52,888 bases of DNA from Lentilactobacillus dabitei (lineage in GTDB: Bacteria > Bacillota > Bacilli > Lactobacillales > Lactobacillaceae), in assembly GCF_019061365.1 (NCBI RefSeq), contig NZ_JAHPPD010000007.1:1-52888 (forward strand), written 5' to 3'. The notes under the pieces were generated by a model. The model was not told where the DNA came from, searched no databases, and was given only the letters and a program-made list of their open reading frames with translations. Position numbers and translations under genes: made by a program. Shown here in pieces: positions 1-52,888 of this stretch (positions are counted from its first letter, which is position 1; each line of letters starts with the position of its first letter).

Positions 1-78
1 AATTGACTACTATATTTTGTCACAAGAAAAGCCCCACAATCATTAGACTTACTTGTCTAACAATTGTAGGGCACTTCA
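1..78 (-). mobile_element. Probable insertion-sequence terminus at the left contig end
   Basis: This stretch is identical, in reverse complement, to 52809-52886 at the other end of the window. Read on the minus strand it begins TGAAGTGCCC and contains an imperfect hairpin (arms near 29-72) followed by a T-rich run, a structure often found just inside IS ends where it blocks outside transcription. No transposase is present because the window stops here. The junction at 78/79 falls inside a hairpin repeat element, which suggests insertion into that element. The IS family is not identified. Confidence 0.55.
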
Positions 79-137
79 GGTTTGGATTTTTGAATAGGGT
101 GCTTATGTGCAAGTTATTGCTTTGCGGAGCGGTCCTA
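78..137 (+). repeat. Hairpin repeat element, 3' half only
   Basis: Only the loop and the 3' half of the dispersed hairpin family is present: the loop sequence GGTTTGGATTTTT, the GGTGCTTATGTGC-like arm, then GCTTTGCGGAGC and a GTCCTA tail. The 5' half is missing exactly where the putative IS terminus begins, so the element was probably truncated by IS insertion. Its tail faces the tail of the next, complete copy, 13 bases away. Confidence 0.7.
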
Positions 138-149
138 TTTCTATATAGA

Positions 150-269
150 TTAGGACAGCTCCGCAAAGCATAAGCTTGCACCTAAGTTTCCACCACCAAA
201 AGTCCAAACCCAGGATTTCTGGTGGTGGAAACTTAGGCTCCAGCTTATAACCGCTTTGCGTCGCTCACT
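150..269 (-). repeat. Hairpin repeat element, complete copy
   Basis: Read on the minus strand this is a complete member of the hairpin family. The arms are GCAAAGC with GCTTTGC, ATAAGCT with AGCTTAT, and an 18-base inner arm CCTAAGTTTCCACCACCA paired perfectly with its complement, around a GGGTTT loop region. The inner arm is the longest in the window and unrelated in sequence to the inner arms of the other copies. The element lies upstream of the HAD gene in the opposite orientation. Confidence 0.85.
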
Positions 270-337
270 TGATTTTCTCCCCCAAACCAGTAATAATGAA
301 CGAATATTAATCATTTGAGAAAGTGGGAATCATATTC

Positions 338-994
338 ATGACAGATCTATTTTTTGATTTCGATGGGACGATTGCGGATTCTGAAATTGGCATTGTGAAA
401 TCAATCAAGTATTCCGTCAGCAAAATGGGCTTACCCGAACTTTCTGCTGACCAATACCGCAAGTTCATCGGGCCTGCATTGATCACGAGCATCAAAAAAT
501 ATTATCCATACTTATCAACTGGGGATGTGACCCGGGCGCTGCAGTATTATCAAGAGTACTATCATAGCGAGGGTATCTTCCAGTTGACAATTTATCCCGG
601 GATTTTGGCCGAACTGACAGCTCTCAACGATGCGGGCTATACGCTCCATATTGCTTCTGCTAAGCCGGAGCCGATGATCAACGAAATCTCCAAACATTTT
701 GAGCTTGGTCAATATTTTGCAGGTGAATTTGGAGCTACTTCAGATGAACGCACCCGGGTGACCAAAACAGCTGTCTTAAAATACGCATTAGAAAAAGCGA
801 ACGCCAATCCACAACAAAGTGTCATGATTGGCGATCGCGATACCGATATGCTCGGCGGCTATCATAATCAAGTGAAAACATTAGGGGTAACTTATGGGTT
901 CGGGGATGTCCCAGAACTCATCGGTGCCCACGCGTCAGAGATTGTTGACAAACCGGAACAAATTCAAGCTGGGGTCAGTCGATTAGTCGGCTAA
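338..994 (+). CDS. HAD-family phosphatase, phosphoglycolate phosphatase-like
   Basis: The protein (218 residues from this start) is a soluble haloacid-dehalogenase hydrolase. Motif I, FDFDGT, is at residues 6-11, with the nucleophile and the acid/base aspartates. A cap region follows, and motif IV is GDRDTDMLGG in the C-terminal third. The arrangement matches the Gph/PgmB-like subfamily, which removes phosphate from small phosphorylated metabolites. The substrate cannot be read from sequence. I chose the ATG at 338 because it places the DxD motif at the usual distance from the N-terminus; a GTG at 323 is in frame. The stop overlaps the stop of the convergent DsrE-like gene by four bases. Confidence 0.85.
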   Translation: MTDLFFDFDGTIADSEIGIVKSIKYSVSKMGLPELSADQYRKFIGPALITSIKKYYPYLSTGDVTRALQYYQEYYHSEGIFQLTIYPGILAELTALNDAGYTLHIASAKPEPMINEISKHFELGQYFAGEFGATSDERTRVTKTAVLKYALEKANANPQQSVMIGDRDTDMLGGYHNQVKTLGVTYGFGDVPELIGAHASEIVDKPEQIQAGVSRLVG

Positions 995-1329
995 GGCTTG
1001 ATATACGAATAACCAGCTTCTTGAAGCTCCACCAGATCAGCGACGCCCGCGGGGACTACTTGAACCCCTGCTGGCAGCTGATCTTTTTTTATGGTATGAC
1101 TATTCATAGCGTTTTGGCAGGCATGAAATTCAACCGATTTAGTGGTTAGCTGCGCAATTGAATCCTGTAAGCTGCCCACCAAGTAGCCCAAAATGGCATC
1201 ACCGTTTACTAAGACGACAATCTTGTAGGTTTCGTCAGCCTGATTGCCAAACGTCAAAAGATTACGGATATTGCCCAGTGTGTGCTGCCATTTGTCCATA
1301 TCGTCAATATGAAAAACAACTTTATGCAT
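991..1329 (-). CDS. DsrE/F-like small protein
   Basis: This 112-residue cytoplasmic protein resembles the DsrE/DsrF-like fold: an N-terminal beta strand (KVVFHI), a central KIVVLVNGDAI strand with following helix, and one cysteine in VEFHACQNAM, the place where sulfur-relay members carry their active Cys. Family members take part in sulfur transfer or are of unknown function; no Tus/Dsr partner is visible here, so the role is open. Its start overlaps the end of the DUF2252 gene by eight bases, which implies translational coupling and a shared mRNA. Confidence 0.7.
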   Translation of the reverse strand: MHKVVFHIDDMDKWQHTLGNIRNLLTFGNQADETYKIVVLVNGDAILGYLVGSLQDSIAQLTTKSVEFHACQNAMNSHTIKKDQLPAGVQVVPAGVADLVELQEAGYSYIKP

Positions 1330-2761
1330 TATGGTCGGCCTCCTTAGCGAGCTGATGGTTGTCTAAAGCTTTCAAGAATTGGGCATAATCTCGATGAACC
1401 TGTTTGGCGTAGGCCACTGCCCAATCAACGAGGCTGTTGGCCAACTTTTTCTTCTTGCCGACATAGCCGCGAACGATGGCAGCAGTTGGGCTTTGCGCAT
1501 GCCCCCGGGCTAACAGGAGCGCGCAAATCTTGGTGTAAGTTTCAAAATCATCCTGGTCCATTTTATTGAGGTCCATTGATTCCTTCATATCCCAAAATTG
1601 GCGAACGTAGTAGCTGCGGTTGGACGAGGCATTATGGTAGAAGCCCAGCAGTGGATCGGATGCCCGTTGGAGAACCTGTTGACAAGTGACGATCCGTTCA
1701 CCATTATCTGGACCACTTTGACTGTAAGGGGTCGTGACGTCAAATCCTTGGAACCGCCGAGTCTGCAATGCTTCCTTAATTTGGAGAACCAGATGGCTGC
1801 CATCGATGGCGGTCAGTAGAACAAGGTAACAGCGAGTGCCAAAACTGCCGACGCCGACACTGTGACGGACGATGTCACTGATATGAAATTGGGACAGCAG
1901 GACAGTGACATCGGGGCTGACAGTTTGGTCGTACTTTTGAAGATGGTCGCTGATTTCTTTAAACCGTTTATCGGAAACGTGAACGGTTCTGGGCGCATTC
2001 TCCTTAAAGACAAGGTGGCCGTGACTATCAATCGTGGTGAATTTTTTGACCACCCGTTCCGAATCTCGGGATGAGGCACTGGTCAAAATTTTCCGCCACA
2101 GCTTTGGCAATGGTTGATCATCGACCTCGGACTTCAAGAAGGTTTCCACTTCAGTAGAAAAGTAGTAGCGCTCCATTGCGGAATGGTCGTCAAAACATTC
2201 ACAGAGAATCTGTTGGTAAGTGGCCACCGCAGACTTCATAATTTCTTGGGCTTGATCATCGTCTAAGCCCAGCTGTTCGCCAGCAAGGAGAATGCTGACA
2301 AGCAAACGGCGGACGTCCCAATCCCAGGAGCCGATTGTGGACTCATCGAAGTCGTTGAGGTCGAATAATAGTTTGCGTTCAGGCGAAGCGTAGAAGCCAA
2401 AATTGCCAATATGGGCATCTCCGGAAATCACAACCGGAATATTTGTCGAGACCTGTTTTGACAGGTCAAACGCCATTAGCTCGTCGGTGCCGCGGAAAAA
2501 TGAAAATGCTGAGGCCGCCAACCGTTTGTGCCGTAAGGGCAACAGTTCCTGAATCAGTTTTCGCTCAACGTGTTGGATTCCTTGGACGATATCTCGATCA
2601 ACGGCTTTGTATTGAGTTAATTTTTCAAAAGGGATCTTATCTCGGTCAGCTTTTCCCATTTGGACCAATTCACTGACGGATTTATTGATTCTGATTTTGC
2701 TTAAATCGTACCGCAAATTATCAGTGGCCTGCTTTAAGCCTAGTACTTGCTTGGTTGGCAT
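1322..2761 (-). CDS. DUF2252 family protein, kinase-like fold
   Basis: The 479-residue product matches DUF2252 proteins. It carries GDAHIGNFGFY and, about 25 residues on, FDLNDFDES. These resemble the catalytic-loop and metal-binding motifs of aminoglycoside-phosphotransferase-like kinases, so a small-molecule kinase activity is possible but unproven. I placed the start at 2761 because an AAGGAG site lies seven bases upstream on the minus strand; an in-frame ATG at 2818 has no such site. The gene is first in a two-gene unit with the DsrE-like gene. It diverges from ogt, and the roughly 105-base intergenic space holds promoters for both. Confidence 0.85.
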   Translation of the reverse strand: MPTKQVLGLKQATDNLRYDLSKIRINKSVSELVQMGKADRDKIPFEKLTQYKAVDRDIVQGIQHVERKLIQELLPLRHKRLAASAFSFFRGTDELMAFDLSKQVSTNIPVVISGDAHIGNFGFYASPERKLLFDLNDFDESTIGSWDWDVRRLLVSILLAGEQLGLDDDQAQEIMKSAVATYQQILCECFDDHSAMERYYFSTEVETFLKSEVDDQPLPKLWRKILTSASSRDSERVVKKFTTIDSHGHLVFKENAPRTVHVSDKRFKEISDHLQKYDQTVSPDVTVLLSQFHISDIVRHSVGVGSFGTRCYLVLLTAIDGSHLVLQIKEALQTRRFQGFDVTTPYSQSGPDNGERIVTCQQVLQRASDPLLGFYHNASSNRSYYVRQFWDMKESMDLNKMDQDDFETYTKICALLLARGHAQSPTAAIVRGYVGKKKKLANSLVDWAVAYAKQVHRDYAQFLKALDNHQLAKEADHNA

Positions 2762-2866
2762 GATAGGCGCTCCTTTTAGTTTTAATTCCATTGTGGTCAT
2801 GGGTGTGGAGAGAGTCAAGGTAAACGTGCTACAATGAGATTAACGAGTATAATGGAGATTTTATAT

Positions 2867-3445
2867 ATGAAAAAAATTTATTGGGAAAGTATCGAAATTG
2901 ATGACAGTAAGTTTTTCTTCACCGTTACCAATAAGGGCTTGAACTTCGTTTCCAGTCCGGGGCGGTTCTTGTCGGAAATTTTCGATTTCTATCCAGAAAA
3001 TCGTTATCAATATCAATTTATGTATGACGAGTCGGTCACCGGTGTTTATCGTGATGAATTAACGGATTATTTTAATAAAAAACGGACTAGTTTTGATTTG
3101 CCATTGGACTTTGGTAATCTTGGAACGCCATTACAGCGAAAAGTGTGGGCTGAAATTCAGCAGATCCCCTATGGTGAGACGATCACATATAAGCAGTTAG
3201 CTGAGAACGTAGGCAAACCCAAAGCAATTCGGGCAGTTGCCAGTGCAGTGGCCCAAAACCCACTGCTAATTGTGGTGCCTTGTCATCGGGTCATCAAAAC
3301 CAGTGGTGACATCGGCGAATATCGGGGTGGTAAGGACATCAAAAAATTCCTTCTCCAATTCGAGAAGGAAGCGGCCCCCAAGCGAACGCTCATTAAGAAA
3401 TTACCGTTGCCCAAGATTAGTCAACTAGGTAGACCTGGTCTTTAA
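2867..3445 (+). CDS. ogt: Methylated-DNA--protein-cysteine methyltransferase
   Basis: The protein removes alkyl groups from O6-alkylguanine by irreversible transfer to its own cysteine. The active site motif VVPCHRVI is plain in the C-terminal domain, preceded by the helix-turn-helix region with GETITYKQLAENVGKPKAIRAVASA and followed by GEYRGG. The length (192 residues) is close to the family norm of 160-180, with an extra basic tail. The start is the ATG with GGAG nine bases upstream; in-frame ATGs further upstream lack a site. A TACAAT hexamer at 2830-2835 is a candidate -10. The last 29 bases overlap the convergent methyltransferase-like gene. Confidence 0.92.
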   Translation: MKKIYWESIEIDDSKFFFTVTNKGLNFVSSPGRFLSEIFDFYPENRYQYQFMYDESVTGVYRDELTDYFNKKRTSFDLPLDFGNLGTPLQRKVWAEIQQIPYGETITYKQLAENVGKPKAIRAVASAVAQNPLLIVVPCHRVIKTSGDIGEYRGGKDIKKFLLQFEKEAAPKRTLIKKLPLPKISQLGRPGL

Positions 3446-4271
3446 TTAAATCAAATGGTTGGTGGTGCTGATTCAAACGGTGACTGGTTTCTGGCTTGAT
3501 GTAATGAGCCTGTGACCAGAACTGCTTTGAATTTGTGGCACCATTTTTTTCGCCGATTACAATTAATTCGAGTTGGTTATTTTTTGAATTCCTGATGGCG
3601 TTTAAGACGTCGACGTCAATCGGGCTTTTATCTGGAGACCAGCTCATGATGACATACTTAACTCGGTCTTGGTATTGGTTGATGGCGGCTAGTGCATCTA
3701 ATTTTTCTACCGGAATAACTTGATGCTTGCCAGTTTGATTTTCATTAACCCACTCAAGGCTATCGGTTGGATAAATATTGGCCCCTAAGTCTTTTAATCC
3801 TTTTGAAATGTAGCCATTGCCGGCCATGATTTCTAATGCAGTGTCCTGACCAATATACTTCGCCAGATCTTTGATAAATGGGGCAGAAATATACGCCCAT
3901 ATCCCATATTGTGCTTCCAAGTAATCTCGATAAGAGCGTAGCAATTTGTCTAGTTTTGGTAAGGCATCGGTCAGCTGATTCCAGAGGTGGTCACCTGCCG
4001 GATCATCCTTGGCAAAGGTTTGGTTGATGTGCTGAAAAATTTGGTCCTGACTATCATCTGGGAGTAAGAGCTCTGGTAAGTCTTGGGGCAATAGTCCGGA
4101 CTTAATCAAGTGATCGCTTTCGATGATGTTATTAATCAGAAATTTGATTTGTGGATAATCTGAAAACATCTCTCGATAGTTCAGCATTTGCGTGATATAG
4201 CTGTTCTCGGGGGATGTCTTATGGCCGGATTTGTGTTTGAGTAGTTTCTTTTTTTGTTTATTGGTTAGCAT
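3417..4271 (-). CDS. SAM-dependent methyltransferase-like protein
   Basis: The central region of this 284-residue protein holds a glycine-rich strand-loop, ALEIMAGNGYISKGLKDLGA (about residues 146-165), followed by YPTDSLEW. This is motif I and the acidic post-motif II of class I SAM-binding folds. The N-terminal half is helical and charged. Catalytic residues for a particular substrate are not recognisable, and some relatives are annotated only as hypothetical. AGGAG seven bases upstream supports the ATG at 4271. The gene is convergent and overlapping with ogt. Confidence 0.7.
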   Translation of the reverse strand: MLTNKQKKKLLKHKSGHKTSPENSYITQMLNYREMFSDYPQIKFLINNIIESDHLIKSGLLPQDLPELLLPDDSQDQIFQHINQTFAKDDPAGDHLWNQLTDALPKLDKLLRSYRDYLEAQYGIWAYISAPFIKDLAKYIGQDTALEIMAGNGYISKGLKDLGANIYPTDSLEWVNENQTGKHQVIPVEKLDALAAINQYQDRVKYVIMSWSPDKSPIDVDVLNAIRNSKNNQLELIVIGEKNGATNSKQFWSQAHYIKPETSHRLNQHHQPFDLIKDQVYLVD

Positions 4272-4309
4272 GAGAACTCCTAAATGACGATTTGTTGGAA
4301 AGCGTGGTT

Positions 4310-4483
4310 ATGATGGTTACCGGAATATTGTTGTTGATTTTGTTGGTGCTAATTGCCTGGTTAGTCGTGGCGATTGTTCAGAAAAATAAATTACACATGA
4401 TTTGGAGTTGCGTTGTGATTGTGGTTTTTGTGCTAGTGAGCTGCTGGGGATTGTTGGTGATGCTTGGAGAAATGGGTGAGTGA
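4310..4483 (+). CDS. Small two-helix membrane protein
   Basis: A 57-residue hydrophobic product with two predicted transmembrane segments separated by a short basic loop (QKNKLH). No family is recognised. The ribosome site is weak (GGAAAG about ten bases before the ATG); a TTG at 4292 is in frame. The gene sits alone between a divergent methyltransferase-like gene and a convergent regulator, so context gives no role. Confidence 0.55.
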   Translation: MMVTGILLLILLVLIAWLVVAIVQKNKLHMIWSCVVIVVFVLVSCWGLLVMLGEMGE

Positions 4484-4546
4484 TGGCTGATTAACCATCC
4501 AGATTACACGGGTCCTTCACCAGTTAGCCAAACCGACTTCAATCGG

Positions 4547-4966
4547 TTATTGCCCCAGATCCAATTCCTCTTGATGCAATTGTGACCCGGGCTTTTCTGC
4601 GCGGCTGTTCATTCCATGGACATAGCCGGAAATCAGTTGGTAGATTTCGTAGCGGTCTTTTGAATTAAGCTGCTCGCCATTAAATAACAAACTTTTATCT
4701 GATATAAATAATTTTGCCAGATCATACGTATTGTTTTCGGCCAAGCCGGTCAGGTAATCCATCGTGACGTCGAAAAACTTGGCTAATTTTTGAACTTCTA
4801 CATAAGAAGGCGTTCTGACCCCTCGCTCCCAGTTACCAATCTGGGATGGGGTGTTCAGGTCGTGGGTTTCTTTCGTTTGATGGAACTCCTCATTTAAATC
4901 CTCTGCCAAATCTGCCAAAGTAAGGTGTTGACCTTTCCTTAATGCGCGTAATCGTTCTGGAAACAT
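4547..4966 (-). CDS. XRE-family transcriptional regulator
   Basis: The 139-residue protein starts with a Cro/CI helix-turn-helix. LRALRKGQHLTLADLAEDL and QIGNWERGVRTPSYVEVQKLAKFFDVTMDYLTG are the usual helices, but about ten extra polar residues separate helices two and three. The C-terminus is short and acidic with no known sensor domain. The start at 4966 is preferred because a promoter (TATAAT complement at 4994-4999) lies over the in-frame ATGs further upstream, which would leave them untranslated. It is divergent from the alpha/beta hydrolase gene and probably controls itself and that gene. Confidence 0.85.
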   Translation of the reverse strand: MFPERLRALRKGQHLTLADLAEDLNEEFHQTKETHDLNTPSQIGNWERGVRTPSYVEVQKLAKFFDVTMDYLTGLAENNTYDLAKLFISDKSLLFNGEQLNSKDRYEIYQLISGYVHGMNSRAEKPGSQLHQEELDLGQ

Positions 4967-4993
4967 GTAATCACCGTCCTGTTCGTTAATTTC

Positions 4994-5021
4994 ATTATAC
5001 TTCATTTTCGTGGTTGACAAA
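4994..5021 (-). promoter_or_regulatory. Promoter of the XRE regulator gene
   Basis: On the minus strand TTTGTC (5016-5021) and TATAAT (4994-4999) are 16 bases apart. The same bases on the plus strand include TTGACA at 5014-5019, a possible -35 for the divergent hydrolase gene, so a regulator binding here could act on both directions. Confidence 0.6.
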
Positions 5022-5089
5022 ATGCACGGGCTTCATTTGTTAAATATGTTAATATGGTGGACAGTGAACTTAGACAGGTGGGTGAATTC

Positions 5090-6034
5090 ATGAAAAAACG
5101 AACGAAAATCATTATTGCTTGTAGCTCCGTTGTGGCGCTGGTAACGCTTGGCTTATTTGGCGCCGGCCTCTATTTCTATCAAGTAGCCGTTGTGCCGGCT
5201 CCCAAGTCGTTTTTAAGCAAGTCGCATCGGATTACTCGCAACAATCCCCAATACCCAGCCCACGAGTGGTACCAGCATGTCACCAAAAAGCGCTGGTACG
5301 AGGTGTCGGCTACGCGTCATTTGATTTTGGATGCCAATTATATTTCAGCTGCCAAGCCAACCCAGAAGACCGTATTGATTGCGCATGGGTTCATGGGGAA
5401 TAAGGACAAGATGTTTGCTTATGCCTGCATGTTCCATCGGCTTGGGTATAATGTCCTGTTACCAGATGCCCGGGGTCACGGCGATAGCCAAGGAAATTAC
5501 ATCGGATACGGTTGGCCGGATCGTTTGGACTATGTTAAATGGATCCAGAAGGTCATTGCCACAAATGGGCCAAATTCGCAAATTGTCATGTTCGGCACCA
5601 GTATGGGTGGGGCCGCAACCATGATGGTGAGTGGGGTTAATGGCCTCCCCAAACAAGTAAAAGCCTTTGTTGAAGATTGCGGTTATACCGATGTTTATGA
5701 TGAGGTTGCTTATCAAGCCAAGGAACTGTATCACCTACCAAAATTTCCGCTGGTCGGGATCGTCAGTTTAATTAACCACGCGAAGAACGGGTATTCCTTT
5801 AAACAGGCTAGTGCGTTGAATCAGGTTAAGAAAAATCAGCGGCCAATGTTATTTATTCATGGCGCCAAGGATCACTTTGTCCCCACTAAGATGGTGTATC
5901 CACTGTATCGGGCTGATAAAGGTCCAAAGCAACTGCTGATTGTGCCTGGGGCCAGCCATGCTGATTCTTACCAGAAACATCCGACATTGTATCGGGACAC
6001 GGTGAAACAGTTTTTGGCAAAATATGTCAAGTAG
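5090..6034 (+). CDS. Membrane-anchored alpha/beta hydrolase
   Basis: The 314-residue protein opens with a basic KKRTK and a single hydrophobic anchor (about residues 8-30), so the catalytic domain should lie outside the membrane. The fold shows IAHGFMGNKDKM (oxyanion region), the nucleophile elbow FGTSMGGAA, the acid LFIHGAKDHFVP and the catalytic histidine in GASHADSY. It resembles the YqkD-like hydrolases of Firmicutes, whose natural substrates are unknown. The chosen ATG follows AGGTGG; the in-frame start at 5054 has no site. It faces the XRE regulator across a shared promoter region. Confidence 0.87.
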   Translation: MKKRTKIIIACSSVVALVTLGLFGAGLYFYQVAVVPAPKSFLSKSHRITRNNPQYPAHEWYQHVTKKRWYEVSATRHLILDANYISAAKPTQKTVLIAHGFMGNKDKMFAYACMFHRLGYNVLLPDARGHGDSQGNYIGYGWPDRLDYVKWIQKVIATNGPNSQIVMFGTSMGGAATMMVSGVNGLPKQVKAFVEDCGYTDVYDEVAYQAKELYHLPKFPLVGIVSLINHAKNGYSFKQASALNQVKKNQRPMLFIHGAKDHFVPTKMVYPLYRADKGPKQLLIVPGASHADSYQKHPTLYRDTVKQFLAKYVK

Positions 6035-6043
6035 CTGAGGTAG

Positions 6044-6065
6044 GGTGAAACAGTCACCGTTTTTT
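6044..6065 (+). terminator. Short terminator after the hydrolase gene
   Basis: GGTGA and TCACC form a five-base stem around AACAG, followed by G and six T. The stem is short, so strength is uncertain. Confidence 0.45.
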
Positions 6066-6130
6066 GCCGCGTCAACGGTTTGAATATGTTAAAATAATGC
6101 TAGAACTGTTTTTCGAAAGGAGGTCTGCAC

Positions 6131-7729
6131 TTGATTTACGTCATACTTGGGGTGATTGCCTGCATTGCGGGGGCCATCGCCGGAGTTCAGGCACAGAAAC
6201 GCCGACATCAAACAGAAATTAATAATGCCAAGGCAACTGCTGAACAATTAATTAAAAAAGCAAATTTAGAAGCAAAAGAAAAATCCGAACAAATCATTGC
6301 TGATGGCGAACAACAAACGCAAGAATACAAGGATTCTATTGAAGAAGAACTTGATAGTTATCAAACGGACAATGTGACCCGTCAAAGCCGGATTGATCAA
6401 CGCCAAAACGGGTTAACTCAGACCTCGGAGCGCTTGGATGAGCTCCACAAAAAGCTGGCTGAGCGCCAAACAGATTTGAATGATCTAAAAACAGCCATTG
6501 AAAAGTTGGATCAACAAGCGGCTGGCTTAGCTAAACAGCGGATTGCCACTTTGCAAGAACGGGGCAACCTTTCAATTGACCAGGCTAAACAACAAGTTTT
6601 GGACCAACTTAAAATTGCATTGGACCGTGAAAAAGACGTTGAACTGAAATATCAAGATGATGAAGCTCAGGTGAATGCGCCAAGGATGGCCAAAATCATG
6701 GCCGTTGACGCCATTCAACGGGCCCCATTGGATATTCCACGGGAACATATTGAACATTCCGTTCAAATTTCAGATGTGAATACGAAGCAAAAATTGGTTG
6801 GCCGTGAGTCTCAGAACATTCGCTATATTGAGACCCTGACTGGTGTAGATCTGGTGTTTGATCCAGATGATCCATGCTTATTGCATGTCGTTACGCAAGA
6901 TCCGTTGCGGCGAGAAGTTGCGAAGACGACCATTTCAAATCTGCTGGTGACTGAGCAAATTAATCCGCAATCGATTGAACATCAAGTTGATATTGCTCAA
7001 CAGGATTTGAGTAATGAATTGCGGCGAACCGGTGAAAAAGTGGTTGGCTCGCTTCACATTGGTTGGATGCATCCAGATCTGCTCAAGATTGTTGGTCGTT
7101 TGAAATATCGAACCAGTTATGGTCAAAACGTTCTGAATCATTCCGTGGAAGTTGCCGATATTTCTGGCTTGCTGGCTGCCGAGCTCGGGCTTGACGTCAA
7201 GATCGCCAAGCGCGCCGGCTTACTCCATGATATTGGGAAGGCCATTGATCGTGAAGTTGATGGCACCCACGTTGAACTTGGGGTTAAGATTGCTGAAGCT
7301 TACAATGAGGATCCACAAGTTGTTAATTCCATTGCTTCTCACCATGGGGATGTCGATGTGACAACGCCAATCGCTCACTTGGTTGCTGCCGGGGACTCAA
7401 TTTCTGGTGGCCGTCCGGGTGCTCGGAGTGAATCTGTTGAAGAGTATGTGAACCGTCTGAAGAACTTGGAACGCATTGCCAGCGAAAAGAAGGGCGTTAA
7501 GGAAAGCTATGCCATTCAAGCTGGCCGGGAAATTCGGATTGTGGTTGATCCAAAGCAGTTGGATGATCAGCAAAATCAGAAGCTGGCTAAGCAAGTCAAG
7601 GATCAGATTGAGGATGAGTTAACCTATCCAGGCAAAATCAAAGTCACCTCTATTCGTGATTTTAAAGCAATTGCGTATGTCGGGGCTGAAAAAAAGAAGA
7701 AATTAAAAAAAGCAGGTCGGGGCGCGTAA
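6131..7729 (+). CDS. RNase Y-type endoribonuclease, divergent paralog
   Basis: The 532-residue protein has the complete RNase Y layout: an N-terminal transmembrane segment, a long coiled coil (to about residue 190), a KH domain and an HD domain with LLHDIGKAID near residue 366. It differs from canonical Rny at conserved places. The KH loop reads VGRESQNIR where Rny usually has GREGRN. The HD domain has LVAAGDSISGGRPGARSE where Rny usually has LVAAADALSAARPGARSE. The C-terminus is RDFKAIAYVG plus a lysine-rich tail instead of the usual RETRAVEYAK. I read this as a second RNase Y rather than the housekeeping copy. TTG start; an AAGGAGG site lies eight bases upstream. It is monocistronic, with its own terminator. 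Confidence 0.85.
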   Translation: MIYVILGVIACIAGAIAGVQAQKRRHQTEINNAKATAEQLIKKANLEAKEKSEQIIADGEQQTQEYKDSIEEELDSYQTDNVTRQSRIDQRQNGLTQTSERLDELHKKLAERQTDLNDLKTAIEKLDQQAAGLAKQRIATLQERGNLSIDQAKQQVLDQLKIALDREKDVELKYQDDEAQVNAPRMAKIMAVDAIQRAPLDIPREHIEHSVQISDVNTKQKLVGRESQNIRYIETLTGVDLVFDPDDPCLLHVVTQDPLRREVAKTTISNLLVTEQINPQSIEHQVDIAQQDLSNELRRTGEKVVGSLHIGWMHPDLLKIVGRLKYRTSYGQNVLNHSVEVADISGLLAAELGLDVKIAKRAGLLHDIGKAIDREVDGTHVELGVKIAEAYNEDPQVVNSIASHHGDVDVTTPIAHLVAAGDSISGGRPGARSESVEEYVNRLKNLERIASEKKGVKESYAIQAGREIRIVVDPKQLDDQQNQKLAKQVKDQIEDELTYPGKIKVTSIRDFKAIAYVGAEKKKKLKKAGRGA

Positions 7730-7744
7730 TCACTGGCCTAATCC

Positions 7745-7796
7745 AAAAAATGAGGTTGTATTTCCAAATGATGGAAATAGTGACCTCATTTTTTTG
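7745..7796 (+). terminator. Terminator after the RNase Y paralog
   Basis: AATGAGGT and ACCTCATT close a hairpin with an inner TTTCC/GGAAA stem, followed by seven T. The A-run on the other side makes it potentially bidirectional. Confidence 0.85.
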
Positions 7797-7815
7797 GCTA
7801 TTTTTTAAACTTGAG

Positions 7816-7844
7816 TTGACAAGTGTAACTTTCAAGAATATGAT
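7816..7844 (+). promoter_or_regulatory. Promoter of the copper operon
   Basis: TTGACA (7816-7821) and TATGAT (7839-7844) are separated by 17 bases. The -35 overlaps one cop box and the second cop box lies just downstream, so a repressor bound here would block RNA polymerase. Confidence 0.8.
7818..7827 (+). promoter_or_regulatory. CopY-type operator 1
   Basis: GACAAGTGTA matches the published cop box consensus KACANNTGTA exactly and overlaps the -35 hexamer. CopY-type repressors release this site when copper displaces zinc. No copY gene lies in the window. Confidence 0.75.
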
Positions 7845-7860
7845 AGATACAATTAAAGTT

Positions 7861-7870
7861 TACACATGTA
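7861..7870 (+). promoter_or_regulatory. CopY-type operator 2
   Basis: TACACATGTA is a perfect match to the cop box KACANNTGTA and sits between the -10 and the first start codon. The two boxes begin 43 bases apart, an arrangement resembling the paired sites of enterococcal and lactococcal cop operons. Confidence 0.8.
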
Positions 7871-7898
7871 AATTTAAAACAGAAACGGAGATGGGAAC

Positions 7899-8267
7899 TT
7901 GAAGATAATTGTATTAGTGCTTGGACTTATGATGATTGCGTTTATTGGTTGGTGGTTCTTTGGGAAGCACGACGTTGCCAAAGTAGATGCGAAAGTGAAC
8001 GATGACTGCCAGATTGTTGATGTAGAAGTGAAGGGCGGCTATTCACCGGAAGTTGTGGTTTTAAAAAAGGGCATTCCCGCAACCTTGAACTTTACCCGGA
8101 AAGATTCATCATCCTGTTTGGATCGGGTTGTTTTCTCGGACTTTGGGATTAACCAAGCCCTGCCGCAAAATCAGCAGCAGGCAATTAACGTTGATACGAG
8201 TAACGCTGGTGAATTTCAGTGGGCGTGTGGGATGGATATGTTCCACGGTAAATTAGTCATTAAATAA
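7899..8267 (+). CDS. Membrane-anchored cupredoxin-like copper protein
   Basis: The 122-residue protein has one N-terminal transmembrane segment (about residues 3-21) and an exposed cupredoxin-type domain. Candidate copper ligands are Cys73 (SSSCLDR) and the C-terminal cluster Cys110, Met112, Met114 and His116 in the WACGMDMFHG stretch; Cys37 is extra. The pattern matches the cupredoxin_1 class found next to copper ATPases. Start is TTG with GGAG nine bases upstream. It is first in a three-gene operon behind two cop boxes, so it probably binds copper at the cell surface and passes it to or from the ATPase. Confidence 0.8.
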   Translation: MKIIVLVLGLMMIAFIGWWFFGKHDVAKVDAKVNDDCQIVDVEVKGGYSPEVVVLKKGIPATLNFTRKDSSSCLDRVVFSDFGINQALPQNQQQAINVDTSNAGEFQWACGMDMFHGKLVIK

Positions 8268-8282
8268 ATGGAGGAATCAATG

Positions 8283-8555
8283 ATGAATGAGAATAAACAA
8301 ACAATAAACGTGACAGTTGCCGGTGGCTACGAGCCCTGTGTGATTAAATTTAAGCAGGGGGTGCCAGCAGAGATTAACTTTGCTCGAACAAGTGACCAGG
8401 GATGTTTGGATGTGGTTCATTCCGAGGCACTCAATTTTTCGGAAGAACTGCCAATTAATGTAACCAAAACCGTCCAAGTGCCAACGGATAAGACTGGTGA
8501 ATTCAGCTTCAGTTGTGGAATGGATATGTTCAGTGGGAAAGTTGAGGTGGGTTAA
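8283..8555 (+). CDS. Cytoplasmic cupredoxin-like copper protein
   Basis: This 90-residue protein is a paralog of the preceding gene product without the membrane anchor. It keeps GGYEP, the Cys41 position (QGCLDVV) and the C-terminal SCGMDMFSG cluster (Cys78, Met80, Met82), with an extra Cys19 and no His after the cluster. Lacking an export signal, it may act as the soluble copper donor in place of a CopZ chaperone; this is inference. GGAGG at 8271-8275 favours the ATG at 8283. Its stop overlaps the ATPase start by one base (TAATG), so the two are translationally coupled. Confidence 0.78.
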
Positions 8556-10480
8556 TGACCATTACGAAACGTTTTTGGATTTCACTCGTATTTTCGCTGC
8601 CAATGCTGGTGGAAATGATCCTCAAACCGTTTGGATGGATGATGCCAGGGGGCGAATGGACGATGCTGGCGTTGACAACGGTTGTCATGATGGTTGCCGC
8701 CGGGCCGTTTCTCCAAAGTGCTTGGGCATCGTTTAAAAAACATCATTCGAACATGGATACCTTGGTTGCTGTTGGAACAACAACTACTTACGTATATAGT
8801 ATTTACGCGATGGCGACCAACCAGCCGGTTTTCTTTGAAAGTGCGGCCTTTGTGACCACCTTTGTGTTACTCGGTCAGGTTTTTGAAGAACGAATGCGTA
8901 ACAATGCCTCAAACGCCGTTGAAAAGTTAGTCAACCTTCAGGCTAAAGATGCCGAGGTTGTGCGTGACGGCAGGGTGATTAAGCTACCATTGTCTGAAAT
9001 TGTCGTTGGTGACGTCATCAAAGTCCGACCCGGCGAAAAGATCGCTGTTGATGGTCAAATTGTGAGCGGCTCGTCAACAATTGATGAATCGATGATTACC
9101 GGTGAAAGTATGCCGGTTGAGAAAAAAGTTGGTGATTCAGTCGTTGGGGCAACTGTTAATGGAACCGGAACCTTTACCTTTAGAGCGGGCAAAGTGGGAC
9201 AAAATACCATGTTGGCTCAGATTGTTGAGTTAGTGAAAAAAGCCCAAAACAGTCATGCGCCCATTCAAGGGTTAACCGATAAAGTGTCGGAAATCTTTGT
9301 CCCGCTTGTGCTGATGATTGCGATTCTCACATTTTTGGTATGGTACGTCCTCATCGGGGCCAGCGTTGCCAATTCATTGATTTTTGCCGTATCAGTCGTT
9401 GTGATTGCCTGCCCATGTGCGCTGGGACTTGCAACGCCAACGGCACTGATGGTTGGAACCGGCCGCAGTGCTCGAATGGGAATCCTCATTAAAAACGGCG
9501 AGGTCCTTGAAGCCGTCAATGATGTTAAAACGGTTGTCTTCGATAAAACTGGAACGATTACGGTTGGCAAGCCGCAAGTCACGGATGTGATTGGGGATGC
9601 CAATAAAGTGTTGCAGCTCGCAGCCAGCCTAGAGCAATCATCAGAGCATCCCTTGGCAACGGCAATTATCAAGAAAGCCAACCAGTCAGGCGTTCCGATG
9701 AGTCCCGCCCAGCATTTTCAGGCAATTGAGGGTAAGGGCGTGCGAGCCAATATTGATGGTGAAAGCGCGTTTGTTGGCAACGATAAATTACTGGCTGATG
9801 TGACAGTCAGTGATGCTCTTAAATCAAAAATGACCACCTTGCAGCAGCAAGCCAAAACGGTCGTCTTTGTTGGCCAAGGCACTCAAATTGTTGGGTTGAT
9901 TGCGATTCAAGACGCGCCCAAGGCAACCTCTAAGGAAGCCATTGTCGCTCTTAAGTCTCAAGGACTCAAAACAGTGATGTTAACTGGGGATAACTTGGCG
10001 GTTTCTAAAGCTATCGCGGATCAAGTCGGCATTGATGAAGTGGTTGCAAACGTGTTGCCGGCAGATAAAGCCAACCAAGTTAAGAATTTCCAGCAGTTTG
10101 GCAAAGTGGCTTTCGTTGGGGATGGGATTAATGATGCCCCCGCCTTAAGTACCGCCGATGTTGGGATTGCCATGGGATCCGGAACCGATATTGCGATTGA
10201 ATCCGGTGGGATCGTCCTCGTTAAGAACGATCTGCGAGACGTATACAAAGCCTTGGAGTTGAGTGAGAAGACGTTTAATCGGATCAAACTCAATCTGTTT
10301 TGGGCGTTCGTCTACAATGTGTTGGGTATTCCGGTTGCGGCCGGGGTGTTCTACTTCATTGGGATGACACTGAGCCCTGAATTAGCAGGCCTGGCAATGG
10401 CACTTAGCTCGTTGTCAGTGGTCACCAGTTCAGTTTTGTTAAATCGGACAAAGATTGCTGAGGTTCCAGCGGCTTCTTAG
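8555..10480 (+). CDS. copA: Copper-translocating P1B-type ATPase
   Basis: The 641-residue pump shows the P1B hallmarks in order: eight membrane segments, the transmembrane metal site CPC near residue 285 ([15 protein letters not shown]), the phosphorylation site DKTGT near 329, SEHPLA near 365 and the hinge [10 protein letters not shown] near 522. It has no N-terminal heavy-metal-associated domain; the protein begins directly at the first helix. The two cupredoxin-like proteins encoded just upstream may supply that missing binding function. Copper export is the likely role, given the CPC motif and the cop boxes. Confidence 0.9.
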
Positions 10481-10488
10481 TATGGCGC

Positions 10489-10606
10489 AAGATTAAGCCG
10501 AACAGCAATTTGATCTCAAAAATTAAGTAAAAAAAGTCGTGCATTCTGATTGTTTGGAATGCACGGTTTTAAATTCCGGAATCAAGATACCGTTCGGCTC
10601 AATCTT
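10489..10606. terminator. Nested hairpin terminator region after copA
   Basis: An inner hairpin, CGTGCATTC with GAATGCACG (10538-10565), is followed by four T and preceded by an A-run, so it can work in both directions between two convergent genes. An outer inverted repeat, AAGATTAAGCCGAAC (from 10489) with GTTCGGCTCAATCTT (to 10606), encloses it. The inner core belongs to a small dispersed family also seen at 24789 and 50063. Confidence 0.7.
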
Positions 10607-10651
10607 CCTGAATTCATATCTATTCTGATTGTTTGAAAATGAATGCCCAAA

Positions 10652-12205
10652 TTACTTGGGAATAATTTTAAAATTATGATTATTGGTTGCTTCAACCACC
10701 GGATGCTTTTGGAGGTATTCCAGAATCACTTGACTAATTGTTGTATAGCTGCCAGCAACAATTTTGTCTCGGGTAAACATCGGATAATGGCCGCCACCAC
10801 TTGCCCGATACCGGTTTAAGGCAATATAGAATATTTGATCATCGCTGACATCTTCGCCATGATATTTTAATTCCGTCACGCGATTGCCGACTGGTCTGGA
10901 AATATTTAAGGTGTAGTCGATGCCTTCATACATGTCGTAGTTATAGAAACGCTCCTTTGGAAACATGAACTGTTCGTTGACCACCACTTGGCCGTGCTTG
11001 ACATCAAAGTATTTTGCACTGACTTCTAGAGCCGCCCGTAAATCCGCACCGGTGATCCGTGATTTGACGAGCGTGTTCGGATAGACGTAGTTGGTGATGA
11101 TATTACGCATTGTGATTGGATCTTCAAAGCCATGTGCTTCGTTATTATAAAGAGCAGTTGCGGAGATGTCGGTCCCCATTTTATCCATTTGGATTTTTTG
11201 AATAAATTCAATAAATGCTGTTTCATTGATGCGGGCCTTGAATGGGTCGTCGAATGTGAGACTCCCCTTGATCTTAGATAATGGTTCATCAAGCCAGTGT
11301 TGGAGATGCTCGGATAACGCAGAAATGGTTTCACCGATTTTTTCGTCAGGATCGCTGTCACTGACACTAATCAGTTCGGAGTTGGTTCGGGTGATTTGAT
11401 GATCCTTATTGGAGACATTGAAGGAGATTTTGCCAAGAAACTCACCGCGGGATCCTGGTTGGATGATTGGCACGTTAAATAGCCGACTCGCTATTTTTCG
11501 GTGTTGATGGCCGGAAACGAAGGCGTCAATGCCGTCAATGTGTTGGAGAATATCATAACCGCGGTTTTCACCTGGGTTAATATCGTTCCAATTGCCGGTA
11601 TGGTCGCGTTCAAAGCCGCCGTGATAGACGACAACTACGATATCTGCTTTCTTTCTGAGTTCTGGCACGTACCGTTTGCACGCGTCAAGCTCTGAAATTA
11701 AGTTGAAGTCGTTGAGGTCGTTCACGTTTTTCCATTTTTTTGTACTGGTGGTCGTTAATCCCAAAAAGCCGACCTTCACATTGGCAACATCGATAATTGT
11801 ATACGGATCTGCCAATAAGGGTTCATTATGATTATCCACGATGTTGGCACACACAAAATGCCGATTTGAGTGCTGCATCATGAAGTTCAGGTAATTTAGC
11901 CCGTAATCGAATTCGTGATTGCCGATCGTGCCAATTTGATAACCGACTTGGTTGTATGCCGAAATGAACGATTCTTGATCCTGTTGGTCAGCCTTCTTGG
12001 CGACATAATATGCCATAGGCGACCCCTCAAGGAAGTCGCCATTGTCGATTAAGATGATTTTTTCATCGGGATGTTGTTGAATATATGTGTTGATGGCCGT
12101 GCAATCTCGTTGTAATCCAAATGGCTTATCCGAGCCTGAATCAACGTAATTGGTTGGCTCGATAAACCCATGAGTATCACTGGTCGCCAGTAGTGTTATT
12201 TTCAT
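10652..12205 (-). CDS. Metallophosphatase / 5'-nucleotidase, YunD-like
   Basis: The 517-residue product has the calcineurin-like motifs SDTHGF, DNGDFLEGSP, GNHEFDYG, VVYHGGFERD and SGHQHRK. A 5'-nucleotidase C-terminal domain (RASGGGHYPMF) binds the substrate. There is no signal peptide, so it is cytoplasmic like the YunD/CpdB-related proteins and unlike secreted UshA. It probably hydrolyses nucleotide phosphates. I chose the ATG at 12205 because AGGTG lies six bases upstream and the protein then begins directly at the first beta strand. Confidence 0.87.
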   Translation of the reverse strand: MKITLLATSDTHGFIEPTNYVDSGSDKPFGLQRDCTAINTYIQQHPDEKIILIDNGDFLEGSPMAYYVAKKADQQDQESFISAYNQVGYQIGTIGNHEFDYGLNYLNFMMQHSNRHFVCANIVDNHNEPLLADPYTIIDVANVKVGFLGLTTTSTKKWKNVNDLNDFNLISELDACKRYVPELRKKADIVVVVYHGGFERDHTGNWNDINPGENRGYDILQHIDGIDAFVSGHQHRKIASRLFNVPIIQPGSRGEFLGKISFNVSNKDHQITRTNSELISVSDSDPDEKIGETISALSEHLQHWLDEPLSKIKGSLTFDDPFKARINETAFIEFIQKIQMDKMGTDISATALYNNEAHGFEDPITMRNIITNYVYPNTLVKSRITGADLRAALEVSAKYFDVKHGQVVVNEQFMFPKERFYNYDMYEGIDYTLNISRPVGNRVTELKYHGEDVSDDQIFYIALNRYRASGGGHYPMFTRDKIVAGSYTTISQVILEYLQKHPVVEATNNHNFKIIPK

Positions 12206-12270
12206 TTTTTCACCTACCAAAACAATTATAGTGTCAAGTATAGTCAATTGGGGTGGGGATGTAAACGTCA

Positions 12271-12382
12271 GAGTGTGAAGCTAAGCGGTTAGGAACTGGA
12301 ATATAAGTCGCTTACTGGGAAAACTCCTGGGCTTGGAGTTTTGCCAGTAAGTGCTTATATGTAAGTTCCTGCTTGGCTGAAC
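12271..12382 (+). repeat. Hairpin repeat element, complete copy
   Basis: Arms are AGCTAAGC with GCTTGGCT (one G-T pair), AGGAACT with AGTTCCT, ATATAAG with CTTATAT, CTTACTGG with CCAGTAAG and AACTCC with GGAGTT. All pair without mismatch. The head GTGTGAAG is typical for the family; the usual tail after the last arm is replaced. Confidence 0.85.
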
Positions 12383-12391
12383 ATGTTTAAT

Positions 12392-12474
12392 CAGAGTGTG
12401 AAGCTAAGCGGTTAATAATCGGAGTAGCATGTTTTTTGGCTGCTGAGACTTATATGTTGGGTTCTAACTACTTA
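12392..12474. repeat. Degenerate hairpin element made of two heads
   Basis: A plus-strand head (GTGTGAAGCTAAGCGGTTA) is followed, at the other end, by a minus-strand head (GCTAAGTAGTTAGAACCC, read from the antiporter side) with no loop or tail between them. It looks like two 5' halves joined face to face. The TAA stop of the antiporter reading frame (12472-12474) lies inside the minus-strand head. Confidence 0.6.
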
Positions 12475-14485
12475 GCTTTGCCCATTGTCCTGCATGAAGA
12501 CCATCTGATCCGTCGAAATGCTTTGATTCAACTGGTCTGAAATATTTCGCGAAATCTTCTCCGTTCTGAAGGCATCGGCCACATATGTGTACTCATATTG
12601 GAAGGCCTGAATTAGCAGGCTTTCTCGCCGGCCATTGGCTTCATCTGAGTTGTCGAAGCGTAGGTGACGGAAAATTATACCCGTTCCTGACAAAATTGAC
12701 TGAAGCGGTGTTATGAGCCGTTTCAATGCTATCCAGATAATCATTCACCCTTTCGAACGCCATTTCTTCGATCAGCAAGCTCATCTGACGGATTTGTTTA
12801 CCTTTTTCGACCAGCCGGTTAAACTTTTCTGATCCGCGGTTTCCCTGACTTCGGGCGTTATATTGTTGGACTCGGCGTTTGACTTCTTTTTTGGAAACTT
12901 TTCGCTTCTTGAACCGGTGAGTTTGTAAGCGGATCAGATATTTGATCCTTGTCCAAAAGCCGGAACTCCGGCCGGATGCAGCAACCATTCTTCTCGAAAA
13001 AATATTTGCAAACTGTTGGGAGATCTTGCCTTCATTCAATGCATCGACAACGACTTGGGCTTCAATTTCTCTGGCATGGGTCATGATATTACGAATTTCG
13101 GTCCGGTTGGTTGCCCGGTTGTTCTTTTGACTGTTGAGCATATCGATGATGTAATTGCGGTCCACCAGTGAGATAGTGCCATCTGATTTGACTTTGGAGA
13201 TCGCATAAGCCACCATTTCACCTTGATATTTTTTGAAAGTTCCCTGATCTTGATCGTTCTTTTGAGGCAGCAAAGCCGGCAAGATAATTGTTGGAACCAA
13301 CAGGCTGAGTAAAATCACAATTGTGGCCACGAAGATCAACTGACTTCGATAAGGAAAGGACTTACCAAACGCTGTCAATGGCAGGGATAACGCCATTGAC
13401 AAGGTTATCGTGCCATGGACGCCGCCGATTGCTGTTAATAAGGCTTCTTTTAAAGTGGCGTCTTGGTGATGGTGGGTTTGAACCAGATTGAATTTGACCC
13501 ATAGAAACCGAATGACGACCATTAACAGATAAATCCCAGCACCAAATAAGCCAAGTTCTAAGATGAGAATGTCAGAATAGGGCATGATTTGGGCAATAAC
13601 AGTTGGTAAAGTGACCCCCAGCAAAACGAAGACGATACCATTTAACAGGTTAGCAGCAATTTGCCAGGTGGCATTGGTAACCAAGCGAACGTTGGTGGAA
13701 GTCAGCTTTAATTGGCTTTGGTTGATACCATGCATGATCCCAGCGGAAACCACCGCTAAAATACCGGAACAGCCGAGGATTTCAGAGATCAAATAAATGG
13801 CAAACGGCGTCATTAAGCTGAAAGGCACAATCACGCTGGTGGTGTCCATGGATTGATTCACCAGAAACGTTCGTAATTTGACGAAAAGTAGGCCAGCAAA
13901 TAGTCCGACCAGAATGCCGCCAAAAAAGCTGATCACAAATTTCGTGAGGCCCTCAGTGAATGAAAAATCACCGGTTAGAAAAGCTGCGACGGCCAAATTG
14001 AAAATCACGATTCCAGACGCATCGTTAAACAGGGATTCGCTTTCCAGAATACCGTGGACGTTACTTGGCACCTCAACGTTTTGGGTAATGGACTTAAGGG
14101 CAACAGAATCAGTTGGGGTGACAATCGCAGCCAGTGCAAAACACAGGGCCAATGGAATCGTTGGCATCAAGAAATGGGCGGCCCCACCGATGACAACCGC
14201 GGTGATCACTGCCAAATACACGGCCATTGAAAAAATATGACCAATGGATTGCCGAAACTGATTGGAATCGGTATTTTGCCCATCATTAAACATCAGTGGC
14301 GCAATGATACCCAGCACGAAGATCTCTGGGAAAAGGGAGAAATCGTGAAAGATAGGGAGCAATGACAGAATTAACCCACAGCCAATTTGATAAAAAGTGA
14401 GTGGGATTTTGGGAAAAATCGGGTAAATCATATTTGAAATAATGGCGGCTACAATTAGCAGCGCAACCGAATAAAAGGCTTCCAA
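12472..14485 (-). pseudogene. CPA1-family Na+/H+ antiporter with a frameshift near the C-terminus
   Basis: The intact frame (14485 to 12641) gives 614 residues: about 12 membrane segments with LFNDASGIVIF and the GGVHGTITLSMALSLPL region typical of NhaP/CPA1 exchangers, then a long cytosolic tail. At about 12670 the frame breaks. Frame one runs out after NGYNF with ten unrelated residues. The +1 frame continues RHLRFDNSDEANGRRESLLIQAF and 65 residues in all, which reads like the true tail. Removing one C restores a 670-residue protein. The transport core is untouched, so the short form may still work. The site reads TTT CCG, where Phe-tRNA could slip to TTC. TTG start behind GAGGTG. Confidence 0.75.
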
Positions 14486-14594
14486 ATTAACACCTCAATA
14501 TAGAAATTTATGATGATAAACATATTATAATGTAATGGGATAAAAAAGTGGCAAAAAAATTTCACAAAATACTAACGAAAAGTAAGTAACGGTG

Positions 14595-14622
14595 TTGACA
14601 AAAGGTGTCGATATGTTAATAT
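14595..14622 (+). promoter_or_regulatory. Promoter of the spx-like gene
   Basis: TTGACA (14595-14600) and TAATAT (14617-14622) are separated by 16 bases. The leader before the start codon is then about 50 bases. Confidence 0.7.
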
Positions 14623-14681
14623 AGTCATTGAAGGATGTTGTTTCAGTTTCAAGGTTTCTGTATAGAACGGGGGGATTTGTA

Positions 14682-15077
14682 ATGCTCAATTTATATGTTG
14701 CACAAAGTAGCGCTTCAAGTCGGAAGGCTCGGGCATGGTTGAAGAGCCATAACATTGACTTTAAGGAAAGAAATATTAATTCTAACCCTCTGAACGCCGA
14801 TGAGGTCAAGCAAATCTTGCGTTTAACCGAGAATGGCAGCGAAGACATTATCTCTACTAGATCTAACATTTACAAGAAGTTGAACCTGGATATCGATAAT
14901 TTGACCGTTTCTCAACTGGTTGATTTAGTGGTTAAGTATCCAGACCTCATCAAGCGACCAATTATTTTTGACGATCATCGTCTGGAAGTTGGTTTTAATG
15001 AGGAAGAAATCAGACGATTCTTGCCACGAAGTGTTCGAGAAGCAGAACTTCGTAAGTTGGAATCACAAATCAGTTAG
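14682..15077 (+). CDS. spx: Spx/ArsC-family regulator lacking the CxxC switch
   Basis: The 131-residue protein matches Spx along its length, including RKARAWL near the N-terminus and the RPIIFDDHRLEVGF and EIRRFLPRSVREAEL stretches at the C-terminus. Spx uses Cys10 and Cys13 as a redox switch when it binds the RNA polymerase alpha subunit. Here both positions are serine (QSSASSRKA), and the protein contains no cysteine at all. It may bind RNA polymerase constitutively or sense something other than oxidation. GGGGGG seven bases before the ATG fixes the start. A strong sigma-A promoter and a good terminator make it monocistronic. Confidence 0.88.
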   Translation: MLNLYVAQSSASSRKARAWLKSHNIDFKERNINSNPLNADEVKQILRLTENGSEDIISTRSNIYKKLNLDIDNLTVSQLVDLVVKYPDLIKRPIIFDDHRLEVGFNEEEIRRFLPRSVREAELRKLESQIS

Positions 15078-15116
15078 TTAATTTAATTACTAAACAGTTA
15101 TACGTATAAATAATCT

Positions 15117-15151
15117 GGTTCGAGCAAAAAGTTGCTCGAACCTCTTTTTTT
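15117..15151 (+). terminator. Terminator of the spx-like gene
   Basis: GGTTCGAGCA and TGCTCGAACC form a ten-base stem, followed by TC and seven T. Confidence 0.9.
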
Positions 15152-15197
15152 GCTTGTGAAAATGGCTGAACCCGTTCAGATGATTGAGTGGATGCCC

Positions 15198-15235
15198 TTA
15201 CGGATAATTTTAGCGATAATAACATTTATCCGTAA
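15198..15235. repeat. Inverted repeat upstream of the Cof phosphatase gene
   Basis: TTACGGATAA and TTATCCGTAA are perfect ten-base arms around an 18-base centre. There is no T-run, so a regulatory site or an RNA hairpin is more likely than a terminator. It lies between the spx terminator and the next gene. Confidence 0.55.
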
Positions 15236-15353
15236 CAATTTCAAAGGGAAACCAATCAATATTCAATCCTTTTAAAGTGCCGACTAATAGCGGTTGTATT
15301 CTATCAATAACTTGCGTAAAATTAATTTCGTTAATGAAAGGGAGAGAATTCGA

Positions 15354-16157
15354 TTGATTAAAATGGTAGCGCTCGATCTGGACGGCACGTTGCTGACCAG
15401 CGATAAAACAATTTCTAAAACGAATGAACTGGCTTTAAAGAAGATTCATGATGCGGGCATCAAAGTGGTTCTTTGTACCGGCCGGCCAATTAACGCAATC
15501 TGGCGATTTATTGAACAACTCGGTTTAACTGAGACTGGGGACTACACGATCACCTTTAATGGGGCGTTAGTTGTTCACAATAACGACAAAGCGGAATTGG
15601 CAAAAAGTGGGATGAAAAAGCAATCCTTGCGGCCACTGCACGATTTTGTGCAAGCACAGCATGCGCCACTCGATATTTTGGACTTCGAGCAGGTTTATCA
15701 GTTGACCGATTTGAAGCCTTCTATGTACAAGCAACAATTTAAGGGCGGCATTGATTTTGTTCCTAGCTCCTTTGACAAGTTATCGACGGCTGATTTGTAT
15801 TCTAAAGCGATCGTCTGTGATGAGCCGAAATGGTTGGATCGCTATCAGGCAAACATCGATGATCAATTGCGCAGCCAGTACCACATTGTCCGCTCGCAAC
15901 CCCAAATTATGGAGTTTCTGGCACCAGAGATGGATAAAGTCGTTGGCTTAAAGGCATTGTTGGATCATTTTGACATGGACTTTACGAATTTGATGGCCTT
16001 CGGGGACGCAGAAAACGACTTGGGGATGATTTCTCATGCCAACATCGGCGTCGTCATGCAAAATGGCCAAGACCAGGTTAAACAAGCTGGTGACGTTGTG
16101 ACTGGTGACAATGATGACGACGGCGTCGCGCAATACGTTGAAAAATATTTTAATTAA
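15354..16157 (+). CDS. Cof-type HAD-IIB phosphatase
   Basis: The 267-residue protein begins MIKMVALDLDGTLL, with the catalytic DLDGT motif, and ends with MAFGDAENDLGMI and GDNDDDGVAQYVEKYF. That is the standard Cof/YidA-type architecture with a C2B cap. These enzymes dephosphorylate sugar phosphates, flavin or pyridoxal phosphates with broad specificity. The TTG at 15354 has GGGAG nine bases upstream and gives the usual N-terminus; the ATG three codons later is the alternative. Confidence 0.9.
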   Translation: MIKMVALDLDGTLLTSDKTISKTNELALKKIHDAGIKVVLCTGRPINAIWRFIEQLGLTETGDYTITFNGALVVHNNDKAELAKSGMKKQSLRPLHDFVQAQHAPLDILDFEQVYQLTDLKPSMYKQQFKGGIDFVPSSFDKLSTADLYSKAIVCDEPKWLDRYQANIDDQLRSQYHIVRSQPQIMEFLAPEMDKVVGLKALLDHFDMDFTNLMAFGDAENDLGMISHANIGVVMQNGQDQVKQAGDVVTGDNDDDGVAQYVEKYFN

Positions 16158-16207
16158 AATGGCGGCGTTTAAACTAGTTGTTTCCGGCTTTAATAAGTAC
16201 AATTGAA

Positions 16208-16255
16208 TTAGGACAACTTCTCCAAGCGGACTTCTAACCGCTTGGAGCTGGTCAC
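16208..16255 (-). repeat. Miniature hairpin element
   Basis: Read on the minus strand this copy keeps the head and tail (CTCCAAGCGGTTAG and CCGCTTGGAG, then TGTCCTAA) but lacks all inner arms and the loop. It looks like an internal deletion derivative of the hairpin family. It sits between the Cof gene and the first secreted paralog. Confidence 0.7.
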
Positions 16256-16271
16256 GAGGGGGAATTAATCA

Positions 16272-17111
16272 ATGAAAAAATTAATTGCAATTTTAACGGC
16301 GACTGCGGCCGCCAGTATCTTAGCATTTACAGGGCAAAGTACCACGGCTCAAGCTTCATGGTCGACTGGAACTAAAACATTGTGGACTTTATTTGAGCCA
16401 AATGGTGATCCAGATTGGGCCCGACTATTTTCGACCGCGGATAGTGTGAAGGCGGGTAAAAATGGTTATGTCTGGAACTACAGCCACACCAAGCGGATTC
16501 ACAACTTAAAGAACTATCCGAATACAACTTGGTATGCAGTTCGTGGGATTTCTAAGAACAAGCACGTCTATTATCGAATTTCTAATCCTAATTCAACTGT
16601 CAAAGGATTGGTTTGGAGCGGCTATGTCAAGCCGTATGCAACTAAGACGGCCAAGGACTTTAAGACGGCCGACCAGTTTAATAATTATCTTCAAACTGAA
16701 CCATCTCAAAAGCTCACTCGGGCAGTGCTACGACAGCTACCGAACATTCCGGTTAGTTTTGAATTATCGAAGTATGCGGCCTATCGATTTGCCCAATTTC
16801 CAAAGCAAATTACTAATTTCACTGACATTACGCCAATTAGTACGTTGACGCTGCCAAAAGCCGACTTTGCTTCAATCAAAAACTTTCAAACGGATTTGAA
16901 TTCTCCCGGGGATGCTCAAATGGGAACCTATTGGGCATTAACGTACGGGCAACCCGTTAATTCACGGGCCGAGAAGATGATTGAAGTGCTTAATGATCAC
17001 CAGATTGATTTATCACAATTTGATGCCACTAATGGTAACTGGCGAATTGGCGTTAATATGAATGATGGTCAGTGGCCAATGACGTTGATTCTTGCTAAGA
17101 AAACGGATTAA
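16272..17111 (+). CDS. Secreted protein with SH3-like surface module (paralog 1)
   Basis: The 279-residue protein has a signal peptide (MKKLIAIL, hydrophobic core, cleavage near AQASW). A conserved segment follows, about residues 60-125 (YVWNYSHTKRIHNLKNY, YYRI and STVKGLVWSGYV). The GLVWSGYVK stretch resembles SH3-like cell-wall modules that recur in lactobacillus surface proteins. The C-terminal half (TRAVLRQLPNIPV, DFASIKNF and GVNMNDG) matches no enzyme I can name. GAGGGGG precedes the ATG. It forms a tandem pair with the next gene. Its function is unknown; wall-associated, by inference. Confidence 0.75.
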   Translation: MKKLIAILTATAAASILAFTGQSTTAQASWSTGTKTLWTLFEPNGDPDWARLFSTADSVKAGKNGYVWNYSHTKRIHNLKNYPNTTWYAVRGISKNKHVYYRISNPNSTVKGLVWSGYVKPYATKTAKDFKTADQFNNYLQTEPSQKLTRAVLRQLPNIPVSFELSKYAAYRFAQFPKQITNFTDITPISTLTLPKADFASIKNFQTDLNSPGDAQMGTYWALTYGQPVNSRAEKMIEVLNDHQIDLSQFDATNGNWRIGVNMNDGQWPMTLILAKKTD

Positions 17112-17153
17112 TTTTGGCTTCAAATTAAAGGATTGTTAAAAAAGGGTGGTTGT

Positions 17154-17984
17154 ATGAAAAAGTTTTGGGGAATGGTAATGATTGCGGTCACAGTTGGATT
17201 TTTATATACAGCGGCAAATTCACCTGCGCGGGCATCATGGATGAGCGGCACACAAAAGTGGTTTACGACGATTGGAAAGTATCCGGATGCCAATGAGTTT
17301 TTATATGCGGTGAAGAATCCCAACAAGAATGCTTACATGTGGAACTATAACCATACGAAACGCATTCATAATCTAAAGAATTATAAAAATACGACTTGGT
17401 ACGTCACCCACGGGATTAAAAAGGGTAAATCTGTGTATTATCGCATCACCAATTACAATTCCACGGTTAAAGGATTAGTTTGGAGTGGCTATCTCCGACA
17501 CTTGAAGTCATGGGGTGCTAGAGCTTTTAAAACATCAGATGAATTCAAGCAGTATGTCAAAACGTCTCCTTCAGCCAAACTTACTCGGGCAATTATGAAA
17601 CAATTACCAAATATACCATTGGATTATCAACTTTCACGGTACGCTAATGGACAATATGGGGATTTTCCAAAGACTATTCCGGGTTATTCTGATATCACAT
17701 CTTTGGGAACGCTCAATCTACCTAAGAAGGATTTTGCAACAATCAAGAACTTTCCCAATAACTACGATCTAGATCAAGCCAACTATGAACAGCAGTTGAA
17801 TTGGTACTGGGCATTGACATTTGGTCAGCCGGTCGCACCAAGAGCTGCTAAGTTAAAAGAAGCCCTCAAAGTTAACAATATCGATTTAAACGATTATAAA
17901 TCCGGTGACTGGGTCGTTGGTATTAGTGTGTTTGAAGGCATTGCAAATGGAACGGTAATTATTGCGAGGAAGAGTGCGGAGTAA
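17154..17984 (+). CDS. Secreted protein with SH3-like surface module (paralog 2)
   Basis: The 276-residue product is a clear tandem duplicate of the preceding protein. It has a signal peptide ending near ARASW, then YMWNYNHTKRIHNLKNY, YYRI, STVKGLVWSGYL and the same C-terminal half with LTRAIMKQLPNIP and DFATIKNF. The intervening sequences differ, so the pair has had time to diverge. Only 42 bases separate the two, so they are probably co-transcribed. The ATG at 17154 follows AAGGGTGG. Its last codons and stop (GAG TAA) lie inside the head of a hairpin repeat element. Confidence 0.75.
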   Translation: MKKFWGMVMIAVTVGFLYTAANSPARASWMSGTQKWFTTIGKYPDANEFLYAVKNPNKNAYMWNYNHTKRIHNLKNYKNTTWYVTHGIKKGKSVYYRITNYNSTVKGLVWSGYLRHLKSWGARAFKTSDEFKQYVKTSPSAKLTRAIMKQLPNIPLDYQLSRYANGQYGDFPKTIPGYSDITSLGTLNLPKKDFATIKNFPNNYDLDQANYEQQLNWYWALTFGQPVAPRAAKLKEALKVNNIDLNDYKSGDWVVGISVFEGIANGTVIIARKSAE

Positions 17985-18080
17985 AGCGGTTAGGAACTGG
18001 AGCACAAGTCTCCTTTGGTGGAAATCCTGGGTTTGGATTTTTGTCAAAGGTGCTTGTGTGCCAGTTCCTGCCTGACGTAG
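17972..18080 (+). repeat. Hairpin repeat element overlapping a stop codon
   Basis: The head GTGCGGAGTAAAGCGGTTAG provides the last codons and stop of the upstream secreted-protein gene. Arms are AGGAACTGG with CCAGTTCCT, ACAAG with CTTGT, CCTTTG with CAAAGG and AAATCC with GGATTT. The outermost arm is weak in this copy. Confidence 0.8.
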
Positions 18081-18245
18081 CACATTTGCGCTAGGTAATG
18101 GCGGACCAATTCCCGGTTTTGGAATTTGTGCTGGTGGTGCTTACATGCAGGTTGCTGCCTGATGTAGCACATTTGCGCTAGGTAACGGTCGATTAAATCC
18201 TAGGTTTGGATTTTTGCCAAAGGTGCTTATGCGCAAGGTTGGCAT
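18081..18245 (+). repeat. Two tandem truncated hairpin elements
   Basis: Two further loop-plus-3'-half copies follow: AATTCC/GGAATT with GGTGCTTACATGCAGGTTG, and AAATCC/GGATTT with GGTGCTTATGCGC. Between them a segment of about 34 bases at 18068-18102 recurs nearly unchanged at 18156-18190 (core GTAGCACATTTGCGCTAGG). This makes a small tandem array. Confidence 0.65.
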
Positions 18246-18425
18246 TCGTTTAAATGAGGGTACTTCTTTTGGAACTCCCAACTCCCATACTTGCTAAACG
18301 CAGGATAACGAGTGACTGTCGGCTAGTTTGCCTTGGCTTCTTAGGCAATAGGGCCTTCATCATTGCAGATCAATCAATTTGGCATCGTGTCTAACTGGCG
18401 GTCTTAACTCAAGGAGGGCAGAGAG
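18246..18425. other. Intergenic stretch after the repeat array
   Basis: No gene is seen in this 180-base stretch. It completes the 441-base gap between the second secreted protein and the TMEM175-type gene. It should contain the promoter of the latter, but I see no convincing -35/-10 pair; the AGGAGGG before 18426 is the only clear signal. Confidence 0.4.
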
Positions 18426-19034
18426 ATGTTTAAAGCGGATCGAATCCGGGCAATGAGTGATGGGCTGTTTGCCATTTTAATTACAATATTAGTGCTGGAT
18501 TTTAAGCTGCCGGATTATCAGGCTGGCCATTTGTTAGCAGCGGTTGGTCGGCAGTGACCAATCATGTTGGCATACGTTGTGTCGTTTTCATATATCGGTA
18601 CGTTGTGGTTGTTTCATCACGACTTTTTTAGCACAATTGATTGGATTACCCCTGAATTGAATATTATCAATTTATTGGTATTATTTAGCATTACGCTCAT
18701 TAATTATGCCACCAGTTTGATTTCTGCAGCCTTGTCGGCGATGAATCTGATAGATTTGCGAACAGCAATTATTATTTATGATGGGTGCGCGCTGTTCATT
18801 AGCTTCACCTTTGAATTAATGTATCGGTACAGCTACCGTCATCCTGAATTGACGAATCGTCAAAGATCAGCAAATGAGGGAATGTATTTCATCAAAAGCG
18901 ATCCGATTATCAGTGTCGTTATCTATCTGATTTCAATTGTGACTTCGTTCTTTTCAGTCGTAGTTGGCGGTATTTTTCTCTTGGCCGGTATTATCTGGCA
19001 TGCGATTGCATACGTCCGGCTGACAAAAAAGTAG
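18426..19034 (+). pseudogene. TMEM175-type (DUF1211) channel gene with an in-frame stop
   Basis: Starting at the ATG after AAGGAGGG, the frame reads MFKADRIRAMSDGLFAILIT, the signature first helix of bacterial TMEM175 potassium channels. It continues to VGRQ, where TGA (18555-18557) stops it at codon 44. The same frame then resumes with PIMLAYVVSFSYIGTLWLFHHDFF and runs through about five more membrane helices to 19034. The full length would be 202 codons, normal for the family. A tryptophan fits the stop position, so one G-to-A change (TGG to TGA) explains it. Unless TGA is read through or is a sequencing error, the gene is dead. An internal ATG at 18564 would miss helix one. Confidence 0.8.
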
Positions 19035-19072
19035 CGATCCGTAATGAAGGGTTGTGAAAAATGAACTTAAAT

Positions 19073-19112
19073 AAAAAGGATCCTCGCGAATTTTTTCGCT
19101 GGGATTCTTTTT
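19073..19112. terminator. Bidirectional terminator
   Basis: AAAAAGGATCCTCGCGAA and TTCGCTGGGATTCTTTTT pair with two internal mismatches and have an A-run on the left and a T-run on the right. It separates the convergent channel and nucleoside hydrolase genes. Confidence 0.8.
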
Positions 19113-19134
19113 GGTTGAGCGTTATGCTTGACCG

Positions 19135-20091
19135 CTAGTTTTGCTTAAATAAGTTCGTTAAGTGATCCATGAAAGCTTTTAGATAAGCATCAACATCCGC
19201 ATTCACAGCGACTTTAACATTTGTATTCGGATCATCCAAACGAGCAGGGTCACCTATTGTTCGCCCATAATACTTTTCGTCAGTCGTGACATACATATTC
19301 AATCCGATTGTCTGAACAAAGTCGGGGTTGATCGCAACTCCTACCGCAAATGGATCATGCAGGGCACAACCATGGAGGTCTGGGCTGGTAACTTCATAAG
19401 CTTTGATATAGTAATCAACAATATCGGCAAACGCTTCACCTGATTTGGTGTGTAAATCGCGCCATTGTTGCGTTTCCTTTTTAGTTAACAAGGTTCTCAA
19501 GGTAACATCCAAACCAACCTGGGTGAGGGGAACCTTGCGGAAAACATTGTTGGCGGCTGAAGCATCCTGTTGGATATTGGCCTCGGCAACGTTGGTAACA
19601 TTTCCTGGAACGGTCACAGCACCGCCCATGATGGTGACGTTACCGATCTCATTGGCAATTTCCGGAGCCTTCTTAATCGCAGCGTCCAAGTTTGTTAATG
19701 GACCAGTTGGCACTAAGATGAGGTCTTTACCATATTGCTTAACGGCATTGATGAAGAAATCAATTGCATCGCCCTTTTCTGGCTGGCGAGTTGGATCTGG
19801 CAATTGAACTTCACCGATTCCATTTTCACCATGAATTTGAGCACTGACCGGCATTCTGTCGAAGTGATCTGATTCTGATGAGTGTGACAAGCCTTGGTAA
19901 ACCGGTACGTCTGTAGCACCGAGCAGTTCCAAAATCTTGAGTGAATTTTGAACACCGTCTTCAACGTAAACATTACCATAAGAACCAATAATACCAATCA
20001 AGTCAACGTCTGGATCAGCGACTGCATAGGCAATCGCCATTGCGTCATCGATACCAGTATCAAGGTCAAGAATCATTTTTTTCTGGGCCAT
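19135..20091 (-). CDS. Inosine/uridine-preferring nucleoside hydrolase family
   Basis: The 318-residue protein begins with the calcium-binding DLDTGIDDAMAI motif of nucleoside hydrolases and has LVPTGPLTNLDAAIKKAP and NIMGGAV-type (VTIMGGAVTVPGN) segments. It cleaves the N-glycosidic bond of ribonucleosides to free base and ribose; the base preference cannot be told. GGAGG stands about ten bases before the ATG. It stands alone, with terminators or divergent genes on both sides, so it is likely a salvage enzyme transcribed by itself. Confidence 0.92.
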   Translation of the reverse strand: MAQKKMILDLDTGIDDAMAIAYAVADPDVDLIGIIGSYGNVYVEDGVQNSLKILELLGATDVPVYQGLSHSSESDHFDRMPVSAQIHGENGIGEVQLPDPTRQPEKGDAIDFFINAVKQYGKDLILVPTGPLTNLDAAIKKAPEIANEIGNVTIMGGAVTVPGNVTNVAEANIQQDASAANNVFRKVPLTQVGLDVTLRTLLTKKETQQWRDLHTKSGEAFADIVDYYIKAYEVTSPDLHGCALHDPFAVGVAINPDFVQTIGLNMYVTTDEKYYGRTIGDPARLDDPNTNVKVAVNADVDAYLKAFMDHLTNLFKQN

Positions 20092-20242
20092 TAAGAAACT
20101 ACCTCCGTTCGTGTATGATCAAGGATGAAAACCCTTTACCCCATCATACTCGAAATCCATGCATAACTCAATTGCCGGCGGAGTCTTGAAACCAATTAAT
20201 TTGTAAGTTACGCTTAATGGTATCAATAAATAGGAGTGAATT

Positions 20243-21313
20243 ATGAAAAAAATTGGGAGTAACTTTTTTTCGCTGGTTTGGACAGGTGTTCGGCGGAACT
20301 ATGACAATTTGGATGATAACATTGCCAAACATTTGGGCGAGACTGACGCCAACAGCCCGGTTGAGATTCATCTGTCACGGATGTTTTCAGACGTTTTTAA
20401 GCGCCATTCAAAGGATGAAGCCGACCGACTATTTATTGTGGGGACCCGTAAAACAACGCCCAGTCTTCGAAAAGTTTCCAGCCGACCGGTGAAGCCGTGG
20501 TTCTTTTCACGGGTATTCGCGGTTTTGGCAGCGAGCTTTGTCATGTTGATTCTGCTATTATTTTTATTTAAGAGTAATAAGGCAATCCCCGGACTCATTT
20601 TTATTGGGTCGTTGGCCGTCCCGTTTTCATTGATGATGATGTTTTTTGAAATTAATGTCTATCAAAATATTTCGGTATTGGAGTTGTTCACAACCTTTTT
20701 GGTGGGTGGCATCCTCTCACTACTGGTGACGATGACCTTCTATATGCTATTGCCGATTCGAACTGAGGTCAGCATCGAATCTGCGTTGATTGTGGGAATT
20801 ACTGAGGAACTGGCAAAATGTATTGTAATCATTATTTTTATCAGTATGTACAAATTAAACTATATTTTTAATGGTGTTTTGATTGGGGCAGCAATCGGTG
20901 CTGGCTTCTCAGTGTTTGAAAGTTCCGGTTACGTCAGTGAATATGGGCTGGCAACGATTTTTACCCGCAGTTTCCAAGCAATTGGGACGCACACAATTTG
21001 GGCAGCGATCATTGGTGGCGCAATTATTCTGGGGAAACAACGAAAGCATCAATTTACGATGACAGATTTTTTCACCAAACCCAGATTTCTTATCTTCTTC
21101 ATAATCGCAATTTGCCTTCATACATTCTGGGATTGGGATATTCCAAACACTGGAATTGATATTTCATTGTTGCAGGAATTGATTGATGTTATTATTGGTT
21201 GGTTTTTAATTTTTGTGATGATCGATGCTGGCCTGCGAGAGGTCAAAACCCTGCAAGGTCAACAAATCGTGATTCATCGGACAAAGAAGAAACAGCTTGT
21301 AAAAAAGCGCTAG
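20243..21313 (+). CDS. PrsW-family intramembrane protease
   Basis: The 356-residue protein has a charged cytosolic N-terminus of about 85 residues and then about eight membrane helices. Family motifs are present in order: ITEELAK, with the paired catalytic glutamates; GAAIGAGFSVFE; GTHTIWAAIIGG; and CLHTFWDWD. PrsW-type proteases cut membrane-bound anti-sigma factors, but no anti-sigma or sigma gene is nearby, so the target is unknown. AGGAG precedes the ATG. The next gene begins ten bases after its stop, so they share a transcript. Confidence 0.82.
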   Translation: MKKIGSNFFSLVWTGVRRNYDNLDDNIAKHLGETDANSPVEIHLSRMFSDVFKRHSKDEADRLFIVGTRKTTPSLRKVSSRPVKPWFFSRVFAVLAASFVMLILLLFLFKSNKAIPGLIFIGSLAVPFSLMMMFFEINVYQNISVLELFTTFLVGGILSLLVTMTFYMLLPIRTEVSIESALIVGITEELAKCIVIIIFISMYKLNYIFNGVLIGAAIGAGFSVFESSGYVSEYGLATIFTRSFQAIGTHTIWAAIIGGAIILGKQRKHQFTMTDFFTKPRFLIFFIIAICLHTFWDWDIPNTGIDISLLQELIDVIIGWFLIFVMIDAGLREVKTLQGQQIVIHRTKKKQLVKKR

Positions 21314-21323
21314 GAGGATTCTC

Positions 21324-22334
21324 ATGGCAACAAAAGATTCAATTTATGATATTACAATAATTGGCGGCGGGCCCGCCGGAATGTTTGCCGGATTTTATGC
21401 TGGGTTAAGGGATGCGAAGACCCAAATTATTGAAAGCTTGTCCGAATTGGGTGGTCAGGTGAGTGCATTGTACCCTGAGAAGACAATTTTGGACGTCGGC
21501 GGCTATCCAAACATCAAGGCCAGAAATTTGGTCGCGGAACTGGAGAAACAGCTTAAACAGGCTGATACAGACATTAAGCTCAATCAAACGGTGACGGATG
21601 TCGATAAAATCGATGAAGGTTACCAGATCACCACTAATCGAGGGACGAGTAAAACTAAAGCGATTATCATTGCGACCGGAGTGGGCGCCTTTAACCCACG
21701 TAAATTAGCAGTGGATAACGGCGAACAATTCGAAGGCAAGAGCTTGTTTTATAGTGTGAAGAACTTGGCGCATTTCCGCGATCACGAAGTTTTGGTTGCC
21801 GGAGGTGGAGATGCAGCGATTGATGAAGCCTTGCTGCTGAATTCAGTTGCCAAGAAGGTTTATTTGTTGCATCGTCGCGACAAGTTCAGGGCAATGGAAC
21901 ACAGTGTAACCCAACTGGTGCAGTCGTCAATTGAACTGGTTACTCCCTATTTGATTCAAAAGCTCACTCAGCAAGCTGATGGCCGGGTGAAAGTTTCTAC
22001 TAAGAAGATGAAAACTGAAGAGATGAAAGACCTCGTGGTGGATGACTTGGTTGTCAACTATGGCTTCATCGCTCAAGACGATGCGCTAAATGGTTGGACA
22101 GTTCACCCGGAAACGGATCATGGGACGGTTAAAGTGGCAACCAATGCGTTGACTGATCAGGATAACATTTATGCGATCGGCGATGTCTCAAAGTATGACG
22201 GCAAGCAACCATTGATCGCAACCGCCCTAGGAGAAGCGCCAATTGCGGTCAATGCCGCAATGAAGCACATTTATCCGGACAGACGGGGGCCGGTTCATAG
22301 TACCTCAATCAGTGAACATGCTAAGTGGCATTGA
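21324..22334 (+). CDS. Ferredoxin/flavodoxin--NADP+ reductase, YumC type
   Basis: This 336-residue flavoprotein has an N-terminal FAD-binding GGGPAGMFAGFYAGLRDA and a second dinucleotide-binding site VLVAGGGDAAIDEALLL. There is no thioredoxin-reductase CxxC between them, which separates it from TrxB. The C-terminal YAIGDVSKYDGKQPLIATALGEAP also fits the YumC type. It transfers electrons from NADPH to ferredoxin or flavodoxin. AGGAGG precedes the ATG by six bases. Confidence 0.9.
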   Translation: MATKDSIYDITIIGGGPAGMFAGFYAGLRDAKTQIIESLSELGGQVSALYPEKTILDVGGYPNIKARNLVAELEKQLKQADTDIKLNQTVTDVDKIDEGYQITTNRGTSKTKAIIIATGVGAFNPRKLAVDNGEQFEGKSLFYSVKNLAHFRDHEVLVAGGGDAAIDEALLLNSVAKKVYLLHRRDKFRAMEHSVTQLVQSSIELVTPYLIQKLTQQADGRVKVSTKKMKTEEMKDLVVDDLVVNYGFIAQDDALNGWTVHPETDHGTVKVATNALTDQDNIYAIGDVSKYDGKQPLIATALGEAPIAVNAAMKHIYPDRRGPVHSTSISEHAKWH

Positions 22335-22450
22335 TCTAGGTAATCATAGAATGGATCCAAACAGAATTGGGAGCTGTCATTCTGAGGTGAACATGCCTGG
22401 CCAATCTTGTCAAATCACAATAATGCAAACAGTCAAAAGGAGGACCCCAC

Positions 22451-24718
22451 ATGTTTGAACGCGGTGCCATCGAAGTTAATGATGCTCATCAGAATAATTT
22501 AAAACACATTAATTTAACAATTCCAAAGTATAAAATTACGGTTTTCGCCGGCCTGTCTGGATCTGGGAAGTCCTCACTCGTTTTTGACACGATTGCGGCT
22601 GCGTCTCGGCGAGAATTGAATGAAACCTTTCCCAGTTTTACCCAACAATATCTACCTAAATATGGTCAGCCGCACGTTAAGCGGATCGATCACTTGCCCG
22701 TGGCAATTGTGATTGAACAAAAGCGAATTGGGAAGAATGCCCGGTCGACGCTTTCAACCTACACCGGGATTTATTCCCTGTTGCGGTTATTATTTTCCCG
22801 GGCAGGACAACCATTTGTGGGATACTCGGATACATTTTCATTCAATTTACCCCAAGGGATGTGTCAAACTTGTCAAGGGTTGGGCTACGTCGACGATATC
22901 GATTCCAAGGCACTCATTGACCCCAACAAATCCTTGAATCAAGGCGCGATCACCTTCGTCAGCTTTGGGCCGAACACCTGGCGTTGGCGCCGGTACGTGA
23001 ATAGCGGCCTGTTTGATAATGATAAGCCAATCAAAGACTATAGCGATCACGAAATGAATATGCTAATGAATGCCCCCCAGCAGCAATTAAAGGGTGCTCC
23101 TGCTAAATGGCCCCGGACAGCCTTGTATGAAGGGGTGATCCCCCGAATTCGGCGGTCAATTATTGGCAAGAAAGAAGCGCAGCATCATAAGGAGGCACTG
23201 GCCAAAATTGTGACCCGGCGTCCTTGTCCTGATTGTCATGGAACCAGATTGCGGCCAGAAGTATTGACATGTAAGATTAACGGTCTCAGTATTGCCGACG
23301 TCTTATCGATGGATCTTGTTCATGCACTGAAATTTCTGCATGACATTGATGTGCCGTTAGTAACTGACGTGATCCGTGAAGTCGGCACGAAAATCCAATC
23401 GCTGATCGATATTGGCTTGGGTTACCTGACACTGGATCGAAGTACCGAAACGCTGTCAGGCGGAGAAACGCAACGGATTAAAATCGCCAAATTCCTGACC
23501 AGTGACTTGGTCGACATGGTTTATATTCTTGATGAACCCAGTGTTGGCCTGCATCCACATGATATTCAACTCATTAAAAATGCTTTGATTAATTTAAAGG
23601 ACAAGGGCAACACCATTCTAGTTGTCGAACATAATCCCGAACTGATTCCGATTGCCGATTACGTGGTTGAAATTGGTCCCAAAGCCGGTAAGGGTGGCGG
23701 TCAAGTCACTTTCACCGGAACTTACGAGGAATTGCTTAATTCAAATACGATGACGGGTGACTACCTCAAACGACCACTCACTTATCGGACACCCCGCCAA
23801 TTTGACGAAAAGATTTCATTGAAGCACGTCCAGACGCATAATTTAAAAGATGTCAGCGTGGCGATTCCACTTGGCGTTGAAACAGTTATTTCCGGTGTGG
23901 CTGGTTCTGGTAAGAGTTCGTTAGTTGACGCGTTAAGACCAAAGTTAAAGGAACCCTTTATTGATTTGGCTCAAGGGGCGATTGGCACCAATATTCGATC
24001 AACGCCAGTGACTTATTTGGACATTTTGGATGATATCCGCAAAGAATTTGCTAAGGCAAGTGGCGCGTCGACCAGTTTATTTAGTTACAACGGTAAAGGT
24101 GCCTGTCCGCGCTGTAAGGGCAAGGGCGTGACAATTACCAATATGGCGTTCATGGATCCAGTGGCTCAGGAATGTGAAATGTGCCATGGAAAACGTTACA
24201 ATGACGAAGCCTTAAGCCATTTGTATCATGGTAAGAATATCAGCGAAGTCCTCAACCTGCCGATTGAAATGGCAATTGCGTTCTTTAAGGATACTAAAGA
24301 AATCGATCATAAGTTAGTGAACATGCAAAAAGTTGGTTTGGACTATCTGACGTTGGGCCAGCCATTGACGACACTGTCTGGTGGTGAGCTGCAACGACTT
24401 AAGTTAGCGGTTCAACTGAACAAAACCGGCACGATTTATTTATTGGATGAGCCAACTGCCGGCTTGCACATGAAGGATGTTGCCAAGTTGATCAAACTGT
24501 TTGACGAACTGGTGGCGGCCGGAAATACGCTCATTATTGTTGAACACAACTTGGAGGTTATCAGCAAGGCAGACTGGTTGATTGACGTCGGCCCAAATGC
24601 CGGAATTTATGGTGGTGAGATTTTATATGCCGGAATTCCTGAGAAAGCACAGGCTGAAGCAGCATCACGAACTGGTCAAGCACTGAAGGCCTACAATCAG
24701 CAGCGTCAGTTAAATTAA
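22451..24718 (+). CDS. Short UvrA-like ABC ATPase
   Basis: The 755-residue protein has two UvrA-type ABC modules: Walker A GLSGSGKSSLVF near residue 34 and GVAGSGKSSLV near 482, each with an LSGGE signature. It carries two Cys4 zinc modules (CQTC..CPDCHGTR and CPRCKGKG..CEMCHGKR). Canonical UvrA is about 940 residues; the missing part corresponds to the UvrB-interaction and extra DNA-binding insertions. Such short paralogs (UvrA2/class III) occur beside drug-resistance genes and in stress-tolerant bacteria. It is unlikely to replace UvrA in excision repair; antibiotic or damage protection is inference. AAAGGAGG precedes the ATG. Confidence 0.88.
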   Translation: MFERGAIEVNDAHQNNLKHINLTIPKYKITVFAGLSGSGKSSLVFDTIAAASRRELNETFPSFTQQYLPKYGQPHVKRIDHLPVAIVIEQKRIGKNARSTLSTYTGIYSLLRLLFSRAGQPFVGYSDTFSFNLPQGMCQTCQGLGYVDDIDSKALIDPNKSLNQGAITFVSFGPNTWRWRRYVNSGLFDNDKPIKDYSDHEMNMLMNAPQQQLKGAPAKWPRTALYEGVIPRIRRSIIGKKEAQHHKEALAKIVTRRPCPDCHGTRLRPEVLTCKINGLSIADVLSMDLVHALKFLHDIDVPLVTDVIREVGTKIQSLIDIGLGYLTLDRSTETLSGGETQRIKIAKFLTSDLVDMVYILDEPSVGLHPHDIQLIKNALINLKDKGNTILVVEHNPELIPIADYVVEIGPKAGKGGGQVTFTGTYEELLNSNTMTGDYLKRPLTYRTPRQFDEKISLKHVQTHNLKDVSVAIPLGVETVISGVAGSGKSSLVDALRPKLKEPFIDLAQGAIGTNIRSTPVTYLDILDDIRKEFAKASGASTSLFSYNGKGACPRCKGKGVTITNMAFMDPVAQECEMCHGKRYNDEALSHLYHGKNISEVLNLPIEMAIAFFKDTKEIDHKLVNMQKVGLDYLTLGQPLTTLSGGELQRLKLAVQLNKTGTIYLLDEPTAGLHMKDVAKLIKLFDELVAAGNTLIIVEHNLEVISKADWLIDVGPNAGIYGGEILYAGIPEKAQAEAASRTGQALKAYNQQRQLN

Positions 24719-24788
24719 GATAAATCAATCAGATGTTGAGACATTAGTAATTGATAAAAACTTGCGTCAAACGACTGACCCGGGCCAC

Positions 24789-24845
24789 ATAAGCGAAAAC
24801 GGCAATGCATTCTGTTTCTGGGAATGCATTGCCGTTTTCGCTTAT
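24789..24845. terminator. Perfect 24-base-stem terminator hairpin
   Basis: The arms at 24789-24812 and 24822-24845 are perfectly complementary over 24 bases, with AAAAC and GTTTT inside the stem, between convergent genes. The core (GCAATGCATTC/GAATGCATTGC) also occurs at 50063 and, shortened, at 10538, so this is a dispersed hairpin family. Confidence 0.75.
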
Positions 24846-24871
24846 GTTGTAGGATCAAATCGTTGATCTCA

Positions 24872-25654
24872 CTATTTTTGTTTATGCTTTTTAGTGGCGT
24901 GGTGTTCTGGCTGACCCGCTTTCTCAGCCTTTAAGTGTTTCTCCAGCTGATCCACTTGCTTGGAAAGGCGGGCAACCTGCCGGGAGAGCTGCTTTAGAGT
25001 CTGCGTTTGTTCATCCTGCTTGTCCTCGTTCGTGAAGAAATCGGTAATCGTTGAGGTTAATAAACCAAGAAAGCCAATCCCACCAAGCATGAGGACAGCA
25101 GCGACAATCTTGCCACCGTCGGTCTTAGGGGTCACGTCACCGTAACCAACGGTCGTCGCTGTAGTAATTGCCCACCAAAGTGAATTTTGGAGCGAATCGT
25201 GCTCAAACGAAGCAAAAATCAGCGAGCTAAAGATGAGGATAACCAAACTGATTGACAATAGGTAGATGAAGCCAGTGTCGTACAAAAAACGATGCAGAGC
25301 CCGAGTAAACTTCCCAGAAAGGCCAAATTTCCAAAGCAGGTTGTAATACCTCACGATTGAATAGAGACGCGCAATCCGGAAAAATACGAAGATCGGATGC
25401 GACGGGATTAACGCAATTAAGTCGAACAAATTTGAAATTAAAAAGTCTTTTTTGGATTTGGCTCGGAAAAACCGGATGACATAATCCATTAGGAAGAACA
25501 GCCAAATCAGCATGAAGGCGATTCGATATGGCCCGTGATGCAGCGTAATCGTGTCGTTAAGGGCGAAGATGGCCATTGCAAAGGATACCAATGCCAAAGC
25601 CGCAACCAGCACATTATAGAGCAGAATATCCAGTTTTTGAATGCCGCGTTTCAT
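24872..25654 (-). CDS. Voltage-gated-type potassium channel
   Basis: The 260-residue protein has six membrane segments. Between the last two lies the pore with the K+ selectivity filter TTVGYGDVTP (about residue 168). The S4-like region RIARLYSIVRYYNLLW has several arginines, consistent with voltage sensing. The C-terminus is a coiled coil rich in Lys and Gln (LKQLSRQVARLSKQVDQLEKH) that could drive tetramer formation. Start is supported by AGGGGGAG. It lies between LtaS and a convergent UvrA paralog. Confidence 0.9.
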   Translation of the reverse strand: MKRGIQKLDILLYNVLVAALALVSFAMAIFALNDTITLHHGPYRIAFMLIWLFFLMDYVIRFFRAKSKKDFLISNLFDLIALIPSHPIFVFFRIARLYSIVRYYNLLWKFGLSGKFTRALHRFLYDTGFIYLLSISLVILIFSSLIFASFEHDSLQNSLWWAITTATTVGYGDVTPKTDGGKIVAAVLMLGGIGFLGLLTSTITDFFTNEDKQDEQTQTLKQLSRQVARLSKQVDQLEKHLKAEKAGQPEHHATKKHKQK

Positions 25655-25749
25655 ATTGTCAACTCCCCCTAAAAGTGAACAATTCCCCGCACTTAATCCG
25701 CGATCAGCCAGCTAGATGCTTTTTGCTCCCTTAAACTTTGGTGGACTTA

Positions 25750-27894
25750 CTAACGGCTGCTGTCGTTGTTCGTTGCATCCGGATTGGTAATCTTAATCCG
25801 GTTGGTATCGCTTGATTTATGGTGAATCTCAGGCGCATCGGTAAAGTATTCATGAATCGTTGACTTGTCACCATTTTCAGAATACAAGCTCGTCGATTTC
25901 TTGCCACGCTTCTCTTCAATCTTCTTCTCTTTTTGATAGCCATCAGCGTAATTATATTTCCGGGGATCGATACTTTCGAAGCCCTTTGGATGGTAGAAGC
26001 GCAGCAGGTTCTTCTCGTTGAGCGAATCGGAAAGAGATAACTCGGTTTGGACTCGTTTCTTGTTTTTCTTCACTTGCGCTGCCTGTTGCTTGGTCAGCTT
26101 CAGCAATTGGCCCGTCTTGTTTGAGTAGATATCGCCGCCAATTGAAGTGAAGGTGGGGCTGACCCAGTCCTGATTTCTGAATGCCACGACTTGATCATGC
26201 TGCTTTGAGAAAATGTCGGTGCCAAATTGAACGTACCGCTTGGTGCTGACCCCGAGTAAATGCATCAGCGTTGGCAGAACGTCAATTTCGCCGGCATACT
26301 TGTTAGAAACGTACCCGTCTTTTCGGCCAGGGATGTTGATGATCAGTGGAACCCGCTGAAGTTGAGCGTTGTCAAAATCGTCCCAATCATCTGCATTCCG
26401 GTGGATTGCTTTGGCGAGGTTCTGGTTCTCAGAATCAGAAATTCCGTAGTGGTCCCCGTAAAGCACAATGACGGAATGCTTCAGTAAACCGCTCTTACGC
26501 AGGTAATTATAAAATTCGTGGACGGCTTGATCCAGATAGTGGGCGGTTAAGAAGTAGTTATCGACCACGTCATCGCCAGTGTTGGTGGTCTTGAAGTTGG
26601 TATCTTCCTTATCAAGGTCAAATGGGAAGTGATTGGTAACCGTGAGATATTTGACGTAGAAAGGCTGTTGGAGATTTTGCAAGTATTGCACGGAATCCCT
26701 GAATAACAGCTTATCTTTCAAGCCATATCCCAACGAGCGGTCGCCAGATGTATCATAGTAACTGGCATCAAAGAAGTATTGGTAACCCATGTTCTTATAA
26801 ACGTTGTTTCGATTCCAAAAACTGGCAATGTTCCCGTGGAAAACAGCACTCGTGTAATCACGCCGTTGCTTCAGAATTGCCGGCGCAGCCTGAAAGGTGT
26901 TGTCGCTACCAAGTTGGGCAAAAAGCGACCCCTGGGGCAGGCCATAAGTGCTGGTTTCCAGCATATTTTCGGCATCGGACGTTTTTCCTTGACCAACTTG
27001 ATGGAAGAAGTTCTTGAACGCATATGAAGAGTGACTCCGATATAATTTATTTAAAAATGGCGTAACTTCCTTGCCATTGATCTTTTGGCCAATTAAGAAT
27101 TGCTGGAAACTTTCCAAATGAATGTAAATGACGTTCTTTCCCTTGGCAATTCCATAATATTTTTTATTGGGTTTCGCATAGTGAGCGCGGGTAAATTTGA
27201 GGACGTCATCTAGTTCGGATTTGGTGGCGGTTGCGCGCAGGTCGTTGTTGTGCTGTGACTTCATGCCATCATAAACCGTGAAGGCATCTAATCCCAGGTA
27301 TTTGACGATGTAGGTTCGGTCAAATGTCCGAGTGAGCAACTGCGGTCGATCCATTTCTGCCAGTGAAAGGTTAATCGTAAAAAAGAGCATACAAAAAGAC
27401 GTCACTGCAAGCCCAATTCGGCGGTTAAGTGGCCGTTGGTCGATCTTGATTTTCTTAAAGACCAGCAGTAAGACGATGATGACAATATCAATCCAGTAGA
27501 AGATATCGTGAATGTTAGTGAGCGCCCATGAACTGCCACTGAGTCCCTGATTGACTTTGGAGTAGCCGGTCATGGTGCTGACGGTCATGAAATCGGTAAA
27601 TTCTCGGAAATAAATGACGTTTAAGTAAAGTAAAACTGTGTCGAGTATTGAAATTAATAGGGCAATCGGATAAAAGAACCGAGCCCGTTTGAAGTAAAGG
27701 GCAATCCCAATCAATAAACCAGTTGTGGCTAAGGGGTTAATCAAGACGATCAAGAATTGAAAGGGATTGCCGATCCCCAATTTAAAGTCAGCGAAATAAG
27801 CCAACATTGTCTTGAGCCAGAAACAAACGACTAGTAGAATGAGGAATCCTTTACGGGTGCTACTTTTCTCAAGAATCTTATTAACGAATTTCAA
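25750..27894 (-). CDS. ltaS: Lipoteichoic acid synthase-type phosphoglycerol transferase
   Basis: The 714-residue membrane protein has five N-terminal helices and a large extracellular sulfatase-fold domain. Visible sites are HLESFQQF, which carries the metal-binding Glu; the nucleophile Thr in GQGKTSDAENM (about residue 300); YGDHYG; and VPLIINIPG. LtaS builds the polyglycerophosphate chain of lipoteichoic acid from phosphatidylglycerol. The tail past residue 620 is long, charged and probably disordered. TTG start; AAGGAG lies upstream at good spacing. I cannot tell LtaS from a primase or paralog from this sequence. Confidence 0.9.
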   Translation of the reverse strand: MKFVNKILEKSSTRKGFLILLVVCFWLKTMLAYFADFKLGIGNPFQFLIVLINPLATTGLLIGIALYFKRARFFYPIALLISILDTVLLYLNVIYFREFTDFMTVSTMTGYSKVNQGLSGSSWALTNIHDIFYWIDIVIIVLLLVFKKIKIDQRPLNRRIGLAVTSFCMLFFTINLSLAEMDRPQLLTRTFDRTYIVKYLGLDAFTVYDGMKSQHNNDLRATATKSELDDVLKFTRAHYAKPNKKYYGIAKGKNVIYIHLESFQQFLIGQKINGKEVTPFLNKLYRSHSSYAFKNFFHQVGQGKTSDAENMLETSTYGLPQGSLFAQLGSDNTFQAAPAILKQRRDYTSAVFHGNIASFWNRNNVYKNMGYQYFFDASYYDTSGDRSLGYGLKDKLLFRDSVQYLQNLQQPFYVKYLTVTNHFPFDLDKEDTNFKTTNTGDDVVDNYFLTAHYLDQAVHEFYNYLRKSGLLKHSVIVLYGDHYGISDSENQNLAKAIHRNADDWDDFDNAQLQRVPLIINIPGRKDGYVSNKYAGEIDVLPTLMHLLGVSTKRYVQFGTDIFSKQHDQVVAFRNQDWVSPTFTSIGGDIYSNKTGQLLKLTKQQAAQVKKNKKRVQTELSLSDSLNEKNLLRFYHPKGFESIDPRKYNYADGYQKEKKIEEKRGKKSTSLYSENGDKSTIHEYFTDAPEIHHKSSDTNRIKITNPDATNNDSSR

Positions 27895-28053
27895 ACCTTC
27901 TGCTCCTTAATATTATTGCTTATTTTATCTTATCAAATATTTTTCCAAAATTAAGGAAATAATCGGGATTTTGCCTAAATCTTAAAATGATTTGTTGTAA
28001 CTGTATGAAAAAATTCTTATACTTGAGGCATCAAGCGTAAAGGAAGTGTCAGG

Positions 28054-28710
28054 ATGAGTAAGTTTACGTTGTATATGGTTCGTCATGGGCAAACCTATTT
28101 CAATATTTATAATAAGTTACAAGGGTGGAGTAATTCACCACTCACCGATAAGGGGATGCAAAATGCGGTTGATACCGGTGAGAAGCTTAAAAATACAAAA
28201 TTTGCGGCTGCATACTGCAGTGATACCACTAGAGCCGAGGAGACTGCGAGGGTTATTTTAGAGAAAAATCAGGTTTCCGATGTCAAGCAGCCAACGACGT
28301 CGATGTTTTTTCGGGAGGAGTTTTACGGTTATTTTGAAGGAAATGACATGGATCAATCTTGGTATCTAGCGGGTGCGCCTCATGGCCTGCCCACGTTTAA
28401 AGATATCGTGGAGAAATATTCGATCGGTCAAGCTAAAGATTATTTGAAGGCGGCAGACCCCTTCCATCAAGCTGAGAATAACGATGAATACTGGCAACGG
28501 TTGAATCAGGGATTTGATCTCATCAAAAATAATCCAACGATCAAAGATGGCGATAATATCTTGTTGATCAGCCACGGCAATACCTTATTGAGTGTCGTCG
28601 AGCGTTATGGTGAAGGCAAATATGACATTACCAAGCGGCCAGCTAATGGAAGTTTAACGAAGTTGGCATTTGATGGTGATAACGTGAAGGTTACGGCGTA
28701 TAATGAATAA
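28054..28710 (+). CDS. Histidine phosphatase, phosphoglycerate-mutase superfamily
   Basis: The 218-residue protein starts with YMVRHGQTYFN, the RHG phosphohistidine motif, and has the second catalytic histidine in LLISHGNTLLS. The acid donor region FREEFYGYFEG is also clear. These enzymes (GpmB- or PhoE-like) are usually broad phosphatases rather than true mutases. It is preceded by a leader with a TTATAC -10-like element and is likely monocistronic. Confidence 0.88.
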   Translation: MSKFTLYMVRHGQTYFNIYNKLQGWSNSPLTDKGMQNAVDTGEKLKNTKFAAAYCSDTTRAEETARVILEKNQVSDVKQPTTSMFFREEFYGYFEGNDMDQSWYLAGAPHGLPTFKDIVEKYSIGQAKDYLKAADPFHQAENNDEYWQRLNQGFDLIKNNPTIKDGDNILLISHGNTLLSVVERYGEGKYDITKRPANGSLTKLAFDGDNVKVTAYNE

Positions 28711-28883
28711 TGTACGAGAAAGCAGGCTGTAATTTGTGTCATTAATGCATTCGTTTTTCTCGTGGCAGTTTTACGATGTGAGTTTAACATCCAGAATCAC
28801 CCTTGATTTTGATTGCCGCCCAGCCCGTTCACCACACATATTTTATAAGTATTTGCAAAACTAATTCACTAGGTAGGTACATT

Positions 28884-29336
28884 TTGAAATTTAAAGAAAC
28901 AGATCAACTTGATGACATATATCACGATGCCCGAACCATTCGCCACCATGTATTTGTAGGTGAGCAGGGCATCGATGAACATGATGAATTCGATGGTACT
29001 GATTCGCAGGCGGTGCACTTTGTTGCTTATGTAGATGGTCAACCGGTGGCAACCGCACGAACGACGGTAACTGATGAGGGTGTCCATATCCAACGGGTGG
29101 CAACCGAAAAAGAGTTCCGGCATAAGGGTTATGCCAAACAATTATTACAGTACATCTTGAATGATAAGCGATTCGCGCAAGTCTCCCGTTTCTATCTGGG
29201 AGCCCAGGAAACTGCAGTTGGTTTCTATCAGACATTGGGTTTTCACACATATGGCGAGCCATTTGTGGAAGTCGGCATTAAGCATCGACAAATGGAAAAG
29301 CTTGACCGCCATCATTCAAATCTTCATATCAGTTGA
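28884..29336 (+). CDS. GNAT N-acetyltransferase
   Basis: The protein (150 residues) has the acetyl-CoA pyrophosphate-binding signature as HIQRVATEKEFRHKGYAKQLLQYIL, preceded by AVHFVAYVDGQPVATARTTV. The N-terminal RTIRHHVFVGEQGIDEHDEFD is typical of the ElaA-like branch. The acceptor is unknown. I chose a TTG start at 28884 because AGGTAGG lies just upstream and the fold then begins normally; an in-frame start at 28803 adds 27 residues unlike the family. Confidence 0.8.
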   Translation: MKFKETDQLDDIYHDARTIRHHVFVGEQGIDEHDEFDGTDSQAVHFVAYVDGQPVATARTTVTDEGVHIQRVATEKEFRHKGYAKQLLQYILNDKRFAQVSRFYLGAQETAVGFYQTLGFHTYGEPFVEVGIKHRQMEKLDRHHSNLHIS

Positions 29337-29366
29337 CACACTTGAGAAATCGAGTGTGTTTTTTTG
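29336..29366. terminator. Terminator between convergent genes
   Basis: ACACACT and AGTGTGT close a hairpin around a short loop, followed by about eight T. It begins at the GNAT stop codon. Confidence 0.75.
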
Positions 29367-29369
29367 TTT

Positions 29370-30479
29370 TTAGAGTGGAATACCAATCTTTTTAATCCAA
29401 GTGAGGAGCCGCTGCCACCCAAAATGAATGCCAATCGCCGAACCAAATGACAGTATCCAAGTGCCGATGTAAATCACAATCATTCCGACAATTGGATTTC
29501 TAGTGACCAACGTTTTGCCAAAGCTGAGCCAATAAATTTGCTGCCAAAAAACATTAGAGAGAAATGCTTTATAGGCAAAACCTGCCAGATAGTGAACGAC
29601 TCGAGTGATTGCCAGCCGTTGCCTAATTTGGTGAAAGGCGATTGCCAAAATTAACAAAATAATCGTCAAATCATAAATAGTCATTGAAGGTTTGTAATAA
29701 ATAGCGTTGGTTAATTTTACAGGTAGGCCAAAGTGAAACAGTTCGAGGTTGATCCAGTAGAAGCTGCCACAAGCAACTCCTAACAACAATAACCAGTAGT
29801 GCTGCAAAAATTGGGCAACTAGATGGTGATAGTGCCACGTGAGGGTGCCACCGATACCATAAATGATAAAGCTTAGAAAGAACCGATCCAGCAAGTACCA
29901 GTGAGTCATATAGGGACCATGAAAGACGAGCCGATCGTACAGCCATAACCACCCAAAATAAACAAGGGCGGTCACTGACAGGGCGATGAGGCCTCCATAT
30001 GGATTCGCTTGGCACCACTTCACCAGCTGCAAAAATAATGGCATCAGCACAATGAACTGTAGCATCATCGTATTGTACCAGAGGTGAGGAGCCGCATTGC
30101 CATTAATGAACTGCCAGATAAATTGACCGAGAGTTTGATAGTGGTCGACTTGCTGCACCCCAGGCATCATCAATAGATAGATGCTTGTCCACCAAATGGT
30201 CGGGATCAATAACGCATGCCACTGGGTATTCAAGTAAGTGCGATAGTCCGGGCTGGCCGAACTTGTCCGAATGGTGGTGTACAAAATTCCGAAGATAAAT
30301 GCTGGTGCAGTGAATTTAACCAGATTGTACGCGACCCCAATGCCGATCTGGACTTGGTTACTTGGATGGGTGGTCAAGGCAAATACAAGAATGGTTTGGA
30401 GCATGACAGCCATGCAGGCGAAGAGCTTGAGGTAATCACCAACGTCTGTCATATTTGAATTGGATTGTGATTCTGGCAT
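29370..30479 (-). CDS. Acyltransferase-3-type membrane protein
   Basis: A 369-residue protein with about ten membrane helices. It begins with DVGDYLKLFACMAVMLQTIL, the normal first helix of acyltransferase-3 proteins, but the usual catalytic histidine of that helix (as in VxxxH) is replaced here by glutamine. IPTIWWTSIYLL and NAAPHLWYNTMMLQFIV fit the family. The altered residue means enzymatic activity is uncertain. Relatives O-acetylate polysaccharides or peptidoglycan. I chose the ATG after AAGGAC. Confidence 0.72.
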   Translation of the reverse strand: MPESQSNSNMTDVGDYLKLFACMAVMLQTILVFALTTHPSNQVQIGIGVAYNLVKFTAPAFIFGILYTTIRTSSASPDYRTYLNTQWHALLIPTIWWTSIYLLMMPGVQQVDHYQTLGQFIWQFINGNAAPHLWYNTMMLQFIVLMPLFLQLVKWCQANPYGGLIALSVTALVYFGWLWLYDRLVFHGPYMTHWYLLDRFFLSFIIYGIGGTLTWHYHHLVAQFLQHYWLLLLGVACGSFYWINLELFHFGLPVKLTNAIYYKPSMTIYDLTIILLILAIAFHQIRQRLAITRVVHYLAGFAYKAFLSNVFWQQIYWLSFGKTLVTRNPIVGMIVIYIGTWILSFGSAIGIHFGWQRLLTWIKKIGIPL

Positions 30480-30523
30480 AGGACCGGTCCTTACTGTAAA
30501 GGCTATGATTTTAGTCAAAGAAA

Positions 30524-30552
30524 AAAGAACTGGAAATCGTTCCCAGTTCTTT
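30524..30552 (-). terminator. Terminator of the NlpC/P60 gene
   Basis: AAAGAACTGG and CCAGTTCTTT form a ten-base perfect stem, followed on the minus strand by a run of T. Confidence 0.88.
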
Positions 30553-30604
30553 GAAATTTTATGTGATTGATAGTTATTGAATTGTTGGATGTAACGAGTG
30601 AAGG

Positions 30605-31072
30605 TTAATCGAAATCAGTTACGTGAGCTGATCCAACGTAGTTCCACCATGGTGCTTTAACGGCTTCAGTAATCACACCGCGGTTTTGAGCATCGATCAT
30701 TTTACCATTACCGACGTACAAACCAACGTGAGAAATTGCTGATGCGTTCCAGCCAAAGAATACCAAATCACCTTTTTGAAGGTTCTTGTATGAAACTTTC
30801 TGGCCGGCATTATATTGTGCTTGAGCGGTACGAGGAAGGGTAACATTAGCGCCCTTCTTGTAAACATAGCTGGTGAATCCTGAGCAATCAAATGATGAAG
30901 GACCAGTAGCACCGTACGAATATGGCTTACCAAGGTTTTGCTTTGCAACTTGGTAAAGTTGTGAGTAAGAAGCATCTGTATCAGCTTTTGATGCTGATGC
31001 AGTGCCAAATCCTGCTGTTAATAGTGCAAAGAATGCAACTAAACTTAAAATAATTTGTTTATGTAATTTCAT
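30605..31072 (-). CDS. Secreted NlpC/P60 peptidoglycan endopeptidase
   Basis: The 155-residue protein has a signal peptide (MKLHKQIILSLVAFFALL, cleavage near TASA) and then only the catalytic domain. The catalytic cysteine is in SSFDCSGFTSYVY and the histidine in ISHVGLYVG, followed by MIDAQNRG. It has no binding repeats such as LysM. Enzymes of this class cut the D-Glu to L-Lys/DAP side-chain bond. It is monocistronic with its own terminator. Confidence 0.92.
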   Translation of the reverse strand: MKLHKQIILSLVAFFALLTAGFGTASASKADTDASYSQLYQVAKQNLGKPYSYGATGPSSFDCSGFTSYVYKKGANVTLPRTAQAQYNAGQKVSYKNLQKGDLVFFGWNASAISHVGLYVGNGKMIDAQNRGVITEAVKAPWWNYVGSAHVTDFD

Positions 31073-31536
31073 TTTTCTTCAACAACTCCTATCAATGTAC
31101 AGTGAATACTTTAACAAGAGATTGTTGCAATCGTGTAACAAACAATTTGCAATGCAGTTAAAAGAAACTTAAGGAATGAAACATTCATTGTGATATTGCA
31201 AATTGAACGCTCTTAAACGTTATAATGACGGGAATAATCAGTTTCAATTAATATGACAAACTAGCCGACTGGTCGCCACAACTTTGACTGGTTTTCGGGT
31301 GGATTAATGTAAAATAACCCATTTTGTTGGTCAGTGAGCAAATCAATAACCGGCAGCTGCCCAATTGTTGGGATCAATCAAGTCAAGATTTCAACGGGTT
31401 GGCAATGATGACTCGCCTTAATCAGAACGACAGACTGATTCAAATCTACATAGTTCTGTAACTTAAGAACAGCAAAAAAGAAGCCGAGGCAAACGATCAA
31501 TTTTGCTTTCAGCTTCCTTGAGAAGGGTAACTATGA
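31073..31536. other. 464-base gap with a possible gene relic
   Basis: The right part (about 31260-31470) on the minus strand reads as one frame of about 70 codons, including QNYVDLNQSVVLIKASHHC and, after a single TGA, LIPTIGQLPVIDLLTDQQNG. No start signal or family is recognised, so it may be a decayed gene or chance. The left part should hold the NlpC/P60 promoter. Confidence 0.35.
31480..31516 (-). terminator. Terminator of the MMPL gene
   Basis: On the minus strand GAAGC and GCAAA arms pair with TTTGC and GCTTC with a small internal loop, followed by six T. Confidence 0.8.
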
Positions 31537-34248
31537 TTATTTATTTTTCAACATATTCTTCTTACTTGGTAGGGTGACCGATAATTTACCAAGGGATGAA
31601 ACGATCAATGGTAAGACAAGGTAATAAACGCAGACCGTGTAAATGACAATCAAGGCAATTTCGATCAGAGCAAACGAGGCGCCAAAGGTCAACGCAATTG
31701 ACAAGCCAACGGCAACTAATATGATGTATCTGACAATCTTGCCGTAACTAGCCATGGTCGGGCGAATCCAGTCAAGCATCGACAACTCCGTGTATCTAAA
31801 TGACAATCCCAAGGCAATGATTTGCCAGGCCGCAATCGCTGTCAGAATCGAGACGGATATTAATGGCACTTGCCAATCGAATTGATCGACGTTGGTAACA
31901 AATCGCATCGTGATATAGGCAAGCTGAAAACCAGTGGCTGCCGACATCAAGAAGGCGATGGTCCAGTAGAATGGTTGAAGAATCGCACGGCTAACGATAA
32001 AGACCGCCGCCATCACCCCTATAATGACGATTGCCAATAATGACATGAAATGATGACTCAACTTAGATTGGTTAATTGCTTGAGACACCGGTTCACCAGT
32101 CATGGCAACTTGATCATGGGCTAATGGAGTTCCCCGAAGCTGCAGGTTGACCTGATTTTGTAATCGCTGCACTTGTTTAATGTTGGACTCACTCGATGGC
32201 GCATTTTTCATGACCACTTGGAGCGTGGTAATCTTTTTGTTCGCACTGGTGTAGTTCAACATGGTTTGCAAGAAATCAGTATCCGTTAATTGAGCTTTGG
32301 TAATATAGTAAACATTAGCAGCTCCAGATTGTTGCAGGCCATTTAAGTAATCGTAAATGTCATTCAGCTGAGAAGTCGACGAATGGACCTGACCACTGAC
32401 CTTCTTTAACTGCTTTTGGACTTGATCAATCTGTTGACTGTAATTCTGTAGATTGTTGTAGCTGTTTTGACCATAGTTTTGAATAACCTGACCTTCAGCA
32501 CTCAATTGACTGAGTCCTGACGAAACGGCTTGGAGCGATTGATTTAACTCATTAATTTTTGTTTGGTAAGCCCGAACTCGACGTGAGGCGCTTTGGCGAC
32601 CGGCAACCCTGGAATTTGCAGCTGCCTGACTCACTTGAGAAGCGAGGTTACTGCTATCGCGGATGACTTGATTACTCTTCTTCACTAGCTTGGACATGTC
32701 TTTTACTTGTTGCTTCAGGGCTGATAAGTTAAGGCTGCTATTGCTATTTTGGATGCCACTTGAAGCTTGTGATAATTGACCAGTAGCCTGTTTTGCATTG
32801 AGGCCAATTGACTGGAGCTGACTTGAGACGTAGTACTTCTCAATTGGCATGCCCCCTGGTTGAGTCAATGAATAAATGGCACTAACGCCTTGCGTGTGTT
32901 GTAATTTGCTGGTTAACGCGTCAATGTGCTGGAGATATTTTTCGTTATCCAACGGCTGATCATTCTTCAAATAAATCGTAATTGGGGTTGCTTTGCCCGC
33001 CGAGAAATGAGCTTGGAGGAGTTGAGCACCCTTTACGGCCTGATTGGTTTGGGTCAGGTTGGTCATTGGAGAGAAGTTTAAGCTGTTGTGATAGAAATAA
33101 ATGAATGGCAAGGTAATGTAAAGGACCACCAGGAAACTGGCAATCGGCTGCCAGAGTGAGAATTCGGTTGCGCGGGACCAAAAATGAGATTTCATGGCAG
33201 TGAGTGGCGCATTTGATGGCCAAAATAGACTCTCGCCCAGTGCAGCGGTAAAAACGGCGTTCAACGTGATAGTTGCCAGAATCAAAACTAGGTAAGTAAT
33301 TCCAAGGGCCCATAGCGATTGGATTTGGTCGTAGTTAACGAAGTCACAGGCAAAGAAGATGATGGCGAGGGCCCCACCGACCACCGTAATTGGGAATCTG
33401 AGCGCAGCAATTGTCTGGGTAGTGGCATAACCACCTTCTCGCTGGAGCGCTAGGACACTGCGGAATTTACGATAAATGTAAATATTCCAAATCGTGCCGA
33501 TTGTTAAAGTTGCGATGCCAATTTCCAGTGGCACGTATTGTGAATATGGCAAATTAAATAGCTTCGACAGGTGCAGTGACACACTATACGAAGTCACAAA
33601 CGCCGAGAACAGGGTGATAAATGAAATCAGTGGTGCAAAGACCGACCTGAAATAGATGCCAACGATCAGCATTGATACGATAAATAACGCAATCAAAACT
33701 AATTGAGTGACTTGAGAGTTCTTTTGATTGTTAACATCACGGATAATTTCAGGGCTGGTAACGTAAGACTTTAGCCCGTGAACTTTGACTTGGCTGATAA
33801 GTTCGTTCGTCAAAACGCGGAGGGTGTTGCCATTGGCGTTGAGGTCCAAACTAACCATTTGAGTGGAGCCGTCCTTTGAGAGCATCTGATTTTTGCCGGC
33901 AACGTTTGTGCTTGGCGTGACAATCTTCTTGATGCTGTAATAGGATTTGTGCTGTTTGAGCTGATTAATTGTCTTGTCGATTTTGGCTTGTTGCGAATTG
34001 GTAATCTTGCCCGTTGAATTCTGATAGACAATATTAACCGAGGTGGTTCCCCCAAGTTGATAACCCCATTGCTGGCGAAGCTGGTTGGCTTTTGCTGGCT
34101 GAGAGTTGGCACCATAGCTCGGCTGACTGTATGATTGCAAGGCATCTGTTATGTTTGGTGCGGAAATAATTGCAATAAAAACAATAATCAGCCATACTAA
34201 CAGCGTGAATAACCGATTCCTGTGTAATTTAATCATTGTGTCTTTCAT
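31537..34248 (-). CDS. MMPL-family (RND) transporter
   Basis: The 903-residue protein has the MMPL layout. There is one N-terminal helix, a first extracellular domain, five helices, a second large extracellular domain with long coiled-coil stretches rich in Ser and Gln (about residues 480-640), then five more helices. The motif QSQVTQLVLIALFIV opens helix two. MMPL proteins export lipids, peptides or toxins. No TetR gene is adjacent. AGGGGA precedes the ATG at 34248. It diverges from the Ntn amidase gene, 158 bases away; that space has repeated TATGTATGTATG-like bases that might bind a repressor. Confidence 0.85.
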   Translation of the reverse strand: MKDTMIKLHRNRLFTLLVWLIIVFIAIISAPNITDALQSYSQPSYGANSQPAKANQLRQQWGYQLGGTTSVNIVYQNSTGKITNSQQAKIDKTINQLKQHKSYYSIKKIVTPSTNVAGKNQMLSKDGSTQMVSLDLNANGNTLRVLTNELISQVKVHGLKSYVTSPEIIRDVNNQKNSQVTQLVLIALFIVSMLIVGIYFRSVFAPLISFITLFSAFVTSYSVSLHLSKLFNLPYSQYVPLEIGIATLTIGTIWNIYIYRKFRSVLALQREGGYATTQTIAALRFPITVVGGALAIIFFACDFVNYDQIQSLWALGITYLVLILATITLNAVFTAALGESLFWPSNAPLTAMKSHFWSRATEFSLWQPIASFLVVLYITLPFIYFYHNSLNFSPMTNLTQTNQAVKGAQLLQAHFSAGKATPITIYLKNDQPLDNEKYLQHIDALTSKLQHTQGVSAIYSLTQPGGMPIEKYYVSSQLQSIGLNAKQATGQLSQASSGIQNSNSSLNLSALKQQVKDMSKLVKKSNQVIRDSSNLASQVSQAAANSRVAGRQSASRRVRAYQTKINELNQSLQAVSSGLSQLSAEGQVIQNYGQNSYNNLQNYSQQIDQVQKQLKKVSGQVHSSTSQLNDIYDYLNGLQQSGAANVYYITKAQLTDTDFLQTMLNYTSANKKITTLQVVMKNAPSSESNIKQVQRLQNQVNLQLRGTPLAHDQVAMTGEPVSQAINQSKLSHHFMSLLAIVIIGVMAAVFIVSRAILQPFYWTIAFLMSAATGFQLAYITMRFVTNVDQFDWQVPLISVSILTAIAAWQIIALGLSFRYTELSMLDWIRPTMASYGKIVRYIILVAVGLSIALTFGASFALIEIALIVIYTVCVYYLVLPLIVSSLGKLSVTLPSKKNMLKNK

Positions 34249-34406
34249 TAAGTCGTCCCCTAATATGTATGTATGAAAAGGCTCATATACTAAGAGTTTA
34301 CCATTTTATAACGGGTAACGCGACAGGTTTCCGGTGGATTTGGGCCGGAAAATGGCAATAATCGCAAAGAATTTTGGTTCAAATGAAGTTGAGAGGGGTG
34401 AAGCGA

Positions 34407-35402
34407 TTGTGTACAAGTGTTTTTCAAATCGGGCAAACTGACGGTGCTCACGTTTTGGCAAGGACGATGGATTGGCCACGATTGGGCGCCCGACCGGTGT
34501 TTTGCCCCAGAAATTTTGTCTGGAATTCGATTTATGATGACCAGCAGTATACAACCAAGTACGCGTTGATCGGGTCCGGTGGTGCTCATGATCGGGAAAT
34601 TGACGTCTCAGATGGCGTTAATGAATGTGGGTTGGCGGTTCAAAAGCTGACCTTTACCAACGGAAGTGAATTAGTCACCGAACCTGGAGCAGGCAAAATT
34701 CATTTGGCACCATTTGAGTTGTCCTTTTATTTATTGGCCAATTACCGCTCCGTCCAAGACATTGTTGATCACATCGAAGAAATTGAATTGATGGCAGATA
34801 AACACAGTTTAAAAAAATATGGTCACTCTGAATTGCATTTTGCCGCCTGTGATTCCACGGGTAGAAGTATTGTGATCGAACCGGTGACTTCACCGATTGA
34901 AATCATTGAGAATCCGCTGGGAATTTTGACAAACAGTCATCATTTTGACCGGCAAATTGAGCGGTTGGGAAGATATCTGGATTTTACGCCGGCATTTTTG
35001 AATCACGCTGTTCCATTGAATGCGCCAAGAGTGACCACTGGCAATGTTTCTGGAAAGTCGATTCCCCCTGGGTCGTATTCACCCGGATCACGATTCATTC
35101 GGGCAGCCTATCTCAAAGAAAGAATTGATTTGCCGCAAACTGAAAATGAAGCAGTTGATAATTGCTGGCATATTTTGGATTCAGTTAACGTCCCCAAAAG
35201 CCAAGAACACCAGCCGACATATTCGGTGTACCGAGCAGCGGTATGCTGTGAGAGCTTGAATTATTACTATCAGCCCTACCATGCCAAATCAGTGGTCAGA
35301 ATCCAGTTGACGGTCAGAATCCAGTTGACCTCAGAATTAATGGCAAGCAATCAGCTCAAGTTTTTTGACGTTAAAGATAGGATTCAATTTGTCGACATTT
35401 AA
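34407..35402 (+). CDS. Choloylglycine hydrolase family Ntn amidase
   Basis: The 331-residue protein belongs to the bile salt hydrolase/penicillin V acylase family. Translation starts at TTG (34407), so Cys is residue 2 and becomes the N-terminal nucleophile once Met is removed (MCTSVFQIG). An AGGGGTG site lies seven bases upstream. Other catalytic positions follow: Arg and Asp in LARTMDW, Asn in VNECGLAV, Asn in ILTNSHHFD and Arg in GSRFIRAAYL. Bile salt versus penicillin V or acyl-homoserine-lactone preference cannot be told. Near the C-terminus six residues (VRIQLT) are repeated because of an 18-base tandem duplication. Confidence 0.87.
   Translation: MCTSVFQIGQTDGAHVLARTMDWPRLGARPVFCPRNFVWNSIYDDQQYTTKYALIGSGGAHDREIDVSDGVNECGLAVQKLTFTNGSELVTEPGAGKIHLAPFELSFYLLANYRSVQDIVDHIEEIELMADKHSLKKYGHSELHFAACDSTGRSIVIEPVTSPIEIIENPLGILTNSHHFDRQIERLGRYLDFTPAFLNHAVPLNAPRVTTGNVSGKSIPPGSYSPGSRFIRAAYLKERIDLPQTENEAVDNCWHILDSVNVPKSQEHQPTYSVYRAAVCCESLNYYYQPYHAKSVVRIQLTVRIQLTSELMASNQLKFFDVKDRIQFVDI
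35294..35329 (+). repeat. 18-base tandem duplication inside the amidase gene
   Basis: GGTCAGAATCCAGTTGAC occurs twice in a row (35294-35311 and 35312-35329) and adds VRIQLT in frame. The copies are identical, so the event is recent. Confidence 0.95.
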
Positions 35403-35442
35403 TGTATAATTGGAAAAGATGATTTGAACAGGGGAAATTGAG

Positions 35443-36060
35443 TTGCAGAAAAAGAGCTGGCACGTTAGTTTAATAATACTCGCTACGGTCTTGGTCATCG
35501 TGGGCGGATTGGTGGTTAGAAACAACTTATCTCAGCAAAGCCAGCAAACGCGGAATATCCCAACTTTGACAAAAAAGTCGACTCAATATTTTTCCAAGCA
35601 GCAAAAGGAAAGCTTCATTGACCAGATCGGCACACCGGCGATGGCCTTGTATAGAAGAAACCTGCAAATTTTACCCAGCGTGGTGATTTCACAGGCGATT
35701 CTGGAATCGCAGTTTGGAACGTCACTGCTGTATAAGACGGCTAACAACCCATTTGGGGTGAAAGGCACTTACAATGGCCGATCAGTGACGTTCTATACGA
35801 GAGAAGTCGAGCATGGTAAATCGATCAAAGTGTTGGCTCAATTCAGAAAGTATCCAAGCTTAAGGGCAGCATTGATGGATCACAATCATTTGGTTGCTGA
35901 AAAGTTCATCAGGCATAAAAATATCATGAGCTACCGCACATCAACGAATCTGTTACAACAGAATGGCTATGCCACCGATCCACATTATGCTAACAAATTG
36001 AATCATATTATTGTAAAATATCAGTTGTATCAATATGATTTGAAGGCGATAAATGAGTGA
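35443..36060 (+). CDS. Membrane-anchored glucosaminidase (GH73-like)
   Basis: The 205-residue protein has an N-terminal membrane anchor and one GH73-like hydrolase domain. The catalytic glutamate is in VVISQAILESQFGTS, followed by NNPFGVKGTYNG and the YPSLRAALMDH segment. It should cut the glycan strand between N-acetylglucosamine and N-acetylmuramic acid. There is no binding repeat, so it may stay anchored. TTG start behind AGGGGAAA. The 40-base gap after the amidase stop contains a TATAAT, so it may have its own promoter. Confidence 0.88.
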   Translation: MQKKSWHVSLIILATVLVIVGGLVVRNNLSQQSQQTRNIPTLTKKSTQYFSKQQKESFIDQIGTPAMALYRRNLQILPSVVISQAILESQFGTSLLYKTANNPFGVKGTYNGRSVTFYTREVEHGKSIKVLAQFRKYPSLRAALMDHNHLVAEKFIRHKNIMSYRTSTNLLQQNGYATDPHYANKLNHIIVKYQLYQYDLKAINE

Positions 36061-36225
36061 AGTTAAGCGAGAGCGATCGATAAAGTCACCACAATATAAG
36101 TCGAAATTACCCATTTGTCAGATTGAAAATAAACGAATATTAATATCACTCACATTTTATAAATGGTAGAATAAAAGCTAAGGAACCAGTAACCACACAG
36201 ACACATACTTCGGAGGGATGCTAAA

Positions 36226-36987
36226 TTGTTGGATTGGGTTTCGAATCTGTACGGCCCGTTTTTTGATGCACATAATTGGTCGACCGTGATCACAAGCGGC
36301 AACGACTGGTTAATCATTTTGTCACTGGTCACAATCGAATGTTTGCTATCAGTTGATAATGCCATCGTCCTTGCTGCGCAGACGCAAGCGCTTCCAACAA
36401 AAATTCAACGAGAAAAGTCATTATTTTACGGGTTATGGGGGGCTTACCTCTTTCGTTTCCTAATTATCGGGGTCGGAACGTATATGATCCATTTTTGGGA
36501 AATCAAAGTCATTGGCTCCCTGTACCTTTTTTATCTTGTCTACACATTCTTTCGAAAGACGCGAGTTGTCCGGACCCACAAGCTGGCCGGCAAATCTAAA
36601 TCCGGTTTGTCACTATTCTGGTCAGTTGTCATCCAGATTGAATTCATGGATGTGGTGTTCTCAATCGATTCTGTGTTGGCATCATTAGCCATTTCGCCCA
36701 ACCCGGTTATTGTGTTGATTGGTGGGATGATTGGTATTTTGGCAATGCGGGGAGTTGCGGAGGTCATCATGAAACTCATGGCAATTATTCCGGAACTACA
36801 GCCAATGGCCTATATTTTGATCGGGATTATTGCCTTGAAATTATTCCTCTCAATTCCATTGATTGATATCGAAATTCCAGCATCTGTATTTGGCCTGATC
36901 GTCATTGGGGCGGTCATCATTACCCTTATTATTCACTATGTACGGAAAGGACGGCAAAACCAACATGAGCGTTCAGATAACTCCTGA
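36226..36987 (+). CDS. TerC-family integral membrane protein
   Basis: The 253-residue protein has about seven helices. Family motifs are ECLLSVDNAIVLA in helix two and QIEFMDVVFSIDSVLAS in helix four, both with membrane-embedded acidic residues thought to bind a metal ion. Bacterial TerC relatives have been linked to metal (manganese) export during exoenzyme metalation. TTG start with GGAGGG upstream. Its last 23 bases overlap the thioredoxin gene, so they are translated together. Confidence 0.88.
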   Translation: MLDWVSNLYGPFFDAHNWSTVITSGNDWLIILSLVTIECLLSVDNAIVLAAQTQALPTKIQREKSLFYGLWGAYLFRFLIIGVGTYMIHFWEIKVIGSLYLFYLVYTFFRKTRVVRTHKLAGKSKSGLSLFWSVVIQIEFMDVVFSIDSVLASLAISPNPVIVLIGGMIGILAMRGVAEVIMKLMAIIPELQPMAYILIGIIALKLFLSIPLIDIEIPASVFGLIVIGAVIITLIIHYVRKGRQNQHERSDNS

Positions 36988-37294
36988 AAATTTAGAAACC
37001 CAAGTTGCCAACAAGCTCACCGTCATCGATTTTTGGGCACCTTGGTGCGGTCCATGTAAAATTCTGGATCCAATCTTGGCTGACCTTGAAAGAACCTATG
37101 GGGACAGAATTAAGTTTGCAAAAATGAACGTAGATGGCAATCAAGTCATCGCCGAAAAGTATCATGTGCTGAGTGTTCCCAGCCTGGTCGTCTTTAAAAA
37201 TGGCAAGGCCGCCGAAAAGGTCACGGGGGTTTACCCGAAAGAAAAGCTTGCCAAATATTTTGACAAGAAGCTCCAAGAAGTTGACGCTATTTAA
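36965..37294 (+). CDS. trxA: Thioredoxin
   Basis: The 109-residue protein has the redox motif WCGPCK after VIDFWAP and the cis-proline loop VPSLVVFKNG. Length and motifs are those of a housekeeping-type thioredoxin. The start at 36965 is preferred to the in-frame ATG at 36905, which would lie deep inside terC. The operon with terC is unusual and may tie metal export or membrane redox state to thiol reduction. Confidence 0.93.
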   Translation: MSVQITPENLETQVANKLTVIDFWAPWCGPCKILDPILADLERTYGDRIKFAKMNVDGNQVIAEKYHVLSVPSLVVFKNGKAAEKVTGVYPKEKLAKYFDKKLQEVDAI

Positions 37295-37676
37295 AGGGCT
37301 TGATGCCTTGCTCTGCGGCCTGTTTGGATAATTTGGTATTTAAAATGTCGAGCCCCTGCAGTGGGAAGTTGAACAATGGGGCAATGAGGTTGGCTTTATT
37401 GGGATCCGGGACGACTTGGCTTTCCTTTAAGTTCGGCAGCATTTTTGCCAAATCGGTTTGGGTTAACTTCAACTGGCGGGCGTAATAGATCACTTTTTGG
37501 AACACCAAATTTTTGAACCAGAGATAGTATACAATGCCTGCCGCTGCAACATACCAAAAGACGGTCCACGTGATGCCAATTTTGGCTGGCGATAAGAACC
37601 CGATAAAGATTGCCAAGAATACAAAGATACAATATGTTAGAATGCTAATAAGCATTAATTTGACTTTAGTGGACAT
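37287..37676 (-). CDS. Small membrane protein of unknown function
   Basis: The 129-residue protein has two N-terminal membrane helices followed by a charged cytosolic tail of about 70 residues (KVIYYARQLKLTQTDLAKML). No family is recognised. The ribosome site is weak; the ATG at 37676 gives a normal first helix, while the in-frame start at 37787 would add 37 residues that read from divergent promoter DNA. It is convergent with, and overlaps by eight bases, the thioredoxin gene. Confidence 0.6.
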   Translation of the reverse strand: MSTKVKLMLISILTYCIFVFLAIFIGFLSPAKIGITWTVFWYVAAAGIVYYLWFKNLVFQKVIYYARQLKLTQTDLAKMLPNLKESQVVPDPNKANLIAPLFNFPLQGLDILNTKLSKQAAEQGIKPFK

Positions 37677-37765
37677 GATTTGCCAACTTTCTAATTGGAA
37701 TTTGGAACATCGTTCAGCTACAATTATAACAATAACCATAAAAAGATAGATAGTGAGATGAAATT

Positions 37766-38320
37766 TTGAAATTTTCAGTAGAAACAATTAGGCCAGATGA
37801 TTATGTGGCTGTTCGTGGGATTATTGCGGATAGTTACAAAAATGATATGCCGAACACTGATGGTGACGAGGTGGACATGGTTGACCGTTTGCGATCATAC
37901 TCTGAGTATCGGGATAACTTTGAAGTCGTTGCCAAAGATCAAGATCATCAGGTGATTGGTCACGCATTGATGATTCCGATTCAGGTGAGCTCACCATGGC
38001 ATTCATTTGATATCGTTTCGATCGTTGAGATCAGCGTGGGCAGCGAGTATCAAGATCAAGGAATTGGCCAAGCAATGGTGACTGAACTTGAAACCAGAGC
38101 CCAGTTAGCAGGTTATCCTGCTGTGAGTGCGATTGATAATTCTGACTTCTTCTTCAAGAATAATTATGTGCCTGCTGATAATTTTGATATTTATTCATCA
38201 TTATCAATTGACCTCAACGCCAATATGATCAAACCATTATTTGATGGCAGCCTCTTTAACAAGGGTGGTAAGGTTTATTACCCTGAAGAGTTCTTTGGCG
38301 TTCGTAATACCGAAGCTTAA
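37766..38320 (+). CDS. GNAT N-acetyltransferase
   Basis: The 184-residue protein has the GNAT core IVEISVGSEYQDQGIGQAMVTELETRAQ, with the acetyl-CoA-binding loop, and the later FFFKNNYVPADNFDIY. The N-terminal MKFSVETIRPDDYVAVRGII is typical. The substrate is unknown; some relatives act on ribosomal protein or antibiotics. TTG start. It precedes the T-box leader but is probably a separate transcript. Confidence 0.85.
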   Translation: MKFSVETIRPDDYVAVRGIIADSYKNDMPNTDGDEVDMVDRLRSYSEYRDNFEVVAKDQDHQVIGHALMIPIQVSSPWHSFDIVSIVEISVGSEYQDQGIGQAMVTELETRAQLAGYPAVSAIDNSDFFFKNNYVPADNFDIYSSLSIDLNANMIKPLFDGSLFNKGGKVYYPEEFFGVRNTEA

Positions 38321-38334
38321 TTTCGAATCATGAC

Positions 38335-38557
38335 TTCATATTAATCAGTAGTAAGGATATCTGGGCGTCAGAAAGTCGGTGGGTGCTGCGAATCGATCAG
38401 GGTATCATTATGAATTACGTAAAGTTGAATTCCGGATAATAACTAGAACCGATATCATCTAGTGAGGAGCCTTTTGGGGCTTGAATTTGGGTGGTACAAC
38501 GGTCGCGCGTCCCTGTCACATGTTATGTGTGATGGGGATTTTTTGTGCTTAAAAAAT
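38335..38557 (+). promoter_or_regulatory. T-box riboswitch leader of the NhaC-family gene
   Basis: The leader shows all T-box parts: an S-turn AGTA, a six-base stem GATATC/GGTATC, the distal Stem I region with AGAAAGTCGGTGGGTGCTGC, a stem III hairpin (GAGCC/GGGCT), the T-box core TGGTACAACGG near 38493, and a terminator hairpin (GTCCC...GGGGAT) with six T before 38550. The specifier loop reads TGAATTACG at 38411-38419. The codon may be UAC (Tyr, 38416-38418) or UUA (Leu); Tyr is favoured because T-box-regulated NhaC-type transporters are usually predicted tyrosine carriers. Confidence 0.85.
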
Positions 38558-38576
38558 GAATTGAGGAGAACTAAAA

Positions 38577-39977
38577 ATGCAAATAAAGCACCAAAACAAC
38601 AGAATTGGATTGATTGAAGGCATTATTGTCTTGCTGGGCATGCTAATTATTATGGGAATCAGCGTGATTAAGTTTCAAATTTCACCAGAAATCCCCATTT
38701 TATTTGTGATCTTATTACTCATTGTTTGGGCAAAAGCCCGGGGATTTTCGTGGGATTCTGTCAATCAAGGGATTATTAATGGGATTACCACCGGGATTAT
38801 TCCGATGTTTATTTTTATTTTGATTGGAGCTTTAATCAGTTCCTGGATTGCAGCGGGAGTGATCCCATCACTGATGGTGTTTGGCTTCCATATGATTAGT
38901 GCCGAATGGTTTTTACCCTCGGTATTCCTAGTCTGTACAATTGTGGGAACGGCGATTGGAAGTGCATTTACCGTTGTATCGACGATTGGAATTGCCTTTC
39001 TTGGAATGGGGCTTACGCTCGGCATCAATCCGGCGATGATCGCTGGGGCAGTTATTTCTGGGGCAATTTTTGGCGATAAGACCTCACCATTGTCTGATTC
39101 AACCAATTTGGCATCGGCAGTTGTTGTGGCTGATCTATTTAGCCATATTCGTAATTTGATGTGGTCGACGATCCCGGCATTTTTGACCTCGCTAATTGTT
39201 TTCTTCATTATCGGGCGTTCAAATGCGCAATTGGACGAACGCGTGATTAATCACACTGTTAACGTCTTAAGCGCTCATTTTAATATCACGGCTTGGGCAT
39301 TTCTTCCTATACTATTGATGTTTTTATGTGCCTGGGGAAAAATTCCGGCAATCCCGACGCTGTTTATGAACATTGTCGTGGCGGTTGGGATGATTTACGT
39401 GGATAAGCCGGGCACCAAGATTCAATTGATCGTTGATACTTTAACCAATGGGTTTGTTTCCCATACTGGTAACAAAAGCGTGGACAACTTACTGACACGG
39501 GGCGGCATCATGAGCATGATGGCGACAATTGCCTTGATTATTTCGGCGTTGGCCTTGGGGGGCTTGCTGATGAAATTTGGGATCATTGATGCAGTGATGC
39601 AGCCATTATCAAAGCGATTGAGTTCAAATGGGTCACTCATTTTAGCAGTGATCTTGAGTGGAATTGGGGTCAATTTGTTTGTTGGCGAGCAGTATTTGTC
39701 GGTAATTCTGCCTGGAAATGCGTTTAAATCAACCTTCACCAAAGCTGGCCTTGCTCCCGTTGCGCTGAGTCGGGCGCTTGAAGATGGCGGAACGGTGATT
39801 AATTATCTGGTTCCATGGGGAGTTGCTGCCGTTTTTGCAGCCAATACTTTGGGCGTTTCAACGATTCATTACCTGCCATTTGCGATATTTAGCCTGGCAT
39901 CACCAGTATTTTCGATTCTGAGTGGCTTCACAGGCATTGGTTTGAAACATTTGAATAAAACCGAAAAAGCTGCATAA
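38577..39977 (+). CDS. NhaC-family transporter under T-box control, predicted amino acid carrier
   Basis: The 466-residue protein has about 12 membrane helices and the family motif FGDKTSPLSDSTNLASAV. The name of the family comes from Na+/H+ antiport, but several firmicute members with T-box leaders are thought to move amino acids (tyrosine for YheL-like proteins). The T-box leader directly upstream makes antiport of sodium alone unlikely; the gene should be turned on by uncharged tRNA. Start follows TGAGGAG. Confidence 0.85.
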   Translation: MQIKHQNNRIGLIEGIIVLLGMLIIMGISVIKFQISPEIPILFVILLLIVWAKARGFSWDSVNQGIINGITTGIIPMFIFILIGALISSWIAAGVIPSLMVFGFHMISAEWFLPSVFLVCTIVGTAIGSAFTVVSTIGIAFLGMGLTLGINPAMIAGAVISGAIFGDKTSPLSDSTNLASAVVVADLFSHIRNLMWSTIPAFLTSLIVFFIIGRSNAQLDERVINHTVNVLSAHFNITAWAFLPILLMFLCAWGKIPAIPTLFMNIVVAVGMIYVDKPGTKIQLIVDTLTNGFVSHTGNKSVDNLLTRGGIMSMMATIALIISALALGGLLMKFGIIDAVMQPLSKRLSSNGSLILAVILSGIGVNLFVGEQYLSVILPGNAFKSTFTKAGLAPVALSRALEDGGTVINYLVPWGVAAVFAANTLGVSTIHYLPFAIFSLASPVFSILSGFTGIGLKHLNKTEKAA

Positions 39978-40192
39978 AGTTGACCCAATCGCATTGAAAA
40001 CGCTTTGGAAAAACCCTCTATATTGGGCTCTTTGACAAAAGTTACCTAACCATTACATTAATTACACACGGGCCTTTTTTCTTAACACTGTCGATATTGC
40101 ATAGTAACACCGTAACTATACACTATGTATTGTTGATCGATGAGGTCGACAAAAAATCTAGACACAGAACACAGATATAGGAGTGTGTAATT

Positions 40193-40804
40193 TTGAAAAA
40201 AGTACTATCTATGATTCTCGCAACTTCAGCCGCAGCTATTGGTTTATTCTTCGCAGGTTCCGCTTATGCTTCAGCATCCACAATAGTTACAGTTAAGTCC
40301 GGCGATACAGTTTGGGGTATTTCACAACAATATAATACCTCTGTCGATGCAATCGAAAACGCCAACAGCCTTTCGGATGCAAATGTGATTACAGTTGGTC
40401 AACAGTTGACTATTCCAGGTGCAAATGATTCAGCAGCCGCAACAACATCCACTACGAACCAAGCTGCTTCAACCACTCAGGCACAAACTTCATACAGCCA
40501 ACCACAAACATCAACAACTACTCAAGCATCAAGTAATTATGCAAGTAACAACAATACTTCAAATTACTCATCAGCTGCTTCAACAGGCGGCAGTGCTAAA
40601 GCTTGGATTGCCAACAAAGAATCAGGCGGTTCATATTCAGCACGTAACGGGCAATATGTAGGTAAGTACCAATTATCAGCTTCATATCTTCATGGTGACT
40701 ATTCAGCAGCAAACCAGGAAAAGGTCGCTAACCAATACGTAGCAAGTCGTTACGGTTCATGGTCAGCAGCTCAATCATTCTGGCAAGCAAATGGCTGGTA
40801 TTAA
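40193..40804 (+). CDS. Secreted LysM protein, aggregation-promoting-factor-like
   Basis: The 203-residue protein has a signal peptide (cleavage near AYASA), one LysM domain (VTVKSGDTVWGISQQYN) and a Ser/Thr/Gln-rich linker of about 70 residues. The short C-terminal domain WIANKESGGSYSARNGQYVGKYQLS resembles Apf and the transglycosylase-like tail of lactobacillus wall proteins. LysM tethers it to peptidoglycan. The ESGGSY glutamate could be catalytic. TTG start with TAGGAG upstream. It has a strong terminator, and codon use in this gene is like highly expressed genes. Confidence 0.87.
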   Translation: MKKVLSMILATSAAAIGLFFAGSAYASASTIVTVKSGDTVWGISQQYNTSVDAIENANSLSDANVITVGQQLTIPGANDSAAATTSTTNQAASTTQAQTSYSQPQTSTTTQASSNYASNNNTSNYSSAASTGGSAKAWIANKESGGSYSARNGQYVGKYQLSASYLHGDYSAANQEKVANQYVASRYGSWSAAQSFWQANGWY

Positions 40805-40850
40805 AAAATAGAGTGCTCTTCAAGCCGGTTAGCTTTTGAGCATTAATGGA

Positions 40851-40896
40851 ATAACGGTTGACAACGCGTTTCTTGCGTTGTTGACCGTTATTTTAT
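40851..40896 (+). terminator. Terminator of the LysM/Apf gene
   Basis: ATAACGGT and ACCGTTAT plus inner ACAACGC/GCGTTGT make a long stem, followed by TTTATT. Confidence 0.85.
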
Positions 40897-40952
40897 TAAG
40901 CGGAGAAAGCTGGCTTGAATGGCGCGTTTCCACTGTGTTGTGGAGAAAGTAG

Positions 40953-41035
40953 TACGCGGTTATGGTTATATAAGAGATTCCCGTTAAAATCCTGGTTTTG
41001 GATTTTGATTGGGGCGCCTTTATTCAGTTAGCATC
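40953..41035 (+). repeat. Diverged hairpin element inside the second array
   Basis: GCGGTTATGG with a TATAAG arm, the loop AAAATCC/GGATTTT, and GGGGCGCCTTTATTCAG near the end resemble the main hairpin family but with worn outer arms. It lies between two 36-base repeats of the second family. Confidence 0.45.
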
Positions 41036-41092
41036 AGTTGGTCGGAGCGCGTTTCCACTATATAAGGGAGAGATGTAACCGGAATCTAAGAT

Positions 41093-41136
41093 AAAGCACC
41101 GATGATGAAGGTATTTTGTTTATCGTCGGTGCTTTT
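41093..41136 (+). terminator. Terminator-like hairpin in the repeat array
   Basis: AAAGCACCGATGAT pairs with ATCGTCGGTGCTTT, followed by TTT. No gene lies directly upstream. Confidence 0.6.
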
Positions 41137-41305
41137 ACTTTGTGTAGTAAGGATCAGGGTCGCCGGAGCGCATTTTCACTGTGTCGTGGAGAAAGCTGGC
41201 TTGAATGGCGCGTTTCCACTGTGCGATAGTAAATATACGGTTTTCTGACGAAACGTGGATGACACTAGAGATGCTTTTCACAGCGTTAAGAAAATTTGGT
41301 TAATT

Positions 41306-41347
41306 AAAACGGCTCGATAACCATAATGGTCATCAAACCGTTTTTTT
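41306..41347. terminator. Bidirectional terminator after guaC
   Basis: AAAACGG and CCGTTTT flank a second stem (GATAACCAT/ATGGTCATC), with T-runs in both reading directions. Confidence 0.82.
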
Positions 41348-41363
41348 GACGCTTAATATTTAA

Positions 41364-42335
41364 TTAATCACCATTAAAAATCGAATTTTTAAGGATAACG
41401 TAATCAACTTTAGTAATGTCATTCAACTTGCGACCACCAGCATATGAAATGGATGACTGCAGGTCTTGCTGCATTTCGTTCAAGGTGTCGGCAATGTGAC
41501 CACGGTATGGTACCAGCATTTGGCGACCTTCGACGTTTCGGTAGGCGCCTTTTTGGCGTTCTGAAGCAGATCCCCAGTATTGCTTGTACTTCTTGCCATC
41601 AATACTGATGAGGTTACCTGGTGTTTCTTCGTGACCAGCCAAAAGTGAGCCGATCATGACCATTGAAGCCCCGAAACGGATTGATTTAGCGATATCGCCG
41701 TTATAACGAATACCACCATCAGCGATCATTGGCTTTCTTGCAGCCTTTGAGCACAAACGCAGGGCGGCTAACTGCCAGCCGCCAGTACCAAAGCCGGTCT
41801 TCAGCTTAGTGATACATGCTTTACCAGGGCCGATACCAATCTTGGTGGCGTCAGCACCCGCGTTTTCAATTTCTCGAATGGCTTCTGGCGTTCCAAGATT
41901 TCCGGCAATCAAGAAACTATCCGGAAGTTGTTCCTTGATATAATGAATCATTTGAATGACGTAATCAGAATGACCGTGGGCAACATCAATCGTGATATAC
42001 TCAGGCTTTTGGTTGTCAGCAACCAGCTGATCGATAAATTCATATTCCGCAGGTTTGATACCAACACTGATTGAGGCATAAAGATTTAGCGAATGCATTT
42101 TCTTAATAAATGGTTCCCGCTTTTCAGGTTGGAAGCGATGCATCACGTAGAAGTAGTCGTTTTGAGCCAACCAGATAGCAAGGTCGTCATTAATAACAGT
42201 TTCCATATTTGCAGGAACAACGGGGATCTTGAATGTCTTAGGACCAAACTTAACGGATGTGTCAGCCTCACTTCTACTCTTAATGATATTCTTGTTAGGG
42301 ATAAGTTGAATGTCTTCGTAATCAAATACTTCCAT
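41364..42335 (-). CDS. guaC: GMP reductase
   Basis: The 323-residue enzyme converts GMP to IMP with NADPH. The catalytic cysteine is in [20 protein letters not shown], and the phosphate-binding GG and GGIRYNGD motifs follow. The length and the lack of CBS domains separate it from IMP dehydrogenase (about 490 residues). It is downstream of purA on the same strand with a hairpin element between them. The pair returns guanine nucleotides to adenylate through IMP. Confidence 0.92.
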
Positions 42336-42348
42336 GATTTACCTCCGA

Positions 42349-42524
42349 GGTTTTAGGACAGCTCTACAAAGCAGGCATCTGCGTATAAGCACTGGGTTAC
42401 ATAGATTAATGGTGCTCCGCAAAGCAGTAATCTGCGCGTAAGCACCTTCTCCAAAAATCCCAGAATCGGGGATTCCCGGAGAAGGAGACTTACACTCCGA
42501 TTACTAACCGCTTTGCTACGCACA
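42349..42524 (-). repeat. Hairpin elements between purA and guaC
   Basis: Read on the minus strand, a full element starts immediately after the purA TAG stop: head GTGTGCG, then GCAAAGC with GCTTTGC, AGTAATC with GATTACT, GTGTAAG with CTTACGC and CCTTCTCC with GGAGAAGG. A second, partial 3' half with a CTGTCCTAA tail follows at 42349-42410. All arms of the full copy pair. Confidence 0.85.
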
Positions 42525-43805
42525 CTACCACACTTTTTTAACAACATTAGTCTGCTCTCTGTCAGGGCCGACCGAGAAAGTTGCATAAGGAACACCGACT
42601 GCTTTTTGGACATGGTTCAAATAATTCTGGGCATTGGCTGGTAATTCATCAAATGTGTGACACTTGGTGATGTCTTCGTCCCAGCCAGGGAGTTCTTCAT
42701 AAACGGGTTTGTAATTGTCGAGTTCCCTTAAAGTAGCGGGATAATGATCAATCTTTTGACCGTTTAATTCATAAGCAACACAGATTTTTAAAGTTTTAAT
42801 GCCAGTTAAAACATCTAAACAGTTCAGAGCTAAATGGGTATAACCACTGACTCTGGCGGAATGTCTGAGAACCACACTGTCAAACCAGCCGATTCGACGA
42901 GGCCGTTTCGTCACAACACCGTATTCGTGGCCGACTTCTCGGATGTGATCGCCGGTTGCGTCCTTTAGTTCAGTTGGGAAGGGACCTTCGCCAACTCGTG
43001 ATGTGTATGCTTTGCAGACGCCGATGACATTTTTGATCCGGTTAGGACCAATGCCAGTTCCGACGGCTGCGCCACCTGCGCTTGGGTTCGAAGAAGTGAC
43101 AAACGGATAAGTCCCGTGGTCGACATCTAGCATGACACCCTGAGCACCTTCAAACAGCACGTTTTTATCATCATCTAATGCGTTGTTAATTACATAGGAA
43201 GCATCAATGACGTATGGACGGATCCGATCGGCGTATTCATTGTATTCATTAAAGATCGTATCGAAGTCCAACGGCTTAGCATCATAGATTTTTTCTAGCA
43301 ATTCATTTTTGGCCTTGAGATTCCTGCGAAGTTTTTCTTCAAATGATTTTTTGTCAATTAAATCAGCAATTCGAATTCCGATTCGTTCGTATTTATCCAT
43401 GTAGGCTGGGCCAATTCCCTTATTGGTTGTTCCAATCTTGGAATCTTTCTTTTGTTCCTGCAGGCCGTCGAATAGAATATGGTAGGGCATGATTACCTGT
43501 GCCCGGTTGGAAATCCGGAGGTTCTCAGTGCTGATACCATCTTTCTTCAAATTGTCCATTTCGTTGATCAAAGATTTGGGATTAACCACCACGCCGTTAC
43601 CAATGACACTGTACTTTTCCTGGTCAAAAATGCCTGACGGGATCAGTTGCAAGTGGTAACTATGGCCGTTAAATACAATGGTGTGACCGGCATTATCGCC
43701 GCCTTGATAGCGAGCGATAATATCTGCACTTTGGCCGAAGAAATCGGTGATTTTACCCTTCCCTTCGTCGCCCCATTGACTTCCAACAATCACAATAGAT
43801 GACAT
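42525..43805 (-). CDS. purA: Adenylosuccinate synthetase
   Basis: The 426-residue enzyme joins IMP and aspartate with GTP to make adenylosuccinate. It begins [21 protein letters not shown] with the catalytic Asp and the P-loop [28 protein letters not shown] and [11 protein letters not shown] are also clear. Start is supported by GAGGTG six bases upstream. It diverges from purB, the next step of the AMP branch, across a shared control region. Confidence 0.96.
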
Positions 43806-43852
43806 ATGAACACCTCTATATTTTATTGCCAGGTCCGTACCCAGCATTTTTA

Positions 43853-43881
43853 ATTCTACCAACATGGCAGTCATTAATCAA
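43853..43881 (-). promoter_or_regulatory. Promoter of purA
   Basis: On the minus strand TTGATT (43876-43881) and TAGAAT (43853-43858) are separated by 17 bases. Confidence 0.6.
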
Positions 43882-43912
43882 CAAAAACGTTAATAATTTT
43901 AGGAGTTAAAAC

Positions 43913-43952
43913 GGTTAAAGTTCGACTTTAAATCCGGATACGAACATAACGT
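43913..43952. promoter_or_regulatory. Candidate paired PurR boxes
   Basis: Two CGAA-type cores on opposite strands (GTTCG at 43920-43924 and CGAAC at 43941-43945) are 16 bases apart. That is the spacing and inverted orientation of PurR boxes in other firmicutes. The flanks partly match the AWWWCCGAACWWT consensus. It lies between purA and purB. Confidence 0.55.
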
Positions 43953-44033
43953 GAAGATTTCTTCCATAATATGGTCAAAACATGAACTATATGCTATCAT
44001 TATGATGTTAATATTTAGTGGAAAGGAAACGAC

Positions 44034-45329
44034 ATGATAGATAGATATTCTTTACCAGAAATGAGCAAAATTTGGTCCCTGCATAATCAATATGACGCAT
44101 GGCTTAAAGTAGAAATTGCGATTGATGAGGCTTGGGCTAAGCTAGGTAAGATCCCCGCTGAAGACGTTGAAAAGATTAAAAAGAATGCGAAGTTTGATGT
44201 CGATGGCATCGCTGAAATTGAGGCGGTCACCCATCACGATATTGTTGCCTTTACTCGAGATGTTTCAAAGTCACTTGGTCCGGAAAAGAAATGGGTCCAT
44301 TATGGTGTCACCAGCACAGATGTTGTGGATACAGCTTATGGCGTTCGGATTAAGCAAGCCAACAAAATTATTAAGGAAGATATTGATCATTTTATCGATG
44401 TAATCGCTAAGCAAGCGAAGAAGTACAAGGATACGGTCATGATTGGCCGGACCCACGGTGTTCAAGCTGAGCCAACGACTTTTGGGCTGAAATTAGCCCG
44501 TTGGTACTCAGAAATGAATCGGAATAAGCGCCGGTTTGCAACTGCATCAAAAGAATTGGAAGCTGGCCAAATTTCTGGCGCCGTTGGAACTTTTGCCAAT
44601 GTGCCACCGTTTGTTGAACAGTATGTGTGTGATTCACTTGGATTGCATGCTCAGGAAATTACCAGCCAGATTCTGCCGCGAGATTTGCATGCCGATTATA
44701 TTTCAACCCTGGCATTGATTGCCACCAGCTTGGAAGAGTTTGCGACTGAAATCCGTGGTTTACAACGTTCTGAAATTCATGAAGTTGAAGAGCATTTTGA
44801 TGCTGGTCAAAAGGGCTCTTCCGCAATGCCTCACAAGAAGAATCCAATTGGCTCAGAGAATATCTGCGGGTTGGCAAGGGTGGTTCGTGGGCACATGATT
44901 ACCGCCTATGAAGATGTCCCATTGTGGCATGAACGAGATATTTCGCATTCATCCGCAGAACGAATCATTATTCCAGATACATTGATCTTGCTAGATTACA
45001 TGCTCCATCGTTTCTCCCGAATTTTGGAACGATTAACAGTCTTCCCAGAACGAATGAAGAAAAACATGGGCTTAACGTATGGCTTGATTTATAGCCAACG
45101 TGTCATGTTGAAATTGATTGATTCAGGCATGACCCGAGAACAGGCATATGATTTAGTTCAACCACTGACCAAAAAATCATGGGATGAAGGTGTTCAATTC
45201 CGTGACTTGGTCGAAGCTGATAAGAAGATTACTGATGCCTTAAGCGAAGATCAAATTGCTGACGCCTTTGATTATCATTATCACATTCGTCATGTGGATG
45301 AGATATTTGCCCGAGTGGGATTGGAATAA
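44034..45329 (+). CDS. purB: Adenylosuccinate lyase
   Basis: The 431-residue enzyme splits adenylosuccinate to AMP and fumarate, and SAICAR to AICAR. The fumarase-superfamily signature [11 protein letters not shown] is near residue 262. TSTDVVDTA and [14 protein letters not shown] hold the catalytic histidines. AAAGGAAA precedes the ATG. A tandem of two hairpin elements begins three bases after its stop codon. Confidence 0.96.
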
Positions 45330-45332
45330 ATA

Positions 45333-45453
45333 AGTGAGCGGATCCAAGCGGTTAGGGATCGGAATGTAAGTCTCCTCGAACAGAAATTCCGGTTTTGGGA
45401 ATTTTTGTTCGAGGTGCTTACATGCAGATCCCTGCTTGGAGGAGCTGTCCTAA
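45333..45453 (+). repeat. Hairpin repeat element, first of a tandem pair
   Basis: Head GTGAGCGG, arms CCAAGC with GCTTGG, GGGATC with GATCCC, ATGTAAG with CTTACAT, CCTCGAAC with GTTCGAGG and AAATTCC with GGGAATTT, tail GAGCTGTCCTAA. All arms pair. It begins three bases after the purB stop. Confidence 0.92.
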
Positions 45454-45454
45454 A

Positions 45455-45578
45455 ATAAGTGAGCGGATCCAAGCGGTTAGCAACCGGAGCGTAAGCCGCC
45501 TCCGAGGGGAATTCCTGATTCTGGAATTTTTCTCGGAGGTGCTTACGTGCAGGTTGCTGCTTGGAGGAGCTGTCCTAA
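45455..45578 (+). repeat. Hairpin repeat element, second of a tandem pair
   Basis: Head and tail are the same as in the first copy. The inner arms differ: CAACC with GGTTG, GCGTAAG with CTTACGT (one G-T pair), CCTCCGAG with CTCGGAGG and GAATTCC with GGAATTT. The change between neighbours is matched on both sides of the stem. Confidence 0.92.
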
Positions 45579-45618
45579 ACCCCAGTCCAACTTCTTTCCA
45601 ATCACAATAAAAAAATAC

Positions 45619-45671
45619 AAGTTCCACAAGCCAGATTTTAAGCAATTGTTGGCTTGTGGAACTTTTTTTAA
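45619..45671 (+). terminator. Terminator downstream of purB
   Basis: AAGTTCCACAAGCCA and TGGCTTGTGGAACTT form a 15-base perfect stem, followed by seven T. Confidence 0.9.
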
Positions 45672-45679
45672 AAGAATTA

Positions 45680-45708
45680 TTGACAATTCAGTTGAAAAGG
45701 CTTACATT
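45680..45708 (+). promoter_or_regulatory. Promoter of the GH13-MFS unit
   Basis: TTGACA (45680-45685) and TACATT (45703-45708) are separated by 17 bases. The operator begins two bases after the -10. Confidence 0.8.
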
Positions 45709-45709
45709 A

Positions 45710-45731
45710 ATTACGCAATCGTTTGCGTAAT
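45710..45731 (+). promoter_or_regulatory. LacI/MalR-type operator
   Basis: ATTACGCAA and TTGCGTAAT are perfect nine-base arms around TCGT, with the central CG of LacI-family sites. The core GCAATCGTTTGC matches the MalR consensus GCAANCGNTTGC. It should block the promoter start site. Confidence 0.82.
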
Positions 45732-45762
45732 TTTTAAATACTGAATAGAGGAGTGATATTCT

Positions 45763-47439
45763 TTGGACAATTGGTGGAGGAATGCTGTTATTTATCAAGT
45801 ATATCCTGCAAGCTTTCAAGATAGCGATGATGATGGCATCGGTGATTTAAAGGGAATTACGAGCAGGCTAGATTATATAAAAAAATTGGGGGTCGATATT
45901 GTTTGGTTAAGTCCAATATACGAATCACCGCAAGTTGATAATGGCTATGATATTTCTGATTATCAGGCAATTAATCCAACGTTTGGTGATATGGCGGACT
46001 TCGATGCATTACTTGCCAAGGCACATTCACTAGGCCTCAAAATTATGATGGATCTAGTGGTTAACCATACTTCGGATGAGCATAAATGGTTCCAAGAATC
46101 ACGTAAGGGTAAAGATAATCCATATCGAGATTACTACATTTGGCGAGATGGAAAGAATGGTGAAAATCCAAATAACTGGGGATCCTTTTTTACGGGTCCA
46201 GCTTGGAAATATGATGAAGAAACTGATCAGTATTACCTGCATCTATTTGCCCCCCAACAGCCGGATCTAAATTGGGAAAATCCCAAGATGCGTCATTCAA
46301 TTTATGACATGATGAACTGGTGGGCTGATAAAGGAGTCGACGGTTTTCGAATGGATGTCATCAATTATATTTCTAAGCCGAAGGGACTCCCTGATGGTAA
46401 AAAAGCTGATCACGAAAAGTATGCTAATCCTGAGCCGCTCGTTGCCAACGGTCATCGGATCCACGAATTCTTGCAGGAAATGCACCAAAATGTGATGAGT
46501 AAGCATGATTTGGTAACTGTCGGTGAAATGCCCGGTGTAAATGTAACTGAAGCTCGACAATATGCCAACTTCGATGACAAGGAACTTAACATGGTTTTTC
46601 AGTTTGAGCACATGGGGTTAGATGGCAGTGATAATCCAACGTTGGGTCGTTGGGGAGATCGTAAAGCATCTTTGAAAGATTTGCGGGCTAATCTAACCAA
46701 ATGGCAGGAAGCGTTATCAGGAACAGCATGGAATTCGCTTTATTGGGATAATCATGATCAGCCGAGGGTGGTTTCTCGCTTTGGGGATGATTCGACTGAG
46801 GAGAATCGAGTGCTTAGTGCCAAAATGCTTGCAACCATGCTTCACATGCAACAAGGAACGCCTTATATCTTCGAAGGTGAAGAAATTGGAATGACTAACG
46901 CATATTTCAAGTCAATTGATGACTATGTTGATATTGACTCGATTAACGCCTATCAACAATTCGTTGAAGATGAACATCTCATTGATAGTAAATCAATGAT
47001 CAAATATTTGGGACTTCATAGCCGAGATAATGCGAGAACACCAATGCAGTGGAGTTCGGGTAAAAATGCCGGCTTTTCAGCACATGAGCCTTGGGAACAC
47101 ATGAATTCAAATTATAAAACGATCAATGTCGAACGAGCGCTCGCAGATCCCGATTCAGTCTTTTATTACTACCAAAAGTTAATTGAGTTGCGACACACGC
47201 TGCCGGTAATTACTGACGGTAAATATCAATTGGTTGCTGGCAATGAAAATGATGAGGAAGTCTATGCCTTCACACGGAAAAATACCGAGATGACCCTACT
47301 AGTTATTTTAAATGACACAGCACATGACTTAAATCGTCATTATGATGCTCCAAAAGATGCAAAATTATTAATTAGTAATTACGCGGATGACCTTGGTGAT
47401 CACCTGCGTCCATTTGAGGCAAAAGTTTACTCTTATTAA
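45763..47439 (+). CDS. GH13 alpha-glucosidase, oligo-1,6-glucosidase-like
   Basis: The 558-residue protein is a GH13 enzyme of the oligo-1,6-glucosidase/dextran glucosidase group. The nucleophile Asp is in GFRMDVINYI (residue ~197), the acid Glu in TVGEMPG (~255) and the third Asp in WDNHDQPR (~331). Val after the nucleophile (DVI) fits alpha-1,6 rather than alpha-1,4 preference, which usually has Ala. It has no signal peptide and so is intracellular. TTG start behind AGAGGAG. The MFS transporter follows in the same transcript. Confidence 0.92.
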   Translation: MDNWWRNAVIYQVYPASFQDSDDDGIGDLKGITSRLDYIKKLGVDIVWLSPIYESPQVDNGYDISDYQAINPTFGDMADFDALLAKAHSLGLKIMMDLVVNHTSDEHKWFQESRKGKDNPYRDYYIWRDGKNGENPNNWGSFFTGPAWKYDEETDQYYLHLFAPQQPDLNWENPKMRHSIYDMMNWWADKGVDGFRMDVINYISKPKGLPDGKKADHEKYANPEPLVANGHRIHEFLQEMHQNVMSKHDLVTVGEMPGVNVTEARQYANFDDKELNMVFQFEHMGLDGSDNPTLGRWGDRKASLKDLRANLTKWQEALSGTAWNSLYWDNHDQPRVVSRFGDDSTEENRVLSAKMLATMLHMQQGTPYIFEGEEIGMTNAYFKSIDDYVDIDSINAYQQFVEDEHLIDSKSMIKYLGLHSRDNARTPMQWSSGKNAGFSAHEPWEHMNSNYKTINVERALADPDSVFYYYQKLIELRHTLPVITDGKYQLVAGNENDEEVYAFTRKNTEMTLLVILNDTAHDLNRHYDAPKDAKLLISNYADDLGDHLRPFEAKVYSY

Positions 47440-47510
47440 AGTATGAACGTCCCTTAAAATCTAAATTGAGAAATATTGAATTATCTGTTAAATCCTTAGG
47501 GGGAATTAAT

Positions 47511-48890
47511 ATGTCAAAAGTTACCAACGTTTCACCAGAAGATTCTGCGCCTACGCCTGAGCAGGGTACTCTCGACAATCAAATGCCAACGTTACCGATG
47601 AGAACCATCTTTGCCATGACGTTTGGTTGTATTGGGGTGAACATGGCATTTACATTGCAGGGCTCACAAATGAGTCGAATCACCCAGACCATTGGGGTTA
47701 ATCCAAACAGCCTCGGTTTCTTCTTTCTATTACCACCATTGTTAGGGATGATTGTCCAGCCATTATTAGGAAAATATTCTGACCGGACTTGGACTCGCTG
47801 GGGTCGGCGAATTCCATACTTATTATTTGGAACACCGATTGCTGTGATCGTCATGATTATGTTGCCGTTTACCGGATCCTTTGGGTTTGGCTATGGTTCG
47901 TTATTAGCACTTTCATATGCAGCGATTGCCATTGCATTGATGGATTTGTTTAGTAATATCTGTTTGGCGCCCTACCGAATGCTTGCTGGTGACATGGTTA
48001 ACAATGATCAGAAAAATTTGGTATGGTCGTGGCAGCAAATTTTCAGTTATGCAGGCGGAATTTTAGCCGCACTGTTACCTTATATTTTGACAATGTTTGG
48101 CATGTCAAATACCGCTGCCAAAGGAGAGGTACCAAAGACAGTTATCTGGGCTTACTTGATTGGTGCTGCAGTATTGTTAGTGACTAGTTTTGTAACAATT
48201 TTTAATGTTAAAGAATATGATCCCAAAACGCTGGCCAAATATCATGGAATTGATTTACAAAAACAGGCTGCCAAAACGCCTAGTCTTTGGAGCTTGGTCA
48301 AAACGGCTCCCCGCGCTTTCTGGGAACTTTCAATTGTCCAATTGTTCAGTTGGATCGGGATTATGTATACTTGGACCTATGCAACCGGCGCCATGGCTAA
48401 TAATATTCGGCATACAAGTGACCCAGCTTCAGCAGGCTTTCAAGCTGCCGGTAATTGGTATGGGGTAATGACGGCGTTTTATAGTGTTGCCGCTCTGCTT
48501 TGGGGCTTTGTCTATGCGAAAACCAAGCCAACCCAACGAAAATTCTGGTATTCATTCGGACTATTTGCCGACGCAATTAGTATTATTATCACTGCAACTA
48601 CCGGAAATAAATGGATTGCGCTTGCCGCATTTGCCTTATATGGCATTGGTAATTTCACCATTAATACATTGCCATTTACGTTATTAACATCGTCACTCGA
48701 TGGTCAAAATGAGGGGGCTTATCTTGGTTTATTTAATATCGCAATTTGTTTACCACAAATTTTTGGCTCCTTGTTAAGTTTTCTGATTTTTCCAATGCTT
48801 GGAAATAGCCAATCAATGATGATGGTTATCGGCTTTGTTACGATGGTTATCGGTGGCTTCTCCGTTTATATTGTTCACGAGGGTAAGTGA
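47511..48890 (+). CDS. MFS sugar transporter, SLC45/GPH-like
   Basis: The 459-residue protein has 12 predicted helices, with GRRIPYLLFG in the loop after helix two typical of SLC45-type sucrose/maltose-proton symporters and related GPH carriers. It probably imports the disaccharide or oligosaccharide cut by the GH13 enzyme upstream. AGGGGG precedes the ATG. No PTS or ABC sugar component is near, so the pathway is import intact followed by internal hydrolysis. Confidence 0.85.
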   Translation: MSKVTNVSPEDSAPTPEQGTLDNQMPTLPMRTIFAMTFGCIGVNMAFTLQGSQMSRITQTIGVNPNSLGFFFLLPPLLGMIVQPLLGKYSDRTWTRWGRRIPYLLFGTPIAVIVMIMLPFTGSFGFGYGSLLALSYAAIAIALMDLFSNICLAPYRMLAGDMVNNDQKNLVWSWQQIFSYAGGILAALLPYILTMFGMSNTAAKGEVPKTVIWAYLIGAAVLLVTSFVTIFNVKEYDPKTLAKYHGIDLQKQAAKTPSLWSLVKTAPRAFWELSIVQLFSWIGIMYTWTYATGAMANNIRHTSDPASAGFQAAGNWYGVMTAFYSVAALLWGFVYAKTKPTQRKFWYSFGLFADAISIIITATTGNKWIALAAFALYGIGNFTINTLPFTLLTSSLDGQNEGAYLGLFNIAICLPQIFGSLLSFLIFPMLGNSQSMMMVIGFVTMVIGGFSVYIVHEGK

Positions 48891-48979
48891 GCATGATATC
48901 ACCACTCAACATAATTGCTATTCCATTTTACGAAAATTTGGGTAGAATTAATACTAAATGAATGAAAGGAGATCGTCGA

Positions 48980-49993
48980 ATGGCAGCCACAATTAAAGAT
49001 ATCGCGAGAAAAATTGGGGTTGCCCCGTCGACGGTATCCCGAGTTCTCTCGAATAAACCGGGAGTTGGACCAGCAATGACTGAGAGAATTCGTAAGGTTG
49101 CTAAAGAACTAGGATATAAAAAGAACCGGGCAGCTGTGGAACTTGTTAAGCAGCGCAGCAATGTAATTGCCGCGGTTGTGAGTTCAGTTAAAACGAGCTT
49201 TTCAGGCCAAATTATTGATGGGATTCAAGCTGAAGCTGAGAAAAATGGTCTAAATTTGATCATTGTTTATTCTCATAGTGCTGATCCAGTTGAGCAGAAG
49301 AAGGCACTACTAACCGTGATTGAACGGCCAGTTAGGGGGATTTTGTTGTTATCGATCGCTCTTGCAGCTGATAATGTTGCGTTACTGCAAGAATCTCAAA
49401 TTCCATTTTGCTTTCTGTCAATTAGTCTCGATGATCCTGCATTACCGTTTGTGAGTTCTGACGATTGGCAGATTGGCTACCAAACAACTCAATTTCTACT
49501 GAATAAAGGTCACCGGAAAATTGGATTGGCTGCAATTGACAAGTATCCTTATACCGGTCGCTTGCGGTTAGCTGGCTATCGGCAAGCACTCAAAGAGGCC
49601 GGTATTCTTCCACGGGATCAATGGGTTCAACTTGGCGATTATAGTTATGCGGCTGGGAAGCAAGCCATGGTAAACTACGGTGCTCATACAGAGTTAACAG
49701 CCATCATCGCTGGGAGTGATGCAGCTGGGGTTGGCCTTCTTAATCAAGCGCGAATTCTCGGATTGAAAGTGCCTGACGATATTTCAATTCTAAGCATTGA
49801 TGGTACAGAGATGTGTGAAATGGTACAACCACAGCTGACCAGCATTTCCCAAGATTTTTACAAGATGGGCATTGAGGGGGTCAAATATCTCCAATCGATT
49901 GAAATGCATCCGGCCGCTAAAAAGATCCAACAGGAATATACACCAGTTCAAATTGTAGAACGCCAAAGTATCAACAATTTAACAAATAATTGA
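48980..49993 (+). CDS. LacI-family transcriptional regulator
   Basis: The 337-residue protein begins with ATIKDIARKIGVAPSTVSRVLSNKPGVG, the LacI DNA-binding headpiece, and continues with a periplasmic-binding-type sugar-sensing domain (IGLAAIDKYPYTGRLRLAGY). AAAGGAG fixes the start at 48980. It is the obvious candidate to bind the operator at 45710 in front of the GH13 gene. It may be co-transcribed with the enzyme and transporter, or have its own promoter in the 89-base gap before it. Confidence 0.93.
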   Translation: MAATIKDIARKIGVAPSTVSRVLSNKPGVGPAMTERIRKVAKELGYKKNRAAVELVKQRSNVIAAVVSSVKTSFSGQIIDGIQAEAEKNGLNLIIVYSHSADPVEQKKALLTVIERPVRGILLLSIALAADNVALLQESQIPFCFLSISLDDPALPFVSSDDWQIGYQTTQFLLNKGHRKIGLAAIDKYPYTGRLRLAGYRQALKEAGILPRDQWVQLGDYSYAAGKQAMVNYGAHTELTAIIAGSDAAGVGLLNQARILGLKVPDDISILSIDGTEMCEMVQPQLTSISQDFYKMGIEGVKYLQSIEMHPAAKKIQQEYTPVQIVERQSINNLTNN

Positions 49994-50062
49994 GCATTCC
50001 AAGCAATCGAGTGCCCAGCTGGGCTACAGATTAGGGCGAATGGGAATTTGGTCTCAGAATTC

Positions 50063-50115
50063 AAGTGAAAAACGGCAGTGCATTCTGATTTTGGAATGCA
50101 TTGCCGCTTTTGCTT
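50063..50115 (+). terminator. Terminator hairpin of the GCATTC family after lacI
   Basis: AAGTGAAAAACGGCAGTGCATTC pairs with GAATGCATTGCCGCTTTTGCTT with three mismatches. It is a diverged copy of the hairpin at 24789. The arm positions are 50063-50085 and 50094-50115. Confidence 0.7.
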
Positions 50116-50327
50116 AATGATGGAGAACCGGTGCTTGTTGTAAACTTGATCATTATAAAATTCTGATCGGAGTTGACTTCACAAACAATTTACCGACTAA
50201 TACTTAGACAGTTTTATTATTCAAAAGTGACCACTTAGTGGGGCTAACTTACCGGTTACCCAAAATAGCTATGCAAAGTGTCCAATAAATGGTCTAATAA
50301 TACTTGTACCAGGAAGAGATGGTGTTC
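50116..50327 (+). other. Leader region of the LytTR gene
   Basis: No gene is seen here. A palindrome CCACTTAGTGG lies at 50231-50241, and a TAATACT -10-like element precedes the LytTR start. LytTR regulators often bind their own promoter, so this is a candidate autoregulatory site. Confidence 0.4.
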
Positions 50328-50777
50328 ATGAAAGTTCGTGTGGAAATTGACGATGATCTGCAAAACAAGGAAATTGTCATTAGGACACCCAAATATGATG
50401 CCGAGGTTTCACAATTGGTTGATGTTCTTAATGCTCAGACTAGAGAAGTTCAATCGCTGGTTTTCTACAAAGGTGATAGTGAATATTACCTTGATCCGAG
50501 TGATATCTTGTTTTTTGAAACTGAGAATCGGCAAGTCCATGCCCATACGGTTGACGATGAATACGTGATCCATCACCGGCTATACGAACTGGAGATGATG
50601 CTGACTGGGGAGTTCATCAGAATTTCCAAGTCAGCAATCATCAATTTGCACAACATCCTTTCCTTGACACGCTCGGTAGCGGGTGTGGTGGTGAAGTTTC
50701 AAGATTCCAATAAGCAGGTTTATGTATCCAGACGGTATTACCGACCTTTGAAAGACCGACTGGAAAGGAGAGGGTAA
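50328..50777 (+). CDS. LytTR-domain DNA-binding regulator
   Basis: The 149-residue protein has an N-terminal alpha/beta segment and a LytTR DNA-binding domain (about residues 50-145), with YLDPSDILFFETENRQVHAHT and FIRISKSAIINLHNI. It lacks a receiver domain, so it is not a classical response regulator. Small LytTR proteins paired with a membrane protein make up a common two-gene unit in lactobacilli. The next gene begins six bases after the stop. Start by GAAGAGATGG. Confidence 0.87.
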   Translation: MKVRVEIDDDLQNKEIVIRTPKYDAEVSQLVDVLNAQTREVQSLVFYKGDSEYYLDPSDILFFETENRQVHAHTVDDEYVIHHRLYELEMMLTGEFIRISKSAIINLHNILSLTRSVAGVVVKFQDSNKQVYVSRRYYRPLKDRLERRG

Positions 50778-50782
50778 GTGAA

Positions 50783-51517
50783 ATGAATCGAATAAATCGA
50801 CACCGGTGGATTGCTGGAATTGTTTTTCTAGCGGCCGCCATTGCATGGTTGGTTGTTGGGATGGGCTGGTTGAATTTCCACATTAGTATCTTCACGATCG
50901 TGATGACGATCATTCTGGCAATTATTCTGTTATCTTCATTAGTGGATCTCAACATTGCTGGGAGCGTTTTTTCACTGGCATTTCTAAGTATGTTATACGC
51001 GGCTCCACTTGGAATCACAAAAATGGTTCCTTGGTCGATTTTGGGCATTGCACTTTTGGTGACAATCGGATTGTCAATTATTTTTCACCCACATTATTAC
51101 TGGCATCATGGCCGTGCATGGAAGCGGGCATCTGGGTGGGACTATGGTGATGATTGGGGCGATGAAACAATCAATTCATCAGAGCATTCCACTACCACGA
51201 TTAATGCCTCGATGGGGGATACAGTTCGCTATATTGAATCGAATGATTTTAAATTGGCGACTATCCACGCCTCAATGTCGGGTGTTAAGGCGTATTTTGA
51301 TAAGGCCGTCATTACCGGCGATGAAGCAACAATCAATGTGGACGGCTATATGTGTGGCATCAAGCTGTTTGTGCCGAAAGATTGGCAGATCGTTAATAAT
51401 ATTGATCCATATATGAGTAATATTGAAATTTTTAGTAGAGATTCACCGCATGACGGCCCAACTGTATATCTAACGGGGAAAGTCAGCCTGGGTGGTCTGC
51501 AAGTTTATTACATTTAG
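50783..51517 (+). CDS. LiaF-like membrane protein
   Basis: The 244-residue protein has about four N-terminal helices and a C-terminal beta-rich domain with ATIHASMSGVKAYFDKA and DGYMCGIKLFVPKDW. This is the LiaF/cell-wall-active-antibiotic response protein fold. LiaF restrains LiaSR in bacilli. No LiaSR is here, and the partner is probably the LytTR regulator encoded directly upstream. Cell-envelope stress sensing is the likely theme. Confidence 0.82.
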   Translation: MNRINRHRWIAGIVFLAAAIAWLVVGMGWLNFHISIFTIVMTIILAIILLSSLVDLNIAGSVFSLAFLSMLYAAPLGITKMVPWSILGIALLVTIGLSIIFHPHYYWHHGRAWKRASGWDYGDDWGDETINSSEHSTTTINASMGDTVRYIESNDFKLATIHASMSGVKAYFDKAVITGDEATINVDGYMCGIKLFVPKDWQIVNNIDPYMSNIEIFSRDSPHDGPTVYLTGKVSLGGLQVYYI

Positions 51518-51549
51518 GATGTCAAACCATTAATATCTCAAAATTAAAG

Positions 51550-51600
51550 GGATCAAATGCACGCGAAAGAATTGGTAGACGCTTGCATTTGATCCTGATT
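51550..51600 (+). terminator. Terminator-like hairpin with a tRNA-Leu-like loop
   Basis: GGATCAAATGCA and TGCATTTGATCC form a 12-base perfect stem around a 22-base loop containing GAATTGGTAGACGC, which resembles the D-arm of leucine tRNAs. A weak T-rich tail follows. No tRNA gene can be built here. Confidence 0.6.
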
Positions 51601-51774
51601 TTGTTGGCAAAGCTAAAAATAATTGGCTGTGAGTGCCAATGCAAAATAAGTGGCTCACTTATTCCAAGTAACCTTCAAATCAATCATATAGAAAATAAAC
51701 GGACTTCAGTATGCATCATCATATCAGGGGAAGCGGCTGGGAATCAATATGATGGGGATACAAGTGATTTCATT

Positions 51775-52041
51775 CTAAATTTCGCCATGTCTGCCGGTGT
51801 CCAAAAAGCGAATCGTATCGCCCACAATTTCATAAATTAGTAGCCAACTTCCCTTAATAAAGAGTGCTCGCTGGGGTTTGCGACTTTTGATAACGTGGTC
51901 GTCATATTTTTCGGCGACTGGCTGACCGTTAAGTAGCTGTTGCTCGATTTTACTAAAATCAGCTTTTGAATAGCGATTCGCGCGGACCATATTTTGATAA
52001 TGTTTTTTGAAACGTGACTGATATTTGGGCTTGTATTTCAT
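51775..52041 (-). CDS. YafQ-type toxin, degenerate and without antitoxin
   Basis: The 88-residue protein resembles the YafQ/RelE-fold mRNA interferases: the LLNGQPVAEKYDDH and WLLIYEI blocks and the final TGRHGEI match. The usual catalytic stretch between them (as in RECHI.PDW) is changed to RALFIKGSW, so the central His and Asp are gone. No DinJ/RelB antitoxin lies upstream or downstream. It is likely inactive or repurposed. ATG start. Confidence 0.75.
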   Translation of the reverse strand: MKYKPKYQSRFKKHYQNMVRANRYSKADFSKIEQQLLNGQPVAEKYDDHVIKSRKPQRALFIKGSWLLIYEIVGDTIRFLDTGRHGEI

Positions 52042-52126
52042 TGCTTTTCCTTCTCAAAAATGATTTGATGATGGTAAAATTAAACGTTATTTTACGATGG
52101 TCAACCCTTCAAAGTAGGTGAGCAGT

Positions 52127-52324
52127 TTGATAGGTAGAAAATTGATGGGTGGCTTCTTAATTGTTGTTCTAAATATCTCTGGGATTATTTTGCTAGTCGA
52201 TCCAGTGGTGAGCTTCATTCACGGTCAGTTCGATTGGTTGACCATTATCGGAGTTGTCAGTGTCATTTTATTCCTTATGATCATAGATTGGCAATCAATT
52301 TTGGCGGTGAGGAGACATGATTGA
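52127..52324 (+). CDS. Small two-helix membrane protein
   Basis: The 65-residue protein has two predicted membrane segments separated by a short loop (HGQFDW) and ends RRHD. AGGTG sits six bases before the TTG start; a GTG at 52118 is in frame. No family is recognised. A hairpin element follows 37 bases after its stop. Confidence 0.5.
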   Translation: MIGRKLMGGFLIVVLNISGIILLVDPVVSFIHGQFDWLTIIGVVSVILFLMIIDWQSILAVRRHD

Positions 52325-52361
52325 AGGCTGGACAGTTCCAACATTCCTGTGGATATGTAGA

Positions 52362-52484
52362 TTAGGACTGCTCCGCAAAGCAGAAAGCTACACATAAAAA
52401 ACTCTGCCAAAAATTTCAGAACCGGGAATTTCTGGCAGAGGAGACTTATGCTCCGCTTTCTAACCGCTTTGCTCCGCACACTTA
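52362..52484 (-). repeat. Hairpin repeat element, complete copy
   Basis: On the minus strand: head GTGTGCGG, arms GCAAAGC with GCTTTGC, AGAAAGC with GCTTTCT, CATAA with TTATG and CTCTGCCA with TGGCAGAG, then tail GGAGCAGTCCTAA. All arms pair. It lies tail-first after the small membrane protein gene. Confidence 0.88.
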
Positions 52485-52502
52485 CTTTTGCACACAACAA
52501 AA

Positions 52503-52531
52503 AAAGATAAGGCGGGGGAAGCCTTATCTTT
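52503..52531. terminator. Bidirectional terminator
   Basis: AAAGATAAGG and CCTTATCTTT are perfect ten-base arms, with A-rich sequence on the left. Confidence 0.8.
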
Positions 52532-52760
52532 AGTATCAATATTCTGAGGGGAATATGAATATGAAAAGCAACAAATTAATGGGGGGATTAATTTATCACT
52601 CATTATTGGGGGGTGAGAAGAAATAAACATTGTTTATCTCTTTCCATGCTTTTAATATACAGGACAAATATTACTAAAAAATGGCGAAATTATGATTTTT
52701 TTGTGAACTCACAAAAAGGGAGTGGAAAAGCCTGCTGTGTCGCGATATGTATTTTGGAAA
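52532..52760. other. Gene-free region near the right end
   Basis: An AT-rich stretch with several G-runs. I see no gene, ribosome site leading to a plausible protein, or repeat. Confidence 0.4.
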
Positions 52761-52764
52761 AAAA

Positions 52765-52800
52765 GAACTGTGACAAATAAAATTCATTTTGTCGCAGTTC
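52765..52800 (-). terminator. Terminator-like hairpin beside the IS terminus
   Basis: GAACTGTGACAAA and TTTTGTCGCAGTTC pair with one mismatch, and a run of T follows on the minus strand. It would stop transcription coming out of the insertion sequence or from a gene outside the window. Confidence 0.65.
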
Positions 52801-52808
52801 GCTGAATA

Positions 52809-52886
52809 TGAAGTGCCCTACAATTGTTAGACAAGTAAGTCTAATGATTGTGGGGCTTTTCTTGTGACAAAATATAGTAGTCAATT
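52809..52886 (+). mobile_element. Probable insertion-sequence terminus at the right contig end
   Basis: Identical over 78 bases to the reverse complement of the left end (1-78). It contains the arms GCCCTACAATTGTTAGAC and GTCTAATGATTGTGGGGC followed by TTTTCTT, a terminator-like hairpin. The window ends about 80 bases into the element, so the transposase is not seen. Confidence 0.55.
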
Positions 52887-52888
52887 CA

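Follow-up and report, generated by a model that had tools for sequence, protein, structure and literature searches.

The intergenic DNA downstream of purB carries two neighbouring hairpins of about 120 bases whose arms differ in sequence, and the question raised by this locus is whether the fold itself is maintained, or whether the element spreads in a way that copies one arm from the other, and to which kind of element such a design belongs. The window, that is, the whole stretch of 52,888 nucleotides analysed here, comes from a 2.81-Mb draft genome (G000), of which it forms contig C192. Lentilactobacillus rapi DSM 19907 encodes an identical purB protein and shares with the window 94.9% DNA identity over 4.2 kb.

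The two copies reported in the initial annotation were recovered on the + strand by a covariance model (R1, with rough E-values) built from an alignment (A1) of 63 different units. The first (E1, 45334-45453; 140 bits, E 1.7e-38) starts 4 nt past the purB stop codon and is composed of the helices P0 (AGC/GCT), P1 (TCCAAGC/GCTTGGA), P2, P3 and P4, the apical loop and the tail GTCCTAA. The second (E2, 45459-45578; 136.5 bits) follows head-to-tail after a 5-nt linker, and has an identical P1 and different P2-P4. Folding of the pair was compared with shuffled sequences, none of which was as good (z -10.55; 0 of 200).

The five further copies proposed at 150, 12271, 17972, 42410 and 52362 were all confirmed by the model (E 1.1e-33 to 6.8e-25). 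Unit D (42406-42525, - strand, 123.5 bits) lies at the end of purA, where its first G completes the TAG stop codon, and a partial unit continues after it down to 42353. Unit F (52362-52481, - strand, 120.9 bits) has the outer helix TGC/GCA. Unit A (150-268, - strand, 112.7 bits) adjoins a truncated unit at 1-138 (+ strand, model positions 52-120, 23.5 bits), which is inverted relative to it and is cut by the window edge. Units B (12271-12390, + strand, 104.9 bits) and C (17972-18089, + strand, 93.5 bits) are diverged; apparent partial units follow unit C to about 18240, and at the site of unit B L. rapi has no more than a partial unit. A common head, loop and tail around differing middle arms, as had been described, holds for E1 and E2, whereas the tails of units B and C have diverged. 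The training set of A1 includes 45334, 45459, 52362 and 150 and excludes 12271, 17972 and 42406.

A 48-nt derivative at 16208-16255 (- strand, 31 bits) keeps the head, P1 and tail. It is a remnant without the inner hairpin, apparently through deletion of the hairpin body, and L. rapi has a longer, diverged hairpin there (L244, contig C66 about 31230-31341). Altogether the covariance model search gave seven full and two truncated units in the window, in agreement with the earlier count of at least seven copies; the remaining six matches are weaker reverse-strand hits to units already counted. Two other intergenic spots deserve mention. About 85 bases at 36060-36220 are missing from L. rapi; the window has no R1 unit there, L. 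kisonensis holds two units at the matching site, and the spot may be a decayed unit site. At about 24790-24860 there is an inverted repeat with arms of ~25 bases (CATAAGCG.. / ..CGCTTATG), diverged in L. rapi and unlike the hairpin units.

The unit of about 120 nt is built from five nested helices. Read from 5' to 3' it has the head GTG, P0 (AGC/GCT), a GGA/GGA-like loop and P1 (7 bp); a bulge GGTT (GNTT) lies between P1 and P2 (7 bp), and inward from P2 come a GGA/GCA loop, P3 (8 bp), P4 (17 bp) and an apical loop of about 7, the unit ending with the tail GTCCTAA. An A directly precedes the head in 98% of 116 arrays. Among the 63 units P0 (columns 4-6 with 116-118) is paired in 98.4% of cells; its columns 4/118 changed on both sides in 5 of the 63, which was not significant in the covariation test described below (E 4.65), and the outermost helix reached significance (columns 4 and 119) in the alignment across species and genera. 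Head and tail had been described as not complementary in the manner of terminal inverted repeats. Contrary to this, they do pair over a short length, through the 3 bp of P0 inside the ends, although reading of the 63-unit alignment gave no terminal inverted repeat of the classical MITE kind.

Is the fold maintained? In the 63 units 96.5% of the cells are paired with their true partners (36-47% in slid-partner controls), 27 of the 42 pairs show two-sided changes, and double-change cells numbered 404 against 119.9 +/- 9.2 after shuffling (0 of 500 shuffles). Since shuffles ignore kinship, a tree-aware null was used in which the substitutions of each column were re-placed at random on a FastTree tree. 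This test imitates R-scape and is not R-scape; its threshold was E<0.05, and its tree ignores the recombination seen among units. The significant covarying pairs that the initial annotation would seek were found: 8 in the 63 units of one genome, all structural and none off-structure; 13 in 244 units, all structural; and 22 of the 42 structural pairs together with 1 off-structure in a set of 25 distinct sequences, which represent 16 loci of other species and genera. In this cross-species set 37 of the 42 pairs changed on both sides, in an alignment (A3) fitted to the model, which therefore favours the structure; it keeps 26 of 41 matches, and of the 15 dropped 13 were hits to the reverse strand of units already included and 2 were weaker hits on the same strand. 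The matched changes of the two arms, initially noticed by eye, lie far above chance in the shuffle and the tree-aware tests, and these tests and the cross-species alignment also uphold the proposal insofar as the fold is maintained. Covariation traces one skeleton across the order with most helices rewritten, and hence shows long-lasting conservation of the shape.

The family is abundant in Lentilactobacillus. At E<=0.001, with the best 150 candidates scored per genome, at least 150 copies each were found in G000, L. rapi, L. kisonensis and L. fungorum, 106 in L. raoultii, 81 in L. parakefiri, 50 in L. hilgardii, 40 in L. sunkii, 36 in L. parabuchneri, 33 in L. otakiensis and 28 in UBA5807, and none in Lentilactobacillus sp. 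Marseille-Q4993. Across the Lactobacillaceae 126 of 397 genomes gave matches, and these came from 21 of 40 genera (best 9 candidates per genome scored). A sample of the order (best 12 candidates scored) gave matches in 20 of 295 genomes, 8 of them outside the family, in four other families. The distant units examined have rewritten arms and the same nesting, and most carry a GC-GNTT-A ... TGC signature, which L273-L275 and L277-L279 do not have. Tandem units with 125-nt spacing occur in another family of the order (L282 509-753, L281 508-878), where two neighbouring units of L282, and likewise the first and third of L281, are nearly identical. Downstream of purB in L. parakefiri (L086, after 6293) there are long hairpins, almost perfectly paired, which resemble the units in their AAACCCA/TGGGTTT loop and have other flanks; they are perhaps a sister repeat family.

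Matches of 116 nt, at ~93 bits, were found in several genera. The six units of this length that were compared (L186, L188-L191, L266) are nearly identical, and this version lies antisense just before a gene, at 23 nt in L188. Plasmid copies are present in 8 records, 7 of Lactiplantibacillus and 1 of Lentilactobacillus. A match to E1/E2 on plasmid H1 (NZ_CP035568.1, locus L265) adjoins an annotated substrate-binding protein gene, near sugar transporter and alpha-glucosidase genes. The 116-nt version looks horizontally spread. No record of the phage collection matched, and a phage origin has no support.

Presence and absence at the same site were also observed. The window, L. rapi, L. raoultii, L. 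otakiensis, L. sunkii, L. parakefiri, L. hilgardii and L. parabuchneri have no unit between purA and purB, where L. kisonensis carries 2 units and L. fungorum 3. Between purA and guaC, L. parabuchneri likewise lacks units that several other species have, and L. kisonensis C79:51407 provides a further clear filled/empty pair. No consistent target duplication was seen in these few pairs, whose flanks are about 72-91% alike. The initial annotation would look for insertion polymorphism between strains; no fresh insertion between close relatives was caught, and the differences seen between G000 and L. rapi are mostly changes within existing sites.

Two kinds of mobilising enzyme were considered and rejected. 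Mobilisation by a Y1/RAYT protein (REP/RAYT, IS200/IS605) would require the Y1 transposase (PF01797), which gave hits in 2 of 15 Lentilactobacillus genomes and none at E<=0.001 in the other 13; G000 showed contig-end fragments only. A reverse-transcription origin (retron, DGR, group II intron) is countered by RVT_1 (PF00078) being present in 4 of the 15 genomes, one of which (G013) has no unit in the survey. L. kisonensis and L. fungorum, two of the genomes richest in copies, gave no hit for either domain.

With moderate confidence we consider the units to be small mobile repeats, non-autonomous and of the EFAR, BOX or bcr1 type, which form an old family in Lactobacillales and are recognised by the fold of one strand. 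This reading draws on the covariation, the wide spread, the presence and absence at sites and the plasmid copies, and on the strand bias and module exchange described below. Against it stand the missing Y1 and RVT_1 in two of the richest genomes and the lack of a clear target duplication, of a terminal inverted repeat and of a fresh insertion. Moreover, the antisense placement of the arrays resembles function or targeting rather than random insertion.

The arrays stand at gene borders, and their antisense placement is sharp. An antisense ribosome site and start lie within 60 nt of the left end of the array in 34 of 76 arrays of G000 and 15 of 33 of L. rapi; both sets were drawn from the 116 arrays and include shared sites, and are therefore not independent. 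With a stricter gene criterion, applied to the 69 of 109 arrays with flanks of at least 600 nt (shared sites again included), an antisense start was present no more than 250 nt to the left of 35 arrays, and 28 of these 35 starts lie 16-26 nt from the array, with a mode of 20-21. At the right end there is no such peak, 9 sense starts being scattered with 2 within 16-26 nt. Where an array comes after a sense stop, the distance between the two is often just 0-9 nt (8 of 17). Among 30 loci of other genomes antisense starts were present at 4, in each case 19-23 nt away, and this is probably a low count as several of these loci start at an inner unit. Some arrays follow terminators, as judged by eye (L176, L180, L185). 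An insertion rule "after CCTAA" gained no clear support: TTA stands beside the ribosome site in 21 of 130 background genes, and the set held 6 filled genes only.

These distances speak for the main rival, according to which the units are cis-acting RNA: hairpins in 5' leaders and 3' ends would control mRNA stability or translation, for instance as RNase III substrates or by forming an obstacle immediately before the ribosome site. The leader mRNA, however, corresponds to the minus strand, and RNA folding energy is better for the + than for the - strand in 62 of 63 units. The + strand is also favoured by the G.U bias, as outside G.U-rich pairs there are 200 G.U against 93 A.C, and this bias is found in every gene context (85:32 in antisense before a start, 37:18 after a stop, 59:33 elsewhere). 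The excess is uneven among substitution types, being strong for C>T (98:31), weak for A>G (47:30) and 30 T>G against 6 A>C, so mutation bias, perhaps on the single-stranded + strand, may contribute to it. In addition, the number and type of units at one gene often differ between close relatives, antisense stops on the right are scattered (5 of 24 within 3 nt), and no terminator-like hairpin with a T run was found in 45200-45800 in a scan of loops of 3-8, the unit tail being GTCCTAA. We regard control by cis-acting RNA as unlikely. The placement before start codons may be due to targeting or to selection.

A second group of observations concerns the arrays and the exchange of modules. Counting neighbours up to 60 nt apart, 157 have the same orientation and 3 the opposite; two of these three are one site common with L. 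rapi and one is an overlapping hit. The linker measures 3-7 nt in 130 of the 157, and gene cassettes such as separate the attC sites of integrons are absent between the units. Growth of arrays mainly by tandem duplication was rejected, as only 5 of 208 units have their nearest relative in their own array and neighbours are on average no more alike than random pairs (0.763 vs 0.760, n=105). A likeness of 0.95 or more is, however, commoner among neighbours than in random pairs (2.9% vs 0.6%), with examples in C172, L. otakiensis and L282.

The two arms of P1, ~90 nt apart, are tightly linked (NMI 0.65), against 0.20 for P1 and the adjacent P2 arm, and after correction the 17 strongest column pairs are all base pairs, as are 21 of the top 40. 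At matched sites of G000 and L. rapi likeness is 0.91-0.95 for the outer ends (random 0.84) and 0.74-0.79 for P4 (random 0.69), in a comparison which left out the arrays of the window record, though L001 covers E1/E2. The clearest cases of an inner hairpin replaced within a kept outer stem are L203/L222, L195/L228, L002/L217 (first unit) and L007/L240 (last unit), and other matched sites keep the whole unit (e.g. L069/L221, L030/L220). In 23 site pairs, 9 of which match on one flank only, 42 units are listed and 40 were scored; 14 of the 40 have a counterpart at least 0.93 alike and 21 fall below 0.85. If just the 14 site pairs with both flanks alike (>=0.75) are taken, the respective counts are 7 and 13 of 22 scored units. 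After purB itself the window and L. rapi carry different units at one spot. Four of 244 units have a broken helix whose two arms both occur intact in other units, which is a mark of recombination. Exchange between copies does seem to affect the inner hairpins, and it would be gene conversion that begins and ends within the conserved internal loops.

Homologous recombination could be all there is, the units being an old family that has lost its mobility and whose copies overwrite each other by gene conversion; the two arms of a pair would move jointly because the tracts span entire inner hairpins. Such a history would suit the module linkage, the inner replacements within kept outer stems, the average dissimilarity of array neighbours and the chimeric units. 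It leaves unexplained how the arms came to diverge in a matched way at the outset, as well as the covariation of all five helices across species and genera, and just 13 of the 244 units have a helix with three or more non-standard pairs. We judge recombination on its own to be quite improbable.

Integron integrases recognise the folded strand of attC. A cassette-like, site-specific system might work here in an analogous way, with a putative recombinase that recognises the folded strand and moves units from one array to another. The conservation of structure rather than sequence, the strand preference and the head-to-tail arrays would fit such a system, as would the reversal of unit order at two sites (L049/L213, and L006/L223 with one flank matching only). 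These reversals could be a coincidence of common unit types, however, and the outer stem, sometimes with the linker, stays while the inside changes, which favours conversion over exchange of whole units. This reading seems very doubtful to us.

The way in which the pairs change bears on the question raised at the beginning. Among the 244 units, those 1-3 bases apart differ at 33 base pairs, 31 on one side and 2 on both sides, and the two-sided share climbs with divergence (6, 18, 29, 54 and 68%). Fresh changes are thus mostly in one arm and compensated later, and the data fit one-sided mutation followed by compensation. The initially suggested spread by copying of one arm from the other, in which template switching would rebuild an arm and pairs would change jointly without selection, could claim the 2 double changes, but it is hardly credible against the 31 single-sided ones and the build-up of double changes with divergence, and it would also erase the conserved internal loops and the near-fixed G.U pairs.

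If the units are mobile repeats, the fold would persist because only foldable copies are mobilised or re-used as donors. A putative enzyme would act on the single-stranded + strand, and inner hairpins would be exchanged by gene conversion, possibly started by breakage at the hairpin tip. A more far-reaching version, which we put forward tentatively and consider improbable, is a shape-recognised DNA system: a putative Lactobacillales enzyme would bind the folded single + strand whatever the sequence of the arms, dock arrays at a constant position ~20 nt upstream of starts in antisense and exchange hairpins between arrays. If true, this would amount to an order-wide attC-like logic without integrons.

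Does the family correspond to a named element? At the gathering score Rfam gave no match in the window, and by E-value only sub-threshold microRNA/snoRNA matches; on five relatives its single match was a T-box in L288, outside the unit. No published description of a Lactobacillus repeat of such design was found in the literature searched, subscription journals being mostly outside the search; PMC4666352 and PMC13155455 contain no word beginning with "lactobacill", and a table in the accessible part of PMC2267715 names L. johnsonii. The initial remark that no named element of this design was known agrees with Rfam and these searches, but Enterococcus, where EFAR is described, has relatives of the units. 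EFAR repeats are ~170 bp long, are assembled from many sequence types, occur as filled and empty sites and fold into an L-shaped pair of stem-loops. Like the units described here they are non-coding structured repeats, found in the same order, and the E. faecalis unit L288, which folds with the same skeleton and was missed by R1, has by eye a matching nesting and a GC-GTTTA ... TTGC signature. L274, matched weakly by R1 (41 bits), has GTGTTCA/TTAC instead of the signature, and relatives of it are carried by Enterococcus plasmids, which make up 73 of the 84 matching records. Plasmid records labelled E. coli (OL539428.1) and Pseudomonas aeruginosa (NZ_CP151545.1) carry a unit of Enterococcus type, for which mislabelling, contamination or transfer are possible. 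The Enterococcus relatives may belong to EFAR; the comparison is by description only, and an L-shaped pair of stem-loops differs from the one long nested hairpin found here.

bcr1 is a mobile repeat, structured and non-coding, of 100-200 bp, that makes a 5-bp target duplication. It resembles the present units in structure, in this size range and in the lack of coding capacity, but, again by description only, it belongs to another order, and its target duplication is not seen here. BOX, EFAR and similar small structured repeats have mostly been described per genus, and are often judged parasitic. The accessible part of PMC3733652 names EFAR for Enterococcus and cites bcr1 for the Bacillus cereus group. 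According to the same part, REP/BIME elements also comprise many palindromic units, often in tandem groups, but REPs have 20-40 bp and a GTAG or CGTC tag (PMC3733652), against ~120 nt here. Moreover, RAYT is a Y1 transposase, and 13 of the 15 genomes here have no Y1 at E<=0.001. The BOX elements of Streptococcus are, in the accessible part of PMC3049150, short structured intergenic repeats judged parasitic. They are likewise modular, with end modules around exchangeable middles, and in S. suis different ends enclose the same middle (PMC3049150, same part). BOX is reported to have terminal inverted repeats and target duplications and to grow by repeating boxB inside one element (PMC3049150, same part), whereas here whole units of ~120 nt are repeated and no ends of that kind were seen.

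We conclude that an order-wide family of structured repeats is real, and that its members are most likely non-autonomous mobile elements held to their shape, with exchange of modules. The set supplies hundreds of natural compensatory variants, shared sites with swapped insides and a sharp placement before start codons, which opens the question of parasite or regulator to direct testing. With a curated family, at least 150 loci could be annotated in each genome of the richest Lentilactobacillus species.
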